DNA from: Gemmatimonadota bacterium
GTDB lineage: Bacteria; Gemmatimonadota; Gemmatimonadetes; Gemmatimonadales; GWC2-71-9
Reading direction: 5' to 3'
DNA: 52,705 nucleotides
Assembly: GCA_003221895.1 (NCBI GenBank)
Contig: QHUJ01000122.1
Span: 1 to 52,705 of the forward strand
Shown here: piece by piece, positions 1 through 52,705 of the stretch
How the letters are laid out: each line of letters opens with the position of its first letter
Numbering within the stretch: position 1 is the first letter of the stretch
The notes under the pieces: generated by a model
Database searches by the model: none
Told to the model about the DNA's origin: nothing
Seen by the model: the letters and a program-made list of their open reading frames with translations, nothing else
Program-made: the position numbers and the translations under genes

Positions 1-2461
1 CTTCCAGAACAAGGTGATGCGAAAAAAGGATCTCTCCGAGCTGGTGTTCGAGAGCTATCGCCGCGCGGGGCTCAGTTCGACGGTGCAATTCCTCGACCAG
101 CTGAAGGAGTTCGGGTTCCGCTACGCCACCATTGGCGGCGTCTCGATCGGCGTGGCCGATCTCGAGATTCCGGCCGAGAAGGCGCCGCTGCTGCACGATG
201 CGGAACAGCGCGTCGAGCGGTTCCAGCGCGCCTACTCGACGGGCCAGATCACCTTCGGTGAGCGCTACAACAAGGTGATCGACGCCTGGACCCACGCGAA
301 CAACGACATCGCCGAGGCCATGGTCGCAACGATGCGGAAGTCCAAGGGCGGCTTCAACCCGGTGTTCATGATGTTCGACTCCGGCAGCCGTGGCTCGCGC
401 GACCAGATCCGGCAGCTCGCCGGGATGCGCGGCCTCATGGCGAAGCCGCAGAAGAAGCTGACGGGCGGCATCGGCGAAATCATCGAGAGACCGATCAAGT
501 CGAACTTCCGCGAGGGGCTGTCGGTGCTCGAGTACTTCATCTCGACGCACGGCGCGCGGAAGGGTCTCGCCGACACCGCGCTGAAGACGGCCGACGCGGG
601 TTACCTGACGCGCCGCCTCGTTGACGTCGCGCAAGACGTGACCATTACCGAAGAAGACTGCGGCACGATCCTCGGCCTCGAGATGTCGGCCTTGAAGGAG
701 GGCGAAGACATCATCGAGCCGCTGCGCGAGCGCATCGTCGGCTGCGTAGCGCTCGAGGAGATCATGGATCCACACGAGCTCGATGAAGACGGCCGGCCCA
801 AGGTGTTGGTCGAAGCGGGCAAGCTCGTCATCGAAGAGACGTCGCAGGCCATCGAGGATGCAGGCATCGAGTCGGTGAAGATTCGCTCGGTGCTGACGTG
901 CGAGGCGAAGCGCGGCGTGTGCCGCATGTGCTACGGCCGCAACCTCGCCACGATGGACATGGTGGACCTCGGCGAAGCGGTCGGCATTCTGGCCGCGCAG
1001 TCGATCGGCGAGCCGGGCACGCAGCTGACCCTGCGGACCTTCCACATCGGCGGCACGGCGGCGCGTATCGCCGAGCAGACGGTGCGGAAGACCAAGGTCG
1101 AAGGCGTGATCGAGCACGGCGACCGGCTGACGTTCGTCGAGACGCCGGAGGGTCAGAGGGTGGTGACGAGCTACGAGGGCGAGCTGATCCTCAAGGCCGC
1201 CGCGCACAGCACCGGTGCGCACGCCACGGCCGCACAGAAACTGTCCGTGCACTCGCGGTTCCAGGTGCCGCTCGGCGCCACCCTGATGGTGGACGACGAG
1301 CAGCAAGTGGCGAAGGACGGCGTGCTCTTCACGTGGGATCCGTACACCAACCCGATCATGACGGACGTCGGCGGGCTGGTGCGGTTCGTGGACATCGTCG
1401 AAGACGAGACGGTGCGCGAGGAGCTGGACGAAATCACCGGCCGGCGCCAGCGCGTCATCATCGAGGATCGCGAGAAGAAGCTCCACCCGCACATCGAAGT
1501 CGTGCAGAAGAAGGGCGAAAAAGAGAAGCGGCTCCGCGACTTCGTGATTCCCGAAGGCGCGCAGCTCACGGTGGAAGACGGTCAGGAAGTGTACGCGGGC
1601 CAGGTGCTCGCCAAAGTGTCGCGCGAGGCGTACAAGACGCGCGATATCACGGGCGGTCTGCCGCGCGTCGCCGAGCTGTTCGAGGCGCGCCGGCCGAAGG
1701 ACCCCGCCACGATTTCCGAAGTCGACGGCGTGGTGCGGTTCGGCGAGATCAAGCGCGGCAAGCGCGAGATCTGGGTGCATCCGGAGGAAGGCGAGGCGCA
1801 GCTGTACGAGGTGCCCGCAGGGAAGCACTTGCGCGTGCACGAGGGCGACCGCGTGCGCGCCGGTGACCGCCTCACCGAGGGTCCGGTGAATCCGCATGAC
1901 ATTCTGCGGATCAAGGGCCCGCGCGCCGTGCAGGAATACCTGTTGAACGAGGTGCAGGAGGTGTACCGCCTGCAGGGTGTGAAGATCAACGACAAGCACA
2001 TCGGCGTGATCGTGCGCCAGATGCTGCAGAAGGTGAAGGTGGTCGAGCCGGGCGACACCGAGTTCCTCGAAGGCGAGAACGTCGACAAACTCGTCTTCAG
2101 CGACGTCAACGAGCGCGCGGTCAAGAAGGGCGGCAAACCTTCGACCCGCGAGCCGCTGCTGCTCGGCATCACGAAGGCGAGCTTGACCACGCAGTCGTTC
2201 ATCTCGGCGGCGTCGTTCCAGGAGACCACCCGCGTGCTGACCGACGCGGCGATCCGTGGGGCCAAGGACGATCTGCTTGGTCTCAAGGAGAACATCATCA
2301 TCGGGCACCTGATCCCGGCGGGTACCGGGATTTATCGGTATCACGACATCGAGATCGAGCCGCCGGAGGGCTTCCAACCTCCGGCGCCGCCGCTCGAGGC
2401 GGCGGTACCGGGAGCCAGTCCGGCACCGAGTCCGTTCCCGGAGGAAGTGGAAGCGGAGTAG
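1..2461 (+). CDS. rpoC: DNA-directed RNA polymerase beta' subunit (3' part)
   Basis: This is the C-terminal part of the largest RNA polymerase subunit; the 5' part lies outside the window. The reading frame is open from base 2, so the GTG at 14 is internal and not a start. Visible landmarks are the bridge-helix region ([19 protein letters not shown]), the following [15 protein letters not shown] segment, and the second zinc site made of the Cys in EEDCGT and the [11 protein letters not shown] cluster. The trigger-loop segment [20 protein letters not shown] follows. The C-terminus ends in a Pro/Ala/Glu-rich tail. An intrinsic terminator follows directly, so the polymerase genes appear to end transcriptionally here and the downstream str genes restart. 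Confidence 0.97.
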
Positions 2462-2479
2462 GGAGAGGGGCTTAATCGC

Positions 2480-2515
2480 AGCGCCCCGGGCGTTCGACGG
2501 GGCGCTGGTTTTTTT
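2480..2515 (+). terminator. Intrinsic terminator after rpoC
   Basis: An 8-bp perfect GC-rich stem (AGCGCCCC at 2480-2487 with GGGGCGCT at 2499-2506) and an 11-nt loop are followed by a seven-T run at 2509-2515. It starts 19 nt after the rpoC stop. This separates the rpoC unit from rpsL. Confidence 0.85.
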
Positions 2516-2530
2516 GGGGGCGTGAGGTAC

Positions 2531-2559
2531 TTGACCTAAGTCGAACTACCTGCTTAGTT
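2531..2559 (+). promoter_or_regulatory. Candidate promoter for rpsL
   Basis: TTGACC at 2531-2536 is a good -35 match. With a 17-nt spacer the -10 position reads TTAGTT (2554-2559), a poor sigma-70 match in a locally AT-rich stretch. Its place between the rpoC terminator and rpsL makes a promoter here necessary, but the exact -10 is uncertain. Confidence 0.4.
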
Positions 2560-2606
2560 TCGCGGGCTTCGGAACAGTTTTTTTGTCGATTCTTGCGAGG
2601 GGTGTT

Positions 2607-2990
2607 TTGCCGACTATCAATCAGCTCGTCCGGCACGGACGCCGCGACGTGGAGAAGAAGGAAAAGGCGCCGCATCTGCGCGGCAATCCGCAAAAGCGGG
2701 GCGTGTGCACGCGTGTCTATACGACCACGCCGAAGAAGCCCAACTCCGCGCTGCGCAAAGTCGCCCGCGTTCGTTTGACGAATGGGTTTGAAGTGACGGC
2801 ATACATCCCTGGTGAAGGGCATAACCTGCAGGAGCACTCGATCGTGATGATTCGCGGCGGCCGCGTGAAGGATCTGCCCGGCGTCCGCTATCACATCATC
2901 CGCGGCACGCTGGACGCCGCGGGCGTGAATGAGCGCAAGCAGTCGCGGTCCAAGTACGGCGCCAAGCGTCCGAAGGAGGCCGGCAAGTGA
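2607..2990 (+). CDS. rpsL: 30S ribosomal protein S12
   Basis: S12 sits at the decoding centre and checks codon-anticodon pairing. The protein is 127 aa, the normal length. The start is TTG at 2607, giving [11 protein letters not shown] as in other S12 proteins; GAGGGG at 2597-2602 lies 4 nt upstream. The longer frame from 2583 adds residues not found in the family. The [10 protein letters not shown] loop and the [11 protein letters not shown] loop are intact, so the classical streptomycin-resistance substitutions are absent. The stop overlaps the rpsG start. Confidence 0.97.
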
Positions 2991-3457
2991 GTCGTCGCAA
3001 AACCGCGGTCAAGCGCCCGGTGCCTCCTGATCCGCGTTACGATAGCCAGACGGTCTCGAAGTTCTTGAACAACCTGATGGTGTGCGGCAAGAAGTCGTTG
3101 TCGGAGCGGATCTTCTATCAGGCGATGGACATGATCGAGCAGCGCACGGGCCAGCCCGGCGTGAACGTGTTCAAGCAGGCGCTCTCGAACGTGAAGCCGG
3201 CGCTGGAAGTGAAGTCGCGGCGCGTCGGTGGCGCGACGTATCAGGTGCCGGTCGAAGTGCGGCCCGAGCGGCGCACGGCGCTGGGGATGCGCTGGATCAT
3301 CCAGTACAGCCGCGCGCGTAAAGAGAAGACGATGGCCGAGCGCCTTGCCGCCGAGCTGATTCTGGCGTCGAAGGGCGAAGGCGAGACGATAAAGAAGAAG
3401 GAAGACACGCACCGGATGGCGGAGGCGAACCGCGCCTTCGCGCATTACCGGTGGTGA
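2987..3457 (+). CDS. rpsG: 30S ribosomal protein S7
   Basis: S7 nucleates assembly of the 30S head and contacts mRNA near the exit. It is 156 aa, the usual length, starting at a GTG that overlaps the rpsL stop (GTGA), so the two genes are translationally coupled. The N-terminal [16 protein letters not shown] and the [15 protein letters not shown] segment are typical. A 180-nt structured spacer follows before fusA. Confidence 0.97.
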
Positions 3458-3637
3458 TTTAACGCCCGGGCTAACGCCCGGGCGTGGGCCCTAAACAGAC
3501 AACTTCGGGACCCTGCTCTAAGGGATCCTGCGTCGAGGAGGCCGAACGCCTCCCGATGACAGCGGAGCGAGACCGGCCCCCGGCACACGAGTGGGGCGTC
3601 CTGGTCGCCCCGCGTTTTTGCTGAATAAAGGAAAGCA
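3458..3637 (+). promoter_or_regulatory. Structured rpsG-fusA intergenic leader
   Basis: This 180-nt spacer is unusually long for this tightly packed cluster. It holds a GC palindrome repeat (AACGCCCGGGC appears twice in tandem near 3461-3481), a hairpin GGAGGC/GCCTCC at 3537-3542 and 3548-3553 with loop CGAAC, and a terminator-like hairpin at 3593-3619. The fusA ribosome binding site lies just after it. It could be a ribosomal-protein binding leader or an attenuator. No known motif was recognised. Confidence 0.5.
3593..3619 (+). terminator. Terminator-like hairpin (possible attenuator) before fusA
   Basis: The stem GGGGCG (3593-3598) pairs with CGCCCC (3606-3611) around a 7-nt loop, followed by GCG and five T. 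It lies 18 nt upstream of the fusA ATG, leaving little room for a separate fusA promoter, so partial read-through or conditional termination is likely. Confidence 0.5.
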
Positions 3638-5734
<2,097 letters not shown>

Positions 5735-5738
5735 GGCA

Positions 5739-6938
<1,200 letters not shown>

Positions 6939-6943
6939 CTCGG

Positions 6944-7009
6944 AATGTGGAATTCGGAATGCGGAATTTTGGATTGAGATTTCGCATTCCGCATTCCGAA
7001 TTCCGCATT
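6944..7009. repeat. 24-bp inverted repeat (hairpin) between tuf and rpsJ
   Basis: The arms at 6944-6967 and 6986-7009 pair over 24 bp with a single G-U wobble and an 18-nt loop. The arms are built from reiterated GGAAT/GCGGAAT units, far more AT-rich than the surroundings. Similar GGAATGCGGAATTCGG words are dispersed in many unrelated genomes as I recall, so this looks like an inserted short palindromic repeat. It ends at the rpsJ ribosome binding site. Confidence 0.85.
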
Positions 7010-7019
7010 GGGAGCACCA

Positions 7020-7328
7020 ATGGCCAGCAAGATTCGGATTCGGCTCAAAGCGTTCGATCATGCGCTGATCGACCAGGCGGCCGCGGACATCGTGCGGACC
7101 GCGGAAAAGACCGGTGCGCAAGTCTCGGGTCCGATTCCGCTGCCCACGAAGCGGCAGCTCTGGACGGTGCTGCGCAGCCCGCACATCGACAAGAAGAGCC
7201 GCGAGCAGTTCGAGCTCAAGACGCACAAGCGCCTGATCGACATTCTCGATTCGCGCTCGCAGACGGTGGACGCGCTGACCAAGCTCGATCTGCCGGCGGG
7301 CGTCGACGTGGAAATCAAAGTCGAGTAG
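7020..7328 (+). CDS. rpsJ: 30S ribosomal protein S10
   Basis: S10 is a 30S head protein and transcription antitermination factor (NusE). It is 102 aa from the ATG at 7020, beginning [14 protein letters not shown] as in the family. The upstream TTG at 7008 lies in the hairpin repeat and adds MGAP, so it is rejected. GGGAGC directly after the hairpin serves as the ribosome binding site. It is the first gene of the S10-type run. Confidence 0.97.
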
Positions 7329-7332
7329 AGAC

Positions 7333-7953
7333 ATGAACGGACTGATCGGCAGAAAACTCGGAATGACGCGCGTCTTCGACGCGGCCGGCACGCATGTGCC
7401 GGTCACGGTGATCGAGGCGGGGCCGTGCCCCGTGGTCGCCGTGCTCGACGGCCGTGTGGAGCTCGGCTTCGGCGCGAAGAAAGCGAAGAACGCCCCCAAG
7501 GCGCTCGCGGGTCACGCGAAAAAGGCCGGCGTCGAGACGACGCCGCGGATCATCCGCCGCTTCGACGTCACGGGCGAAGCGCCGGCGGCCGGCAGCGCGG
7601 TGACGGTGTCGATCTTTGCCGAAGGTGATCGCGTGAAAGTCAGCGGCGTCTCGAAGGGCCGCGGCTTCCAGGGCGTCGTGCACCGCCATCACTTCGCCGG
7701 CGGTCCCGAAACCCACGGCAACACGCGGCACCGCAAGCCCGGCTCGATCGCCCCGGGTACCGACCCGTCGCGCATCATCAAAGGCAAGCGGATGCCCGGG
7801 CATATGGGCGCCCGCAACTTCACCGAGCTCGGCCTGCGGGTCGTCAGGATCGACGCCGAGCGGAATCTGTTGTTTGTGCGCGGATCGGTGCCGGGACCGA
7901 TGAACGGCCTCGTCACGGTTCGCAAGCAGGGAGGCCCGAGCCGCCATGATTGA
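7333..7953 (+). CDS. rplC: 50S ribosomal protein L3
   Basis: L3 is an early-assembly 23S rRNA binding protein near the peptidyl transferase centre. It is 206 aa, starting [15 protein letters not shown] and containing the conserved [19 protein letters not shown] loop and MPGHMGA segment. The start lies 4 nt after rpsJ. Its stop overlaps the rplD start by 8 nt. Confidence 0.97.
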
Positions 7954-8584
7954 GGCTCCTCACTATTCGGCGGCGGGCGCCAGTAAGAAGGCGGTGACCC
8001 TCCCCGAAGCGCTGTTCGACGGCACGGTGAACCAGGACGTGCTGCACCGCGCGGTGATCACGTTCCTGTCGAACCAGCGCCAGGGGACGAGTGACACCAA
8101 GACGCGCAGCGAAGTCTCGGGCGGCAACCAGAAGCCGTGGCGGCAGAAGGGCACCGGCCGCGCCCGCCAGGGCTCGACGCGCGCGCCGCACTGGCGGCAC
8201 GGCGGCATCGCGCACGGCCCGCACCCGCGGAGCTATCGGCTCGCGATCCCGAAGAAGATGCGGCAGCTGGCGAAGAAGTCGGCGCTCAACGCGCGGGCGC
8301 GTGAAGGCTCGCTCGTCATCGTCGACGCGCTCGAGTACGAGAAGCCGAAGACGAAGGACTTCGCGGCATTCCTCGGCAAGCTGGGTGCGAAAGCCAAGAA
8401 GGTGCTGGTGCTGACGGCCAACGATGCGCACAACGTCTATCTGTCGGGCCGCAACATTCCCGACGTGCACGTCATGCGGTTCGCCGATGCCACCGCCTAC
8501 GAGATCCTGTGGGCGCAGCTGGTGGTCGTGGAGATCGGTGCGTTCGAGGAAGGCGCGGCCAAGAAGGAGGCGAGCGATGCCTGA
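7946..8584 (+). CDS. rplD: 50S ribosomal protein L4
   Basis: L4 binds 23S rRNA and lines the exit tunnel. It is 212 aa. The tunnel loop shows TRSEVSGGNQKPWRQKGTGR followed by ARQGSTRAPHWRHGG, which is characteristic. It starts inside the end of rplC (8-nt overlap) and ends inside rplW (8-nt overlap). No L4 operon-repression leader could be identified upstream of rpsJ. Confidence 0.97.
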   Translation: MIEAPHYSAAGASKKAVTLPEALFDGTVNQDVLHRAVITFLSNQRQGTSDTKTRSEVSGGNQKPWRQKGTGRARQGSTRAPHWRHGGIAHGPHPRSYRLAIPKKMRQLAKKSALNARAREGSLVIVDALEYEKPKTKDFAAFLGKLGAKAKKVLVLTANDAHNVYLSGRNIPDVHVMRFADATAYEILWAQLVVVEIGAFEEGAAKKEASDA

Positions 8585-8864
8585 GCTGCACGAGACCATC
8601 GTCCGTCCCGTGGTCACGGAGAAGTCGTCCGCGGCCTACGGCGCGCGCAAGGAATACGCGTTCCGCGTGCATTCCGACGCGACCAAGCCGCAGATCAAAG
8701 CGGCGATCGAGTCGCTGTTCAAGGTGTCCGTCACGGATGTGCGCACGATGGTGATGCGCGCCAAGCGGCGCACTTACGGCCGCTACCAGGGCCGGCGGCC
8801 ATCCTGGAAAAAGGCGATCGTGACCCTCAAAGAGGGCGACGCGATCGAGGTCTTCGAGGGCTAA
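8577..8864 (+). CDS. rplW: 50S ribosomal protein L23
   Basis: L23 sits at the tunnel exit and docks trigger factor and SRP. It is 95 aa from ATG 8577 (MPELHETIVRPVVTEKS), the normal length. A longer open frame reaches back to 8424 inside rplD but encodes unrelated sequence. The MRAKRRTYGRYQGRRPSWKKAIVTL segment is typical. The stop abuts the rplB ATG with no gap. Confidence 0.97.
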   Translation: MPELHETIVRPVVTEKSSAAYGARKEYAFRVHSDATKPQIKAAIESLFKVSVTDVRTMVMRAKRRTYGRYQGRRPSWKKAIVTLKEGDAIEVFEG

Positions 8865-9704
8865 ATGGGCATTCGACAGTTTCGGCCGATGACGCCGGCG
8901 ACGCGGTTCCGCTCGGTCTCCGACTTCTCCGAAGTCACCAAGACGGAGCCGGAGAAGTCGCTGCTGGAGCCGCTCAAGCGGACCGGCGGGCGCAACAACA
9001 AGGGCCATATCACGAGCCGGTACATGAGCGGCGGGCACAAGCGGCAGTACCGGCGCATCGATTTCCGGCGCGACAAGTTCACCATTCCGGCGCGTGTCGC
9101 GAGCGTCGAATACGATCCGAACCGGACCGCGCGCATCGCGCTGCTGCACTACAGCGACGGCGAGAAGCGCTACATCCTGGCGCCGAAAGGCCTGAACGTC
9201 GGCGACAGCGTGGTTTCCGGTCCCGGCTCCGACATCCGCACCGGCAACGCCATGCCGCTGTTCGAGATTCCGCTGGGCACCGCGGTGCACAACGTGGAGC
9301 TGAAGATCGGCCGCGGCGGCCAGGTGTGCCGCGGCGCCGGCACGAGCGCGCAGGTCGTGGCGAAAGAAGGCAACTACGTCACGCTGCGGCTGCGCTCGAC
9401 GGAAATGCGCATGGTGCGCGGCGAGTGTCTCGCCACGATCGGTGAAGTCGGCAACGCCGAGCACGAGCTGCTGTCCATCGGCAAGGCGGGGAAGACGCGC
9501 TGGCTGGGTCGCAGCCCCCGCGTGCGCGGCGTCGCGATGAACCCCGTCGATCACCCGCTCGGCGGCGGCGAAGGCAAGAGCTCGGGTGGCCGGCCGCCCA
9601 CGAATCCGTGGGGCAAGGTCGAGGGCAAGAAGACGCGGCACAAGAAGAAGCATTCGACGAAACTCATCGTGCGCGGCCGCAAGCGCGGGAAGGCGACGCA
9701 GTAA
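8865..9704 (+). CDS. rplB: 50S ribosomal protein L2
   Basis: L2 helps join the subunits and supports peptidyl transfer. It is 279 aa. [19 protein letters not shown], the [17 protein letters not shown] loop holding the functionally important histidine, and the basic C-terminus are all present. The stop shares one base with the rpsS start (TAATG). Confidence 0.98.
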
Positions 9705-10021
9705 TGGGACGCAGCGTCAAGAAAGGTCCGTACGTCGAGGAGTCGCTGATGGTGAAGATTCGCGCCCTCAACGAGCGGAACGAGAAGAAGGTGTTCAAGA
9801 CGTGGTCGCGCCGCAGCACCATCACGCCCGACTTCGTGGGGCACACCCTCGCGGTGCACAACGGGAACAAGTTCATCCCCGTCTACATCACCGAGAACAT
9901 GGTGGGCCACAAGCTCGGTGAATTTGCGGCGACGCGCTTGTTCCGGGGTCACGGCGCGAAGGGCTCGGCGGCGGAGCGGGAAGCCTCGGCGGCCGAGGCC
10001 CCCGAGGCCCCGAAGGCGTAG
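9704..10021 (+). CDS. rpsS: 30S ribosomal protein S19 with acidic C-terminal tail
   Basis: S19 binds 16S rRNA in the 30S head with S13. It starts at ATG 9704 ([15 protein letters not shown]); the longer frame from 9608 is spurious read-through of rplB. The core through [17 protein letters not shown] is standard at about 85 residues. It continues into an Ala/Glu-rich tail ([18 protein letters not shown]) for 105 aa in total, against about 92 normally. Confidence 0.96.
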
Positions 10022-10024
10022 CGC

Positions 10025-10513
10025 ATGGAAACCCGAGCGATCCAGCGGGGCGTCCGGCAGTCGGCGCGCAAAATGCGCCTGGTGATCGATCTGATCCGGG
10101 GTCGAGCGGTGCCGGAGGCCGATGCGATTCTGCGCTTTTCCAAGAAGCGCGCCGCGCGGCAGATCCATAAGGTGCTGAAGTCGGCGGTGGCGAATGCGCA
10201 GCAGGCGGCCCAGCGGCAAAACACGCCGTTCGACGCCGACACGCTGCGCGTGAGCTACGCCGTCGTGAACGAGGGCCAGACGCTGAAGCGGTTCACGGCG
10301 GCCGCGATGGGACGCGGCACGCCAATCCTGAAACGCACGAGCCACGTCGAAATTCGCGTCGCCGGCACCGCGCCGGCTGGAGCGCCGCCGGCCGCCAAGG
10401 CGGCCACCGCGGCGAAAGCGGAGACGAAGCCGTCGAAGCCGCGTGCCAAACAGCCCGCGACCGCCAAGGCCAAGAAGAAGACGCCGTCCAAGAAAAAGAA
10501 AGCGAGCAAGTAA
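10025..10513 (+). CDS. rplV: 50S ribosomal protein L22 with Lys/Ala-rich C-terminal extension
   Basis: L22 binds several 23S rRNA domains and its hairpin lines the exit tunnel. The core (residues 1-115) has RGVRQSARKMRLVIDLIRG and the hairpin region RFTAAAMGRGTPILKRTSH. A 45 to 50-residue tail made of Ala, Lys and Pro ends KKKTPSKKKKASK, making 162 aa against about 110. The tail probably stays flexible on the solvent side; this is inferred from composition. Confidence 0.96.
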   Translation: METRAIQRGVRQSARKMRLVIDLIRGRAVPEADAILRFSKKRAARQIHKVLKSAVANAQQAAQRQNTPFDADTLRVSYAVVNEGQTLKRFTAAAMGRGTPILKRTSHVEIRVAGTAPAGAPPAAKAATAAKAETKPSKPRAKQPATAKAKKKTPSKKKKASK

Positions 10514-11173
10514 GTGGGACAGAAAACACATCCCTACGGGTTCCGGCTGGGCATCGTCAAACAGTGGCGCTCCCGCTACTTCGCCAAGCGCAACTTCCCG
10601 GAGCTGCTCAAGGAAGACGAGCTGATCCGGAAGTATCTCAAGACGCGGCTCAGCCACGCGGCGATCGCCGACGTCCACATCGAGCGCAAGCCCGGCAAGG
10701 TGACGGTCACGGTGCATACCGGCCGTCCCGGCGTCGTCATCGGCAAGCGCGGCGCGGAAGTCGACAAGCTGCGCGATGAGCTGGCGCAGCTCACGGGGAA
10801 GGAAGTCGGCATCAACGTCGAAGAGATCAAGCGTCCCGAGCTGGACGCGCAGCTGGTCGGCGACAGCGTGGCGCATCAGCTGACGCAGCGCATCTCGTTC
10901 CGCCGCGCCATGAAGCGGGCGGTGCAGAGCGCGATGCGGATGGGCGCGCAGGGGATCAAGATCAAGACGGCGGGCCGGCTGGGCGGCGCCGAAATCGCGC
11001 GCACCGAGGGTTATCACGAGGGCCGCGTGCCGCTGCACACGCTCCGCGCCGACATCGATTATGCGACGTCGACGGCCAAGACGACCTTCGGCACAATCGG
11101 CGTGAAAGTCTGGATTTTCAAGGGCGAGCGGACCGAGGACCTCCACGGCCGCACGTATTCCACGGGCGTCTAA
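10514..11173 (+). CDS. rpsC: 30S ribosomal protein S3
   Basis: S3 forms part of the mRNA entry pore and has helicase activity with S4 and S5. It is 219 aa, starting at a GTG placed directly after the rplV stop. [13 protein letters not shown] at the N-terminus, the KH-domain GxxG loop ([14 protein letters not shown]) and the [12 protein letters not shown] segment are typical. Confidence 0.97.
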
Positions 11174-11176
11174 ACC

Positions 11177-11590
11177 ATGCTGGCACCGAAGCGCGTCAAG
11201 TTTCGCAAGCGGTTCAAGGGCCGTACCTCGGGGATGGCCACGCGCGGCAACACCGTCGCGTTCGGTCACTACGGGTTGATGTCCCTCGAGCCGGGCTGGA
11301 TTTCCAACCGGCAGCTCGAGGCCGCGCGCGTCGCGCTCACGCGCGAGATGAAGCGCGGCGGCAAGGTCTGGATCCGGCTCTTTCCGGACAAGCCGATCAC
11401 CAAGAAGCCGGCCGAGACCCGGATGGGGAAGGGGAAGGGGAATCCCGAAGGGTGGGTGGCGGTGGTGAAGCCGGGTCGGATCATGTTCGAGCTCGAGGGC
11501 ATCGAAGAGTCGCAGGCGCGCGCCGCGCTGGCGCTCGCGTCGGCGAAGCTGCCCGTCAGGTCGAAGTTCGTGAAGCGCGAGGAGCGGTAG
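11177..11590 (+). CDS. rplP: 50S ribosomal protein L16
   Basis: L16 binds 23S rRNA near the A site and is needed for late 50S assembly. It is 137 aa, the normal length, starting [16 protein letters not shown] and containing [20 protein letters not shown]. It begins 3 nt after rpsC and ends 1 nt before rpmC. Confidence 0.97.
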
Positions 11591-11591
11591 G

Positions 11592-11801
11592 ATGGCGACG
11601 AAACGGGAGAACAAGCCCGAGGGACTGCGGGAGCTCAAGACGGACGAGCTGGCGCAGAAGCTCGCCGTGCTGAGCGAGGAGCAGTTCCGGCTCGAGTTCC
11701 GCCGGGCGACGGAGTCGCTGTCGAATCCGCTGCAGCTGCGCACGATCCGCCGCGACATCGCGCGGATCAAGACCATTTTGAAGGAAAGGGCGTCGGCATG
11801 A
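11592..11801 (+). CDS. rpmC: 50S ribosomal protein L29
   Basis: L29 is a small two-helix protein beside L23 at the tunnel exit. It is 69 aa, with the family pattern [25 protein letters not shown] and the C-terminal [14 protein letters not shown]. The stop overlaps the rpsQ start (ATGA). Confidence 0.95.
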
Positions 11802-12067
11802 CGTCGGCAGAACAGGTACAGCGCGGACGCCGCAAGGTCCGCACGGGCGTGGTCGTGAGCGACAAGATGCAGAAGACCGTGACGGTCTCGATGGTGCGCC
11901 GCTTCGCCCACGCGTTCTACGGCAAGCAGATCACCCGCACCAAGACGGTCGCCGCGCACGATGAGCACGGCGCCAAGACGGGCGACACCGTGCGGATCGT
12001 GGAGACTCGGCCGTTGTCGAAACGGAAGCGTTGGCGTGTTGTCGAGATCATCGAGAGAGCGAAATAG
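11798..12067 (+). CDS. rpsQ: 30S ribosomal protein S17
   Basis: S17 is an early 16S rRNA binding OB-fold protein. It is 89 aa. [20 protein letters not shown] is the family core, followed by [20 protein letters not shown]. It is coupled to rpmC through an ATGA overlap. Confidence 0.96.
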
Positions 12068-12069
12068 CC

Positions 12070-12438
12070 ATGGTGCAGCAAGAATCGCAGGTCAAGATCG
12101 CGGACAACTCGGGCGCGCGTCGCGCGCTCGTGATCCGCGTGCTCGGCGGGTCCAAGCGCCGCTACGCGGGGCTGGGCGACGTCGTGGTCGTCACGATCAA
12201 GGACGCCATCCCCACCGGCCAGGTGAAAAAGGGCGAGGTCGCCAAGGCGGTGATCGTGCGGACGGCCAAGGAGACGAAGCGGAAGGACGGCTCCTATATC
12301 CGGTTCGACGAGAACGCGGCGGTGCTGATCAACGACGAGGGCGAGCCGCGCGCGACCCGCATCTTCGGCCCGGTGGGCCGCGAGCTGCGCGACAAAAAGT
12401 TCATGAAGATCGTGTCGCTCGCGCCGGAAGTGATCTGA
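12070..12438 (+). CDS. rplN: 50S ribosomal protein L14
   Basis: L14 lies at the subunit interface and forms bridge B8. From ATG 12070 it is exactly 122 aa, the standard length ([24 protein letters not shown]); the extra residues of the longer frame from 12031 are read-through of rpsQ. The C-terminal [25 protein letters not shown] is characteristic. Confidence 0.98.
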
Positions 12439-12439
12439 T

Positions 12440-12823
12440 ATGAAGCCGCTCGTTTACAAGAAGTCGCGGCGCGAGACTGGCCGGGTCCCCGAGCGCCACA
12501 AGCTCCACGTCGCCAAGGGCGATGTCGTCCGCGTCATCAGCGGCGAACACAAGGGCAAAGAAGGCAAGATCCTCCACGTCTACCCGAAGCAGTTCCGGAT
12601 CGTGGTGGAGGGCGTGAACGTGGTGAAGAAGCACAAGCGCGCTACGACGCCGCAGGGCGAGAGCGGGATCATCGAGTTCCCGGCGCCCATCGCCGCCTCG
12701 AACGTGATGTTGCTCGATCCGAAGTCGGGCAATCCCACGCGGGTGCGCCGGCGCCATGATAAGGAAGGGAAGCTCGAACGGATCGCGGTGAAATCGGGTC
12801 AACCGATCCCGCGGGTGAGGTGA
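12440..12823 (+). CDS. rplX: 50S ribosomal protein L24
   Basis: L24 initiates 50S assembly. The KOW core ([19 protein letters not shown], then EGKILHV) begins around residue 21, so the N-terminus carries about 20 extra basic residues; the total is 127 aa against about 105. The start is ATG 12440, 1 nt after rplN. Confidence 0.96.
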
Positions 12824-12825
12824 GC

Positions 12826-13518
12826 ATGGCCGACGAACAAGAGAAGCAAGAGAAGAAGCCCAAGCCGCAGCAGCCGAAGCAGGAGAAGCAGGCCAAGAAG
12901 CAAAAGCCCGAGGCCGCGGCGCCCGCGCCCGAGTCGACCGAGCCGGTCGAGCCCGCGCCGCGGGCCCGGTTGTGGGACTTCTACGAGCAGCAGGTGCGGG
13001 GCAAGCTGCAGCAGCAGTTTGCGTTCCGGAATCCGCATCAGATTCCGCGGCTCAAGAAGATCGTGCTCAACGTCGGCATGGGTGACGCGCAGAAGAACCC
13101 CAAGGGGCTGGAAGCGGCGGTCGCCGAGCTCGGGGCCATCACCGGCCAGCATCCGGTGGTGACGCGCGCCAAGAAGGCGATCGCGAACTTCAACCTGCGC
13201 GAGGGTCAGCCGATCGGGTGCGCGGTGACGCTGCGCGGCGGCCGCATGTACGAGTTCCTCGATCGCTTCATCTCGATCGCGGTGCCGCGCATGCGCGACT
13301 TCCGCGGGCTGCCCACGAAGAGCTTCGACGGGCGCGGCAATTACACGCTGGGCATCAAAGAGCAGATGATTTTCCCCGAGATCGACTACGACAAAGTCGA
13401 GCGGATTCACGGGATGGACATCACGTTCGTGACGAGCGCCGGGCGCGACGACACCGCGCTGGCGCTGTTGCGCGAGCTGGGCATGCCGTTCCGGGTGGAA
13501 ACCCCGGCAGCGGCCTAG
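12826..13518 (+). CDS. rplE: 50S ribosomal protein L5 with charged N-terminal extension
   Basis: L5 binds 5S rRNA and contacts P-site tRNA. The core starts near residue 50 ([19 protein letters not shown]) and is standard to the end. Ahead of it lies a 48-residue Gln/Lys/Glu/Pro/Ala-rich extension, giving 230 aa against about 180. ATG 12826 is chosen because GGTGAGG lies 5 nt upstream; a GTG two codons earlier is possible. The extension has no predicted fold from composition. Confidence 0.95.
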
Positions 13519-13526
13519 GAGACTTC

Positions 13527-13712
13527 ATGGCGAAGAAGGCGTGGTTGGAGCGGGTGAAGCGGGGTCCGAAATTCAAGGTGCGGGGCTACTACCGCTGCCA
13601 GCGCTGCGGCCGCAGCCGCGGCACGCTGCGGAAGTTCAAGCTGTGCCGCATCTGTTTCCGTGAGCTTGCGCTGCGCGGGGAGATTCCCGGCGTGCGCAAA
13701 GCCAGCTGGTAG
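13527..13712 (+). CDS. rpsN: 30S ribosomal protein S14, zinc (type Z) form
   Basis: S14 is a 30S head protein near the decoding site. This is the short 61-aa form with four cysteines in two CxxC pairs (CQRC and CRIC), the zinc-binding type. It starts at ATG 13527; the longer frame from 13218 is a shadow of rplE. Confidence 0.97.
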
Positions 13713-13727
13713 GGCGGGGGACACGAG

Positions 13728-14123
13728 ATGAGCGTTATTGATCCCGTCGCCGATATGCTCACCCGGGTGCGCAACGCGTGTCTCGCGGGCCACCGCCGGG
13801 TCGACATGCCGGTGTCGAAGCTGAAGGTCGCGATTGCCACGATTCTGCGTGACAACCACTACGTCCAGGACTTCAAGGTGCTGGACGATGGTCAGCACGG
13901 GCTGCTGCGGCTGTACTTGAAGTATCACAACGATGCCCCCGTGATCCGGGAGCTGCACCGCGTGTCGTCGCCCGGGCTGCGGCGCTACGTGAAAGCGCGC
14001 GAGATCCCGCGCATCAAGAACGGCCTCGGCATGGCGATCCTCAGCACGCCGCAGGGACTCATGACGGACCGCGAAGCCCGCACCGCCCGCGTGGGCGGTG
14101 AAGTGCTCGCCGTGGTCTGGTAG
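13728..14123 (+). CDS. rpsH: 30S ribosomal protein S8
   Basis: S8 binds the central domain of 16S rRNA and is a translational regulator of the spc operon in E. coli. It is 131 aa, starting DPVADMLTRVRNACLAGH after MSVI and ending with the family STPQGLMTDREAR segment and GGEVLAVVW. GGCGGGGG lies upstream of the ATG. Confidence 0.97.
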   Translation: MSVIDPVADMLTRVRNACLAGHRRVDMPVSKLKVAIATILRDNHYVQDFKVLDDGQHGLLRLYLKYHNDAPVIRELHRVSSPGLRRYVKAREIPRIKNGLGMAILSTPQGLMTDREARTARVGGEVLAVVW

Positions 14124-14135
14124 GAGCGCCGAACG

Positions 14136-14681
14136 ATGTCACGTATTGGCAGAAAGCCCGTGCCCCTGCCGAACGGGGTGACCGCGCAGATCGACGGTCA
14201 CAAGATCACGGTCAAGGGACCGAAGGGCGAGATCAGCCGGAGGTTGCACGAAGACATGGTCCTGTCGCTCGAAGACAGCACTGTCGTCGTGAAGCGCCCG
14301 TCCGACGAAGCCCAGCACAAGGCGCTGCACGGTCTCACCCGCACGCTCGTCGCCAACATGGTCGAAGGCGTGACGGCGGGCTTCGCGAAGTCGCTCGAGA
14401 TCCAGGGCGTCGGCTACAAGGCGGAGCCGAAGCCGTTCGGCGTGCAGCTCGTGGTGGGATTCTCGCACCCTGTCCCCTACCACGCGCCCACGGGGATCAA
14501 GATCACGGTGACCAACAACGTCCTCCTGAAGATCGAGGGCGTCGACAAGGAACTGGTGGGCCAGGTGGCCGCGGAGCTGCGTAACGTCCGGCCGCCCGAG
14601 CCCTACAAGGGCAAAGGCATCCGCTATGTCGGCGAGCAGGTTCGCCGCAAGGCGGGCAAGACTGCCCAGGCGGCGAAATAG
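14136..14681 (+). CDS. rplF: 50S ribosomal protein L6
   Basis: L6 is a two-domain 23S rRNA binding protein at the factor-binding stalk base. It is 181 aa: MSRIGRKPVPLPNGV at the start, GFAKSLEIQGVGYKAE in the middle, and RPPEPYKGKGIRYVGEQVRRKAGK near the C-terminus. The ribosome binding site GGAGCG lies 7 nt upstream. Confidence 0.98.
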   Translation: MSRIGRKPVPLPNGVTAQIDGHKITVKGPKGEISRRLHEDMVLSLEDSTVVVKRPSDEAQHKALHGLTRTLVANMVEGVTAGFAKSLEIQGVGYKAEPKPFGVQLVVGFSHPVPYHAPTGIKITVTNNVLLKIEGVDKELVGQVAAELRNVRPPEPYKGKGIRYVGEQVRRKAGKTAQAAK

Positions 14682-14684
14682 GCC

Positions 14685-15056
14685 ATGCGATCCGTTCGAA
14701 AAATCAAAACCGCGGCCCATAGCCGCTACCGCCGGCACCTGCGCGTCCGCAAGAAGATCGAGGGGACGCCCGAGCGCCCGCGGCTGGTCGTGTTCCGCTC
14801 GTCGAAGCACATGTACGCGCAGCTGGTGGATGACGCGCGTGGGGTGACGCTCGCCGGCGCCGCGGACACCTCCGAGGGGATGCAGGTGGAAGGCAAGGGA
14901 AAAGTGGCGCGGAGCTTTGCGCTGGGCCGGCTCATCGCCGCAAAGGCGAAGGAAAAAGGCATTGCCAAGGTCGTCTTCGACCGCGGCGGTTATCAGTATC
15001 ACGGGCGCGTGAAAGCCGTGGCAGACGGCGCGCGCAAGGGAGGCTTGGAGTTCTAA
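14685..15056 (+). CDS. rplR: 50S ribosomal protein L18
   Basis: L18 binds 5S rRNA with L5. It is 123 aa with [35 protein letters not shown] and the C-terminal [20 protein letters not shown]. The stop overlaps the rpsE start by one base (TAATG). Confidence 0.97.
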
Positions 15057-15790
15057 TGGCTGATCCAAAAGACGAAGCAACGCCTGCGCCCGAGGGGACG
15101 ACCCCGTCGCCGAACGTGCCGGTGGCCGAAGTGGCGGCGGCGCCACCGCCCCCCCCGGGAGAGCACCGCCCGCCGCGCGGTCCGCGCGGCCAGGGTGGCG
15201 GTCGTGGCGGCAGAGGCCGGGGACGCGGTGGCGAGCGCCGGGACGGCGACCGCGGTCAGGGCGGGCGCGACAGCGACGGCATGGTCGAGAACGTCGTCGC
15301 GATCAACCGCGTGGCCAAGGTGGTGAAAGGCGGCCGGCGCTTCAGCTTCAACGCGCTCGTCGCAGTGGGCGACGGCAAGGGCCAGGTCGGCATCGCGACC
15401 GGCAAGGCGAACGAAGTGAGTGAGGCGGTGCGCAAGGCCGTCGAGGCGGCGCGTCGCCGCATGTCGGAAGTCCCGCTCACGGGCGGCACTATCCCGCACG
15501 AGATCATCGGAAAGCACGGCGCCGGCCGCGTGCTGCTGAAGCCGGCTGCGTCGGGAACGGGCGTGATCGCCGGCGGTCCGGTGCGCGCGGTGCTGGAGTG
15601 CGCGGGGATCCGCGACATCCTCACCAAGAGCCTGGGCTCGACGAACCCGCACAACATGGTGCGCGCGACAATGGACGGCTTGAAGCGCCTGACGACGGCA
15701 CGGCGCGTCGCCCGCGAGCGCGGCATCGAGCCCGAGGCGATTCACTATCGGCCCCGTCAGGAGTCCGTCACGGGAGTGACGCATGGGTAG
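15056..15790 (+). CDS. rpsE: 30S ribosomal protein S5 with RGG-rich N-terminal extension
   Basis: S5 takes part in decoding fidelity and mRNA unwinding. The conserved core begins near residue 75 ([20 protein letters not shown]) and is complete through IHYRPRQE. The first 70 or so residues are an Ala/Pro segment with a six-proline run, followed by Gly/Arg repeats with several RGG, RGR and GGR units. The total is 244 aa against about 165. RGG boxes bind RNA in other proteins, so an extra RNA-contact role is possible but inferred. The stop overlaps rpmD by 8 nt. Confidence 0.96.
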
Positions 15791-16091
15791 GCTGCCACCC
15801 ACCAGGAAATACCGCAAGCGTAAACCCGGCCGGGATCGCGTCCTTCCGCCGGCGGGGAAGGGCAACCTGCGCATCAAGCAGGTGCGCTCGGGCAGCGGTC
15901 ATTCGGCGCGCCTGAAACGGACGCTCGTGGCGCTCGGGCTCAAGCACCATCAGGCTGAAGTCGTGCATGCCGATCATCCCGCGGTGCGCGGCATGCTGCA
16001 GCAGGTCCGCCACCTCGTTGAGGTGACAGCCGATGCGAGCCCCGCGGCCACGCCGCGCGGCAAAGGAAAGAAGTCAGATGCCAAGAGCTAA
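15783..16091 (+). CDS. rpmD: 50S ribosomal protein L30 with N- and C-terminal extensions
   Basis: L30 is a small 23S rRNA binding protein. The family core [20 protein letters not shown], then [21 protein letters not shown], occupies about residues 29-84. A basic N-terminal segment ([12 protein letters not shown]) and a Ser/Lys-rich tail bring it to 102 aa against about 60. It overlaps rpsE (8 nt) and rplO (14 nt). Confidence 0.93.
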
Positions 16092-16584
16092 GGCGAAAAC
16101 GACTCGCAAGCCGCGCGCGAAAGCGGTCGCGGCCACAACGCCGCGCTTGTCGCTGCACGACCTGAAGCCGCCGGAGGGCTCGCACCGCGTGCGCATCCGC
16201 AAGGGTCGCGGCCCGGGGTCGGGTATCGGCAAAACGGCCGGCCGCGGCGGCAAGGGTCAGACCGCGCGCCAGGGTGGCAAGGTACGCCCCGGATTCGAGG
16301 GCGGGCAGATGCCGCTCATCCGCCGTATCCCCAAGCGCGGGTTCACCAATCCGTTCAAGCAGCCGGCGCAGGTCGTGAACGTCCGCCACCTGGTGCTGCT
16401 GGCGGACGGCGTCGAGGTGACGCCCGAGACGCTGTTCGGCGCCGGGCTCGTGCGGCGTCCCGATCACCCGATCAAGCTGCTCGGCACGGGCGAGGTCCAG
16501 GGGCGGAAGTTCGTCGTGAAGGGCGTCGCCGTGTCGGCGAGCGCCAAGACCAAGATCGAGCAGGCGGGCGGAACGATCGCGTGA
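16078..16584 (+). CDS. rplO: 50S ribosomal protein L15
   Basis: L15 is a late-assembly 50S protein. From ATG 16078 it is 168 aa. AAGGAAAG lies 7 nt upstream, and the longer frame from 16033 is rejected. LSLHDLKPPEGSHR is followed by the glycine-rich GRGPGSGIGKTAGRGGKGQ, the classical L15 pattern. The stop overlaps the GTG of secY. Confidence 0.97.
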   Translation: MPRAKAKTTRKPRAKAVAATTPRLSLHDLKPPEGSHRVRIRKGRGPGSGIGKTAGRGGKGQTARQGGKVRPGFEGGQMPLIRRIPKRGFTNPFKQPAQVVNVRHLVLLADGVEVTPETLFGAGLVRRPDHPIKLLGTGEVQGRKFVVKGVAVSASAKTKIEQAGGTIA

Positions 16585-17897
16585 GCAATCCGATTCCCAA
16601 TCTGTTCAAGGTTCCGGAGCTCAAAGAAAAGCTCCTGTTCACCTTGCTGTGCCTCGTCATCTACCGGATTGGGGCGCACATCGCGACGCCGGGCGTCAAC
16701 GTCGATGCGCTCGCGGATTTCATGAGCACCCGCGGATCGGGCACGCTGTTCGGCCTGTACGACATTTTCTCGGGCGGCGCGCTGCGCCGGGCGACCGTCT
16801 TTGCGCTCGGCATCATGCCCTACATCTCGGCCAGCATCGTCTTCCAGCTGGCGGGACCGGTGTTCCCGGTCATCGAGAAGATGCAGCGCGACGAAGAGGG
16901 AAAGAAAACGCTGACGCAGTGGACGCGGTATCTCACGGTCGTGCTGTGCGTCTTCCAGGCGTACGGCTTCGCCCTCTTTACCGAGTCCCTCGCCAACGCC
17001 GTCGCCCATCCGGGCTTCGGGTTCCGCATGACGACGATACTCACGCTCACGACGGGCGGCATCTTCGTGATGTGGCTCGGCGAGCAGATCACCGAGCGCG
17101 GCATCGGCAACGGCATGAGCCTCCTGATCTTCTTCTCGATCATCGAGCGGATTCTGCCCGAGACGTTCAATACCATCGAGGCGCTCAAGACCGGCACGCT
17201 CAGCTTCCCGATCCTGCTCATCGTGCTCGTCATGATGGCGCTGGTGGTGGCGGGAACGGTGGCCGTCACGGTCGCGGCGCGGCGTATTCCGGTGCAGATC
17301 CCCCGGAAGGTCATGGGACGTGGACGCATTCGCGAGGGGCAGAAGACCTTCATCCCCCTGCGTATCAACAGCTCCGGCGTGATGCCGATCATCTTCGCGC
17401 AATCGCTGATCATCGTGCCGGGCACGATCGCGACATTCAGCGGCGTCCCGTGGCTCAAGAGTTTCGCCGAGTACTTCAATACGACGTCCGTGTGGTACAT
17501 CGTCGCGAACGCCGTGCTGATCGTGTTCTTCGCGTACTTCTACACGTCCATCATCTTCAATCCGGTGGATCTGGCCGAGAACCTCAAGAAGCAGGGCGCG
17601 TTCATTCCGGGCGTGAAGCCGGGCGCGGCGACCGCGGATTACATCGACGAGGTATTGACGCGCATCACGCTGCCGGGCGCCCTGTTCCTGACCTTCGTCG
17701 CCCTGCTGCCGATGGTCATCTCCAACACGCTCAACATGCCGTTCGGGTTCGGCGGCACGGCGCTGCTCATCGTCGTGGGTGTCGCGCTCGATACGGTGCA
17801 GCAGGTGCAACAGCATCTCCTGCTGCGGCAATACGACGGCTTTATGAAGGGTGGCGGCCCAGGCGGCGGCACCTCGCGGGTTCGCTTCCGCCGCTAG
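16581..17897 (+). CDS. secY: Protein translocase subunit SecY
   Basis: SecY is the channel of the Sec translocon in the inner membrane. It is 438 aa with about ten hydrophobic segments, the plug region after TM1 and the cytoplasmic loop RRIPVQIPRKVMGRGR. The start GTG overlaps the rplO stop. A Gly-rich C-terminus (MKGGGPGGGTSRVRFRR) follows the last helix. It is coupled with the ribosomal genes, as is common. Confidence 0.97.
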   Translation: MSNPIPNLFKVPELKEKLLFTLLCLVIYRIGAHIATPGVNVDALADFMSTRGSGTLFGLYDIFSGGALRRATVFALGIMPYISASIVFQLAGPVFPVIEKMQRDEEGKKTLTQWTRYLTVVLCVFQAYGFALFTESLANAVAHPGFGFRMTTILTLTTGGIFVMWLGEQITERGIGNGMSLLIFFSIIERILPETFNTIEALKTGTLSFPILLIVLVMMALVVAGTVAVTVAARRIPVQIPRKVMGRGRIREGQKTFIPLRINSSGVMPIIFAQSLIIVPGTIATFSGVPWLKSFAEYFNTTSVWYIVANAVLIVFFAYFYTSIIFNPVDLAENLKKQGAFIPGVKPGAATADYIDEVLTRITLPGALFLTFVALLPMVISNTLNMPFGFGGTALLIVVGVALDTVQQVQQHLLLRQYDGFMKGGGPGGGTSRVRFRR

Positions 17898-17911
17898 TGC
17901 CTGCACTGTAA

Positions 17912-18475
17912 GTGTTCATACTCATCCTGGGGGCGCCGGGCTCGGGGAAGGGGACACAAGGGAAGATCCTCGCCGAGCGACTGGGGCTGCCCAAGATCAC
18001 GACCGGCGACCTCATCCGCGGCGCGATGCGGGACGGTACGCCGATCGGGCTCGAGGTGAAGAAGTACTACGACGAAGGCAAGCTGGTGCCCGATAGCGTG
18101 GTGCTCGGCATGATCAAAGACGAGCTGGACCGCCCCGAAGCGAAAGACGGCGCGATCCTCGACGGCTTCCCCCGGACGGCCGCTCAGGCCGAGCTGGTGG
18201 ACCGGACGCTGGCGCAGCGCGGCCAGCGGCTCAATCATATTCTGCTGCTCGATGTGACCGAAGACGAGCTCGTGCGGCGCATGAGCCAGCGCGCCCAGGT
18301 CGAAGGCCGCCCCGACGATACTCCCGACGCGATCAGGACGCGCCTGCAGGTCTATCAACGCGACACCGCTCCGCTCATCGCGCACTATGCCCAGCGGGGC
18401 ATCGTGCACCGCGTCCCCGGCACCGGGTCGGTCGATCAGATCAGCGAGGCCATCAAGCGGATCATCGGTCGATGA
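17912..18475 (+). CDS. adk: Adenylate kinase (short form)
   Basis: Adenylate kinase interconverts ATP plus AMP with two ADP. It is 187 aa. The P-loop GAPGSGKGT is at 7-15 and DGFPRT at 84-89. The LID region is short and lacks the zinc-binding insertion, as in the 180 to 190-aa form. The GTG start lies 14 nt after secY, and the stop overlaps the map start (ATGA). Confidence 0.96.
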   Translation: MFILILGAPGSGKGTQGKILAERLGLPKITTGDLIRGAMRDGTPIGLEVKKYYDEGKLVPDSVVLGMIKDELDRPEAKDGAILDGFPRTAAQAELVDRTLAQRGQRLNHILLLDVTEDELVRRMSQRAQVEGRPDDTPDAIRTRLQVYQRDTAPLIAHYAQRGIVHRVPGTGSVDQISEAIKRIIGR

Positions 18476-19230
18476 TCACCATCAAGTCGTCGCGGGAGAT
18501 CGAGACGATGGCGGCCGCGGGCCGGATCGTCGCCCAGACGCTGGCGCTGGTGGGGCAGCACGTTCGGCCCGACATCACGACGGAAGAGCTGGACCGGCTC
18601 GCCGAGTCGTTCATCCGCAGCCATCCAGGCGCGCAGCCGTCGTTCAAGGGCCTGTACGACTTCCCGGCCACGCTGTGCACGTCGATCAATCAGGAAATCG
18701 TGCACGGCATTCCGTCGCACAAGCGCGTGCTGCACGACGGCGACATCGTGAGCATCGACGTGGGCGTCTGGCTCGAGGGACTGCACGCCGATTCGGCCGC
18801 CACGTTTCCCGTCGGCGACATCACGGCTGAGGCCGCGCGGCTTCTCGAGGTGACGCAGCAAGCGCTCGCCGCCGGAGTGACGGAGGCGCGGGCCGGCAAT
18901 CACGTCGGCGACATCGGGCACGCCGTGCAGGACGTCGCGGAAGCTGCGGGCTATTCAGTGGTGCGGGAGCTGGTGGGGCACGGCATCGGCGCGTCGTTTC
19001 ACGAGGAGCCGCAGGTCCCGAATTACGGCAAACCCAAGCGGGGGCCGCGCCTGGTGGCCGGTATGACCATCGCGATCGAGCCGATGATCAACGTGGGCGG
19101 CTCGGCGATCCGGACGCTGGACGACAAGTGGACCGTGGTCACGCAGGACGGATCGCTGTCGGCCCACTTCGAGCACACGGTCGCGATCGGAGAGAACGGT
19201 AACCCACCTCGCATCCTCACGTCCGAGTGA
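18472..19230 (+). CDS. map: Methionine aminopeptidase type I
   Basis: This enzyme removes the initiator methionine from nascent proteins. It is 252 aa. The five metal ligands are visible: Asp96 and Asp107 in the SIDVGVWLEGLHADSAATF segment, His170 (VGHGIG), Glu203 (IEPM) and Glu234 (FEHTVA). It is the last gene of the ribosomal cluster. No infA, rpmJ or rpsM follows, and its stop lies 2 nt from the stop of the convergent gene. Confidence 0.97.
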   Translation: MITIKSSREIETMAAAGRIVAQTLALVGQHVRPDITTEELDRLAESFIRSHPGAQPSFKGLYDFPATLCTSINQEIVHGIPSHKRVLHDGDIVSIDVGVWLEGLHADSAATFPVGDITAEAARLLEVTQQALAAGVTEARAGNHVGDIGHAVQDVAEAAGYSVVRELVGHGIGASFHEEPQVPNYGKPKRGPRLVAGMTIAIEPMINVGGSAIRTLDDKWTVVTQDGSLSAHFEHTVAIGENGNPPRILTSE

Positions 19231-19232
19231 GG

Positions 19233-20681
19233 TCAGCCCATACCTGACTCTTTGGCCCTCGCCCGATCCGACATCCCAGCCAGATTCACGTTGACGTTCT
19301 CGGTTGCCCCATCGATCGCAGTTCTTGCCAGCATTCCCGCTACGCGCGCGTCGCTCGCGGCGTTCTGGTTGCCGATATGCTCGATGGTTTGGGCCAGCGC
19401 GAGGACGCGGCGGCCGAGCTTGACAACGTCCGCGGGCGGGCGCGAGGCGGCCAGCAACGCATCATCGATTGCGCCGGCGCGGCGGGCATCGCTCTTCGGC
19501 ATCTTGTAAGCCGCGCTGACGCCCTCGTAAGCTGCCGCATCCTCATCGACCAGTCGCCGGAGCTCAGCGCGGAGCCGCTCGGCCTCGGCGAGGATCTCGC
19601 GGGCCTGGGCCTCGACTGCCGCGTACGCTTTGCGACCAACCGTGAGTCGCGCGACCATCGCCACGAGGGCCGCCGCGAGCGCGCCGGCTAGCGCCGCAGC
19701 GCTCCCGCCTCCGGGCGTCGGAGCCGCGCCCGCCAGCTCATCGATCCAGCCGTTCAGTGTGGGCGCGGCGTCGCGTGAAGGGGGAGGGGGAGGGGGAGGC
19801 GCCGCAGCGCGGATCTTCGCTTCCAGGATGTGACTGGCAGCATCGGATACTCGAAGCGCGGCTTCCGCCGCGCCCACGATCGCGCGCTCGGGAATGAGAC
19901 CCACGATCTCGCTCTTTTGCACCGCGACGCCGTGCTTTTCCGCCCGGACCTTGATCGCATTGAGCACCACCGCGGGTGAGGTGATGTCGATGTCCAGGAG
20001 ATTCATGGAGACCTGGGCGAGACCGTCCACGATGAAACCGCTCGCCTGCACACCCGGCAACCCGCCACTCGACGTCCGAATCTGCTTCGCAATGTCTTTG
20101 GCAATCGTGACATCTTGAGAATCGAGATAGACGTTGAACGCCACGAGGAACGGGCGCGCGCCGATCGCCGTAGCGCCGGCGGTGAGATGCACGCGGTTCG
20201 GCCCAAAGTCGGGATCCAGCTCGCGCCCGCGCATGCCCTCGAATTCGCCTTTCCGGACATCGGGGAGCAGCACGCGGTCGGGACGTGCGGCCGCACGCGC
20301 GTAGAGAAACACCGGGATTTTGAGCTCGTTCGCCGCCGCCTCTCCCAGCCGGCGGGCCAACGCGACACAGTCCTCCATCGTGACGCCCGAGACCGGCACG
20401 AAGGGGACGACGTCCGTCGCGCCCATGCGGGGATGCTCACCACTGTGTTTGGTGAGGTCGATCCGTTGCGTCGCCACCCGCATCGCTGCCAGGGCTGCTT
20501 CGACCGCCGCATCGGGCGGTGCGACGAACGTGAAGACCGACCGGTTGTGCGACGGGTCTTTCTGGACGTCGAGCAGCTGCACGCCGCCAACCGCGGTGAG
20601 CGCCGCTTGCAGCGCCTCGATCGTGGCCTGATCTCGGCCCTCGGAAAAGTTCGGCACACACTCGACGAGAGGTGTTGTCAC
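19233..20681 (-). CDS. ftcD: Fused glutamate formimidoyltransferase / formimidoyl-THF cyclodeaminase
   Basis: The two activities transfer a formimino group to tetrahydrofolate and convert it to methenyl-THF, feeding one-carbon metabolism from histidine breakdown. It is 482 aa in one frame. Residues 1-290 are the formiminotransferase, with HSGEHPRMG at 79-87 matching the catalytic histidine region. Residues 291-307 are a linker with seven prolines, and 308-482 are the cyclodeaminase with TPGGGS near its start. The GTG start is preceded by GGAGAG. Fusion of both domains is the animal arrangement; many bacteria keep them separate. The linker DNA is a G-quadruplex-capable tract on the template strand. 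No other histidine-utilisation gene is in the window. Confidence 0.93.
   Translation of the reverse strand: MTTPLVECVPNFSEGRDQATIEALQAALTAVGGVQLLDVQKDPSHNRSVFTFVAPPDAAVEAALAAMRVATQRIDLTKHSGEHPRMGATDVVPFVPVSGVTMEDCVALARRLGEAAANELKIPVFLYARAAARPDRVLLPDVRKGEFEGMRGRELDPDFGPNRVHLTAGATAIGARPFLVAFNVYLDSQDVTIAKDIAKQIRTSSGGLPGVQASGFIVDGLAQVSMNLLDIDITSPAVVLNAIKVRAEKHGVAVQKSEIVGLIPERAIVGAAEAALRVSDAASHILEAKIRAAAPPPPPPPSRDAAPTLNGWIDELAGAAPTPGGGSAAALAGALAAALVAMVARLTVGRKAYAAVEAQAREILAEAERLRAELRRLVDEDAAAYEGVSAAYKMPKSDARRAGAIDDALLAASRPPADVVKLGRRVLALAQTIEHIGNQNAASDARVAGMLARTAIDGATENVNVNLAGMSDRARAKESGMG
19780..19799 (+). other. G-quadruplex-capable tract inside ftcD
   Basis: Three G5 runs separated by single A, plus a GG, occupy the plus strand. 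On the coding (minus) strand this reads as C-rich codons for the poly-proline linker. It matches the four-G-run pattern only with a two-tetrad reading, because the last run is GG. Confidence 0.6.
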
Positions 20682-20703
20682 GAGCTCTCCTTACGCCGCA
20701 GCG

Positions 20704-21507
20704 TCATAGCTCTCTCAGTAGGTTCAGCAGCCATTCGTGCATCGCCGGGTTGCCTCCCACCACTTCGCCACCCCCCCCACCACCCTGATCCAGGACGTCC
20801 TCGTTTCCATCCGGGCGCGTAATCCGGCCGCCGGCTTCGCGGATCAGCACGACGCCGGCCGCGAGATCCCAGGCCGCAAGGCCCTGCTCCCAGAATGCGT
20901 CAAAGTTGCCCGCGGCGACGTGCGCCAAGTCGAGCGCGGCGGATCCGGCCCGGCGAATGCCGCTCGTGTTGCGGGTGACGGCGGCAAACTGGCCCAAGTA
21001 TTTCTCGAGACCGCCCAGCTGCCGGAACGGGAATCCCGTCGCGATCAGCGCGCGCCCGGGATCGGTCACCGCGGAGACCGACATCCTGCTCTCTCCGCGC
21101 CACGCTCCGCCCCCTGACCAGGCGCGATAGACGACATCACGAGTCACATCGTGAATGACGCCCACGCACAACGCACCACCCACCACGCACCCTATTGAAA
21201 CCGCGTAGTTCGGAAACCCGTGTAGAAAGTTCGTCGTGCCATCCAGCGGATCGACGATCCACACGACGTCGCCCCGCGCGACGAGTGTGGGTGTCAATTC
21301 CTCACCCACAACCAGCGATCCCGGGACCGCGCGCTGCAGCGCCTCGGCGATCAGCTTCTCGGAGCCCCGATCGATATCCGTGACGAAATCGTGCTGGGCC
21401 TTTTCGGTCCACGCCTGCCACGCGGGCCGGACGGCCGTGCGAAGATAATCGGCGGCACGCGCCGCCGCGCTCGTCGCGATCTTGACTAAGTCGTTGTAAT
21501 CTCGCAC
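20704..21507 (-). CDS. suhB: Inositol monophosphatase family protein (SuhB-like)
   Basis: Members of this family are Mg-dependent, Li-sensitive phosphatases acting on inositol monophosphate or related sugar phosphates. The motifs are present: Glu-Glu at 69-70 (VGEELTPT), IVDPLDGTTNF at about 84-94 and the C-terminal AAWDLAAG. The start is taken as GTG 21507, giving 267 aa, because the longer frame from 21564 runs into trpS. The start codons of this gene and trpS face away from each other only 12 nt apart. Near the C-terminus a GGGGGG run comes from a G-rich tract. It lies 22 nt upstream of ftcD and is probably co-transcribed with it. The substrate cannot be assigned from sequence. Confidence 0.9.
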   Translation of the reverse strand: MRDYNDLVKIATSAAARAADYLRTAVRPAWQAWTEKAQHDFVTDIDRGSEKLIAEALQRAVPGSLVVGEELTPTLVARGDVVWIVDPLDGTTNFLHGFPNYAVSIGCVVGGALCVGVIHDVTRDVVYRAWSGGGAWRGESRMSVSAVTDPGRALIATGFPFRQLGGLEKYLGQFAAVTRNTSGIRRAGSAALDLAHVAAGNFDAFWEQGLAAWDLAAGVVLIREAGGRITRPDGNEDVLDQGGGGGGEVVGGNPAMHEWLLNLLREL

Positions 21508-21519
21508 CTTGCAACGCCC

Positions 21520-22509
21520 ATGCGACGAATTTTTAGCGGCATCCAGCCCTCCGGCGAACTCCACATCGGCAACTACCTCGGCGCGGTGCAGAACTGGGTC
21601 CGGCTGCAGACCGAGTATGACTCACTGTTTTGCGTCGTCGACCTGCACGCGATCACGCAGGACTACGACCCCAAGAGCCTGTCCTCGCTCACGCTCGATA
21701 TGGCGGTGAGCCTCTACGCGGCCGGTCTCGATCCCGACAAATGCATCGTGTTCGTCCAGTCGCACGTCGCCGAGCACACCGAGCTCAACTGGCTGCTCAC
21801 ATCGGTGACGCCACTCGGTGAGCTCGAACGCCAGACCCAATTCAAAGACAAAGCGCAGCGCCAGGAGAGCATCCTTGCGGGACTGCTGGCCTATCCCGTC
21901 CTGCAGGCGGCGGACGTGTTGCTCTATAAAGCTAGCCTGGTCCCGGTGGGAGAGGATCAGGTGCAACACCTGGAGCTGATGCGGGAAATCGCGCGCCGCT
22001 GGAACGCGCGCTACGGCGAGGCTTACTTCCCCGAGCCTCAGCCGCTGCTCACCAGGACCAAGCGGGTCCTGGGACTCGACGGCAAGGCAAAGATGTCCAA
22101 GAGCCTGGGCAACACCATCGGCCTGTTCGAGTCGCCCGAGGCGATCTGGGAGAAGCTGCGGCCCGCCGCCACCGACCCCGCGCGCGTGACACGGAAGGAT
22201 CCCGGCACGCCCGAGATCTGCAACCTCTACACGCTGCACCAGGGGTTCTCGCCGCCGGCAACGGTCGAGGAGGTCGCGGACAAATGCCGCACCGCGGGGT
22301 GGGGCTGCCTCGACTGTAAGCGCAAGCTCGCCGACCACATGATCGCCACCCTCGCCCCGATGCGGGAGCGGGCGGCCGCGTTGAAGCGCGACCCCGCCGG
22401 CGTGATGGCGCGGCTGCGCGCGGGCGCCGACAAGGCGCGCAACCTCGCGCGCCGCACGATCGCCGACGTGCGCGATCGGATGGGGTTCTTGAAAGCAGGA
22501 GAGGACTGA
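21520..22509 (+). CDS. trpS: Tryptophanyl-tRNA synthetase
   Basis: This class I synthetase charges tRNA-Trp. It is 329 aa, with the HIGH-type motif HIGN at 15-18 and KMSKS at 191-195. The start ATG at 21520 gives the usual MRRIFSGIQPSGELHIGNYLG. Any promoter must lie inside suhB. The stop shares a base with the next ATG (TGATG). Confidence 0.97.
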   Translation: MRRIFSGIQPSGELHIGNYLGAVQNWVRLQTEYDSLFCVVDLHAITQDYDPKSLSSLTLDMAVSLYAAGLDPDKCIVFVQSHVAEHTELNWLLTSVTPLGELERQTQFKDKAQRQESILAGLLAYPVLQAADVLLYKASLVPVGEDQVQHLELMREIARRWNARYGEAYFPEPQPLLTRTKRVLGLDGKAKMSKSLGNTIGLFESPEAIWEKLRPAATDPARVTRKDPGTPEICNLYTLHQGFSPPATVEEVADKCRTAGWGCLDCKRKLADHMIATLAPMRERAAALKRDPAGVMARLRAGADKARNLARRTIADVRDRMGFLKAGED

Positions 22510-23195
22510 TGGTGGCGAGTCGATTGATTGAGATCTTCCGGCTCGATCTCATGCTGCAGATCGGCCTGGCCACGCTTCTCGGCGGAGCGATCGGGATGGA
22601 GCGCGAGCTGGGCGGCAAGCCGGCGGGCCTTCGGACCAACATCCTCATCTGCATCGGGTCGGTTCTCTACACGCACCTTTCGCTGGCGATGCTGACCGGC
22701 AGCACCGGAGCGATTCCCGTCGGCACCGACACGACCCGCGTGGCCGCGCAGATCGTGACCGGCGTCGGTTTCATCGGCGCGGGAACCATTCTGCATGCGC
22801 GCGGCGCCGTGGTGGGACTGACCAGCGCCGCCACGATCTGGGTCGTCGCCGCGATCGGCATCGCGCTCGGCAGCGGTTACTACCTCGAGGGCGTCGGCAC
22901 CACCCTCGCCGTGCTCGTGGTGCTCGCCGGGCTGGGCCGCGCCGAGAAGATCCTGCAAGCGCACTCCATGCAGTCGACGATCACTATTCACGCGCGCCCC
23001 GGACCGACCGTGCTCGAGGACCTGGAAACGCTGGTGCGCCGGACCGGACTCGATATTCTGACCATCTCGAACCGGCAGGAGAACGTCGATCTGGTGATCG
23101 AGCTGGAATTGCGCGGGTCGAAGCGCCTCTACGATCAGGCGGTCGTGACATTGCTGCACCACAACCACGTCCGCACCGTTTCCACGGGGGAGTGA
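22509..23195 (+). CDS. MgtC/SapB family membrane protein
   Basis: The N-terminal 145 residues hold about four hydrophobic segments with the family signatures LGGAIGMERELGGKPAGLRT and TGVGFIGAGTIL. The remaining 80 residues form a soluble C-terminal domain of ACT-like appearance. MgtC proteins are linked to Mg limitation and, in Salmonella, to F-ATPase inhibition; the role here is unknown. It is translationally coupled to trpS and overlaps the next gene (GTGA). Confidence 0.9.
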   Translation: MVASRLIEIFRLDLMLQIGLATLLGGAIGMERELGGKPAGLRTNILICIGSVLYTHLSLAMLTGSTGAIPVGTDTTRVAAQIVTGVGFIGAGTILHARGAVVGLTSAATIWVVAAIGIALGSGYYLEGVGTTLAVLVVLAGLGRAEKILQAHSMQSTITIHARPGPTVLEDLETLVRRTGLDILTISNRQENVDLVIELELRGSKRLYDQAVVTLLHHNHVRTVSTGE

Positions 23196-24229
23196 CGGCG
23201 AGGCGCCTGGTGGTGGATCTCGCGTCGCCCCGCGCATCCTGGCGCATCCCGGCCGCGCGCGTGAGTGAAATCGGTGCGGCGCTGGGAAAGCAGTGGGAGC
23301 TGGTCGAAATCCGCACTCCCGCCTCCTCCGATGGAGACGGCGCGTCGGGGAGCGGATCGCCTGAGGCGATCGCCGCCGCGCAGGGCGCCGAGATCTACAT
23401 CGGGTACGGGATCGCGGCGGGCGTTGCGACGGCAAGCAAGGGAACGCTGCGGTGGGTGCACAGCGGCACCGCCGGCATCGGCTCGAGTATCGCGCAGCTC
23501 CGCGGCAGCGGCATTCAGCTGACGAACTCCGCGGGTGTGCACGCCGAGCCGATGGCGGATTGGGTGATCGCGGCGATCGCGTACTTCGCGCGCGGGCTGG
23601 ACCGCATGGCGGTCGCGCAGCGCGAGGGACGCTGGGCCAAGGAAGAATTCGCCGATCATGCCGAAATGCTCCCCGAGCTGAGGGATGTGCGTGTCGGCAT
23701 TCTCGGCCTCGGCGGGATCGGCAACGCCGTCGCGCGACGCGCGGTGGGTCTCGAGATGCCGGTGGCGGGCGTGCGCCGCCACGCGCGCCGGGGCGGTCCC
23801 GCTGGCGTCCGCTGGGTCGGCGGTCTGAACGACCTGCCGCGACTCGCGGCGGAAAGCGATTGCCTCGTGATCGCGGCCCCGCACACCGCGGAGACGGCCG
23901 GCGTCGTCAATCGCCAGGTGCTGGAGCGCCTGCCGCGGGGCGCGCTCGTGATCAACGTGTCGCGCGGCTCGCTGCTCGACGAAGCGGCGCTGCTGGCGCT
24001 GCTCGATTCCGGTCAGCTGCGGGGCGCCGCGCTGGATGTCTTCGCGACGGAGCCGCTGCCCGCCGGGCACCCCTTCTGGAAGCACCCGCGCGTCCTGATG
24101 AGCCCGCATGTGAGCGCGGTCACCAGCCGCTTCTGGGAGCGGGAGACGGCTTTGATCGTGGACAACATCAAACGCTATCTTGCAGGTGCGCCCCTCACGA
24201 ACGTCGTCGATCTGGAAGCCGGGTACTGA
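23192..24229 (+). CDS. D-2-hydroxyacid dehydrogenase family protein
   Basis: This is an NAD(P)-dependent 2-hydroxyacid/2-oxoacid oxidoreductase. It is 345 aa. The Rossmann motif GLGGIG occurs near 172, with the catalytic triad Arg (NVSRGSLLDE), Glu (FATEPLP) and His (MSPHVSAVT). The N-terminal substrate domain is divergent. The substrate cannot be assigned; glyoxylate/hydroxypyruvate-type or phosphoglycerate-like activity is possible. The GTG start overlaps the upstream stop, and the stop abuts pilT. Confidence 0.9.
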   Translation: MTARRLVVDLASPRASWRIPAARVSEIGAALGKQWELVEIRTPASSDGDGASGSGSPEAIAAAQGAEIYIGYGIAAGVATASKGTLRWVHSGTAGIGSSIAQLRGSGIQLTNSAGVHAEPMADWVIAAIAYFARGLDRMAVAQREGRWAKEEFADHAEMLPELRDVRVGILGLGGIGNAVARRAVGLEMPVAGVRRHARRGGPAGVRWVGGLNDLPRLAAESDCLVIAAPHTAETAGVVNRQVLERLPRGALVINVSRGSLLDEAALLALLDSGQLRGAALDVFATEPLPAGHPFWKHPRVLMSPHVSAVTSRFWERETALIVDNIKRYLAGAPLTNVVDLEAGY

Positions 24230-25393
24230 ATGGAAAAGATCATCAAGGCCGCCGTGGACCGCGGGGCGTCCGACCTGCACATCAAGGCCGGCGACGTCTT
24301 CCGGGCGCGCATCAATGGGCGGCTGGTTCCTCTCACCAAGCAGCGCCTGACGCCCGAGCAGACCAAGGCCATCGCGAAGCAGCTCATCTCCAATGACGAC
24401 GACCGCAGCCGCCTCGACAAGCTGCGGGACTACGATTGCTCCTGGGGCGTGCCGGGCATCGGGCGGTTCCGCGTCAACATCCTGCGGCAGCGCTCGTCGT
24501 TCATGATCGTGATGCGCGTGATCCCCTTCGATGTACCCACGTTCGAGACGTTGAAGCTTCCCGCCGTCCTCGCCGATGTGGCGACCACCGAGCGGGGCAT
24601 GATCCTCGTCACCGGGGTCACCGGGTCGGGCAAGAGCTCCACGATGGCGGCGATCATCAATTACATCAATCAGACCCAGCACCGCCACATCCTCACGCTC
24701 GAAAACCCGATCGAGTTCCTGCATCGCGACATCAATTGCTCGGTGACGCAGCGGGAAATCGGCGTGGATACCGACGATTTCCGCACCGGCCTGCGGGCCG
24801 CCCTGCGCCAGGACCCCGACGTGATCCTGATCGGCGAAATGCGCGACGCTGAGACCGTCGACACGGCGCTGAAGGCCGCGGAAACCGGTCACGTGCTCGT
24901 CTCGACACTGCACACGCCGGATGCGGTCACGACCGTGAACCGGATCATCTCGATGTTTCCGCCGGAGGAGCAGGATATCGCGCGGCTGCGTCTGTCGGAG
25001 GCGCTGCACGCGGTCGTGTCGCAACGGCTGCTGCCGCGCGCCGACGGCCACGGCCGCGTCGCCGCGCTCGAGGTCCTGCTTGCCACCGGCGCGGCACGCG
25101 ACATGATTCGCGAGCGCGATCGCACGGCATCGCTCCCGGACTACATCAAGGCGTCACGTGAGCAGTACGGCATGCAGACGTTCGACCAGCAGCTGATGGA
25201 TCTCGTCGCCGACGATGTCGTGACGTTCGAGACGGCCCTCGCCGCCTCGTCCAATCCCTCCGACTTCCAGCTGCAGGTGCGCACGCTGCGGCGCCGCCCC
25301 CGGGTGGGCGTGCCGGCGCAAGCGCTGCCGGGGCAGGCCGAGGAGAAGCCGGCGGGCATCGCGGACGATCTGTCCAACATGCTGCCGCCGTGA
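24230..25393 (+). CDS. pilT: Type IV pilus retraction ATPase PilT/PilU family
   Basis: This hexameric ATPase disassembles type IV pili and powers twitching. It is 387 aa. ASDLH is at 13-17, Walker A GVTGSGKS at 129-136, the Asp box follows in LENPIEFLHRD, Walker B-like IGEMRD is at 201-206 and the His box TGHVLVSTLHTPDA at about 219-232. The last 40 residues are Pro/Arg-rich and divergent. It starts directly after the dehydrogenase stop and overlaps the next gene. No other pilus gene is in the window. PilU rather than PilT cannot be excluded. Confidence 0.92.
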   Translation: MEKIIKAAVDRGASDLHIKAGDVFRARINGRLVPLTKQRLTPEQTKAIAKQLISNDDDRSRLDKLRDYDCSWGVPGIGRFRVNILRQRSSFMIVMRVIPFDVPTFETLKLPAVLADVATTERGMILVTGVTGSGKSSTMAAIINYINQTQHRHILTLENPIEFLHRDINCSVTQREIGVDTDDFRTGLRAALRQDPDVILIGEMRDAETVDTALKAAETGHVLVSTLHTPDAVTTVNRIISMFPPEEQDIARLRLSEALHAVVSQRLLPRADGHGRVAALEVLLATGAARDMIRERDRTASLPDYIKASREQYGMQTFDQQLMDLVADDVVTFETALAASSNPSDFQLQVRTLRRRPRVGVPAQALPGQAEEKPAGIADDLSNMLPP

Positions 25394-26274
25394 TTTCGCG
25401 CTGGCCGCTGGGAATTTTCGCGCCCATTCCCACGCCGTTCGACCCCACGACCGGCGACCTCGCGCCGGCGCAGCTGCTGCAGAACGTCGCGCGCCTCTGC
25501 GCTGACGGCGTGCACGGCATCGTGGTATCCGGGACCACGGGCGAGGCCCCGCTCCTCGATCCCGACGAGCAGCGCCAGCTCGTGGCGGTCGCGGGGGAGG
25601 CGACGACGAATGCCACCTGGTTGATTGTGGGAACCGGCGGCGAATCGACGCGGCAAACGATCGCGCTCACCAAGGCGGCCGCTGCCGAAGGTGCCGATGC
25701 CGTGCTGGTCCGCGCGCCGTCGTACTTCTCCGCGCAGACAACGACCGCAAGCCTCGTCGCGCACTTTCACGCGGTCGCGGACGCGAGTCCGGTGCCGGTG
25801 TTGATTTACAACATTCCCAAGTACACGCGCCTGTCGCTCGATCCGGCGATGCTGCAGCAGCTGGCGGATCACGAGCAGATCGTTGGCGTGAAGGACTCGT
25901 CCGGCGACCTGAGTAATCTCGCGGCGTATCGCGAGGCCGTGCCGCGGTGGACGGTACTGGCGGGCTCGGCGTCATTGCTGTTTGCAGGGCTCGAGCTCGG
26001 TTGCCAGGGCGGCGTGGTGGGCGTGGCCTGCTACGCGCCGAGCCTGTGTGTGCAGCTGCTCCGCGAGTTCGAGCACGGTGATCGGGTGGCCGCCGGCCGC
26101 CTTCAGGAGCGGATCACGCCGCTCGACAAGGAAATCGTCGGCAAGTTCGGCCCCGCCGGCGTGAAGGCGGCGATGGATGCCGTCGGATTGTACGGCGGAC
26201 CGGTGCGCCCTCCGCTCGCGCCGCTCTCGGCGGCGGATCGCGAGCGCGTCAGCGCGCTCGTGCGCGGTGACTGA
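25390..26274 (+). CDS. DapA/HOGA-family aldolase (dihydrodipicolinate synthase-like)
   Basis: This is a class I (Schiff-base) TIM-barrel aldolase of the DHDPS/N-acetylneuraminate lyase superfamily. It is 294 aa. GTTGEAP at 48-54, Tyr140 (IYNIP) and the Schiff-base Lys168 (GVKDSSGD) are in place. True DapA usually has GTTGES and carries the Arg that binds the substrate carboxylate near 138; the AP here and the pilT/peptidase context favour a 4-hydroxy-2-oxoglutarate or related aldolase. The GTG start overlaps pilT by 4 nt. Confidence 0.85.
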   Translation: MISRWPLGIFAPIPTPFDPTTGDLAPAQLLQNVARLCADGVHGIVVSGTTGEAPLLDPDEQRQLVAVAGEATTNATWLIVGTGGESTRQTIALTKAAAAEGADAVLVRAPSYFSAQTTTASLVAHFHAVADASPVPVLIYNIPKYTRLSLDPAMLQQLADHEQIVGVKDSSGDLSNLAAYREAVPRWTVLAGSASLLFAGLELGCQGGVVGVACYAPSLCVQLLREFEHGDRVAAGRLQERITPLDKEIVGKFGPAGVKAAMDAVGLYGGPVRPPLAPLSAADRERVSALVRGD

Positions 26275-27163
26275 CTACGGCGTGCTGTTTCGCGCGCTGG
26301 CGATTTCGCGGCTCGCGGGAACTCCCAATCATGAGAAGGTTCGTGAGATCCTGAAGCGCGAGCTCGAGGCGCGCGGGTTTTCCGTCGAACAGCACGCGTT
26401 CTCGGGCCGACCCGCGCGTGTGCTGCTCGGCGCACCGCGTGTGGTGCACGGCATCAACCTGATCGCTCGGCCGTCCGGCCGTCCGGCGGTCCGACCGTCC
26501 GTCTGGCTGGTCGCGCATTACGATTCTAAAGGCCAGCCCATCTCGATGGCGTTACGCCTTCTCGGATTCGGCGCGCTGCTGATCGGACTGATCGGGCTGC
26601 TCTTCGCCCCCCCCCTCGCCCCCGTGCCGGCCCTTGCCGCCATCGCTCTCGGGGGGGGGGCAGCAATCGCCCTGCTGAATCGCGTGACGGACAACTCGCC
26701 CGGTGCGGTCGACAATGCCACGGCGCTCGTGACCGTTTTCATGACGCTCGACCAGCTTCCTCGCGGCATCCCGGTTGGTGTCGTGTTTCCCGATGCCGAG
26801 GAGTTCGGTCTGGTGGGCGCGCGAGCATTGGTCAGCGATCGCGCTGCCTGGTTTACTGATGCGGCCGTCATCAACCTGGATGGTCTGGACGATACCGGCC
26901 GAGCGACAGCATTCATGCACCGTCCCGGCACAATCAGCGCAGCGATTGTGGCTGCGCTTCGGGCACGTGCGTGGCGCTGGCTACCCGTGGTCGTGGACGG
27001 CATTGCGCTGGCGCGCGTGAGTAGGGAGTGCGTCACGATCATGAAGGGGAACTGGCGCACCATGCGCGTTGTGCACCGGCCCGAGGATGCGGTCGATCGC
27101 GTCAGATTGGATGGGGCGGCGCTTGTCGCGGCGGGGCTAGCGCGGGTGTTACGCGCTCCCTAG
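26267..27163 (+). CDS. M28-type zinc peptidase with membrane insertion
   Basis: The start is taken as GTG 26267, which overlaps the aldolase by 8 nt; the frame open from 26177 encodes non-family residues. The protein is 298 aa. M28-type metal ligands can be placed: His84/Asp86 (AHYDS), Asp149 (AVDNATA), Glu178-Glu179 (DAEEFG), Asp205 (NLDG) and His270 (VVHRP). Two hydrophobic segments (about 96-113 and 119-137) are inserted between the first and second ligands, so the catalytic domain is probably membrane-tethered. The second segment is encoded across a ten-G run. Confidence 0.8.
   Translation: MTDYGVLFRALAISRLAGTPNHEKVREILKRELEARGFSVEQHAFSGRPARVLLGAPRVVHGINLIARPSGRPAVRPSVWLVAHYDSKGQPISMALRLLGFGALLIGLIGLLFAPPLAPVPALAAIALGGGAAIALLNRVTDNSPGAVDNATALVTVFMTLDQLPRGIPVGVVFPDAEEFGLVGARALVSDRAAWFTDAAVINLDGLDDTGRATAFMHRPGTISAAIVAALRARAWRWLPVVVDGIALARVSRECVTIMKGNWRTMRVVHRPEDAVDRVRLDGAALVAAGLARVLRAP
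26651..26660 (+). repeat. Ten-G homopolymer inside the M28 gene
   Basis: The tract encodes Gly-Gly-Gly plus the first base of Ala within the second hydrophobic segment. Homopolymers of this length can slip during replication or cause sequencing errors. The frame shown is the one that keeps the downstream metal ligands. Confidence 0.8.
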
Positions 27164-27203
27164 CTTCTTTCGGAGGAGCCCGGCGCATGGCCCCGGGTCC
27201 TTG

Positions 27204-27229
27204 GGCCCCCCCAGCGGGGGCCTTTTTTT
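27204..27229 (+). terminator. Intrinsic terminator / attenuator just before purA
   Basis: GGCCCCC (27204-27210) pairs with GGGGGCC (27216-27222) around a 5-nt loop, followed by seven T at 27223-27229. The purA ribosome binding site (AGGAG, 27235-27239) begins 5 nt later, so no promoter fits between. An alternative pairing of GGCCC at 27189-27193 with GGGCC at 27203-27207 overlaps the left arm. Either it ends the upstream operon with purA reached by read-through, or it is a conditional attenuator. Confidence 0.75.
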
Positions 27230-27244
27230 CGTCCAGGAGCGTGC

Positions 27245-28531
27245 GTGTTCGGTCCCAAGACGCAGTGCGTCGTGGTCGTCGGTGCTCAGTGGGGCGACGA
27301 GGGGAAGGGCAAAGTCGTCGACGTGCTCGCCGAGCGCGCGGACCTGGTGGTGCGCTATCAGGGCGGCGCCAACGCGGGACACACGGTTGACACGGGTGAG
27401 GGTAAGTCGTTCGTCCTGCATCAGATACCATCGGGTATCCTGCAGGGCGCGGTGTGCGTGATGGGGAACGGCGTCGTGCTCGATCCCGAACAGCTCTTCG
27501 CCGAGCTCGATGCGCTCGAGGCGCGCGGCGTCCGCACCGATCACAAGCTGCACATCTCCGACCGAGCCCATCTGACGCTCCCGTATCACAAGCTGCTCGA
27601 CCGCGCCCGCGAGAAAAAGGACCAAATCGGCACCACAGGGCGGGGGATCGGGCCGACCTACGAGGACAAATACGGACGCCGCGGCGTCCGGGTGGGCGAT
27701 CTCCGCAATCTCGCGCGTGCTCAGGAAGCCGTGCGGGCGCGCGTCGCAGCAGCGAACCAAATGCTGGGAATGCTGGGAGCGGCGAGCGCGGAGCAAGCAG
27801 ATCCGGAAGAGCACGTGCAGCTGCTTGAACGGCTGGCGCCCCGACTCCTTCCGTTAGCGGTCGATGCGGGGCGCGTGGTCTGGGAAGCGTTGGAGCGCGG
27901 CGAGGCCGTGTTGCTGGAGGGGGCGCAGGGCGCGCTGCTCGACGTCGATCACGGGACCTACCCGTACGTCACGTCATCCAACACGACGGCGGGCGGCGCC
28001 GCGGTCGGCGTGGGGATCGGGCCCACAGCGATCGATGCGGTACTCGGTGTTGTGAAGGCCTACACGACGCGAGTCGGGAATGGGCCATTGCCCACCGAAG
28101 CGGCGCCCAATGTCGCCGAGCGCATTCGCGAGCTGGGGGGTGAATTCGGCGCGACAACGGGGCGGCCGCGGCGCTGTGGATGGTTCGACGCGGTGGTGGT
28201 ACGGTACGCGGTGCGGGTGAATGGCCTGACGGGGCTAGCGGTCACGAAGCTGGACGTGCTCGACACGTTCGCGGAGATACCGGTGGGGGTCGGCTATCGG
28301 CTGGACGGCGAGATCATCGACAGCATGCCGGCGGACGTGGAGACGATCGCGCGGGTCGAGCCCATCTATGAGACGGTACCCGGCTGGCAGAAGAAGCTGT
28401 CAGAGGTGCGGCGGCTCGCCGATCTTCCCGCAGCGGCGCGGGCATATGTGGATCGACTGCAGGATCTCGCGGGGGCGCCGATTCGATATGTGAGCGTGGG
28501 GACGCGGAGAGATCAGATCATCGAGGTCTGA
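27245..28531 (+). CDS. purA: Adenylosuccinate synthetase
   Basis: PurA makes adenylosuccinate from IMP, aspartate and GTP in AMP synthesis. It is 428 aa, full length, with GDEGKGK at 17-23 (catalytic Asp18), GHT with His46, and the GTTGRGIGPTYEDK segment. The GTG start at 27245 has AGGAG 5 nt upstream. The 5' region carries a hairpin and T-run (27204-27229) and, before it, a strong GGAGGAG (27172-27178) in front of an ATG at 27187 that opens a Pro/Ala-rich leader frame through the hairpin. Confidence 0.97.
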   Translation: MFGPKTQCVVVVGAQWGDEGKGKVVDVLAERADLVVRYQGGANAGHTVDTGEGKSFVLHQIPSGILQGAVCVMGNGVVLDPEQLFAELDALEARGVRTDHKLHISDRAHLTLPYHKLLDRAREKKDQIGTTGRGIGPTYEDKYGRRGVRVGDLRNLARAQEAVRARVAAANQMLGMLGAASAEQADPEEHVQLLERLAPRLLPLAVDAGRVVWEALERGEAVLLEGAQGALLDVDHGTYPYVTSSNTTAGGAAVGVGIGPTAIDAVLGVVKAYTTRVGNGPLPTEAAPNVAERIRELGGEFGATTGRPRRCGWFDAVVVRYAVRVNGLTGLAVTKLDVLDTFAEIPVGVGYRLDGEIIDSMPADVETIARVEPIYETVPGWQKKLSEVRRLADLPAAARAYVDRLQDLAGAPIRYVSVGTRRDQIIEV

Positions 28532-28654
28532 CGGCTTTTGCAAAACGCCAACTATCGTGCATAAAGCAACGCAGTTTGTGTAAGCTGTTACGCTGGGAGC
28601 GATTGCCGTGACAGAACTTACGCGACGGGCACTGTTCTTGCCCTTTCATCGTCC
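28532..28654 (+). promoter_or_regulatory. Non-coding leader upstream of the riboswitch; candidate promoter
   Basis: No gene is seen in this stretch after purA. TTGCAA at 28538-28543 followed after 17 nt by ATAAAG (28561-28566) is a tentative promoter; other AT-rich -10 candidates occur near 28578. A small hairpin GGGCA/TGCCC lies at 28627-28643. The region is less GC-rich than its surroundings. Confidence 0.3.
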
Positions 28655-28655
28655 G

Positions 28656-28745
28656 GATTCTCTGCTCAGGGCAAACCGTCGGTGACGGCGGGGCGCAAAG
28701 CCAAGGGGTCTCGGATGTGTTGAGACAGCCCGGCTGCCAGAGGCG
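28656..28745 (+). promoter_or_regulatory. Class I cyclic-di-GMP riboswitch (GEMM-I)
   Basis: The aptamer signature is clear: CTCAGGGCAAACC at 28665-28677, a 6-bp helix (28676-28681 with 28686-28691) capped by a GUGA (GNRA) tetraloop at 28682-28685, then GGGCGCAAAGCC at 28691-28702. A second helix follows with GTCTC/GAGAC arms near 28708-28726, and CCCGGCTGCCAG closes the fold. The order and the two conserved boxes match GEMM-I RNAs such as Vc2. An intrinsic terminator lies 84 nt downstream, as expected for a transcription-controlling switch; glycerate kinase is the next gene. Confidence 0.88.
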
Positions 28746-28828
28746 TGTTCAGCGCCAGCCCGAGGGCGAGAAGGAGTTCGCTTCGCTCACATCGGGTTCT
28801 AGGGCGCACGGTGTGCGGCAGGCGATCA

Positions 28829-28862
28829 CCCCCTGGGGAAACCCAGGGGGTTCTCGTTTTTT
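28829..28862 (+). terminator. Intrinsic terminator downstream of the c-di-GMP aptamer
   Basis: A perfect 9-bp stem (28829-28837 with 28842-28850) is capped by GAAA and followed by TTCTCG and six T. It lies between the riboswitch and glycerate kinase and is the likely expression platform. The spacer between aptamer and terminator holds further possible pairing (CCCGA near 28760 with TCGGG near 28793). Confidence 0.88.
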
Positions 28863-28890
28863 GGGACTTGTCGTCGGTTAAGTTCGCTCC

Positions 28891-29970
28891 ATGCCTGTTG
28901 TCGTCCTTGTGGCGCCCGCCGCGTTCAAAGGCACCCTCGGTCCCCGCCAGGTTGCCGAGGCCATCGCGAGCGGCGTGCGTCGCGCCCTGCCTGAAGCCAC
29001 TGTGCTCGAGTGCCCCGTCGCGGACGGTGGCAACGGCCTGCTCGATGTGGTGCTTCCCGCCGGCGCGCTGCGCGAGCGGCTCGAAGTCAGTGGCCCGACC
29101 GGCGACAGGGTCTCGGCCGAGCTGGGATGGATCGATGGCGAGACGGCGATCATCGAGAGTGCGTCCGCCTGCGGCCTCGCGCTCGTGGAGCCGGAGGATC
29201 GCGATCCCCTTCGCACAACCACGCGCGGTGTCGGCGAGCTGATCTGGACCGCCGCCGATCGTGGTGCGCACACCATCGTCGTCGGACTCGGCGGCACCGC
29301 GACCGTCGACGGTGGGACGGGCGCTGCGCGCGGGCTGGGATGGACATTCGAGAACGCCGCGGGTGACCAACTGCCCGACGGCGGCGGCTCACTCGTGGAG
29401 CTCGCGTCCCTGGGACGGGGATGGGGCCTGGACGCGCGCATCGTGGCACTGGCCGACGTCGCGACTCCGCTCATCGGTCCGGAGGGCGCAGCCCCCGTCT
29501 TCGGGCCGCAAAAGGGTGCGCGGCCCGAGGAGATTCCTCAGCTCGTCGCGGGGCTCACGCGGCTCGCGGAGCTGTGGGCTCAGGCAGGACGGCCCGATCT
29601 TGGCTCGCTGCCGATGGGTGGCGCGGCAGGTGGATTGGCTGCAGGCCTCGTGTTCTTCGCCAGGGCCGAGCTGGAGCGCGGTGCGAACTGGGTGCTGGAG
29701 CGAGCCGGCTTTGATGCCGCATTAGCGAAGGCGGACCTCGTCATCACCGCCGAAGGCCGATTCGACCGGACGTCGCTGGTGGGAAAGGCCCCTGGGGAGG
29801 TGGTGCGCCGGGCCCAGGCCGCAAAGAAGAAAGTCGCGGTCGTGGCGGGCAAGGTCGACAATCTGATCGGCGTCCATGCGGTCGAGGGCGACGGCGGCGG
29901 GCGGATGCTCGACGCCCCGGCGCTGGCCCGAATGGCGGAGCAGGTCGCGCGCGAGGCGCTGCACCTTTAA
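28891..29970 (+). CDS. glxK: Glycerate kinase (GarK/GlxK family)
   Basis: This family phosphorylates D-glycerate, usually to 2-phosphoglycerate, linking glyoxylate and serine routes to glycolysis. It is 359 aa with family features: APAAFKGTL at the start, PVADGGNGL, VVGLGGTATVDGGTG and the C-terminal ITAEGRFDRTSLVGKAPGEV. No Shine-Dalgarno is visible before ATG 28891. TTAAGT at 28878-28883 could be the -10 of a second promoter giving a nearly leaderless transcript; otherwise expression depends on read-through past the riboswitch terminator. Confidence 0.93.
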   Translation: MPVVVLVAPAAFKGTLGPRQVAEAIASGVRRALPEATVLECPVADGGNGLLDVVLPAGALRERLEVSGPTGDRVSAELGWIDGETAIIESASACGLALVEPEDRDPLRTTTRGVGELIWTAADRGAHTIVVGLGGTATVDGGTGAARGLGWTFENAAGDQLPDGGGSLVELASLGRGWGLDARIVALADVATPLIGPEGAAPVFGPQKGARPEEIPQLVAGLTRLAELWAQAGRPDLGSLPMGGAAGGLAAGLVFFARAELERGANWVLERAGFDAALAKADLVITAEGRFDRTSLVGKAPGEVVRRAQAAKKKVAVVAGKVDNLIGVHAVEGDGGGRMLDAPALARMAEQVAREALHL

Positions 29971-29983
29971 CTTCCGGCTCCCT

Positions 29984-31378
29984 ATGTCGCCCGCTACAAC
30001 TGCAGACAAGACAATGGACAAGCTCGTGTCGCTCGCCAAGCGGCGCGGCTTCGTCTTTCAATCCTCCGAGATCTACGGCGGCCTCGGTTCCGTGTGGGAT
30101 TACGGGCCGCTGGGCGTCGAGCTCAAGAAAAACCTCAAGGAGCGCTGGTGGCGCTCGATGGTCCACGAACGCCAGGACATCGAGGGGCTCGACGCCGCTA
30201 TCCTGATGCATCCCAAGGTTTGGGAGGCGTCGGGGCACGTCTCGGGGTTCACCGACCCGCTCGTGGACTGCAAGCAGTGCAAGAACCGCTTCCGCGCCGA
30301 CGATCCCAGGATCAAAGGCACGCCGGGGCAGCCGGACGCTCAATGCCCCGTATGCGGCAGCAAGGGTACGCTCACTGCGCCGCGGCAATTCAACCTGATG
30401 TTCAAGACGTTCATGGGACCGGTCGAGGAAGAGGCCGCTGTCACCTACCTGCGGCCCGAAACCGCGCAGGGCATCTACGTCAATTATCTCAACGTGCTGC
30501 AGTCCTCGCGCCAGAAGATTCCGTTCGGCATCGCGCAGATCGGCAAGGCGTTCCGCAACGAGATTACCCCGGGCAACTTCATCTTCCGCACGCGCGAATT
30601 CGAGCAGATGGAGATGCAGTTCTTCGTGAAGCCGGGCAGCGAGAACGAATGGTTCGAATTCTGGCGCGCCGAGCGAATGAAGTGGGTAGAGGGGCTCGGT
30701 ATTCGGAGTGAGAAGCTGCGCTGGCACCAACACGGTCAAAACGAGCTCGCGCATTACGCGAAGGACGCCTACGACATCCAGTACGAGTTTCCGTTCGGCT
30801 GGCAGGAGTTCGAGGGGATCCACAACCGCACCGACTTCGATCTGTCGAACCATCAGAAGCACGCGGGGAAGAAGCTCGATTACCTCGACCCGAAGACCAA
30901 CGAGCGGTTCATTCCGTACGTCGTCGAGACGTCCGCCGGCGCCGATCGCACGACGCTGGTGGTGCTCTGCGATGCCTATAGAGAGGAAGAGGTGAGCGGT
31001 GCCGAGGCGGCCGAAGGGGAGGAGGGTGGGGGGGGCGGTGGGGGCGGCGAAACCCGTGTCGTACTCAAGCTCAAACCGTCACTCGCCCCGCTTAAGGCGG
31101 CCGTGTTTCCGTTGGTAAATAAGGACGGAATGCCGGAGCTCGCCCGTCGTATCCACGACGACTTGCGGCGCCATTTCAATGTCTTCTTCGACGACGGTGG
31201 ATCGATCGGGCGGCGCTACCGCCGCCAGGATGAAGCCGGCACACCGTTCGGCGTGACGATCGACGGGCAGTCGACGCAGGATCAGACGGTCACGGTCCGC
31301 GATCGCGACACGCTGAAGCAGGATCGCGTGGCCGCGGCCAAACTCGTCGAGTATCTGACGCAGAAGCTGGCGGGGTGA
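29984..31378 (+). CDS. glyS: Glycyl-tRNA synthetase, alpha2 (eukaryote/archaea-like) type
   Basis: This class II enzyme charges tRNA-Gly. It is 464 aa in the homodimeric form, not the alpha-beta form of E. coli. RRGFVFQSSEIYGGLGSVWDYGPLG is present near the N-terminus (split around residues 20-44), with zinc cysteines 96, 99, 121 and 124 and the motif 2 region AFRNEITPGNFIFRTREFEQ. A Glu/Gly-rich insert with eight glycines near residues 349-358 comes from a G-rich tract. ATG 29984 is preferred; ATG 30014 is a shorter alternative, and neither has a strong ribosome binding site. It lies 13 nt after glxK. Confidence 0.94.
   Translation: MSPATTADKTMDKLVSLAKRRGFVFQSSEIYGGLGSVWDYGPLGVELKKNLKERWWRSMVHERQDIEGLDAAILMHPKVWEASGHVSGFTDPLVDCKQCKNRFRADDPRIKGTPGQPDAQCPVCGSKGTLTAPRQFNLMFKTFMGPVEEEAAVTYLRPETAQGIYVNYLNVLQSSRQKIPFGIAQIGKAFRNEITPGNFIFRTREFEQMEMQFFVKPGSENEWFEFWRAERMKWVEGLGIRSEKLRWHQHGQNELAHYAKDAYDIQYEFPFGWQEFEGIHNRTDFDLSNHQKHAGKKLDYLDPKTNERFIPYVVETSAGADRTTLVVLCDAYREEEVSGAEAAEGEEGGGGGGGGETRVVLKLKPSLAPLKAAVFPLVNKDGMPELARRIHDDLRRHFNVFFDDGGSIGRRYRRQDEAGTPFGVTIDGQSTQDQTVTVRDRDTLKQDRVAAAKLVEYLTQKLAG
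31021..31049 (+). other. G-rich, quadruplex-capable tract inside glyS
   Basis: Runs of three or more G (GGG, G8, G5) plus GG runs on the coding strand encode the Glu/Gly insert. The insert lies in a region of variable length in the family. Confidence 0.6.
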
Positions 31379-31665
31379 AGCGGGTCCTCGTGGAATGCCG
31401 CGACCTGTTCTTTCGCGGCAAGATCCAGGAAATCATTCACAGCCGGGGAGCCGAGCCGGTACGGGAGGAGCCCTACCAGCTTGCCGTCGTCGAGCTGGGG
31501 AGAGCCGGGGCGGAAGAACGCATCCGAGTCTTGGTCAAGCGCGGTATACCCGTGCTGGCGTTCGGGACGCATGTCGATGCGGCCGCCCTCCGAGCCGCCC
31601 GGGATGCGGGAGCGCACGCAGTCCCGAATTCTCAACTGGAAACCGAGCTCCGCGCGCTGCTCTAA
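31375..31665 (+). CDS. Small receiver-like protein downstream of glyS
   Basis: This 96-aa protein starts at a GTG overlapping the glyS stop (GTGA), so it is translationally coupled. It alternates strands and helices like a CheY fold (KRVLVECRDLFFRGKIQEII, YQLAVVELG, IPVLAFGTHVDAAALRAARDAGA). The usual phospho-acceptor Asp is replaced by Glu or Gly in VVELG, and the acidic pair at the N-terminus is incomplete. It is probably a non-phosphorylated pseudo-receiver. The function is unknown. Confidence 0.8.
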   Translation: MKRVLVECRDLFFRGKIQEIIHSRGAEPVREEPYQLAVVELGRAGAEERIRVLVKRGIPVLAFGTHVDAAALRAARDAGAHAVPNSQLETELRALL

Positions 31666-31691
31666 CTGCCGCGCACGTTGAGGAACAGAGC

Positions 31692-33062
31692 ATGCCTGCC
31701 GACCGGAAACGCGTTGATGTCTCGGTACTCGGGGCAGGCGCCGCCGGCCTCGCCGCGGCGCGCGACTTGTCCCAGGCGGGACTGCGCGTCACCGTGATCG
31801 AGGCGCGGCCGCGGATAGGCGGCCGCATCCTCACGCGCCACGATCCCCGTTCTCCCGTCCCGCTCGAGCTCGGCGCGGAATTCGTTCACGGTGAAGCTCC
31901 CGAGACGCTATCCGTCGCACAAGCGGCGGGTCTGACGGTGATCGAGCTGCCTGCGACTCGCGAGCTCGCGACGGCGGGACACTTCAGCCAGCTGGGGGAC
32001 CTCTGGGGCGATGTGCAACGCATGAACAAGGAGCTCGCGCGGCGGGTCGCAAAACGGGGCAAGGACTTTCCGGTGAGCGAGTACCTCGAATCGGCCCGGC
32101 TGCCGCCGCTGCGCCGCAAGCTGCTTAGAGGATTCGTAGAAGGCTTTTACGCCGCGCGTCCCGAGCGGTTGAGCGCAAAATCGCTCGGTGAGGAAGCGGC
32201 CAGCGATGGCGGTGGCGAACCGAGCGCAGGCGAGCGCGACGAGACGCAGTTCCGCATCCTCAACGGTGGCGACGCGTTGATGCAGTGGCTCCGCGACGGG
32301 CTGGACCCCGAGCGCGCCGAAGTGCGGCTGAGCACAGTTGCCCACGCCATTCGCTGGAAGCGCGGCCAGGTCGCGGTCGTCTGTCGTGGCGGCGACGGCG
32401 CCGCCGGCGAATCCACCGTACACGCGCGCGCGGTCGTGATCGCCCTGCCGGCCGCCGTCCTGAAGGCCGGCGCGCTCGGGTTCGAGCCGGCACTTCCGGC
32501 AAAGCAGCGGGCGCTTGCCGGGATCGAGACCGGGCACGTTCTCAAGATCGTGCTGCGCTTTCGCCACGCGTTCTGGGAGAATCCTGAGTTTCTCAAGGAG
32601 CGGCGGGGGAACAGCAACGCGGACACCGGCAGGTTGAACTTCCTGCATGCCCCGGGGGCTGAGATCCCCACCTGGTGGACCTCGCTCCCGGTGCGCGCGC
32701 CACTCCTCACCGGCTGGGTCGGCGGCGTCACCGCCGAGACGCTGCTCGCCGAGGAGCCTGCATCGCGTCTCGAGCGCGGTCTCGTCGCGCTGTCGGACGT
32801 GATGGCGGTGCCGCGGCGCGAGCTGGAGGAGAACCTCGACGACTGGGCCAGCCATGACTGGCGGGCCGACCCGTTCGCCCGCGGCGCCTACAGCTACATC
32901 GGCGTCGGCGGGTCGGACGCGCCGCGCGCCCTGGGCCGGCCGGTCGAGGGCACGCTCTTCTTCGCGGGCGAGGCAACCGACGGCGAACAGATCGGCACGG
33001 TGGCGGGCGCGCTGGGCAGCGGGCGGCGGGCGGCGCGCGAGCTGCTGCGCGCGACTTCCTGA
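31692..33062 (+). CDS. FAD-dependent amine oxidase family protein
   Basis: This flavoprotein belongs to the monoamine oxidase/phytoene desaturase superfamily. ATG 31692 (MPADRKRVDVSVLGAG) has AGGA 7 nt upstream; the open frame back to 31395 is not coding. It is 456 aa. The FAD Rossmann motif GAGAAG is at 14-19, the RIGGR motif at 41-45, and the C-terminal FAD-binding segment LFFAGEATDGEQIGTVAGA is intact. The amine substrate is unknown. It is coupled to the next gene by TGATG. Confidence 0.9.
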   Translation: MPADRKRVDVSVLGAGAAGLAAARDLSQAGLRVTVIEARPRIGGRILTRHDPRSPVPLELGAEFVHGEAPETLSVAQAAGLTVIELPATRELATAGHFSQLGDLWGDVQRMNKELARRVAKRGKDFPVSEYLESARLPPLRRKLLRGFVEGFYAARPERLSAKSLGEEAASDGGGEPSAGERDETQFRILNGGDALMQWLRDGLDPERAEVRLSTVAHAIRWKRGQVAVVCRGGDGAAGESTVHARAVVIALPAAVLKAGALGFEPALPAKQRALAGIETGHVLKIVLRFRHAFWENPEFLKERRGNSNADTGRLNFLHAPGAEIPTWWTSLPVRAPLLTGWVGGVTAETLLAEEPASRLERGLVALSDVMAVPRRELEENLDDWASHDWRADPFARGAYSYIGVGGSDAPRALGRPVEGTLFFAGEATDGEQIGTVAGALGSGRRAARELLRATS

Positions 33063-33589
33063 TGGATCGCGACCGCGAGCTGCTGCGCCATTTTCTCGCC
33101 GCGCTGGCGTATCGGACGCAAAAGGCCGTACGCGCCGCCCCGGATCATTACGCCGGCTTCAGCGCCGGCAATCGCGTGCGGACGCCGGCCGAGTTGCTGC
33201 GTCACATGTCGGCTTTGATGGGCTACGTCCGCACGTACTTCGTGGGTGGGTCGTATCCGATGAAGCCCGAGCCCCTGCCCACTTTCCAGGAGGAAATCGC
33301 GCGCTTTCACGAGCTGCTCGAGGCGGTCGGCGGGCTGCTCGCGAGCGGCGCGCCGTGTTCGATCTCCACCGAGCAATTGTTGCAGGGACCCTTCGCCGAC
33401 GCGATGACGCATGTGGGCCAGCTCGCCATGCTGCGGCGCCTCGCCGAGTCCCCCGTGCCACCCGAGAACTTCATCTACGCCGACATCCGCGCTGATCGGC
33501 TGGATGCCGATCAGCCCCCGCCCGCGCGGCCGGACGAGCGCTGGCCCGAGGCGCCGTCTTCGAGTGGAGATGTCGTGGAGCGTCAGTAG
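33062..33589 (+). CDS. DinB-like (YfiT/DinB superfamily) four-helix protein
   Basis: This 175-aa, largely helical protein has metal-ligand-type histidines at 48 (AELLRHMSALMGYV) and 114 (AMTHVGQLAMLRRL), the DinB-superfamily arrangement. Members include thiol-dependent transferases and many proteins of unknown role. It is coupled to the amine oxidase. Its 3' end overlaps the convergent porin-like gene by 7 bp. Confidence 0.75.
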   Translation: MDRDRELLRHFLAALAYRTQKAVRAAPDHYAGFSAGNRVRTPAELLRHMSALMGYVRTYFVGGSYPMKPEPLPTFQEEIARFHELLEAVGGLLASGAPCSISTEQLLQGPFADAMTHVGQLAMLRRLAESPVPPENFIYADIRADRLDADQPPPARPDERWPEAPSSSGDVVERQ

Positions 33590-34683
33590 CGGCTTCCACC
33601 GGCCAGCAGATCCGTCGCGGAAGCGAACACGGAACACTGAATCGCGACGGCCCACCCATCGGGAAACGACGGCGCGCCGGGGATCGTGTGCACCGGCCAG
33701 TGGTCCCGGCGCACCGTTGTCTTGAGCAGCGTTGCCGACGTGACGCGATAACCCATCCCGACTTCGGCGTTCATCTGCGTCGTCTCGCGGCCCACCCAGA
33801 ACGTTTGATTCACCGGCAGCACGAAGGCGTAGCGATAGTACTCGTATCGTCCGGCGAGAAAAACCCGCGGACTCACCGTTCCCCGCAGCTCCGCATACCA
33901 GCCGAATCCATGCAACGGATCGGTGACCGTCGGCACTTCGTACTCTGACCAGCTCGCTTCCGCGCGGGCTTCGATGTAGCCCTTGCTGAACCGCACATCA
34001 CCGGCGACGACCGTCTGCTTGTAGTCCTTCCACGACCTTCCCGAAGGCAGCTGCGCGCTGACCGAGTCTCCCAGATAGGGTCCATGTGTCGCCGTCGCGC
34101 CAATTCGGAATGCGGGACCAACGCTCACCCCGATGCCGGCGATGGGGCGCAGGTAATCGTCCGGTGGTGGCGTGTACCGCTCATTGACGGCAGGGAGGGA
34201 AGTGAGGGCGACGTGATAGTCAAAGCGTCCCCCGGCAACGACTCCGGTCGCCACGGCGCCCCAGGGATATTGCGCAGGGTAGGCGTCGGGCTCGCCGATC
34301 AGCGGGTTCGTGTTGGAAAAGCGGCGCGTTCCGAATGTCCCGATTGGTTGCAGAATCTTGCCGGCTTCAATCGTGAGCGAACTGGCAGCGCGCGCCTTGA
34401 CCTCCAGTTGCTCCAGATAGACCGCATCTTCGTTCTCCGCGCTCCCTGCTTCCGCCATCACATGCGCCAGGAAGTCGACCTTGGGGCCGGCGCGGATAGC
34501 GAGCCATGACCGCGCTCGTCCTGCGATAGCAGGCTCGCCGCCGTTGCGCGCCAGCAGGCGCGATGCGGAGTCGGTTTTCCACAGCTCGCCATCGAATAGA
34601 AACTCGACGGCGACGCGCTGGGCTCGCACCGGCCCGGCCAGGAGTGCGGTGCACGCCAGCGCGAGCAAGCAGGCGCGTGTCAC
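33583..34683 (-). CDS. Outer-membrane beta-barrel (porin-like) protein
   Basis: This 366-aa protein has a signal peptide (MTRACLLALACTALLAGPVRAQ, cleavage probably after AQ). The rest alternates polar and hydrophobic residues with many aromatics (GRYEYYRYAFVLPVNQTF, VGMGYRVTSATLL), typical of a barrel, and resembles phosphate-selective or general porins. The GTG start overlaps the upstream kinase stop (GTGA), so it belongs to the cupredoxin-kinase-barrel unit. The ligand is unknown. Confidence 0.75.
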   Translation of the reverse strand: MTRACLLALACTALLAGPVRAQRVAVEFLFDGELWKTDSASRLLARNGGEPAIAGRARSWLAIRAGPKVDFLAHVMAEAGSAENEDAVYLEQLEVKARAASSLTIEAGKILQPIGTFGTRRFSNTNPLIGEPDAYPAQYPWGAVATGVVAGGRFDYHVALTSLPAVNERYTPPPDDYLRPIAGIGVSVGPAFRIGATATHGPYLGDSVSAQLPSGRSWKDYKQTVVAGDVRFSKGYIEARAEASWSEYEVPTVTDPLHGFGWYAELRGTVSPRVFLAGRYEYYRYAFVLPVNQTFWVGRETTQMNAEVGMGYRVTSATLLKTTVRRDHWPVHTIPGAPSFPDGWAVAIQCSVFASATDLLAGGSRY

Positions 34684-36992
34684 GCAGTGCCGTGCCCGTC
34701 GTGGCCATCGAGAACCTCGCGGACCGTGCGCAGGAGTACATCGGGCTGCAGCGGTTTCTGCAGGAATGCCGTGCCGGGCACGAGCACGCCATGCCGTTCG
34801 ATCGCCTCGGCAGAGTACCCGGAGATGAAGAGGACGCGCAGGCCCGGGCGCTCGCGCTGCAGCTGCTGCGCGAGCTCCTTGCCCGACATATGCGGCATGA
34901 CGACGTCGGTGAGCAGGAGATCGATGTTGCCTTCGTGCCGTGCGGCGATCTCGAGTGCCTCAGGTCCGTGGCTCGCCTCGAGGACCTGGTAGCCGCGGCT
35001 CGCGAGGCAGCGGCGCAGCAGGCTGCGCATCTGCACCTCATCCTCGGTGACGAGCACGGTCTCGTGGCCTCTCGAGTCGCCACCCGTCGTCGGATCTACC
35101 GCTGCGCGAGTCGATTCGACCGCGGGCGGGAGGTAAATCCTGAACGTGCAGCCCTCTCCTGGCTGGCTGTAGACCGTGATGCTGCCTCCCGACTGCCGCA
35201 CGATCCCGTACACGGTGGAGAGGCCGAGCCCGGTTCCTTTCCCTTGTGGCTTGGTCGTGAAGAACGGCTCGAAGATGCGGCGGCGAGTCGCTTCATCCAT
35301 GCCGCTGCCAGTGTCGGTCACGGCGAGCATCACCGCCGGTCCCGCCGCGATGGCGTCGGGCCGCCGCTCATAGCGCTCATCCAGCCGCACATTGCGCGTC
35401 TGAATCAGGACGGTGCCGCCGTTGGTGGGGGGCATGGCGTCGCGCGCGTTCACGACGAGGTTCATGATCACCTGCTCGAGCTGTCCGGGGTCGGCCTTGA
35501 TGCGCGACAGTCGCGGCTCGAGCTCCGTCTTGAGCACGATGTCTTCGCCGATGAGCCGATTCAACATCTTCTCCATGCCCGACACGATGTGATTCAAATC
35601 GACGACTTGCGGTTGGAGCACCTGCTTACGGCTGAACGCGAGCAGCTGCTTCACCAGCGCCGCCGCGCGCTCGGCCGCCTCGTTGATCTGTCCGAGGTCC
35701 TCCTGCAACGCGGCGTCGCCGCTCGCGTTGCGCACCGAGATCTGGGCGAATCCCATGATGACCGTCAGGAGATTGTTGAAGTCGTGGGCGACACCGCCGG
35801 CCAGCGTGCCGAGCGCCTCGAGCTTCTGCGATTGCCGCAGCTGCTCTTCGCTGTCGCGCAGCGCCTGCTCGGCGCGCTCCCGCTCCTGGACCTGCTCGCG
35901 CAGACTCGCGTGTTGTTTGCTCAGCGACGCGATGAGCCGGTTGTAGGCCTCGGTCAGCGTGCCGATCTCGGCGGGAGGCGGCGAGCCGGGATCGTCGAAA
36001 TGCGGATAGGCGGCCTCGCGGCCGCCGGCGCTCGCGCCGGCGCGCAGAAACGCAACGAACTGCGCCAGTGGCCGCAGCGTGGTTCGCGAGACGAGCGCCG
36101 CTCCCCCGCCGACGAGCAGCACGGCGAGTATCCCGGCGAGCAGGAACGAGCGACCCAGCGCGCCCGTCAGCGGATTGAGGGACGCGCTGACCGAGCGGGC
36201 CAGGTGCAGCGTCGCCGGCCGCCCGTTGTCGGATAAGCCGAGTGGCACGCTCGCCGTGACGAAGTCGGGGTCGCCGATGCGACTGACGCCGCCGATGGAT
36301 GCGACCAGGCTGTCACCGATGGTCACGAAGGCCTCTGTCCCCGCTACGGTGGTGAAGCGAGGCAACACGCGATCGAGTCGCTGGCCGAGCAACAGCACAC
36401 CAATCGGATAACCGTCGAGCAAAATCGCCACGCAGCCGACCTGGAATGGCACCCCGCCGGCGCTCGAGCGAAGCACGCCGAATCCGGAATCCGCGGTGGC
36501 ACTATCGGCGGTGAGCGCGTATCTGACTGCTGGCACCGTCACGACGTCGCCCTTGCGCGGTGCTCCCCCTCCCGCGGCGCGGCTGACGGCCGCGAGAACT
36601 TTCCCGCTATCGTCGGTGACGACGAGCAAGTCGCGGTCGAGGTCCGCGAACACGCGCTCCACTTCGCGCTGAATCGTTGCCAGGAGATCGGGTCGCGACG
36701 GTAAGCCGGCGTTGGTTTCGACCCGCCAGGTTTGCAGCGCCGCACGCAAGGTGGGGCTCGTCGACACCACGGACGACGTGGCGAGCAGCAGACGGAGATC
36801 GCGATCCTGCAGCTGCTGCAACCCGCGCTGGCTCGCCTCGAGCTCGGCGATGAACGCGTGGCGAACGTCAGAGGCGGCGCTCGCTCGCAGCGCCAGGAAG
36901 GCCACGGCGACCACCACGCCGGTCACCAGCGCGCTGAGCAGCGCCAGCTTCGCGCCCAGCGGGCTGGCGCGCAGCCGGGCTCGCAGCGTCAC
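34680..36992 (-). CDS. Membrane hybrid sensor histidine kinase with C-terminal receiver
   Basis: The protein is 770 aa. TM1 is at about 15-38, an extracytoplasmic sensor at 39-281, TM2 at about 282-302, a HAMP-like and coiled-coil linker at 303-390, HisKA with His403 (GGVAHDFNNLLTVIMG), HATPase with NARDA, DTGSGM and KGTGLGLS, and a receiver at 643-767 with Asp696 (LLLTDVVMP). The kinase type is the AHDFNNLL class. The GTG start overlaps the stop of the cupredoxin-like gene, and the stop overlaps the barrel gene. The stimulus is unknown; an envelope or metal/redox signal is suggested by neighbours only. Confidence 0.92.
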   Translation of the reverse strand: MTLRARLRASPLGAKLALLSALVTGVVVAVAFLALRASAASDVRHAFIAELEASQRGLQQLQDRDLRLLLATSSVVSTSPTLRAALQTWRVETNAGLPSRPDLLATIQREVERVFADLDRDLLVVTDDSGKVLAAVSRAAGGGAPRKGDVVTVPAVRYALTADSATADSGFGVLRSSAGGVPFQVGCVAILLDGYPIGVLLLGQRLDRVLPRFTTVAGTEAFVTIGDSLVASIGGVSRIGDPDFVTASVPLGLSDNGRPATLHLARSVSASLNPLTGALGRSFLLAGILAVLLVGGGAALVSRTTLRPLAQFVAFLRAGASAGGREAAYPHFDDPGSPPPAEIGTLTEAYNRLIASLSKQHASLREQVQERERAEQALRDSEEQLRQSQKLEALGTLAGGVAHDFNNLLTVIMGFAQISVRNASGDAALQEDLGQINEAAERAAALVKQLLAFSRKQVLQPQVVDLNHIVSGMEKMLNRLIGEDIVLKTELEPRLSRIKADPGQLEQVIMNLVVNARDAMPPTNGGTVLIQTRNVRLDERYERRPDAIAAGPAVMLAVTDTGSGMDEATRRRIFEPFFTTKPQGKGTGLGLSTVYGIVRQSGGSITVYSQPGEGCTFRIYLPPAVESTRAAVDPTTGGDSRGHETVLVTEDEVQMRSLLRRCLASRGYQVLEASHGPEALEIAARHEGNIDLLLTDVVMPHMSGKELAQQLQRERPGLRVLFISGYSAEAIERHGVLVPGTAFLQKPLQPDVLLRTVREVLDGHDGHGTA

Positions 36993-37699
36993 GGCTTGGT
37001 GGACTCGGTCAGCGGTATGGAGACCTCGAGCGTGGTCGTTTGACCCGCCGCCACGCGCACTCGTGTGACGATCGGCCGGATGCGCTCATGCCACGCGACC
37101 AGCTGATACTCGCCGGCCGGAATTCCCTCGATCAGGAACCGGCCCGACGAATCCGGCGTCACGAAGTAGCGATTCGGCAGCACCAGGATATAGCCGTTCA
37201 TGTCCGCGTGAATGTGACAAAAGACCTGAACGATGCCGGCGCGGTCGAACCGCAACGACTTCGACTCTCCCTTGGGGTAGCGTCCCAGGTCGAATGTGCG
37301 GGCTCGCGAGAGAGAGAAGACGTTGTGGTAAATGGGATCGTCATTGGGGAAGGAGACCGCAGTGCCCATTGTCACGGCGAGCACATGCGGCGTAAATCGC
37401 TCGTCGTGTTGTCGCATCGCGGGCATCTCAGCGGACGTCGGCTGCGGCGCGGCCAGCCCCGGCGCGTCCTCGAGATAGAGCACGACGTTCGCAAACGGAT
37501 TGCCGGCTGCGGGCGGCGGTGAGGAGCCGAGATCACCGGGCTCGTTGTAGACACGCACGCGCATTCGGGTACTGGTGAGCCGGGTGGATATCCGGGCCGT
37601 GCCTTCGAGGCGCCCGGCATCGCGTGCAGTGACGGCCACAGGGGCGGGTGACGGCGCCTGCAACGAGGCGAGCAGCACGAGGATTGCCAGGGCTCCCAC
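36989..37699 (-). CDS. Exported cupredoxin-like protein with CNA-B-like C-terminal domain
   Basis: This 236-aa protein has a hydrophobic N-terminus consistent with export, although no basic residue precedes it. Residues about 70-180 look like a type I copper (plastocyanin-like) fold: FPNDDPIYHNVFS provides His125, and FCHIHADM provides Cys161, His164 and Met167, the cupredoxin ligand set. Residues about 181-230 (GRFLIEGIPAGEYQLVAWHE) resemble a carboxypeptidase-regulatory/CNA-B module. It is the first gene of the minus-strand unit. GTG 37699 is the only in-frame start before a stop codon. A perfect 5+1+5 palindrome lies 15 nt upstream. Confidence 0.8.
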   Translation of the reverse strand: MGALAILVLLASLQAPSPAPVAVTARDAGRLEGTARISTRLTSTRMRVRVYNEPGDLGSSPPPAAGNPFANVVLYLEDAPGLAAPQPTSAEMPAMRQHDERFTPHVLAVTMGTAVSFPNDDPIYHNVFSLSRARTFDLGRYPKGESKSLRFDRAGIVQVFCHIHADMNGYILVLPNRYFVTPDSSGRFLIEGIPAGEYQLVAWHERIRPIVTRVRVAAGQTTTLEVSIPLTESTKP

Positions 37700-37713
37700 G
37701 GTCCTAACCTAGT

Positions 37714-37724
37714 GTTCCGGGAAC
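37714..37724. promoter_or_regulatory. Perfect 11-bp palindrome upstream of the cupredoxin gene
   Basis: GTTCCGGGAAC (5-1-5) lies 15 nt upstream of the GTG start in the divergent intergenic region. Its place fits an operator, but the binding protein is unknown. Confidence 0.3.
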
Positions 37725-37795
37725 CTTCCGCCAAAACACGAGGGGCCTGAATGCGGTTGCTGAGCGGAGTAAGGCTCCGAGGCCAAGGAAAATGT

Positions 37796-37815
37796 TCTAG
37801 CCCGATCGGGTTAGA
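37796..37815. promoter_or_regulatory. 20-bp near-perfect palindrome (possible operator)
   Basis: TCTAGCCCGA is followed directly by TCGGGTTAGA, with 9 of 10 positions complementary. It lies in the divergent spacer between the cupredoxin and PAS-kinase units, 45 nt before the 41-aa gene. A dimeric regulator site is plausible; no family is recognised. Confidence 0.4.
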
Positions 37816-37860
37816 TCAAACGGCACAGGAACTCCAGTCGCAGCGCGGTGTCTCCCATGC

Positions 37861-37986
37861 ATGGCAAAATGTGAAGTCTGCGGCAAGGACCATCACCTGT
37901 CGTTCGATGTCATTCGCGATGGCACGTCCTACACGTTCGCGCGGAAAGACGGCGCGAACATTCCGCGCCGGCGCTCGAGCAGCTGA
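37861..37986 (+). CDS. 41-aa CxxC mini-protein (zinc-ribbon fragment-like)
   Basis: ATG 37861 opens MAKCEVCGKDHHLSFDVIRD, ending after RRRSSS. The CEVCG start followed by an F-x-V segment resembles the N-terminal half of small bacterial zinc-ribbon proteins of the CEVCGN type, which normally continue with FDSFECAIHALAP and a second CxxC. That second half is missing. The next gene, 4 nt downstream, begins with another Cys cluster (APRCCYCG). It may be a real mini-protein or a remnant. No clear ribosome binding site is visible. Confidence 0.45.
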   Translation: MAKCEVCGKDHHLSFDVIRDGTSYTFARKDGANIPRRRSSS

Positions 37987-37990
37987 TTGC

Positions 37991-39694
37991 ATGACGCAAA
38001 CCGGGCCTGGGGCGCCTGCAATGGCGCCTCGGTGTTGCTATTGTGGTGAATCCATCTCCACCAGCCCGGGCGATCCCGTCGTCCTCCACGCAGCAGAGCA
38101 AGCACCACGTCTGTATGCCCATCGACCCTGTGTGAGGGAGAAACCGGCCGTCTCGCGCACGCGCCCGCTGGTTCTCGCCGCACAAGGCCTCCTGACGGCC
38201 ATCGTTGACTCGTCCGAGGACGCCATCATCAGCATGACGCTCGACGACGTCATCACGTCGTGGAACGCGGCGGCCGAGCGACTGTTCGGATGGAGCGCCG
38301 AGGAGGCGATCGGAAAGCCGGTCGTGGGGCTGCTGATCCCCGATGACCGGAAGAACGAGGAAGCGGTGATCCTCGACCGGATCCGTCGCGGCGACCGCGT
38401 CGACCATTTCGAGACCGTGCGCAGAACCAAGGACGGGCGGCTGCTCGACATCTCCCTGACCATCTCGCCGATTCGCGGCGTCGACGGGGAAATCGTAGGG
38501 GCGTCGAAGATCGCGCGCGACATCACCGACCAAAAGCGGATCGCTCGTGAGCTCAAGGAGGCCGACCAGCACAAGAACGAGTTCCTGGCGCTTCTGGCGC
38601 ACGAGCTGCGTAATCCGCTGGGGCCGATCCGGCATGCAGCCAAGATCCTCCGGGCCCGCACTCCCCGCCCCGACGAGCTGGAGTGGGCCACCAGCATCAT
38701 CGACCGCCAGACCGAGCACATGACGCGGCTCGTCGACGACCTGCTCGATGTGGCCCGCATGAGCCGCGGGACGATCGCGCTGCGGCGCGAGCGCGTCGAC
38801 ATCGCGACGGTGCTCGAGGCCGCCGTCGAGGCGAGTAGCACATTGATCTTGAAGTCACGCCACCAGCTGCGCGTCACCCCGCTGCCCGAGCCGTTGTACG
38901 TGGAGGGCGACCCGACCCGGCTGGTTCAGGTCGTCACGAACCTGCTCGACAATGCAGCCAAGTACACCGAGCCCGGCGGCCGCATCTGGCTGTCGGCCGA
39001 GCGTGAAGGCGATGCAGCCGTCATTCGCGTCAGGGACAGCGGCATCGGGATTTCCGCAGAGATGTTGCCCCACATCTTCGAAATGTTCAACCACGCTGGG
39101 ATGTCCGTGGAGCGCGCGCAGGGTGGCCTCGGGGTGGGGCTCTCGCTCGTGGATCGGCTCATCAAGCTCCACGCCGGCACGGTGTCGGCGACGAGCCCGG
39201 GGCCCGGAGCGGGCAGCGAATTCACGATCTGCCTGCCGCTCGCGGATAAGAGTCGTAAGCCGGTTGCCGAGTCGCCCCCAGCGGAGGTGACCACTCGCAG
39301 CCGGTGCCGCGTGCTGATCGTGGACGACAACGTGGATTCGGTCGACAGTCTCGGCATGCTGCTCGGCATGATGGGCCACGACGTCACGACGGCGAACGAC
39401 GGGCAGGGGGCGTTGCACGTCGCCGCCACGTTCCATCCGGACGTCGCCATCCTCGACATCGGGCTTCCCACCATGAACGGCTACGAGCTGGCGCAACGGC
39501 TGCGCCAGGAGCCGTGGGGAAAGGATCTGGTGCTCGTCGCGCTCACCGGCTGGGGTCAGGAGGAGCATCGGCGGCGCACGGCCCAGTCGGGGTTCAATCA
39601 TCACCTCACGAAGCCGGTGGAACTGGACGCCCTCCAGGAGATTCTGAATGTCGCGGCCATGAGCGTGCCCGCCGACAAGCCCACCGTTGGTTGA
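37991..39694 (+). CDS. Cytosolic PAS hybrid histidine kinase with N-terminal zinc-finger-like segment
   Basis: The start is taken as ATG 37991 (567 aa); the frame open back to 37751 has no family content and overlaps the mini-protein. An N-terminal Cys/His segment (RCCYCGESI, then LYAHRPC) is followed by a PAS domain at about 62-180, HisKA with His204 (LLAHELRNPLGPIRHAAK), HATPase with NAAKY, DSGIGIS and GGLGVGLSLV, and a receiver at about 438-560 with Asp489 (VAILDIGLP). No transmembrane helix is seen. It faces away from the other hybrid kinase. Confidence 0.9.
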   Translation: MTQTGPGAPAMAPRCCYCGESISTSPGDPVVLHAAEQAPRLYAHRPCVREKPAVSRTRPLVLAAQGLLTAIVDSSEDAIISMTLDDVITSWNAAAERLFGWSAEEAIGKPVVGLLIPDDRKNEEAVILDRIRRGDRVDHFETVRRTKDGRLLDISLTISPIRGVDGEIVGASKIARDITDQKRIARELKEADQHKNEFLALLAHELRNPLGPIRHAAKILRARTPRPDELEWATSIIDRQTEHMTRLVDDLLDVARMSRGTIALRRERVDIATVLEAAVEASSTLILKSRHQLRVTPLPEPLYVEGDPTRLVQVVTNLLDNAAKYTEPGGRIWLSAEREGDAAVIRVRDSGIGISAEMLPHIFEMFNHAGMSVERAQGGLGVGLSLVDRLIKLHAGTVSATSPGPGAGSEFTICLPLADKSRKPVAESPPAEVTTRSRCRVLIVDDNVDSVDSLGMLLGMMGHDVTTANDGQGALHVAATFHPDVAILDIGLPTMNGYELAQRLRQEPWGKDLVLVALTGWGQEEHRRRTAQSGFNHHLTKPVELDALQEILNVAAMSVPADKPTVG

Positions 39695-39722
39695 TTCGCG
39701 CAGGACGTTATCTTCCCACACC

Positions 39723-40004
39723 ATGATCCATACCACGACGGTCAGTCTCGCGCCCGCCGATGTGCTCGCCCGCGCTCAGGAGTTCTTTGCCGAGCGCGTG
39801 CCCAACGCGGCGGCATTCCTCGAGAAGAGCGGCCCCGGCTTCGTCACGCTGCGCGGCCAGGGTGGCGAGGAAGTCGTGGTGAGCGCCTGGGAGGAGAAGG
39901 AGCAGGGCGTCACGCGCATCCGCGGCTCGACGCTGTTTTTCGATCAGGCGCTCGATCGCTTCCTCTCCACCCTGCCGCTCACGTCAGCGGTCGAGGTCGC
40001 CTGA
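39723..40004 (+). CDS. Conserved-looking small hypothetical protein
   Basis: This 93-aa protein starts at ATG 39723 (MIHTTTVSLAPADVLARAQEFF). It looks like an alpha/beta fold with alternating strands (GFVTLRGQGGEEVVVSAWEEKEQG) and a helix rich in hydrophobics. There is no signal peptide or TM. It heads a run of three small genes before the deacetylase. The function is not recognised. Confidence 0.7.
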   Translation: MIHTTTVSLAPADVLARAQEFFAERVPNAAAFLEKSGPGFVTLRGQGGEEVVVSAWEEKEQGVTRIRGSTLFFDQALDRFLSTLPLTSAVEVA

Positions 40005-40012
40005 GCGCCGCC

Positions 40013-40279
40013 GTGGGAGAGCGTTTTCCCGTGCGCGTCATGGTGACGGACGCGTGGGACAACGTGAACGTGCAGGTCGATGGCACGACAACGGTCGCGC
40101 AGCTGAAGCGCGACGCGCTGCGCGCCACACTGAAGCAGGCGCCGCTCGATGAGCGGGAGTACGTCGTGAAGTTCCGCGGCGCCGCCGTCCTCGATGAGTC
40201 GCAGACGGTGCGGGCGCTCGGCGCGGTCGCCAACGCGCCGTTCATCGTGCTGCCGGCACGCCGGCGACCCGTACGGTGA
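40013..40279 (+). CDS. Small beta-grasp (ubiquitin-like) protein
   Basis: This 88-aa protein starts at GTG 40013. The pattern VRVMVTDAWDNVNVQVDGTTTVAQLKR, then EYVVKFRGAAVLDESQTVRALG, is that of a ubiquitin-fold domain: two strands, a helix after a TVAQLK turn, and a VKF..G..L-D-type second half. The C-terminus is RRRPVR, without a terminal Gly-Gly, so conjugation is not suggested. It overlaps the next gene (GTGA). Confidence 0.65.
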   Translation: MGERFPVRVMVTDAWDNVNVQVDGTTTVAQLKRDALRATLKQAPLDEREYVVKFRGAAVLDESQTVRALGAVANAPFIVLPARRRPVR

Positions 40280-40524
40280 CAACCTCCACGTTCACGAGGG
40301 CCGTGACGATCTTCGCGGTCGGGTTTCTGCTGTTGAACGCCGTGTTGCTGGCGATGATCAACCACTTCGTCTGGGCCGCGGCGTGCGGCATCGGCGCCGT
40401 GCTCACCGTCATTGGCTGGTTCCGCTACCGCCGCGCGATGGCAGAGGTCGCCGACGCGCGCAAAGAGATGAAGCGCGAAGTAGAATCGATCCGCGACCTG
40501 CTGCACACTCACCGCCGCGACTAA
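40276..40524 (+). CDS. Small two-helix membrane protein
   Basis: This 82-aa protein has two hydrophobic segments (about 9-27 and 31-49) followed by a charged amphipathic C-terminus (ADARKEMKREVESIRDLLHTH) that could be a coiled coil. The GTG start overlaps the upstream stop, and its own stop abuts the deacetylase start. The function is unknown. Confidence 0.7.
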   Translation: MTTSTFTRAVTIFAVGFLLLNAVLLAMINHFVWAAACGIGAVLTVIGWFRYRRAMAEVADARKEMKREVESIRDLLHTHRRD

Positions 40525-41427
40525 GTGCCTACCGCCGTAACCTGGAATTCCGCCTGCCGGCATCACTACGGCGGGGCGGGACACCCCGAGCGGCCGCAAC
40601 GCTTCGAAGCGGTGCTGGAAGCGCTGCGCCGGCCTGAGCTCGCCGCGCTCATTTCCTGGGTCGCCGCACAGCCCGCGGAGCGGTCCGCGATCGAGCATGT
40701 GCATCCGCCGGAGTACGTGAGCATGCTCGAGAAGCTGGCGGAGCGGGGCGGGGGCGCCCTCGACGCCGACACCTTCCTCGGCCCGCGCAGCTGGGAGAGC
40801 GTGCTCGCAGCGGCGGGCGTCGCGCTCAGTGCGGTCGAGCAGGGGATCTCCACGGGGACGGCGTTCGGCATCACGCGACCGCCGGGGCACCACGCCCTCG
40901 CGGCCCGGGCCATGGGCTTCTGCTTCCTCAATAACGTCGTGCTCGCCGCGCGCCAGGCGCAGCAGCTCGGGCAGCAGCGGGTGTTGATCGTGGATTGGGA
41001 CGTGCACCACGGCAACGGCACCCAGGCGCTGGTCGAGCACGATCGCTCCATTCGCTTCGTGTCGATGCATCAGCATCCCTGGTATCCGGGCACCGGGGCG
41101 GAGGACGAGCGCGGCGTGGGCAACGTCTTCAACATTCCGCGCCCCGGCGGCCTGCCGCGCGCCGTGTACGCGCGCGACTTCCTCGCCGGCGTCGATGCCG
41201 CGCTGTCGGGCTGGGAGCCGGACATCCTGCTGATTTCCGCCGGCTTCGATTCACTCAATGGTGATCCGCTCGGCGAGTTCACGCTCGAGCCCGACGACAT
41301 CACCCAGTGGACGGAAGCCTTACGCGAACGCATGGGCGCGCGCCCCGTCGTCGCGGTGCTGGAGGGCGGCTACCGGCTCGATCTGCTGGCGGCTGGTGTT
41401 GTGGCGTTAGTGCGAGCGCTATCTTGA
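40525..41427 (+). CDS. Histone deacetylase / acetoin utilization (AcuC-like) family hydrolase
   Basis: This is a zinc amidohydrolase of the arginase-deacetylase fold. It is 300 aa. RPPGHHA gives the His122-His123 pair, VDWDVHHGNGT gives Asp159 and His161, AGFDS gives Asp242, and EGGYRLD gives the active-site tyrosine. Bacterial members deacetylate proteins, polyamines or small amides. The GTG start follows the upstream stop with no gap. The arginine/polyamine genes 4 to 6 kb downstream make a polyamine deacetylase worth considering, but this is inference. Confidence 0.92.
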   Translation: MPTAVTWNSACRHHYGGAGHPERPQRFEAVLEALRRPELAALISWVAAQPAERSAIEHVHPPEYVSMLEKLAERGGGALDADTFLGPRSWESVLAAAGVALSAVEQGISTGTAFGITRPPGHHALAARAMGFCFLNNVVLAARQAQQLGQQRVLIVDWDVHHGNGTQALVEHDRSIRFVSMHQHPWYPGTGAEDERGVGNVFNIPRPGGLPRAVYARDFLAGVDAALSGWEPDILLISAGFDSLNGDPLGEFTLEPDDITQWTEALRERMGARPVVAVLEGGYRLDLLAAGVVALVRALS

Positions 41428-41431
41428 ACGC

Positions 41432-42460
41432 GTGACCGTCACGACCGTAGCTCCGCCGGGACAGCCCCAGGCTTCCAAGAACTGGCCCACCAGCATCTAC
41501 CGGCGTCCCGATGGGACGCTGGAGCAGGACATCTCCCCGGCGCGCATTCGCGAGATCCTCCAGGCCGGTGAAGGCGAGCTGTGGGTGGATATCGACAGCA
41601 CGAACATGCATCAACACGCGCTGCTCGAGAAAGTGTTCGAGTTCCACCCGCTGGCCATCGAGGACACGCTCTCGCCGGGCACGCGCGTCAAGTTCGAAGA
41701 GTACGACCGCTATGTCTTCGTGGTGATGGCGGTGATTCGGTTCGATGAAGGCACACCGGAGCCGTTCGATATCGCCACCTCCAACACCTACTTCTTCCTC
41801 GGCAAGAATTTCCTCATCACCGTCCACGCCGTGCCGTCCAAGAGCTGCCTCGCGATACGGGAGCGGCTGATGCGCAATCCCGAGCTGATGGCGCGCGGCG
41901 TCGAAATGACGATGCACAACATCATCGACCAATCGGTCGACGCGTATTTCCCATTGGTCGAAGAGCTGAACGTGATGGTGGATGGCCTGGAGGAGCGGCT
42001 GTTCGAGCAGTTCGACGAGAAGCTGATTCACGAGATCTTCAAGGCCAAACGCGCGTCGTTTTCCATGCGCCGGCACGTCGGCCCGCTGCGCGAAGTGCTG
42101 AACATCCTGACGAACCGGCCCTGCGGCTACATCCGTCCCGAGACCCAGCTCTACTACCGCGACATCTACGACCACACGATCCGCATCGTGGAATCGATGG
42201 ACAGCGTGCGCGACCTGCTCGCGGGCGTGCTGGAGACGTATCTGTCGCAGACGTCGAACCGCATGAACAAGGTGATGAAGCAGCTGTCCATCGTCGCGAC
42301 GATCGCGCTGCCGCTCGTCGTGATCGGCGGCGTCTTCGGGATGAACTTCAGTCAAATGCCGCTGACCCATCATCCCTTCGGTTTCTATATCGCGCTGGGC
42401 ACGATGGCGGTGGTGTCCGGCGTCATCGTCTGGTGGCTCCAGAAGCAACGATGGCTCTGA
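41432..42460 (+). CDS. corA: CorA family Mg2+/Co2+ transporter
   Basis: This is a pentameric divalent cation channel. It is 342 aa: a long cytosolic N-terminal domain, two C-terminal transmembrane segments (about 288-310 and 320-338) and the GMN signature (VFGMNFSQMP) between them. GTG 41432 is used. The stop overlaps the start of the broken epimerase by 10 nt. Confidence 0.95.
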   Translation: MTVTTVAPPGQPQASKNWPTSIYRRPDGTLEQDISPARIREILQAGEGELWVDIDSTNMHQHALLEKVFEFHPLAIEDTLSPGTRVKFEEYDRYVFVVMAVIRFDEGTPEPFDIATSNTYFFLGKNFLITVHAVPSKSCLAIRERLMRNPELMARGVEMTMHNIIDQSVDAYFPLVEELNVMVDGLEERLFEQFDEKLIHEIFKAKRASFSMRRHVGPLREVLNILTNRPCGYIRPETQLYYRDIYDHTIRIVESMDSVRDLLAGVLETYLSQTSNRMNKVMKQLSIVATIALPLVVIGGVFGMNFSQMPLTHHPFGFYIALGTMAVVSGVIVWWLQKQRWL

Positions 42461-43330
42461 AGCTGCACGTCGAGCAGGCGTCCATCACCACCCGCCACCC
42501 GTTTGCCATTGCCCGTGGCTCGACCAACGGGTACAAGCGCGCCTGGGTTCGCATCACCGATGGCGACGGCCAGGAAGGGTGGGGCGAAGCGGACCCGTCG
42601 TCGTTCTACGGCGAGACTCTCGACACAGTGCTGGCGACGTTCGAGAAGCTCGCCGGGCACTTGCCGCGTGACCCGTTTGATCTCGAAGCGGCGGAGGCGC
42701 GCTGGGAGCAGGTGGTGCCGAGGAATGGCGCGGCGCGCGCCGCCTTGTCGGCGGCGTTGCATGATCTGGTCGGCAAGCGGCTTGCCCAGCCGCTGTGGCG
42801 GCTCTGGGGCCTCGATCCAGAGAAAGCACCGGTCTCGTCGTTCACGATCGGACTCGATACCGATCAAAAAATCCGGGCCAAGGTCCAGGAGGCGAAGGAC
42901 TACCCCATTCTCAAGATCAAGCTCGGCACCGATCGGGACGAAGCCATCCTCAAAACGATTCGCGACGCGACCGACAAGCCGATCCGCGTCGACGCGAATG
43001 CCGGATGGGACGTCGCGCGGGCGAAGCAGATGATTCCGGTGCTCCGGCAGAGTGGATGGCATCAACATCAAGCTGGCCAAATGCGGCTCGCTGCGGGAGG
43101 CGCTGCGGATGATTGCGACGGCGCGTGCGCACGGCATGCTGGTCATGGTCGGCTGCATGATCGAGACGTCGCTCGGCATCACCGCCGCCGCGCACTTCAC
43201 GCCGCTGGTGGACGCGGCCGATCTCGACGGCGCCGCCCTGACCGTCGACGATCCCTTCACGGGCGCGACGATCGACCACGGACAGATTCGCCTTCCGACG
43301 GAGCCCGGTCTCGGCGTGCGACGCAGATGA
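42451..43330 (+). pseudogene. Dipeptide epimerase (enolase superfamily), internal deletion with frame change
   Basis: ATG 42451 opens a muconate-lactonizing-like dipeptide epimerase (MALKLHVEQASITTRHPFAIARG). The frame is good through the catalytic KIKLG lysine and the metal ligand DANAGWDVARAK. At about 43050 it jumps: CTC CGG CAG joins to sequence reading VDGINIKLAKCG one base out of frame. In the family about 48-50 residues, including the ligands in the EQP and DES motifs, lie between those points, and here they are absent. The second part runs from 43052 to 43330. The gene cannot be active as read. A real deletion and an assembly collapse are both possible. Confidence 0.85.
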
Positions 43331-45567
43331 GCGTCTTGCAGGCGCAGCGTTTCGTCGAGGTCGTCCTGCCCGTCCCGGTTCACCGCCCCTACATCTACGA
43401 AGTCCCTGACGCGCTCGCAGCGCGTGCTGTCCCGGGCGCCAGGGTGGTCGTGCCGTTGCGAGCTCGGCGCGTGGTGGGCGTGGTGACGGCGGTCGACCAG
43501 CGGCCGGCAGTAGGCATCGAAGTGAAGGCCATCGCGGCCGCCCCCGATGCCGAGCCCGCGCTGTCTCCGGCCCTGCTCGATCTGGGCCGCTGGATTTCCG
43601 ACTACTATGGTGCGCCGCTGGGACTTGCGCTGCGGGCCATCCTGCCGGGCCCGCTGTGGAGCGTGGCAAAACCCGCAGGACCAGCCCCGCTGGCCGAACG
43701 CCTTCTTGTCCTCACGGGCAACGGGATGGACTCGTTGCTGGAGCGCGACCGCCGCTTCAAGCGCGCTCCGAAGCGCCGCGCCGCCTATGAGGCGGTGGAA
43801 GCGCTGGGCGGATCGGCGCCAATGTCCCATCTGCTGCGCCAACTCAAGCTATCGGGCGCCGTGCTCGACGGACTCGTGGAGCAGGGACTTGCCCGGATCG
43901 AGCGCGTCCCCGAAACGCGCGATCCCTTTGCCGGTCTGTCGTCCCCTCCACCGCCGACGCTCACCGCGGACCAACGGCGTGTGGTGCAAGGGATTCTCGA
44001 CACCGACGAGCCTGCGCTGATTCATGGCGTCACCGGGTCGGGCAAGACGCTCGTCTATCTCGACGTCCTGCGTAGCGTCGTAGCGTCGGGGCGGGGAGCG
44101 ATTCTGCTCGTCCCCGAGATCGCGCTTACTCCCCAAACCGTTGCTCGCGTGCGCGGCGTGTTCGGCGATCAGGTCGCGGTACTGCATTCGGGGCTCTCGG
44201 CTGGCGAGCGCATCGATGCCTGGCGGGCGCTGCGCCGGGGCGAGCGACTCGTCGCGGTGGGGCCGCGCTCAGCCGTGTTCGCCCCGGTGCAACGACTCGG
44301 CGCGATCGTCGTCGATGAAGAGCACGAGCCGAGCTACAAGCAGGGATCCGCGCCGCGCTATCACGCGCGCGATGTGGCGGCCATGCGCGCTCAGCTCGAA
44401 GGCGCGCGCCTCATCCTCGGGAGCGCGACGCCCTCGCTGGAGACGCTACAGAACGAGCGACTGGTGACGTTCGGGCTGCCCGATCGCGTCGGCGCTCGGC
44501 CATTGCCGCCGGTCGAGGTGGTCGATTTGCGCAGCGCGCCGCGCGTCGCGCCCGCCGAGACAGCGGGAGGCGTCGTCCCGTGGAGCGAAGCGCTGGACGC
44601 GGCGGTGAGCGGCGCGCTCGAGCGCCGTGAGCAGGTCATCCTGCTGCTCAATCGCCGCGGCTTTTCGACGTTTGTGCAGTGCCCCAATTGCGGCAACGTG
44701 CCGGGATGTCCCAACTGCGCCATCGCCCTCACCGTGCATCAAACGCCGCCGGCCTTGCGCTGCCACTACTGCGGACATGAGGAGCCCATCCCGGAAACGT
44801 GTGGCCTCTGCGGCTCGGCGACTCAGCGGCTGCGCGGATTGGGCACGCAGCAGCTCGAGCACTTCGTCGGCGCGAGGTTCCCGCGCGCTCGCATCGCGCG
44901 GATGGATCTCGATACCACGACGAGCAAGTGGGCGCACCATCACATCCTCGAGCGAGTCGCCAGCGGCGAGGTGGACATCCTGCTCGGCACGCAGATGATC
45001 GCGAAGGGGCTGGACTTTCCCAACGTCACGGTCGTCGGCGTGGTCGATGCCGACACGGGACTTCACTTTCCCGATTTCCGGGCGGGTGAGCGCACGTTTC
45101 AGCTTGTGGCCCAGGTCGCGGGGCGGGCGGGGCGCGGCCCCCGCGGGGGCCGCGTGTTCGTGCAGACGCGCGCGCCCGACCATCACGCGATTCGCGCCGC
45201 CGCCGCGCACTCGGTCGCGCAGTTTGTGGCCGCGGAGCTGCCGCTCCGCGCGCCGCCCAACCCACCCTATCCGCCGGGCACCGGCCTGGTGCGCTTCATC
45301 GTGGCCACGGAGGACCATGCGCGCACCGCCGACCTGGCGGAGAAGGTGGCGACGTGGCTGCGGCGCGCTTCGCGCGAGCGGCTCGACGGCATGCTCACCG
45401 TGTTGGGCCCGGCGCCGTGCCCGCTGATGCGGATCAAGGGACAGTGGCGCTGGCACGTGCTGACCAAGTCCTCCGAGCCGCGCGTGCTCGGCCGGGTCGT
45501 ACGCGCGTGGCGCGCGAAAGCGCATCGCGCGGTGACGGTCGACCGCGATCCCGTTTCACTCTTGTGA
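43327..45567 (+). CDS. priA: Primosomal protein N' (replication restart helicase PriA)
   Basis: PriA recognises stalled forks and reloads the replisome. ATG 43327 overlaps the epimerase stop (ATGA) and gives 746 aa. The DNA-binding N-terminal domain (FVEVVLPVPVHRPYIYEVPD), Walker A GVTGSGKT at 234-241, DEEH at 330-333, eight zinc cysteines from CPNCGNVPGCPNC to CGLCGS, and the GTQMIAKGLDFPNV motif are all present. Because of the upstream deletion this frame is continuous with the epimerase N-terminus. That 1044-aa reading is an artefact. Confidence 0.96.
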   Translation: MSVLQAQRFVEVVLPVPVHRPYIYEVPDALAARAVPGARVVVPLRARRVVGVVTAVDQRPAVGIEVKAIAAAPDAEPALSPALLDLGRWISDYYGAPLGLALRAILPGPLWSVAKPAGPAPLAERLLVLTGNGMDSLLERDRRFKRAPKRRAAYEAVEALGGSAPMSHLLRQLKLSGAVLDGLVEQGLARIERVPETRDPFAGLSSPPPPTLTADQRRVVQGILDTDEPALIHGVTGSGKTLVYLDVLRSVVASGRGAILLVPEIALTPQTVARVRGVFGDQVAVLHSGLSAGERIDAWRALRRGERLVAVGPRSAVFAPVQRLGAIVVDEEHEPSYKQGSAPRYHARDVAAMRAQLEGARLILGSATPSLETLQNERLVTFGLPDRVGARPLPPVEVVDLRSAPRVAPAETAGGVVPWSEALDAAVSGALERREQVILLLNRRGFSTFVQCPNCGNVPGCPNCAIALTVHQTPPALRCHYCGHEEPIPETCGLCGSATQRLRGLGTQQLEHFVGARFPRARIARMDLDTTTSKWAHHHILERVASGEVDILLGTQMIAKGLDFPNVTVVGVVDADTGLHFPDFRAGERTFQLVAQVAGRAGRGPRGGRVFVQTRAPDHHAIRAAAAHSVAQFVAAELPLRAPPNPPYPPGTGLVRFIVATEDHARTADLAEKVATWLRRASRERLDGMLTVLGPAPCPLMRIKGQWRWHVLTKSSEPRVLGRVVRAWRAKAHRAVTVDRDPVSLL

Positions 45568-45569
45568 AA
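45554..45569. promoter_or_regulatory. Palindrome overlapping the -35 of the arginine/ornithine operon
   Basis: TTTCAC and GTGAAA (45554-45559 and 45564-45569) form a perfect 6-4-6 inverted repeat, covering the -35 hexamer at 45562-45567 and the priA stop codon. This is a typical repressor-site position. It does not match an ArgR box. Confidence 0.45.
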
Positions 45570-45591
45570 CGACTTTCTCTTCGGGTATTTT
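45562..45591 (+). promoter_or_regulatory. Candidate promoter for the TIGR00300-pdaD operon
   Basis: TTGTGA (45562-45567), an 18-nt spacer and TATTTT (45586-45591) form a reasonable sigma-70-type promoter. Initiation about 7 nt later would leave only a few bases before the GTG at 45601, so the transcript may be leaderless. Confidence 0.5.
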
Positions 45592-45600
45592 CACCGGCCT

Positions 45601-46758
45601 GTGAGTCACCCCCGGTTTCAGTACCGACCACCCAACTTCACCGCGCCGCCGCTCGCCAATGCGCCCGACGCGCGCTTCGCACCCGCACCGGCTGACGGCG
45701 TTCTGCCGGACGGTTTTTTCTCGACCACGAATCTGCCGACCTACGTCAAGCTCCCGAGCGGGCGGGGCGGGGGAGGCGGGGGAGGCGGGGGGGGCTGGCG
45801 CCGGCCGCGCCTGCCCCGCATGGATTGCGTGATCGTGCAGAGCGGAGCCGACGATCTCGTCGTCACCGAGCCGCGGCGCGTGCGCCGGGGCGACAAGGTC
45901 GCCGTCGGCGCCGCCGAAGACGGCAGCGAGGGGATCTTCGTGCACGTCGAAGGATTTCTCGGCGGCACGCGCAGCCCCAACGAATTCCGCTTCATGGCCG
46001 CCGACGTGTCGCGCGAGCGGCCGGTCGATTACAGCGTGCTGGCGCAGCTGCTCGGCGAAGAGAAGGAGCGCGGCGGCAAGATTCTGTGGGTGATCGGCCC
46101 CGCGCTGGTGCACGCCCGCGCGCGCGAAGACATGATCTGGTTCATCGAGAACGGCTACTGCCAAACCCTGCTCGGCGGCAACGCCGTGGCGGTCCACGAT
46201 CTCGAGGCGGCGATCTTCGGCACGACGCTCGGGATGTCGAGCTCGGGAGAGAGCGTCGAAGGCGGGCACGGCCTCCATATGCGGGCGATCAATGCGATCC
46301 GCCGCGCCGGCTCGATCGAGGCGGCGGTGACGGCGGGGATCGTGAAGAGCGGCATCATGCATGCGCTCGTCCGGAACCGGATCCCCTACGTGCTCGCGGG
46401 CTCGATTCGCGACGACGGCCCGTTGCCCGACGTCATCCCCGACACGCTCGCGGCCCAGGACGCGATGCGGGGTCATACCGCGACCGCGACGTTCGCGATC
46501 TTTGTTGCCACGGCGCTGCATGCGATCGCGGTCGGCAACATGCTCCCCGCGTTCGTGGACAGCGGAACGACCGCCGACGTCCGCCCGCTCACGACGATCT
46601 GTGTGGATCAAACCGAGTTTGTCGTGACCAAGCTGCGGGACCGCGGCACGCATCAGGCGTACGGGGTCGTCACCAACGCCCAGGACTTCATGCACGTCCT
46701 GCGCTTCTACGTGGAAAGGTGGCAGCAATCACCGCCCCCGGCGCTTTCCAGCCGTTAG
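45601..46758 (+). CDS. TIGR00300 (LOR/SDH-domain) protein, archaeal-type ornithine cyclodeaminase family, N-terminally short
   Basis: The family includes archaeal ornithine cyclodeaminases making proline, and the C-terminal part of cyanobacterial arginine dihydrolase AgrE/ArgZ. It is 385 aa. Family landmarks are DGVLPDGFFSTTNLPTYV, PRMDCVIVQ, GKILWVIGPALVH, GGNAVAVHDLEAAIFGTTLG, and the C-terminal ICVDQTEFVVTKLRDRGTHQAYGVVT. The usual N-terminal 80-residue domain before the STTNLPT motif is shortened to about 40 Pro/Ala-rich residues, since priA ends just upstream. A G-rich tract adds a ten-Gly run at about 55-64. NAD-dependent ornithine cyclisation is the best guess, not proven. Confidence 0.8.
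   Translation: MSHPRFQYRPPNFTAPPLANAPDARFAPAPADGVLPDGFFSTTNLPTYVKLPSGRGGGGGGGGGGWRRPRLPRMDCVIVQSGADDLVVTEPRRVRRGDKVAVGAAEDGSEGIFVHVEGFLGGTRSPNEFRFMAADVSRERPVDYSVLAQLLGEEKERGGKILWVIGPALVHARAREDMIWFIENGYCQTLLGGNAVAVHDLEAAIFGTTLGMSSSGESVEGGHGLHMRAINAIRRAGSIEAAVTAGIVKSGIMHALVRNRIPYVLAGSIRDDGPLPDVIPDTLAAQDAMRGHTATATFAIFVATALHAIAVGNMLPAFVDSGTTADVRPLTTICVDQTEFVVTKLRDRGTHQAYGVVTNAQDFMHVLRFYVERWQQSPPPALSSR
45760..45794 (+). other. G-quadruplex-capable tract inside the TIGR00300 gene
   Basis: At least five G runs of three or more bases occur on the coding strand and encode a ten-glycine insertion between STTNLPTYVKLPSGR and PRMDCVIV. It would be in the mRNA about 160 nt after the start codon. Confidence 0.65.
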
Positions 46759-47144
46759 CCCCGCCGCCCGGGTGGGGAGCGGGGGGGTCGGGCAAGGGTC
46801 CGGGGTGGGCGAAGCTCGCGGCCGCTGTGGAGGCGCAGGTGCCTCCGGCCGAGATCGCGACGATCTACGTGTTCCGGCCCATCAAGCGGGACGGCAAGGA
46901 GTGGGGCACCGCGGTTGTGACACGCAAGAGCGACACCGCGGATGGACGGTTGCGCGTCTACACGGCGAAATACATGCTCGTGGTGCGTGGCAAAGAGCGT
47001 GGCCAGGGAAAATTCGAGGTGGTGGAGGTCGGGCTGAGTCCTGCCGCAGTGCTGGCGCAGGTGATGCAGGCGATAGTGGACCGCGGTGGCGACACCGAGC
47101 CGCCGGTCGAGTTGGCACCCACGGCGTGGTACGAAGGGAGGTAG
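46719..47144 (+). CDS. 141-aa protein of unknown function between the cyclodeaminase and arginine decarboxylase genes
   Basis: The frame is open far upstream as a shadow; GTG 46719 (MAAITAPGAFQPLAP) is the likely start because it overlaps the previous stop by 40 nt and follows GGAAAG. A Pro/Gly-rich first 30 residues precede a compact alpha/beta part: AEIATIYVFRPIKRDGKEWGTAVVTRK, then RLRVYTAKYMLVVRG and KFEVVEVGLSPAAVLAQVMQAIVDR. It has no TM or signal. Its place inside the cassette suggests a linked role, but no family is recognised. Confidence 0.7.
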   Translation: MAAITAPGAFQPLAPPPGWGAGGSGKGPGWAKLAAAVEAQVPPAEIATIYVFRPIKRDGKEWGTAVVTRKSDTADGRLRVYTAKYMLVVRGKERGQGKFEVVEVGLSPAAVLAQVMQAIVDRGGDTEPPVELAPTAWYEGR

Positions 47145-47150
47145 GACCGG

Positions 47151-47711
47151 TTGATCGACTCACGAATGTTCATCCCGACCAAGGCCTTTCTGACGAAAGG
47201 TGTTGGCCGGCACAAGGAAAAACTCACCAGCTTCGAGATGGCGCTGCGCGATGCCCATCTCGCGAATTTCAATCTCGTGCGTGTCAGCTCGATCTTCCCG
47301 CCCCACTGCGAGCTCGTGGATCGCGAGGAAGGGATGAGCATGCTGAAACCGGGTCAGATCGTCTTCGCGGTGATCGCGGAGTCGTCGACCAACGAACCGA
47401 GCCGGCTGGTCGCGGCGTCGATCGGGGTCGCGATGCCCGCGGATCCTTCCCATCACGGCTACATCTCCGAACACCACAGCTACGGGCAGAACGAGACCGT
47501 CTCCGGCGAGTACGCCGAGGATCTGGCGGCGTCGATGCTGGCGACCGTGCTGGGGGTGCCCTTCGAAGCGGACAAAGCGTGGGACGAGCGGCGTGAGCAG
47601 TGGCTGCTCTCCGGCGAGATCGTGCGCACGATGAATGTGACGTCGACCGCCGAATGTGGTCCCGACGCGCGCTGGACCACGGTCGTCTCCGCCGTCGCGT
47701 TCTGCGGGTAG
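47151..47711 (+). CDS. pdaD: Pyruvoyl-dependent arginine decarboxylase
   Basis: This enzyme decarboxylates arginine to agmatine using a pyruvoyl group formed by self-cleavage. It is 186 aa. The cleavage motif VSSIFPP places the serine pair at 46-47, which would become the pyruvoyl-bearing alpha chain. The N-terminal [19 protein letters not shown] and the [10 protein letters not shown] segment with the acid residue Glu are family-typical. TTG 47151 is chosen because AAGGGAGG lies about 9 nt upstream; ATG 47166 is an alternative without such a site. This family is best known from archaea. Confidence 0.93.
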
Positions 47712-47712
47712 T

Positions 47713-48438
47713 GTGACTGCTCCGGAGGTGTCGTTCGCGGTCGCGTTCGCGGCCGGCCTCCTGAGCTTCCTGTCGCCTTGTGTCCTGCCGCTCATCCCGA
47801 GCTACGTCGGCTTTCTGACCGGCATGACGGTGGAGGAAGTCCAGAACCGCCGCGGGACGGCGGCGCTGCACGGCCTCTGGTTCGTCGCCGGGTTCACGCT
47901 GGTGTTCGTGCTGCTCGGCGCCGCGGCGTCGGCCGTCGGCACTCTGCTGCGCGACTATCAGCAGTGGCTGGGGCGCGCCGGCGGCGTGCTGCTTATCCTG
48001 TTCGGCCTGTATCTACTCGGCGTGCTGCAGCCAAAATTCCTGATCCGCGAGCGGCGCATCAATCTGGCGCACAAGCCGCTCGGGTATTTCGGCTCGGGAG
48101 TCGTCGGCTTCACCTTCGGTGCGGCGTGGACGCCGTGCATCGGGCCAATCCTCGGCGGCATCCTCACGCTCGCCGCGACCCAGGCCGGTTTGGCCCGTGG
48201 GATCGCCCTGCTCGCGGTGTACGCCGGGGGGCTCGCGGTGCCGTTTCTCGTGACGGCGGTCGCCCTGGACCGCTTCCTGGTCTGGTTTCAGCGCTTCCGA
48301 CCATACATAGTGTGGGTCGACCGGATCGCGGGCGGGATGCTGATCGTGCTCGGCATCCTGCTCGTCACGGACAATTTCACGCTGCTGGCGGGGTACCTGC
48401 AGGGCCTCACGCCGGAGGGGCTCAAACGGCGGTTGTAG
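47713..48438 (+). CDS. ccdA: CcdA-type cytochrome c biogenesis / thiol-disulfide transporter
   Basis: This inner-membrane protein carries reducing equivalents from cytosolic thioredoxin to the outside. GTG 47713 follows the previous stop by 1 nt and gives 241 aa with six hydrophobic segments. The redox cysteines are Cys23 (LSFLSPCVLPLIPSY) and Cys142 (AAWTPCIGPILGG). No partner thioredoxin gene is adjacent. Confidence 0.93.
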   Translation: MTAPEVSFAVAFAAGLLSFLSPCVLPLIPSYVGFLTGMTVEEVQNRRGTAALHGLWFVAGFTLVFVLLGAAASAVGTLLRDYQQWLGRAGGVLLILFGLYLLGVLQPKFLIRERRINLAHKPLGYFGSGVVGFTFGAAWTPCIGPILGGILTLAATQAGLARGIALLAVYAGGLAVPFLVTAVALDRFLVWFQRFRPYIVWVDRIAGGMLIVLGILLVTDNFTLLAGYLQGLTPEGLKRRL

Positions 48439-48497
48439 AACCTTGGCGCGGGCAGGCGGGTACCCACTGCACAACTGTCGTCAACGGAGAGGAACCC

Positions 48498-49271
48498 ATG
48501 ACCCGAATTGTCGCACTGGCGGCCATTGCTCTGCTTGGTATGAATGCGTGCCAAAAAGGCGAGCAGGCCGGCCAGTCCAGTGATTCGACTGCGCGCAATC
48601 TGACGCTCGCTCCCGCGGAATCGACGGCGCAGATGCGCGACATGCCGGAGCATACCAATCCGCCGGCGCCGCCGCAGTCGGCGACGCACAATCGCACAAC
48701 GACGCACACGGCGCCACCGGCACCTCCCGCGCGGCCGGCGATGCTGCACCTGGGCGTGGGCACCAAGATCGACGTCGCCGCGAACGACACGCTCTCCTCG
48801 CGGACCGCGAAGACCGGTGACACGTTCACGGCGCACGTCGTCGAGGACATCACAGACGCGCAAGGGCACGTCGTGATTCACGCGGGCGCACCGGTCAGCG
48901 GCAGGATCACGGAGGTGAAACCGGCGCCCAATCCCCATACTCCGGGCACCTTGACGGTTGCCATTACGAGCATCACTGTACACGGCAATTCGTACTCGAT
49001 CGATGCGGCGGTTGACTCGATCGAGACGGTGCACAAAGGCCGTGGCGTGACAACCGGTGATGCGGCGAAGGTAGGTGCGGGTGCCGCCGCGGGCGCGATA
49101 CTCGGCCGCGTGCTCGGTGGGAACAGCAAGGGCACTGTCATCGGCGGCATCGTCGGTGCCGCCGCGGGCGCGGGCGTCGCGTCGCAGACGAAGGATTCCG
49201 ATATCGTGTTGCCCGCGGGGCACCACATTATCATCAGGCTCACCAAGGAGCTCGCCGTATCGGCAACCTGA
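48498..49271 (+). CDS. Putative lipoprotein with glycine-zipper segment
   Basis: ATG 48498 has GAGAGGAA upstream and gives 257 aa. The N-terminus MTRIVALAAIALLGMNACQKG looks like a lipoprotein signal with a weak lipobox before Cys18. A Pro/Thr/His-rich linker (about 50-80) precedes a beta-rich domain (VGTKIDVAANDTLSSRTAKTG, then FTAHVVEDITDAQG). Further on lies a glycine zipper (VGAGAAAGAILGRVLGG, GTVIGGIVGAAAGAGVA). It probably resides in the envelope. The function is not known. Confidence 0.8.
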   Translation: MTRIVALAAIALLGMNACQKGEQAGQSSDSTARNLTLAPAESTAQMRDMPEHTNPPAPPQSATHNRTTTHTAPPAPPARPAMLHLGVGTKIDVAANDTLSSRTAKTGDTFTAHVVEDITDAQGHVVIHAGAPVSGRITEVKPAPNPHTPGTLTVAITSITVHGNSYSIDAAVDSIETVHKGRGVTTGDAAKVGAGAAAGAILGRVLGGNSKGTVIGGIVGAAAGAGVASQTKDSDIVLPAGHHIIIRLTKELAVSAT

Positions 49272-49275
49272 CGCT

Positions 49276-50510
<1,235 letters not shown>

Positions 50511-50511
<1 letters not shown>

Positions 50512-50555
50512 CCTCACCCCCTGTCCCCCTCTCCACTTCGTGGAGAGGGGGAACG
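50511..50555. repeat. Left palindromic repeat unit
   Basis: It contains a perfect 12-bp hairpin (50525-50536 with 50540-50551, loop TTC). A partial second copy follows at 50560-50594 with a slightly defective left arm and the same GGGGGAACG end; it overlaps the 3' end of the DUF559 gene. The hairpin could also terminate transcription of the MFS gene, although no T-run follows. Confidence 0.8.
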
Positions 50556-50948
50556 TCAGCCCCTAGCCCCTCCACTTCGTGGAGAGGGGGAACGATGGGC
50601 AAGACTCTGAACCAAGTCTCGTAGCGTTTCCTTCCCAACCTCCCTATTCCGAAGTCGTACGATTTGTAAGCCACTCATTTCAAGACGTTGTGTCCTCGCC
50701 GCGTCGTATTGAACGCGATCTGGGGAGGCGTGGCCTTTGCCGTCGATTTCTAATACCAGCTTGAGCTCGTGGCAGTAGAAATCGACGATAAAGCCATGGA
50801 TGATGTGTTGACGCCGAAACTTGAAGCCGAGCATGCGCCGATCCCGCAGGATCTCCCAGGCTTTGCGTTCGGCGATCGTCAACTTGCGACGAAGTTCTCT
50901 CGCTCGGAGAATCTTGGCTTCTCGCGCCCGACTAACCCAGCGTCTCAT
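50556..50948 (-). CDS. DUF559 protein (PD-(D/E)XK / Vsr-like endonuclease fold)
   Basis: The start is taken as ATG 50948 (130 aa); a TTG at 50975 is possible. RARELRRKLTIAERKAW, then LRDRRMLGFKFRRQH and FIVDFYCHELKLVLEIDGKGH, is the DUF559 pattern. Asp56 and the Glu67/Asp69 group are the likely metal-binding catalytic residues. The C-terminal SPSPRSGGARG is translated from the repeat itself. DUF559 proteins are predicted nucleases with no settled function. It lies on the strand opposite to the MFS gene. Confidence 0.8.
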   Translation of the reverse strand: MRRWVSRAREAKILRARELRRKLTIAERKAWEILRDRRMLGFKFRRQHIIHGFIVDFYCHELKLVLEIDGKGHASPDRVQYDAARTQRLEMSGLQIVRLRNREVGKETLRDLVQSLAHRSPSPRSGGARG

Positions 50949-51003
50949 CGGGACACGGTGCGAGGGAAGGATCAACGAATGGTCACAAACAGATCTTTCC
51001 GTT

Positions 51004-51055
51004 CGTTCCCCCTCTCCGCGTCAGCGGAGAGGGGGCCAGGGGGTGAGGTCAAAAA
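51004..51055. repeat. Right palindromic repeat unit
   Basis: It contains a 12-bp hairpin (51008-51019 with 51024-51035, loop GTCA), then the GGGGGTGAGGTC end. Its reverse complement matches the left unit except in the loop and one core base. A 24-nt part (51032-51055) is repeated directly at 51079-51102, 47 nt further on. Confidence 0.8.
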
Positions 51056-51128
51056 CGGGGATCCGGGCGTGAGGAAAAGGGGCCAGGGGGTGAGGTCAAA
51101 AATGGGTGGTCAAACCGAGGGCCGGCCT

Positions 51129-51860
51129 CTACTCCAACTCCCTAACCCAGATGCTTCGGTATCTGACTGGATTGCCGTGATCCTGCAACTTTAAGGGCAG
51201 CTTGTCGGGATGGACCTTGTACGGCGGTCTCGCTTGATTCGCGGTGGGTCCCACCAGCTCGAAGTTATCCTGAATCAAAATCCCATTGAGAAACACGGTC
51301 ATGCGCGCCGGGCTTTCGAGCGAGCCGTCGGTCTTGAAATGCGGTCGATGGAACACGATGTCGTACGCCTGCCATTGGCCGGGTGGGCGCGTCGCGTTGA
51401 CCAGCGGCGGGTTCTCGCCGTAGACCGCTCCCGCCTGGCCGTCCGGATAGGTGTCGTTCTGGTAAGAATCGAGCACCTGCAGCTCATAGATCCCCATCAA
51501 GAAGATGCCGCTGTTGCCGCGCTCCTGGCTTTCGCCCTTCACGACCGCCGGCGTGGCCCACTCGATGTGCAGCTGCACGTCGCCGAAACCTCGGGCCGAG
51601 ACGAGCATGCCGGTCCCCGGCTTCACTTCGACATAGCCGTCCTTGACGATCCATTTGGCCGCGCTGCTGTCTTGCGCGCGCCACTGGGCCAGGTTGGAGC
51701 CGTCGAACAACACGACCGCGCCGCTCGGCGCCGGCACGGGCGGCCGTTCGGGACCGGGGTTCACGACGGGCGGGCGCGGCCGATCCATCGAGTGTTGGGG
51801 CCACGGTTGCTGCGCTTGTGACATGATCACCAAAGCTAGCATGCCAATCACGGTTTCCAC
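51129..51860 (-). CDS. DUF1080 (3-keto-disaccharide hydrolase-like) exported protein
   Basis: This 243-aa protein has a signal-like hydrophobic N-terminus (METVIGMLALVIMSQAQQ). The fold is a concanavalin-like jelly roll; visible family features are VVLFDGSNLAQWR, the ERGNSGIFLMGIYELQVLDSY segment and the VHPDKLPLKLQDHGNPVRYRSIWVREL end. Members hydrolyse 3-keto-disaccharides or are carbohydrate-linked proteins of unknown role. GTG 51860 overlaps the upstream oxidoreductase by 13 nt, and AAAGGA lies just before it. Confidence 0.85.
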   Translation of the reverse strand: METVIGMLALVIMSQAQQPWPQHSMDRPRPPVVNPGPERPPVPAPSGAVVLFDGSNLAQWRAQDSSAAKWIVKDGYVEVKPGTGMLVSARGFGDVQLHIEWATPAVVKGESQERGNSGIFLMGIYELQVLDSYQNDTYPDGQAGAVYGENPPLVNATRPPGQWQAYDIVFHRPHFKTDGSLESPARMTVFLNGILIQDNFELVGPTANQARPPYKVHPDKLPLKLQDHGNPVRYRSIWVRELE

Positions 51861-52705
51861 GTTCCTTTCGCAACCGCCGGTACGAACGCCTCGATGTCCT
51901 TCGGAGGAAACTCGATGGTGCGTCCCTGCTCGGCGCTCATGTACGCCGTCATCAGGACTTTCACGACCTGCAACCCGTCGTCGAACGTCAGGGCGGGCTT
52001 CGTCTTTCCCAGGAATACGTTGACGAAGTGGCGATCCTCCGCTTCGTAGCCGTACGCCGCCGCTTCATTCGCGACCACGGGCATCTGGCCTATCTCCGCA
52101 TTCTGCTTTTCGACGAGGTCCTCGCCCGCCTTTCCCACAACCTCGCGACTGAAAAAGAGCTTGAGGCCCGAGTCCAGCGAATTCCACGAGAGCGAGTACT
52201 CAGGGCCAAGCAGCTCAGCCGACAGTCTGAGTCCCGCGCCCACGAAACTCCACGACGTGCTTGCCTCGCCGAGGGCGCGGTGCCCGTCGTCCGTGTCGAA
52301 GTCGATCACTAGACTCGCGAAGTCTTCGGAGGGCGCCTTCATGTAGTCGACGTCTTTCCCCATCGTGTCCGCCAGCTTCTTGCTGTACGCGGGCCGCGAC
52401 CACTTCAGGCTGGCGATGTGCGCGGTGATCTGCGACGGCTTCACCGACGTCCTCGGTTTGGTGGGGTCGGTGAGCAGGTGCTGCACGAGCAAGGCCGAGT
52501 GGCACATCATGTCGTTGAGCACGCCGCCGCCCTGCAGCTTGCCCTGCCAGAACCAGGGCGCGTGCGGGCCGCTGTGCTCTTCGGCCGCGCGCGCGAGATA
52601 GGGGCGCCCCGTGAGCTTGGCGCCGCGGGCCCACAGCAGGTTGCGTCCGGCTTCGACCTGTGGTGCGAACACCTGATTCTCGAGATAGCCGTTTGCCAGA
52701 CCGAC
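51848..52705 (-). CDS. Gfo/Idh/MocA family oxidoreductase (5' end outside window)
   Basis: The frame is open to the window edge, so the N-terminal Rossmann NAD(P) domain is missing and 285 C-terminal residues are visible. The segment WFWQGKLQGGGVLNDMMCHSALLVQHLL fits the family's catalytic GGGVLxDxxxH helix, followed by a large beta-sheet domain. These enzymes oxidise or reduce sugars and cyclitols, often forming the 3-keto sugars on which DUF1080-type enzymes act. That fits co-transcription with the downstream gene. Confidence 0.85.
   Translation of the reverse strand, partial: VGLANGYLENQVFAPQVEAGRNLLWARGAKLTGRPYLARAAEEHSGPHAPWFWQGKLQGGGVLNDMMCHSALLVQHLLTDPTKPRTSVKPSQITAHIASLKWSRPAYSKKLADTMGKDVDYMKAPSEDFASLVIDFDTDDGHRALGEASTSWSFVGAGLRLSAELLGPEYSLSWNSLDSGLKLFFSREVVGKAGEDLVEKQNAEIGQMPVVANEAAAYGYEAEDRHFVNVFLGKTKPALTFDDGLQVVKVLMTAYMSAEQGRTIEFPPKDIEAFVPAVAKGTWKP

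Follow-up and report, generated by a model that had tools for sequence, protein, structure and literature searches.

A DUF559 nuclease gene between matched hairpin repeats points to a REP/RAYT-like mobile element with a Vsr-like nuclease

In a 52,705-nucleotide stretch of Gemmatimonadota DNA (hereafter the window, meaning the whole stretch analyzed), we found a DUF559 nuclease gene set between two inverted copies of a short hairpin unit. This is probably a small mobile element, built like the REP/RAYT systems but with a Vsr-like nuclease replacing the Y1 transposase, although the part played by the nuclease is inferred. Across the genomes compared, the nuclease gene travels with a palindrome of its own, which is abundant in genomes that have the nuclease. 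The association of nuclease and repeat is observed directly, as is insertion polymorphism; that the nuclease catalyzes the mobility of the repeats is an inference. An earlier note, made from the sequence alone, had likened the locus to a REP/RAYT element with a Vsr-like nuclease, and this remains the best reading of its anatomy, with nuclease-driven movement of the repeats still undemonstrated.

Anatomy of the element

The element occupies positions 50512-51048 of the window (about 540 bp) and consists of a hairpin unit, one intact nuclease gene, and the inverted unit, the 44-bp hairpin unit CCTCACCCCCTGTCCCCCTCTCC-loop-GGAGAGGGGGAACG being present at both ends. The features of the locus are as follows.

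49276-50511, plus strand: MFS gene, nucleoside H+ symporter-type (PF03825), left host gene
50512-50555, plus strand: left terminal hairpin unit CCTCACCCCCTGTCCCCCTCTCCacttcgtGGAGAGGGGGAACG (structure CCTCACCCCCTGTCCCCCTCTCC-loop-GGAGAGGGGGAACG), in direct contact with the MFS stop codon
50558-50594, plus strand: second, degenerate hairpin unit within the left end, also coding for the C-terminal tail of the DUF559 protein
50556-50975, minus strand: DUF559 nuclease gene, Vsr-like PD-(D/E)XK, EDxHD-type, with its domain at 50625-50909
51004-51048, minus strand: right terminal hairpin unit CGTTCCCCCTCTCCgcgtcagcGGAGAGGGGGCCAGGGGGTGAGG, inverse of the left unit
51062-51095 (approximate), minus strand: further degenerate copy beyond the right end, 82% identical to the right unit over 45 nt
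51129-51860, minus strand: DUF1080 gene (3-keto-disaccharide hydrolase, PF06439), right host gene

The TAA stop codon of the MFS gene lies at 50509-50511, with the left unit beginning at the very next base, and the two 32-nt arms (50506-50537 and 51023-51054) have 91% complementarity. The earlier note had described a palindromic unit at each end in opposite orientation, degenerate copies internal to the left end and beyond the right one, and a left unit placed exactly at the MFS stop codon, all of which we found; only its unit length of roughly 46 bp has to be corrected, to 44–45 bp. Terminal inverted repeats, a criterion for IS elements and MITEs, are present here, and direct repeats are seen in some other lineages. 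The site is intergenic, and no intron or intein was seen at it.

The DUF559 gene (PF04480 match, 4e-31, minus strand) is the sole gene between the two terminal units, as had been claimed for a predicted PD-(D/E)XK nuclease; its start is uncertain, either TTG at 50975 or ATG near 50948. The C-terminal tail of the protein, SPSPRSGGARG, is encoded by repeat DNA (the unit at 50558-50594). The earlier note had mentioned peptides resembling SPSPRSGEG at the ends of other DUF559 proteins, and repeat-derived tails are indeed found in the window protein (...HRSPSPRSGGARG), a family relative (...RRSPSPRSGEGVRG), and E. coli YcjD (...NRRSPSP).

The nuclease and related enzymes

Residues E26, D55, E66, D68, H72, D81, R84, R97, and N100 are invariant among 36 proteins and intact in the window protein, whose AlphaFold2 model has a mean pLDDT of 90. 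The nearest folds are 3hrl, a DUF559 protein of N. gonorrhoeae, and 3r3p, the EDxHD homing endonuclease I-Bth0305I (Foldseek 4e-4), with a weaker match to Vsr (1vsr; Foldseek E 0.1, probability 0.97). Judged by these residues, the model, and the nearest folds, the enzyme looks intact, a prediction that no biochemistry yet accompanies.

With the EDxHD homing endonucleases (I-Bth0305I, fractured genes), DUF559 has in common the catalytic fold, the conserved E, D, H, and D residues, and the occurrence as stand-alone mobile nuclease genes, but no intron, intein, or split gene is seen at its site, and the gene lies between matched hairpins in a genome with tens of solo repeats. Of the PADLOC defence models, the window protein gave only a weak homing-endonuclease match and a cyanobacterial homologue gave other weak matches, and PHROG matches name homing endonucleases. 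These database names, together with the folds of I-Bth0305I and Vsr, speak for the main rival explanation, a free-standing homing endonuclease whose targets are the palindromes: it would cut units or gene-end sites and spread into them by recombination, and the solo palindromes would be targets or remnants spread in some other way.

The Vsr very-short-patch repair endonuclease is alike in fold, but the window DUF559 shows no local link to a cytosine methylase and is tied to palindromic repeats. The same fold suits a different rival, in which a domesticated repair or structure-processing nuclease (VSP-like) acts on repeat hairpins and the genomic association reflects a host function and not mobility. 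Consistent with it, Caulobacter VsrA, a DUF559-domain protein, has been linked to the DNA-damage response in cells without a cytosine methylase, and not to mobility (PMC12907096).

Palindrome copies and conservation of the fold

The window genome (3.7 Mb, 250 contigs) contains exactly one DUF559 gene. A search of these 3.7 Mb for the exact stem pattern CCCCCTCTCC-n-GGAGAGGGGG gives 10 matches, versus none for the reversed control, and the 22-nt arm at no more than two mismatches yields about 22 copies; genomes of relatives hold up to 101. A lack of further palindromes in the genome would, by the earlier note, have refuted its reading, and this outcome did not materialize. Solo units are dispersed in the genome, single or as near-palindromic doublets. 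The unit has two forms: the short form has GGAACG at its end, and the other is nearly palindromic, CCTCACCCCC-TGA-CCCCCTCTCC-loop-GGAGAGGGGG-AAC-GGGGGTGAGG, with a conserved internal mismatch; the two look like REP singlets and REPIN doublets. Among 60 distinct copies from the genomes of relatives, the loop-adjacent (innermost) stem pair is variable, with all four pair types found (compensatory changes), and it is Watson-Crick in 54 copies versus 20.4 expected by shuffling. Because this pair covaries, it is the hairpin fold, not the sequence alone, that is conserved.

Several of the solo copies are in-frame insertions inside long open frames (peptides such as PHPLTPSP..GEGE). Comparison with congeners placed the in-gene copies in variable linkers or gene ends, one linker carrying independent insertions in two species in opposite orientations, and resolved no target duplication at them. 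In-frame palindromic insertions in protein genes were seen at loci L014, L015, and L024 of genome G000 and at L167 of G007. Rickettsia palindromic elements (RPE) are similar in being palindromic units in frame inside protein-coding genes, but in the present case a nuclease gene flanked by the unit has been identified; the likeness is not based on sequence comparison.

The resemblance to REP/REPIN sequences and RAYT lies in a single-copy nuclease gene between short palindromes, tens of dispersed singlets or inverted doublets, and a separate palindrome for each nuclease where several coexist (compare PMC3116915). The differences begin with the enzyme, as DUF559 is a Vsr-like PD-(D/E)XK nuclease (PF04480) and not an HUH tyrosine transposase; in addition, the DUF559 gene, as a unit-gene-unit block, sits at different positions in related species, and its units are also found inside genes. 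REP palindromes form two super-families by their tag, GTAG or CGTC (PMC3733652), but the DUF559-linked unit lacks such a tag, neither being present next to the palindrome in the sequences of 22+ copies. With an enzyme of another superfamily and palindromes without the GTAG/CGTC tag, the candidacy of DUF559 as a RAYT was rejected.

A RAYT (Y1/HUH) or some other unlinked enzyme might still mobilize the palindromes, leaving DUF559 as a passenger caught between two copies. Y1 transposases usually act on hairpin repeats, and Y1 proteins are encoded in congeners. However, the window genome, which is 97% complete, has no match to the Y1 transposase family (PF01797) and yet carries about 22 copies, and the RAYT-like Y1 genes of three congeners have GGGGCGCAGCATGCTGCGCCCC as their flanking repeat on each side and in no case the CCCCTCTCC unit, with DUF559 genes showing the reverse. 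We therefore rejected RAYT mobilization of the DUF559-linked units. A passenger would also not be expected to belong to one gene family across at least eight phyla, with a different palindrome each time, and we regard the passenger account in general as very unlikely.

Congeners also contain a second, unrelated GTAG-type REP palindrome, GTAGGGGCGCAGCATGCTGCGCCCCTAC, on both sides of three RAYT-like Y1 genes (L274, L280, and L281). It shares some gene junctions with the DUF559-linked palindrome and was seen at L131 (genome G002), downstream of the MFS gene, and at several other congener sites.

Insertion polymorphism

Comparison of the MFS-DUF1080 junction among relatives, which the earlier note had proposed, revealed empty sites in five congeners: the two genes are adjacent (0 to about 115 bp), with neither DUF559 nor the DUF559-linked palindrome between them. 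One of the five carries a GTAG-type REP at the junction. In genome G006, the DUF559 element is at another site, beside a tRNA gene (the tRNA was read by eye).

Mobility is likewise indicated elsewhere. A ~610-bp element of Anabaena and Dolichospermum is conserved at 90%–95% identity while its flanks differ between species; in each of six genomes, a single complete or almost complete copy is joined by partial matches, 15–71 in all, and the site of one such element is empty in eight other places. Joining the flanks in these cyanobacteria gave empty sites on one side only. Because sites diverge between species, no exact empty site or target-site duplication could be resolved in the species compared. 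Three Deinococcus species (L288, L289, and L290) carry DUF559 in the hpa (4-hydroxyphenylacetate) cluster, at a different point in each, with matched inverted repeats.

Recurrence at DUF559 loci in other phyla

We retrieved 80 DUF559 loci on protein similarity alone, 75 of them testable, from Bacteroidota, Chloroflexota, Cyanobacteria, WOR-3, Nitrospirae, Acetothermia, Spirochaetes, and other lineages, and scored perfect, C-rich hairpins with a stem of at least 7 no more than 350 bp from the domain. Such hairpins were present on either side at 60/75 loci and on both sides at 30/75, versus 40/917 and 0/917, respectively, for shifted windows on the same contigs; about a fifth of the DUF559 loci have no C-rich hairpin nearby. 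The left and right flanks matched each other at 24/75 loci more strongly than the maximum of 1051 control windows. The association at other loci, whose absence the earlier note would have counted against its reading, is thus borne out. The palindrome sequence is lineage-specific (CCCCTCTCC, CCCCCTTCCC, CCCCTCCCC, CCTCCCCC, CCCCTCTTGAGAGGGG, and others). Within the window's phylum, hairpins accompany 21 of 25 short DUF559 genes versus none of seven long-frame (at least 284 aa) DUF559-domain proteins.

These counts bear on whether the pattern is an artefact of chance or composition, GC-rich hairpins such as terminators being common near small genes. Hairpins often follow genes, and 40 of the 917 control windows have one, but none of those windows is two-sided, the left and right sequences match in low-GC genomes, and neither the stem covariation nor the absence of hairpins at the long DUF559-domain proteins fits this explanation. 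Chance hairpins are ruled out by the shifted-window controls, and we give this explanation next to no credence.

A plasmid collection, again sampled by protein only, adds loci from Deinococcus, Alphaproteobacteria, cyanobacterial plasmids, and Neisseria, with 9–10 of 17 above the maximum of 281 control windows. The units of a pair are inverted in the window element and direct or inverted in other lineages. Direct repeats surround the gene in Neisseria, Picosynechococcus, and Anabaena, an arrangement that would suit recombination between units and so speaks for the homing explanation. In Sphingomonas, the DUF559 gene lies inside suf and transhydrogenase gene clusters.

Some 'plasmid' records of 2.2–4.9 Mb in the collection (H2, H21, H27, and H28; E. 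coli and N. gonorrhoeae) look chromosomal. The DUF559 genes of cyanobacterial plasmids (L141–L144) sit in DUF499-DUF1156 or PglX methylase regions resembling defence islands. A Chloroflexi bin contains a 90-bp two-hairpin unit with 85%–89% identity to an Anabaena unit (L107 versus L059), and the DUF559 genes of the two are different; either lateral transfer or binning contamination could account for the likeness.

Copy number and cognate nuclease-palindrome pairs

Among 249 genomes of the window's phylum, with short DUF559 genes called at E<=1e-18, at least 10 palindromes were found in 9/15 of those that have such a gene versus 2/234 others (Fisher p=3e-11, indicative only, as related genomes were pooled in the test). 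Some genomes in which no DUF559 gene was detected are nonetheless rich in the palindrome (G007, 17 copies; G069, 25 copies), so gene loss or a second mobilizer must be assumed for them. Three DUF559-positive genomes from another class of the phylum lack the window-type palindrome and have a different one at their DUF559 genes.

DUF559 is distributed patchily, in 22/249 genomes of the phylum and 12/61 nearer relatives. This patchiness, the insertion polymorphism, and the differing sites in related species are unlike a housekeeping gene, so that, despite the Vsr-like fold and the Caulobacter precedent, we judge the repair-nuclease explanation highly improbable.

Where one genome carries two divergent DUF559 genes (Dolichospermum ST_sed8, G072, G061, and G062), the left-right match within an element is 19–71 in 7/8 elements (L200 scored 8), and the match between elements of one genome is 8–14. 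In four other genomes with two DUF559 genes, the repeats of both elements are alike (14–114 between elements); kinship of those genes was unmeasured. Homing would not by itself spread short units to dozens of unrelated sites, nor would it lead one to expect that copy number follows DUF559 presence or that each nuclease has its own palindrome pair even inside one genome. For these reasons, we consider the homing explanation unlikely, its fold and database support notwithstanding.

Proposed mechanism and wider reading

For a REP/RAYT-like element moved by its own nuclease, we propose that the enzyme would recognize the folded unit, a hairpin or cruciform with the conserved internal mismatch, and would cut or nick there, after which repair or replication may copy the unit, or the whole unit-nuclease-unit block, to new sites, often gene ends. 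Unit recognition, the chemistry, and the copying route are all inferred, without binding or cutting data. Vsr recognizes and cuts at a mismatch in DNA; by analogy, the mismatch of the doublets and the kinship to Vsr suggest a mismatch-bearing hairpin as the DUF559 target, an attractive but untested idea.

More broadly, we lean, with some reserve, toward viewing DUF559 proteins as the mobilizing enzymes of bacteria-wide minimal mobile elements (~0.5–0.7 kb) that gave rise to many untagged GC-rich palindromes, including in-gene repeats and probably E. coli BoxC, and thus as a convergent second solution to that of REP/RAYT through PD-(D/E)XK chemistry. The link of untagged palindromes to specific proteins is an open question (PMC3733652), and DUF559 is a candidate carrier for a large share of the GC-rich palindromic repeats that have no known carrier. 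If the proposal is true, a large domain family of unknown function would gain one, mobility by palindrome plus nuclease would have arisen with two unrelated enzymes, and there would be an explanation for bacterial proteins with tails derived from repeats (SPSPRGEG) or with in-frame palindromic insertions. The question is directly testable with E. coli K-12 ycjD or with the Neisseria protein of solved structure (3hrl).

We found no published link of DUF559 to palindromes in the open-access literature (most subscription journals and bioRxiv lay outside the search), and this class of tiny mobile DNA is apparently undescribed so far. We rate the element as a new kind because it uses an enzyme of a different superfamily and the pattern is found across many phyla; were kinds defined by function alone, it could pass as a variant of the REP kind.

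E. coli ycjD and its linked repeats

E. coli K-12 ycjD (b1289) is a DUF559 gene between sapF and fabI. Repeats of the CCCTCACCCTAACCCTCTCCCC..GGGCGAGGGG type lie 3' of it, with a median of 19 places per genome, and none were found on its 5' side; gene and repeats thus go together as in the window, but the repeats are one-sided. We tentatively take this repeat to be BoxC, going by its sequence type and copy number, with no reference consensus compared. BoxC in E. coli is 56 bp long and present in 32 copies (PMC2267715).

E. coli was considered as a source of an exact empty site and rejected: the ycjD-free strains inspected have an efflux gene cluster (MFS/outer-membrane) between sapF and fabI, and ycjD is therefore not a clean insertion there. 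The interval (L139, L140, L146–L149, and L265) is a variable spot, with ycjD present in it in ~3,300 of 5,426 complete E. coli genomes.
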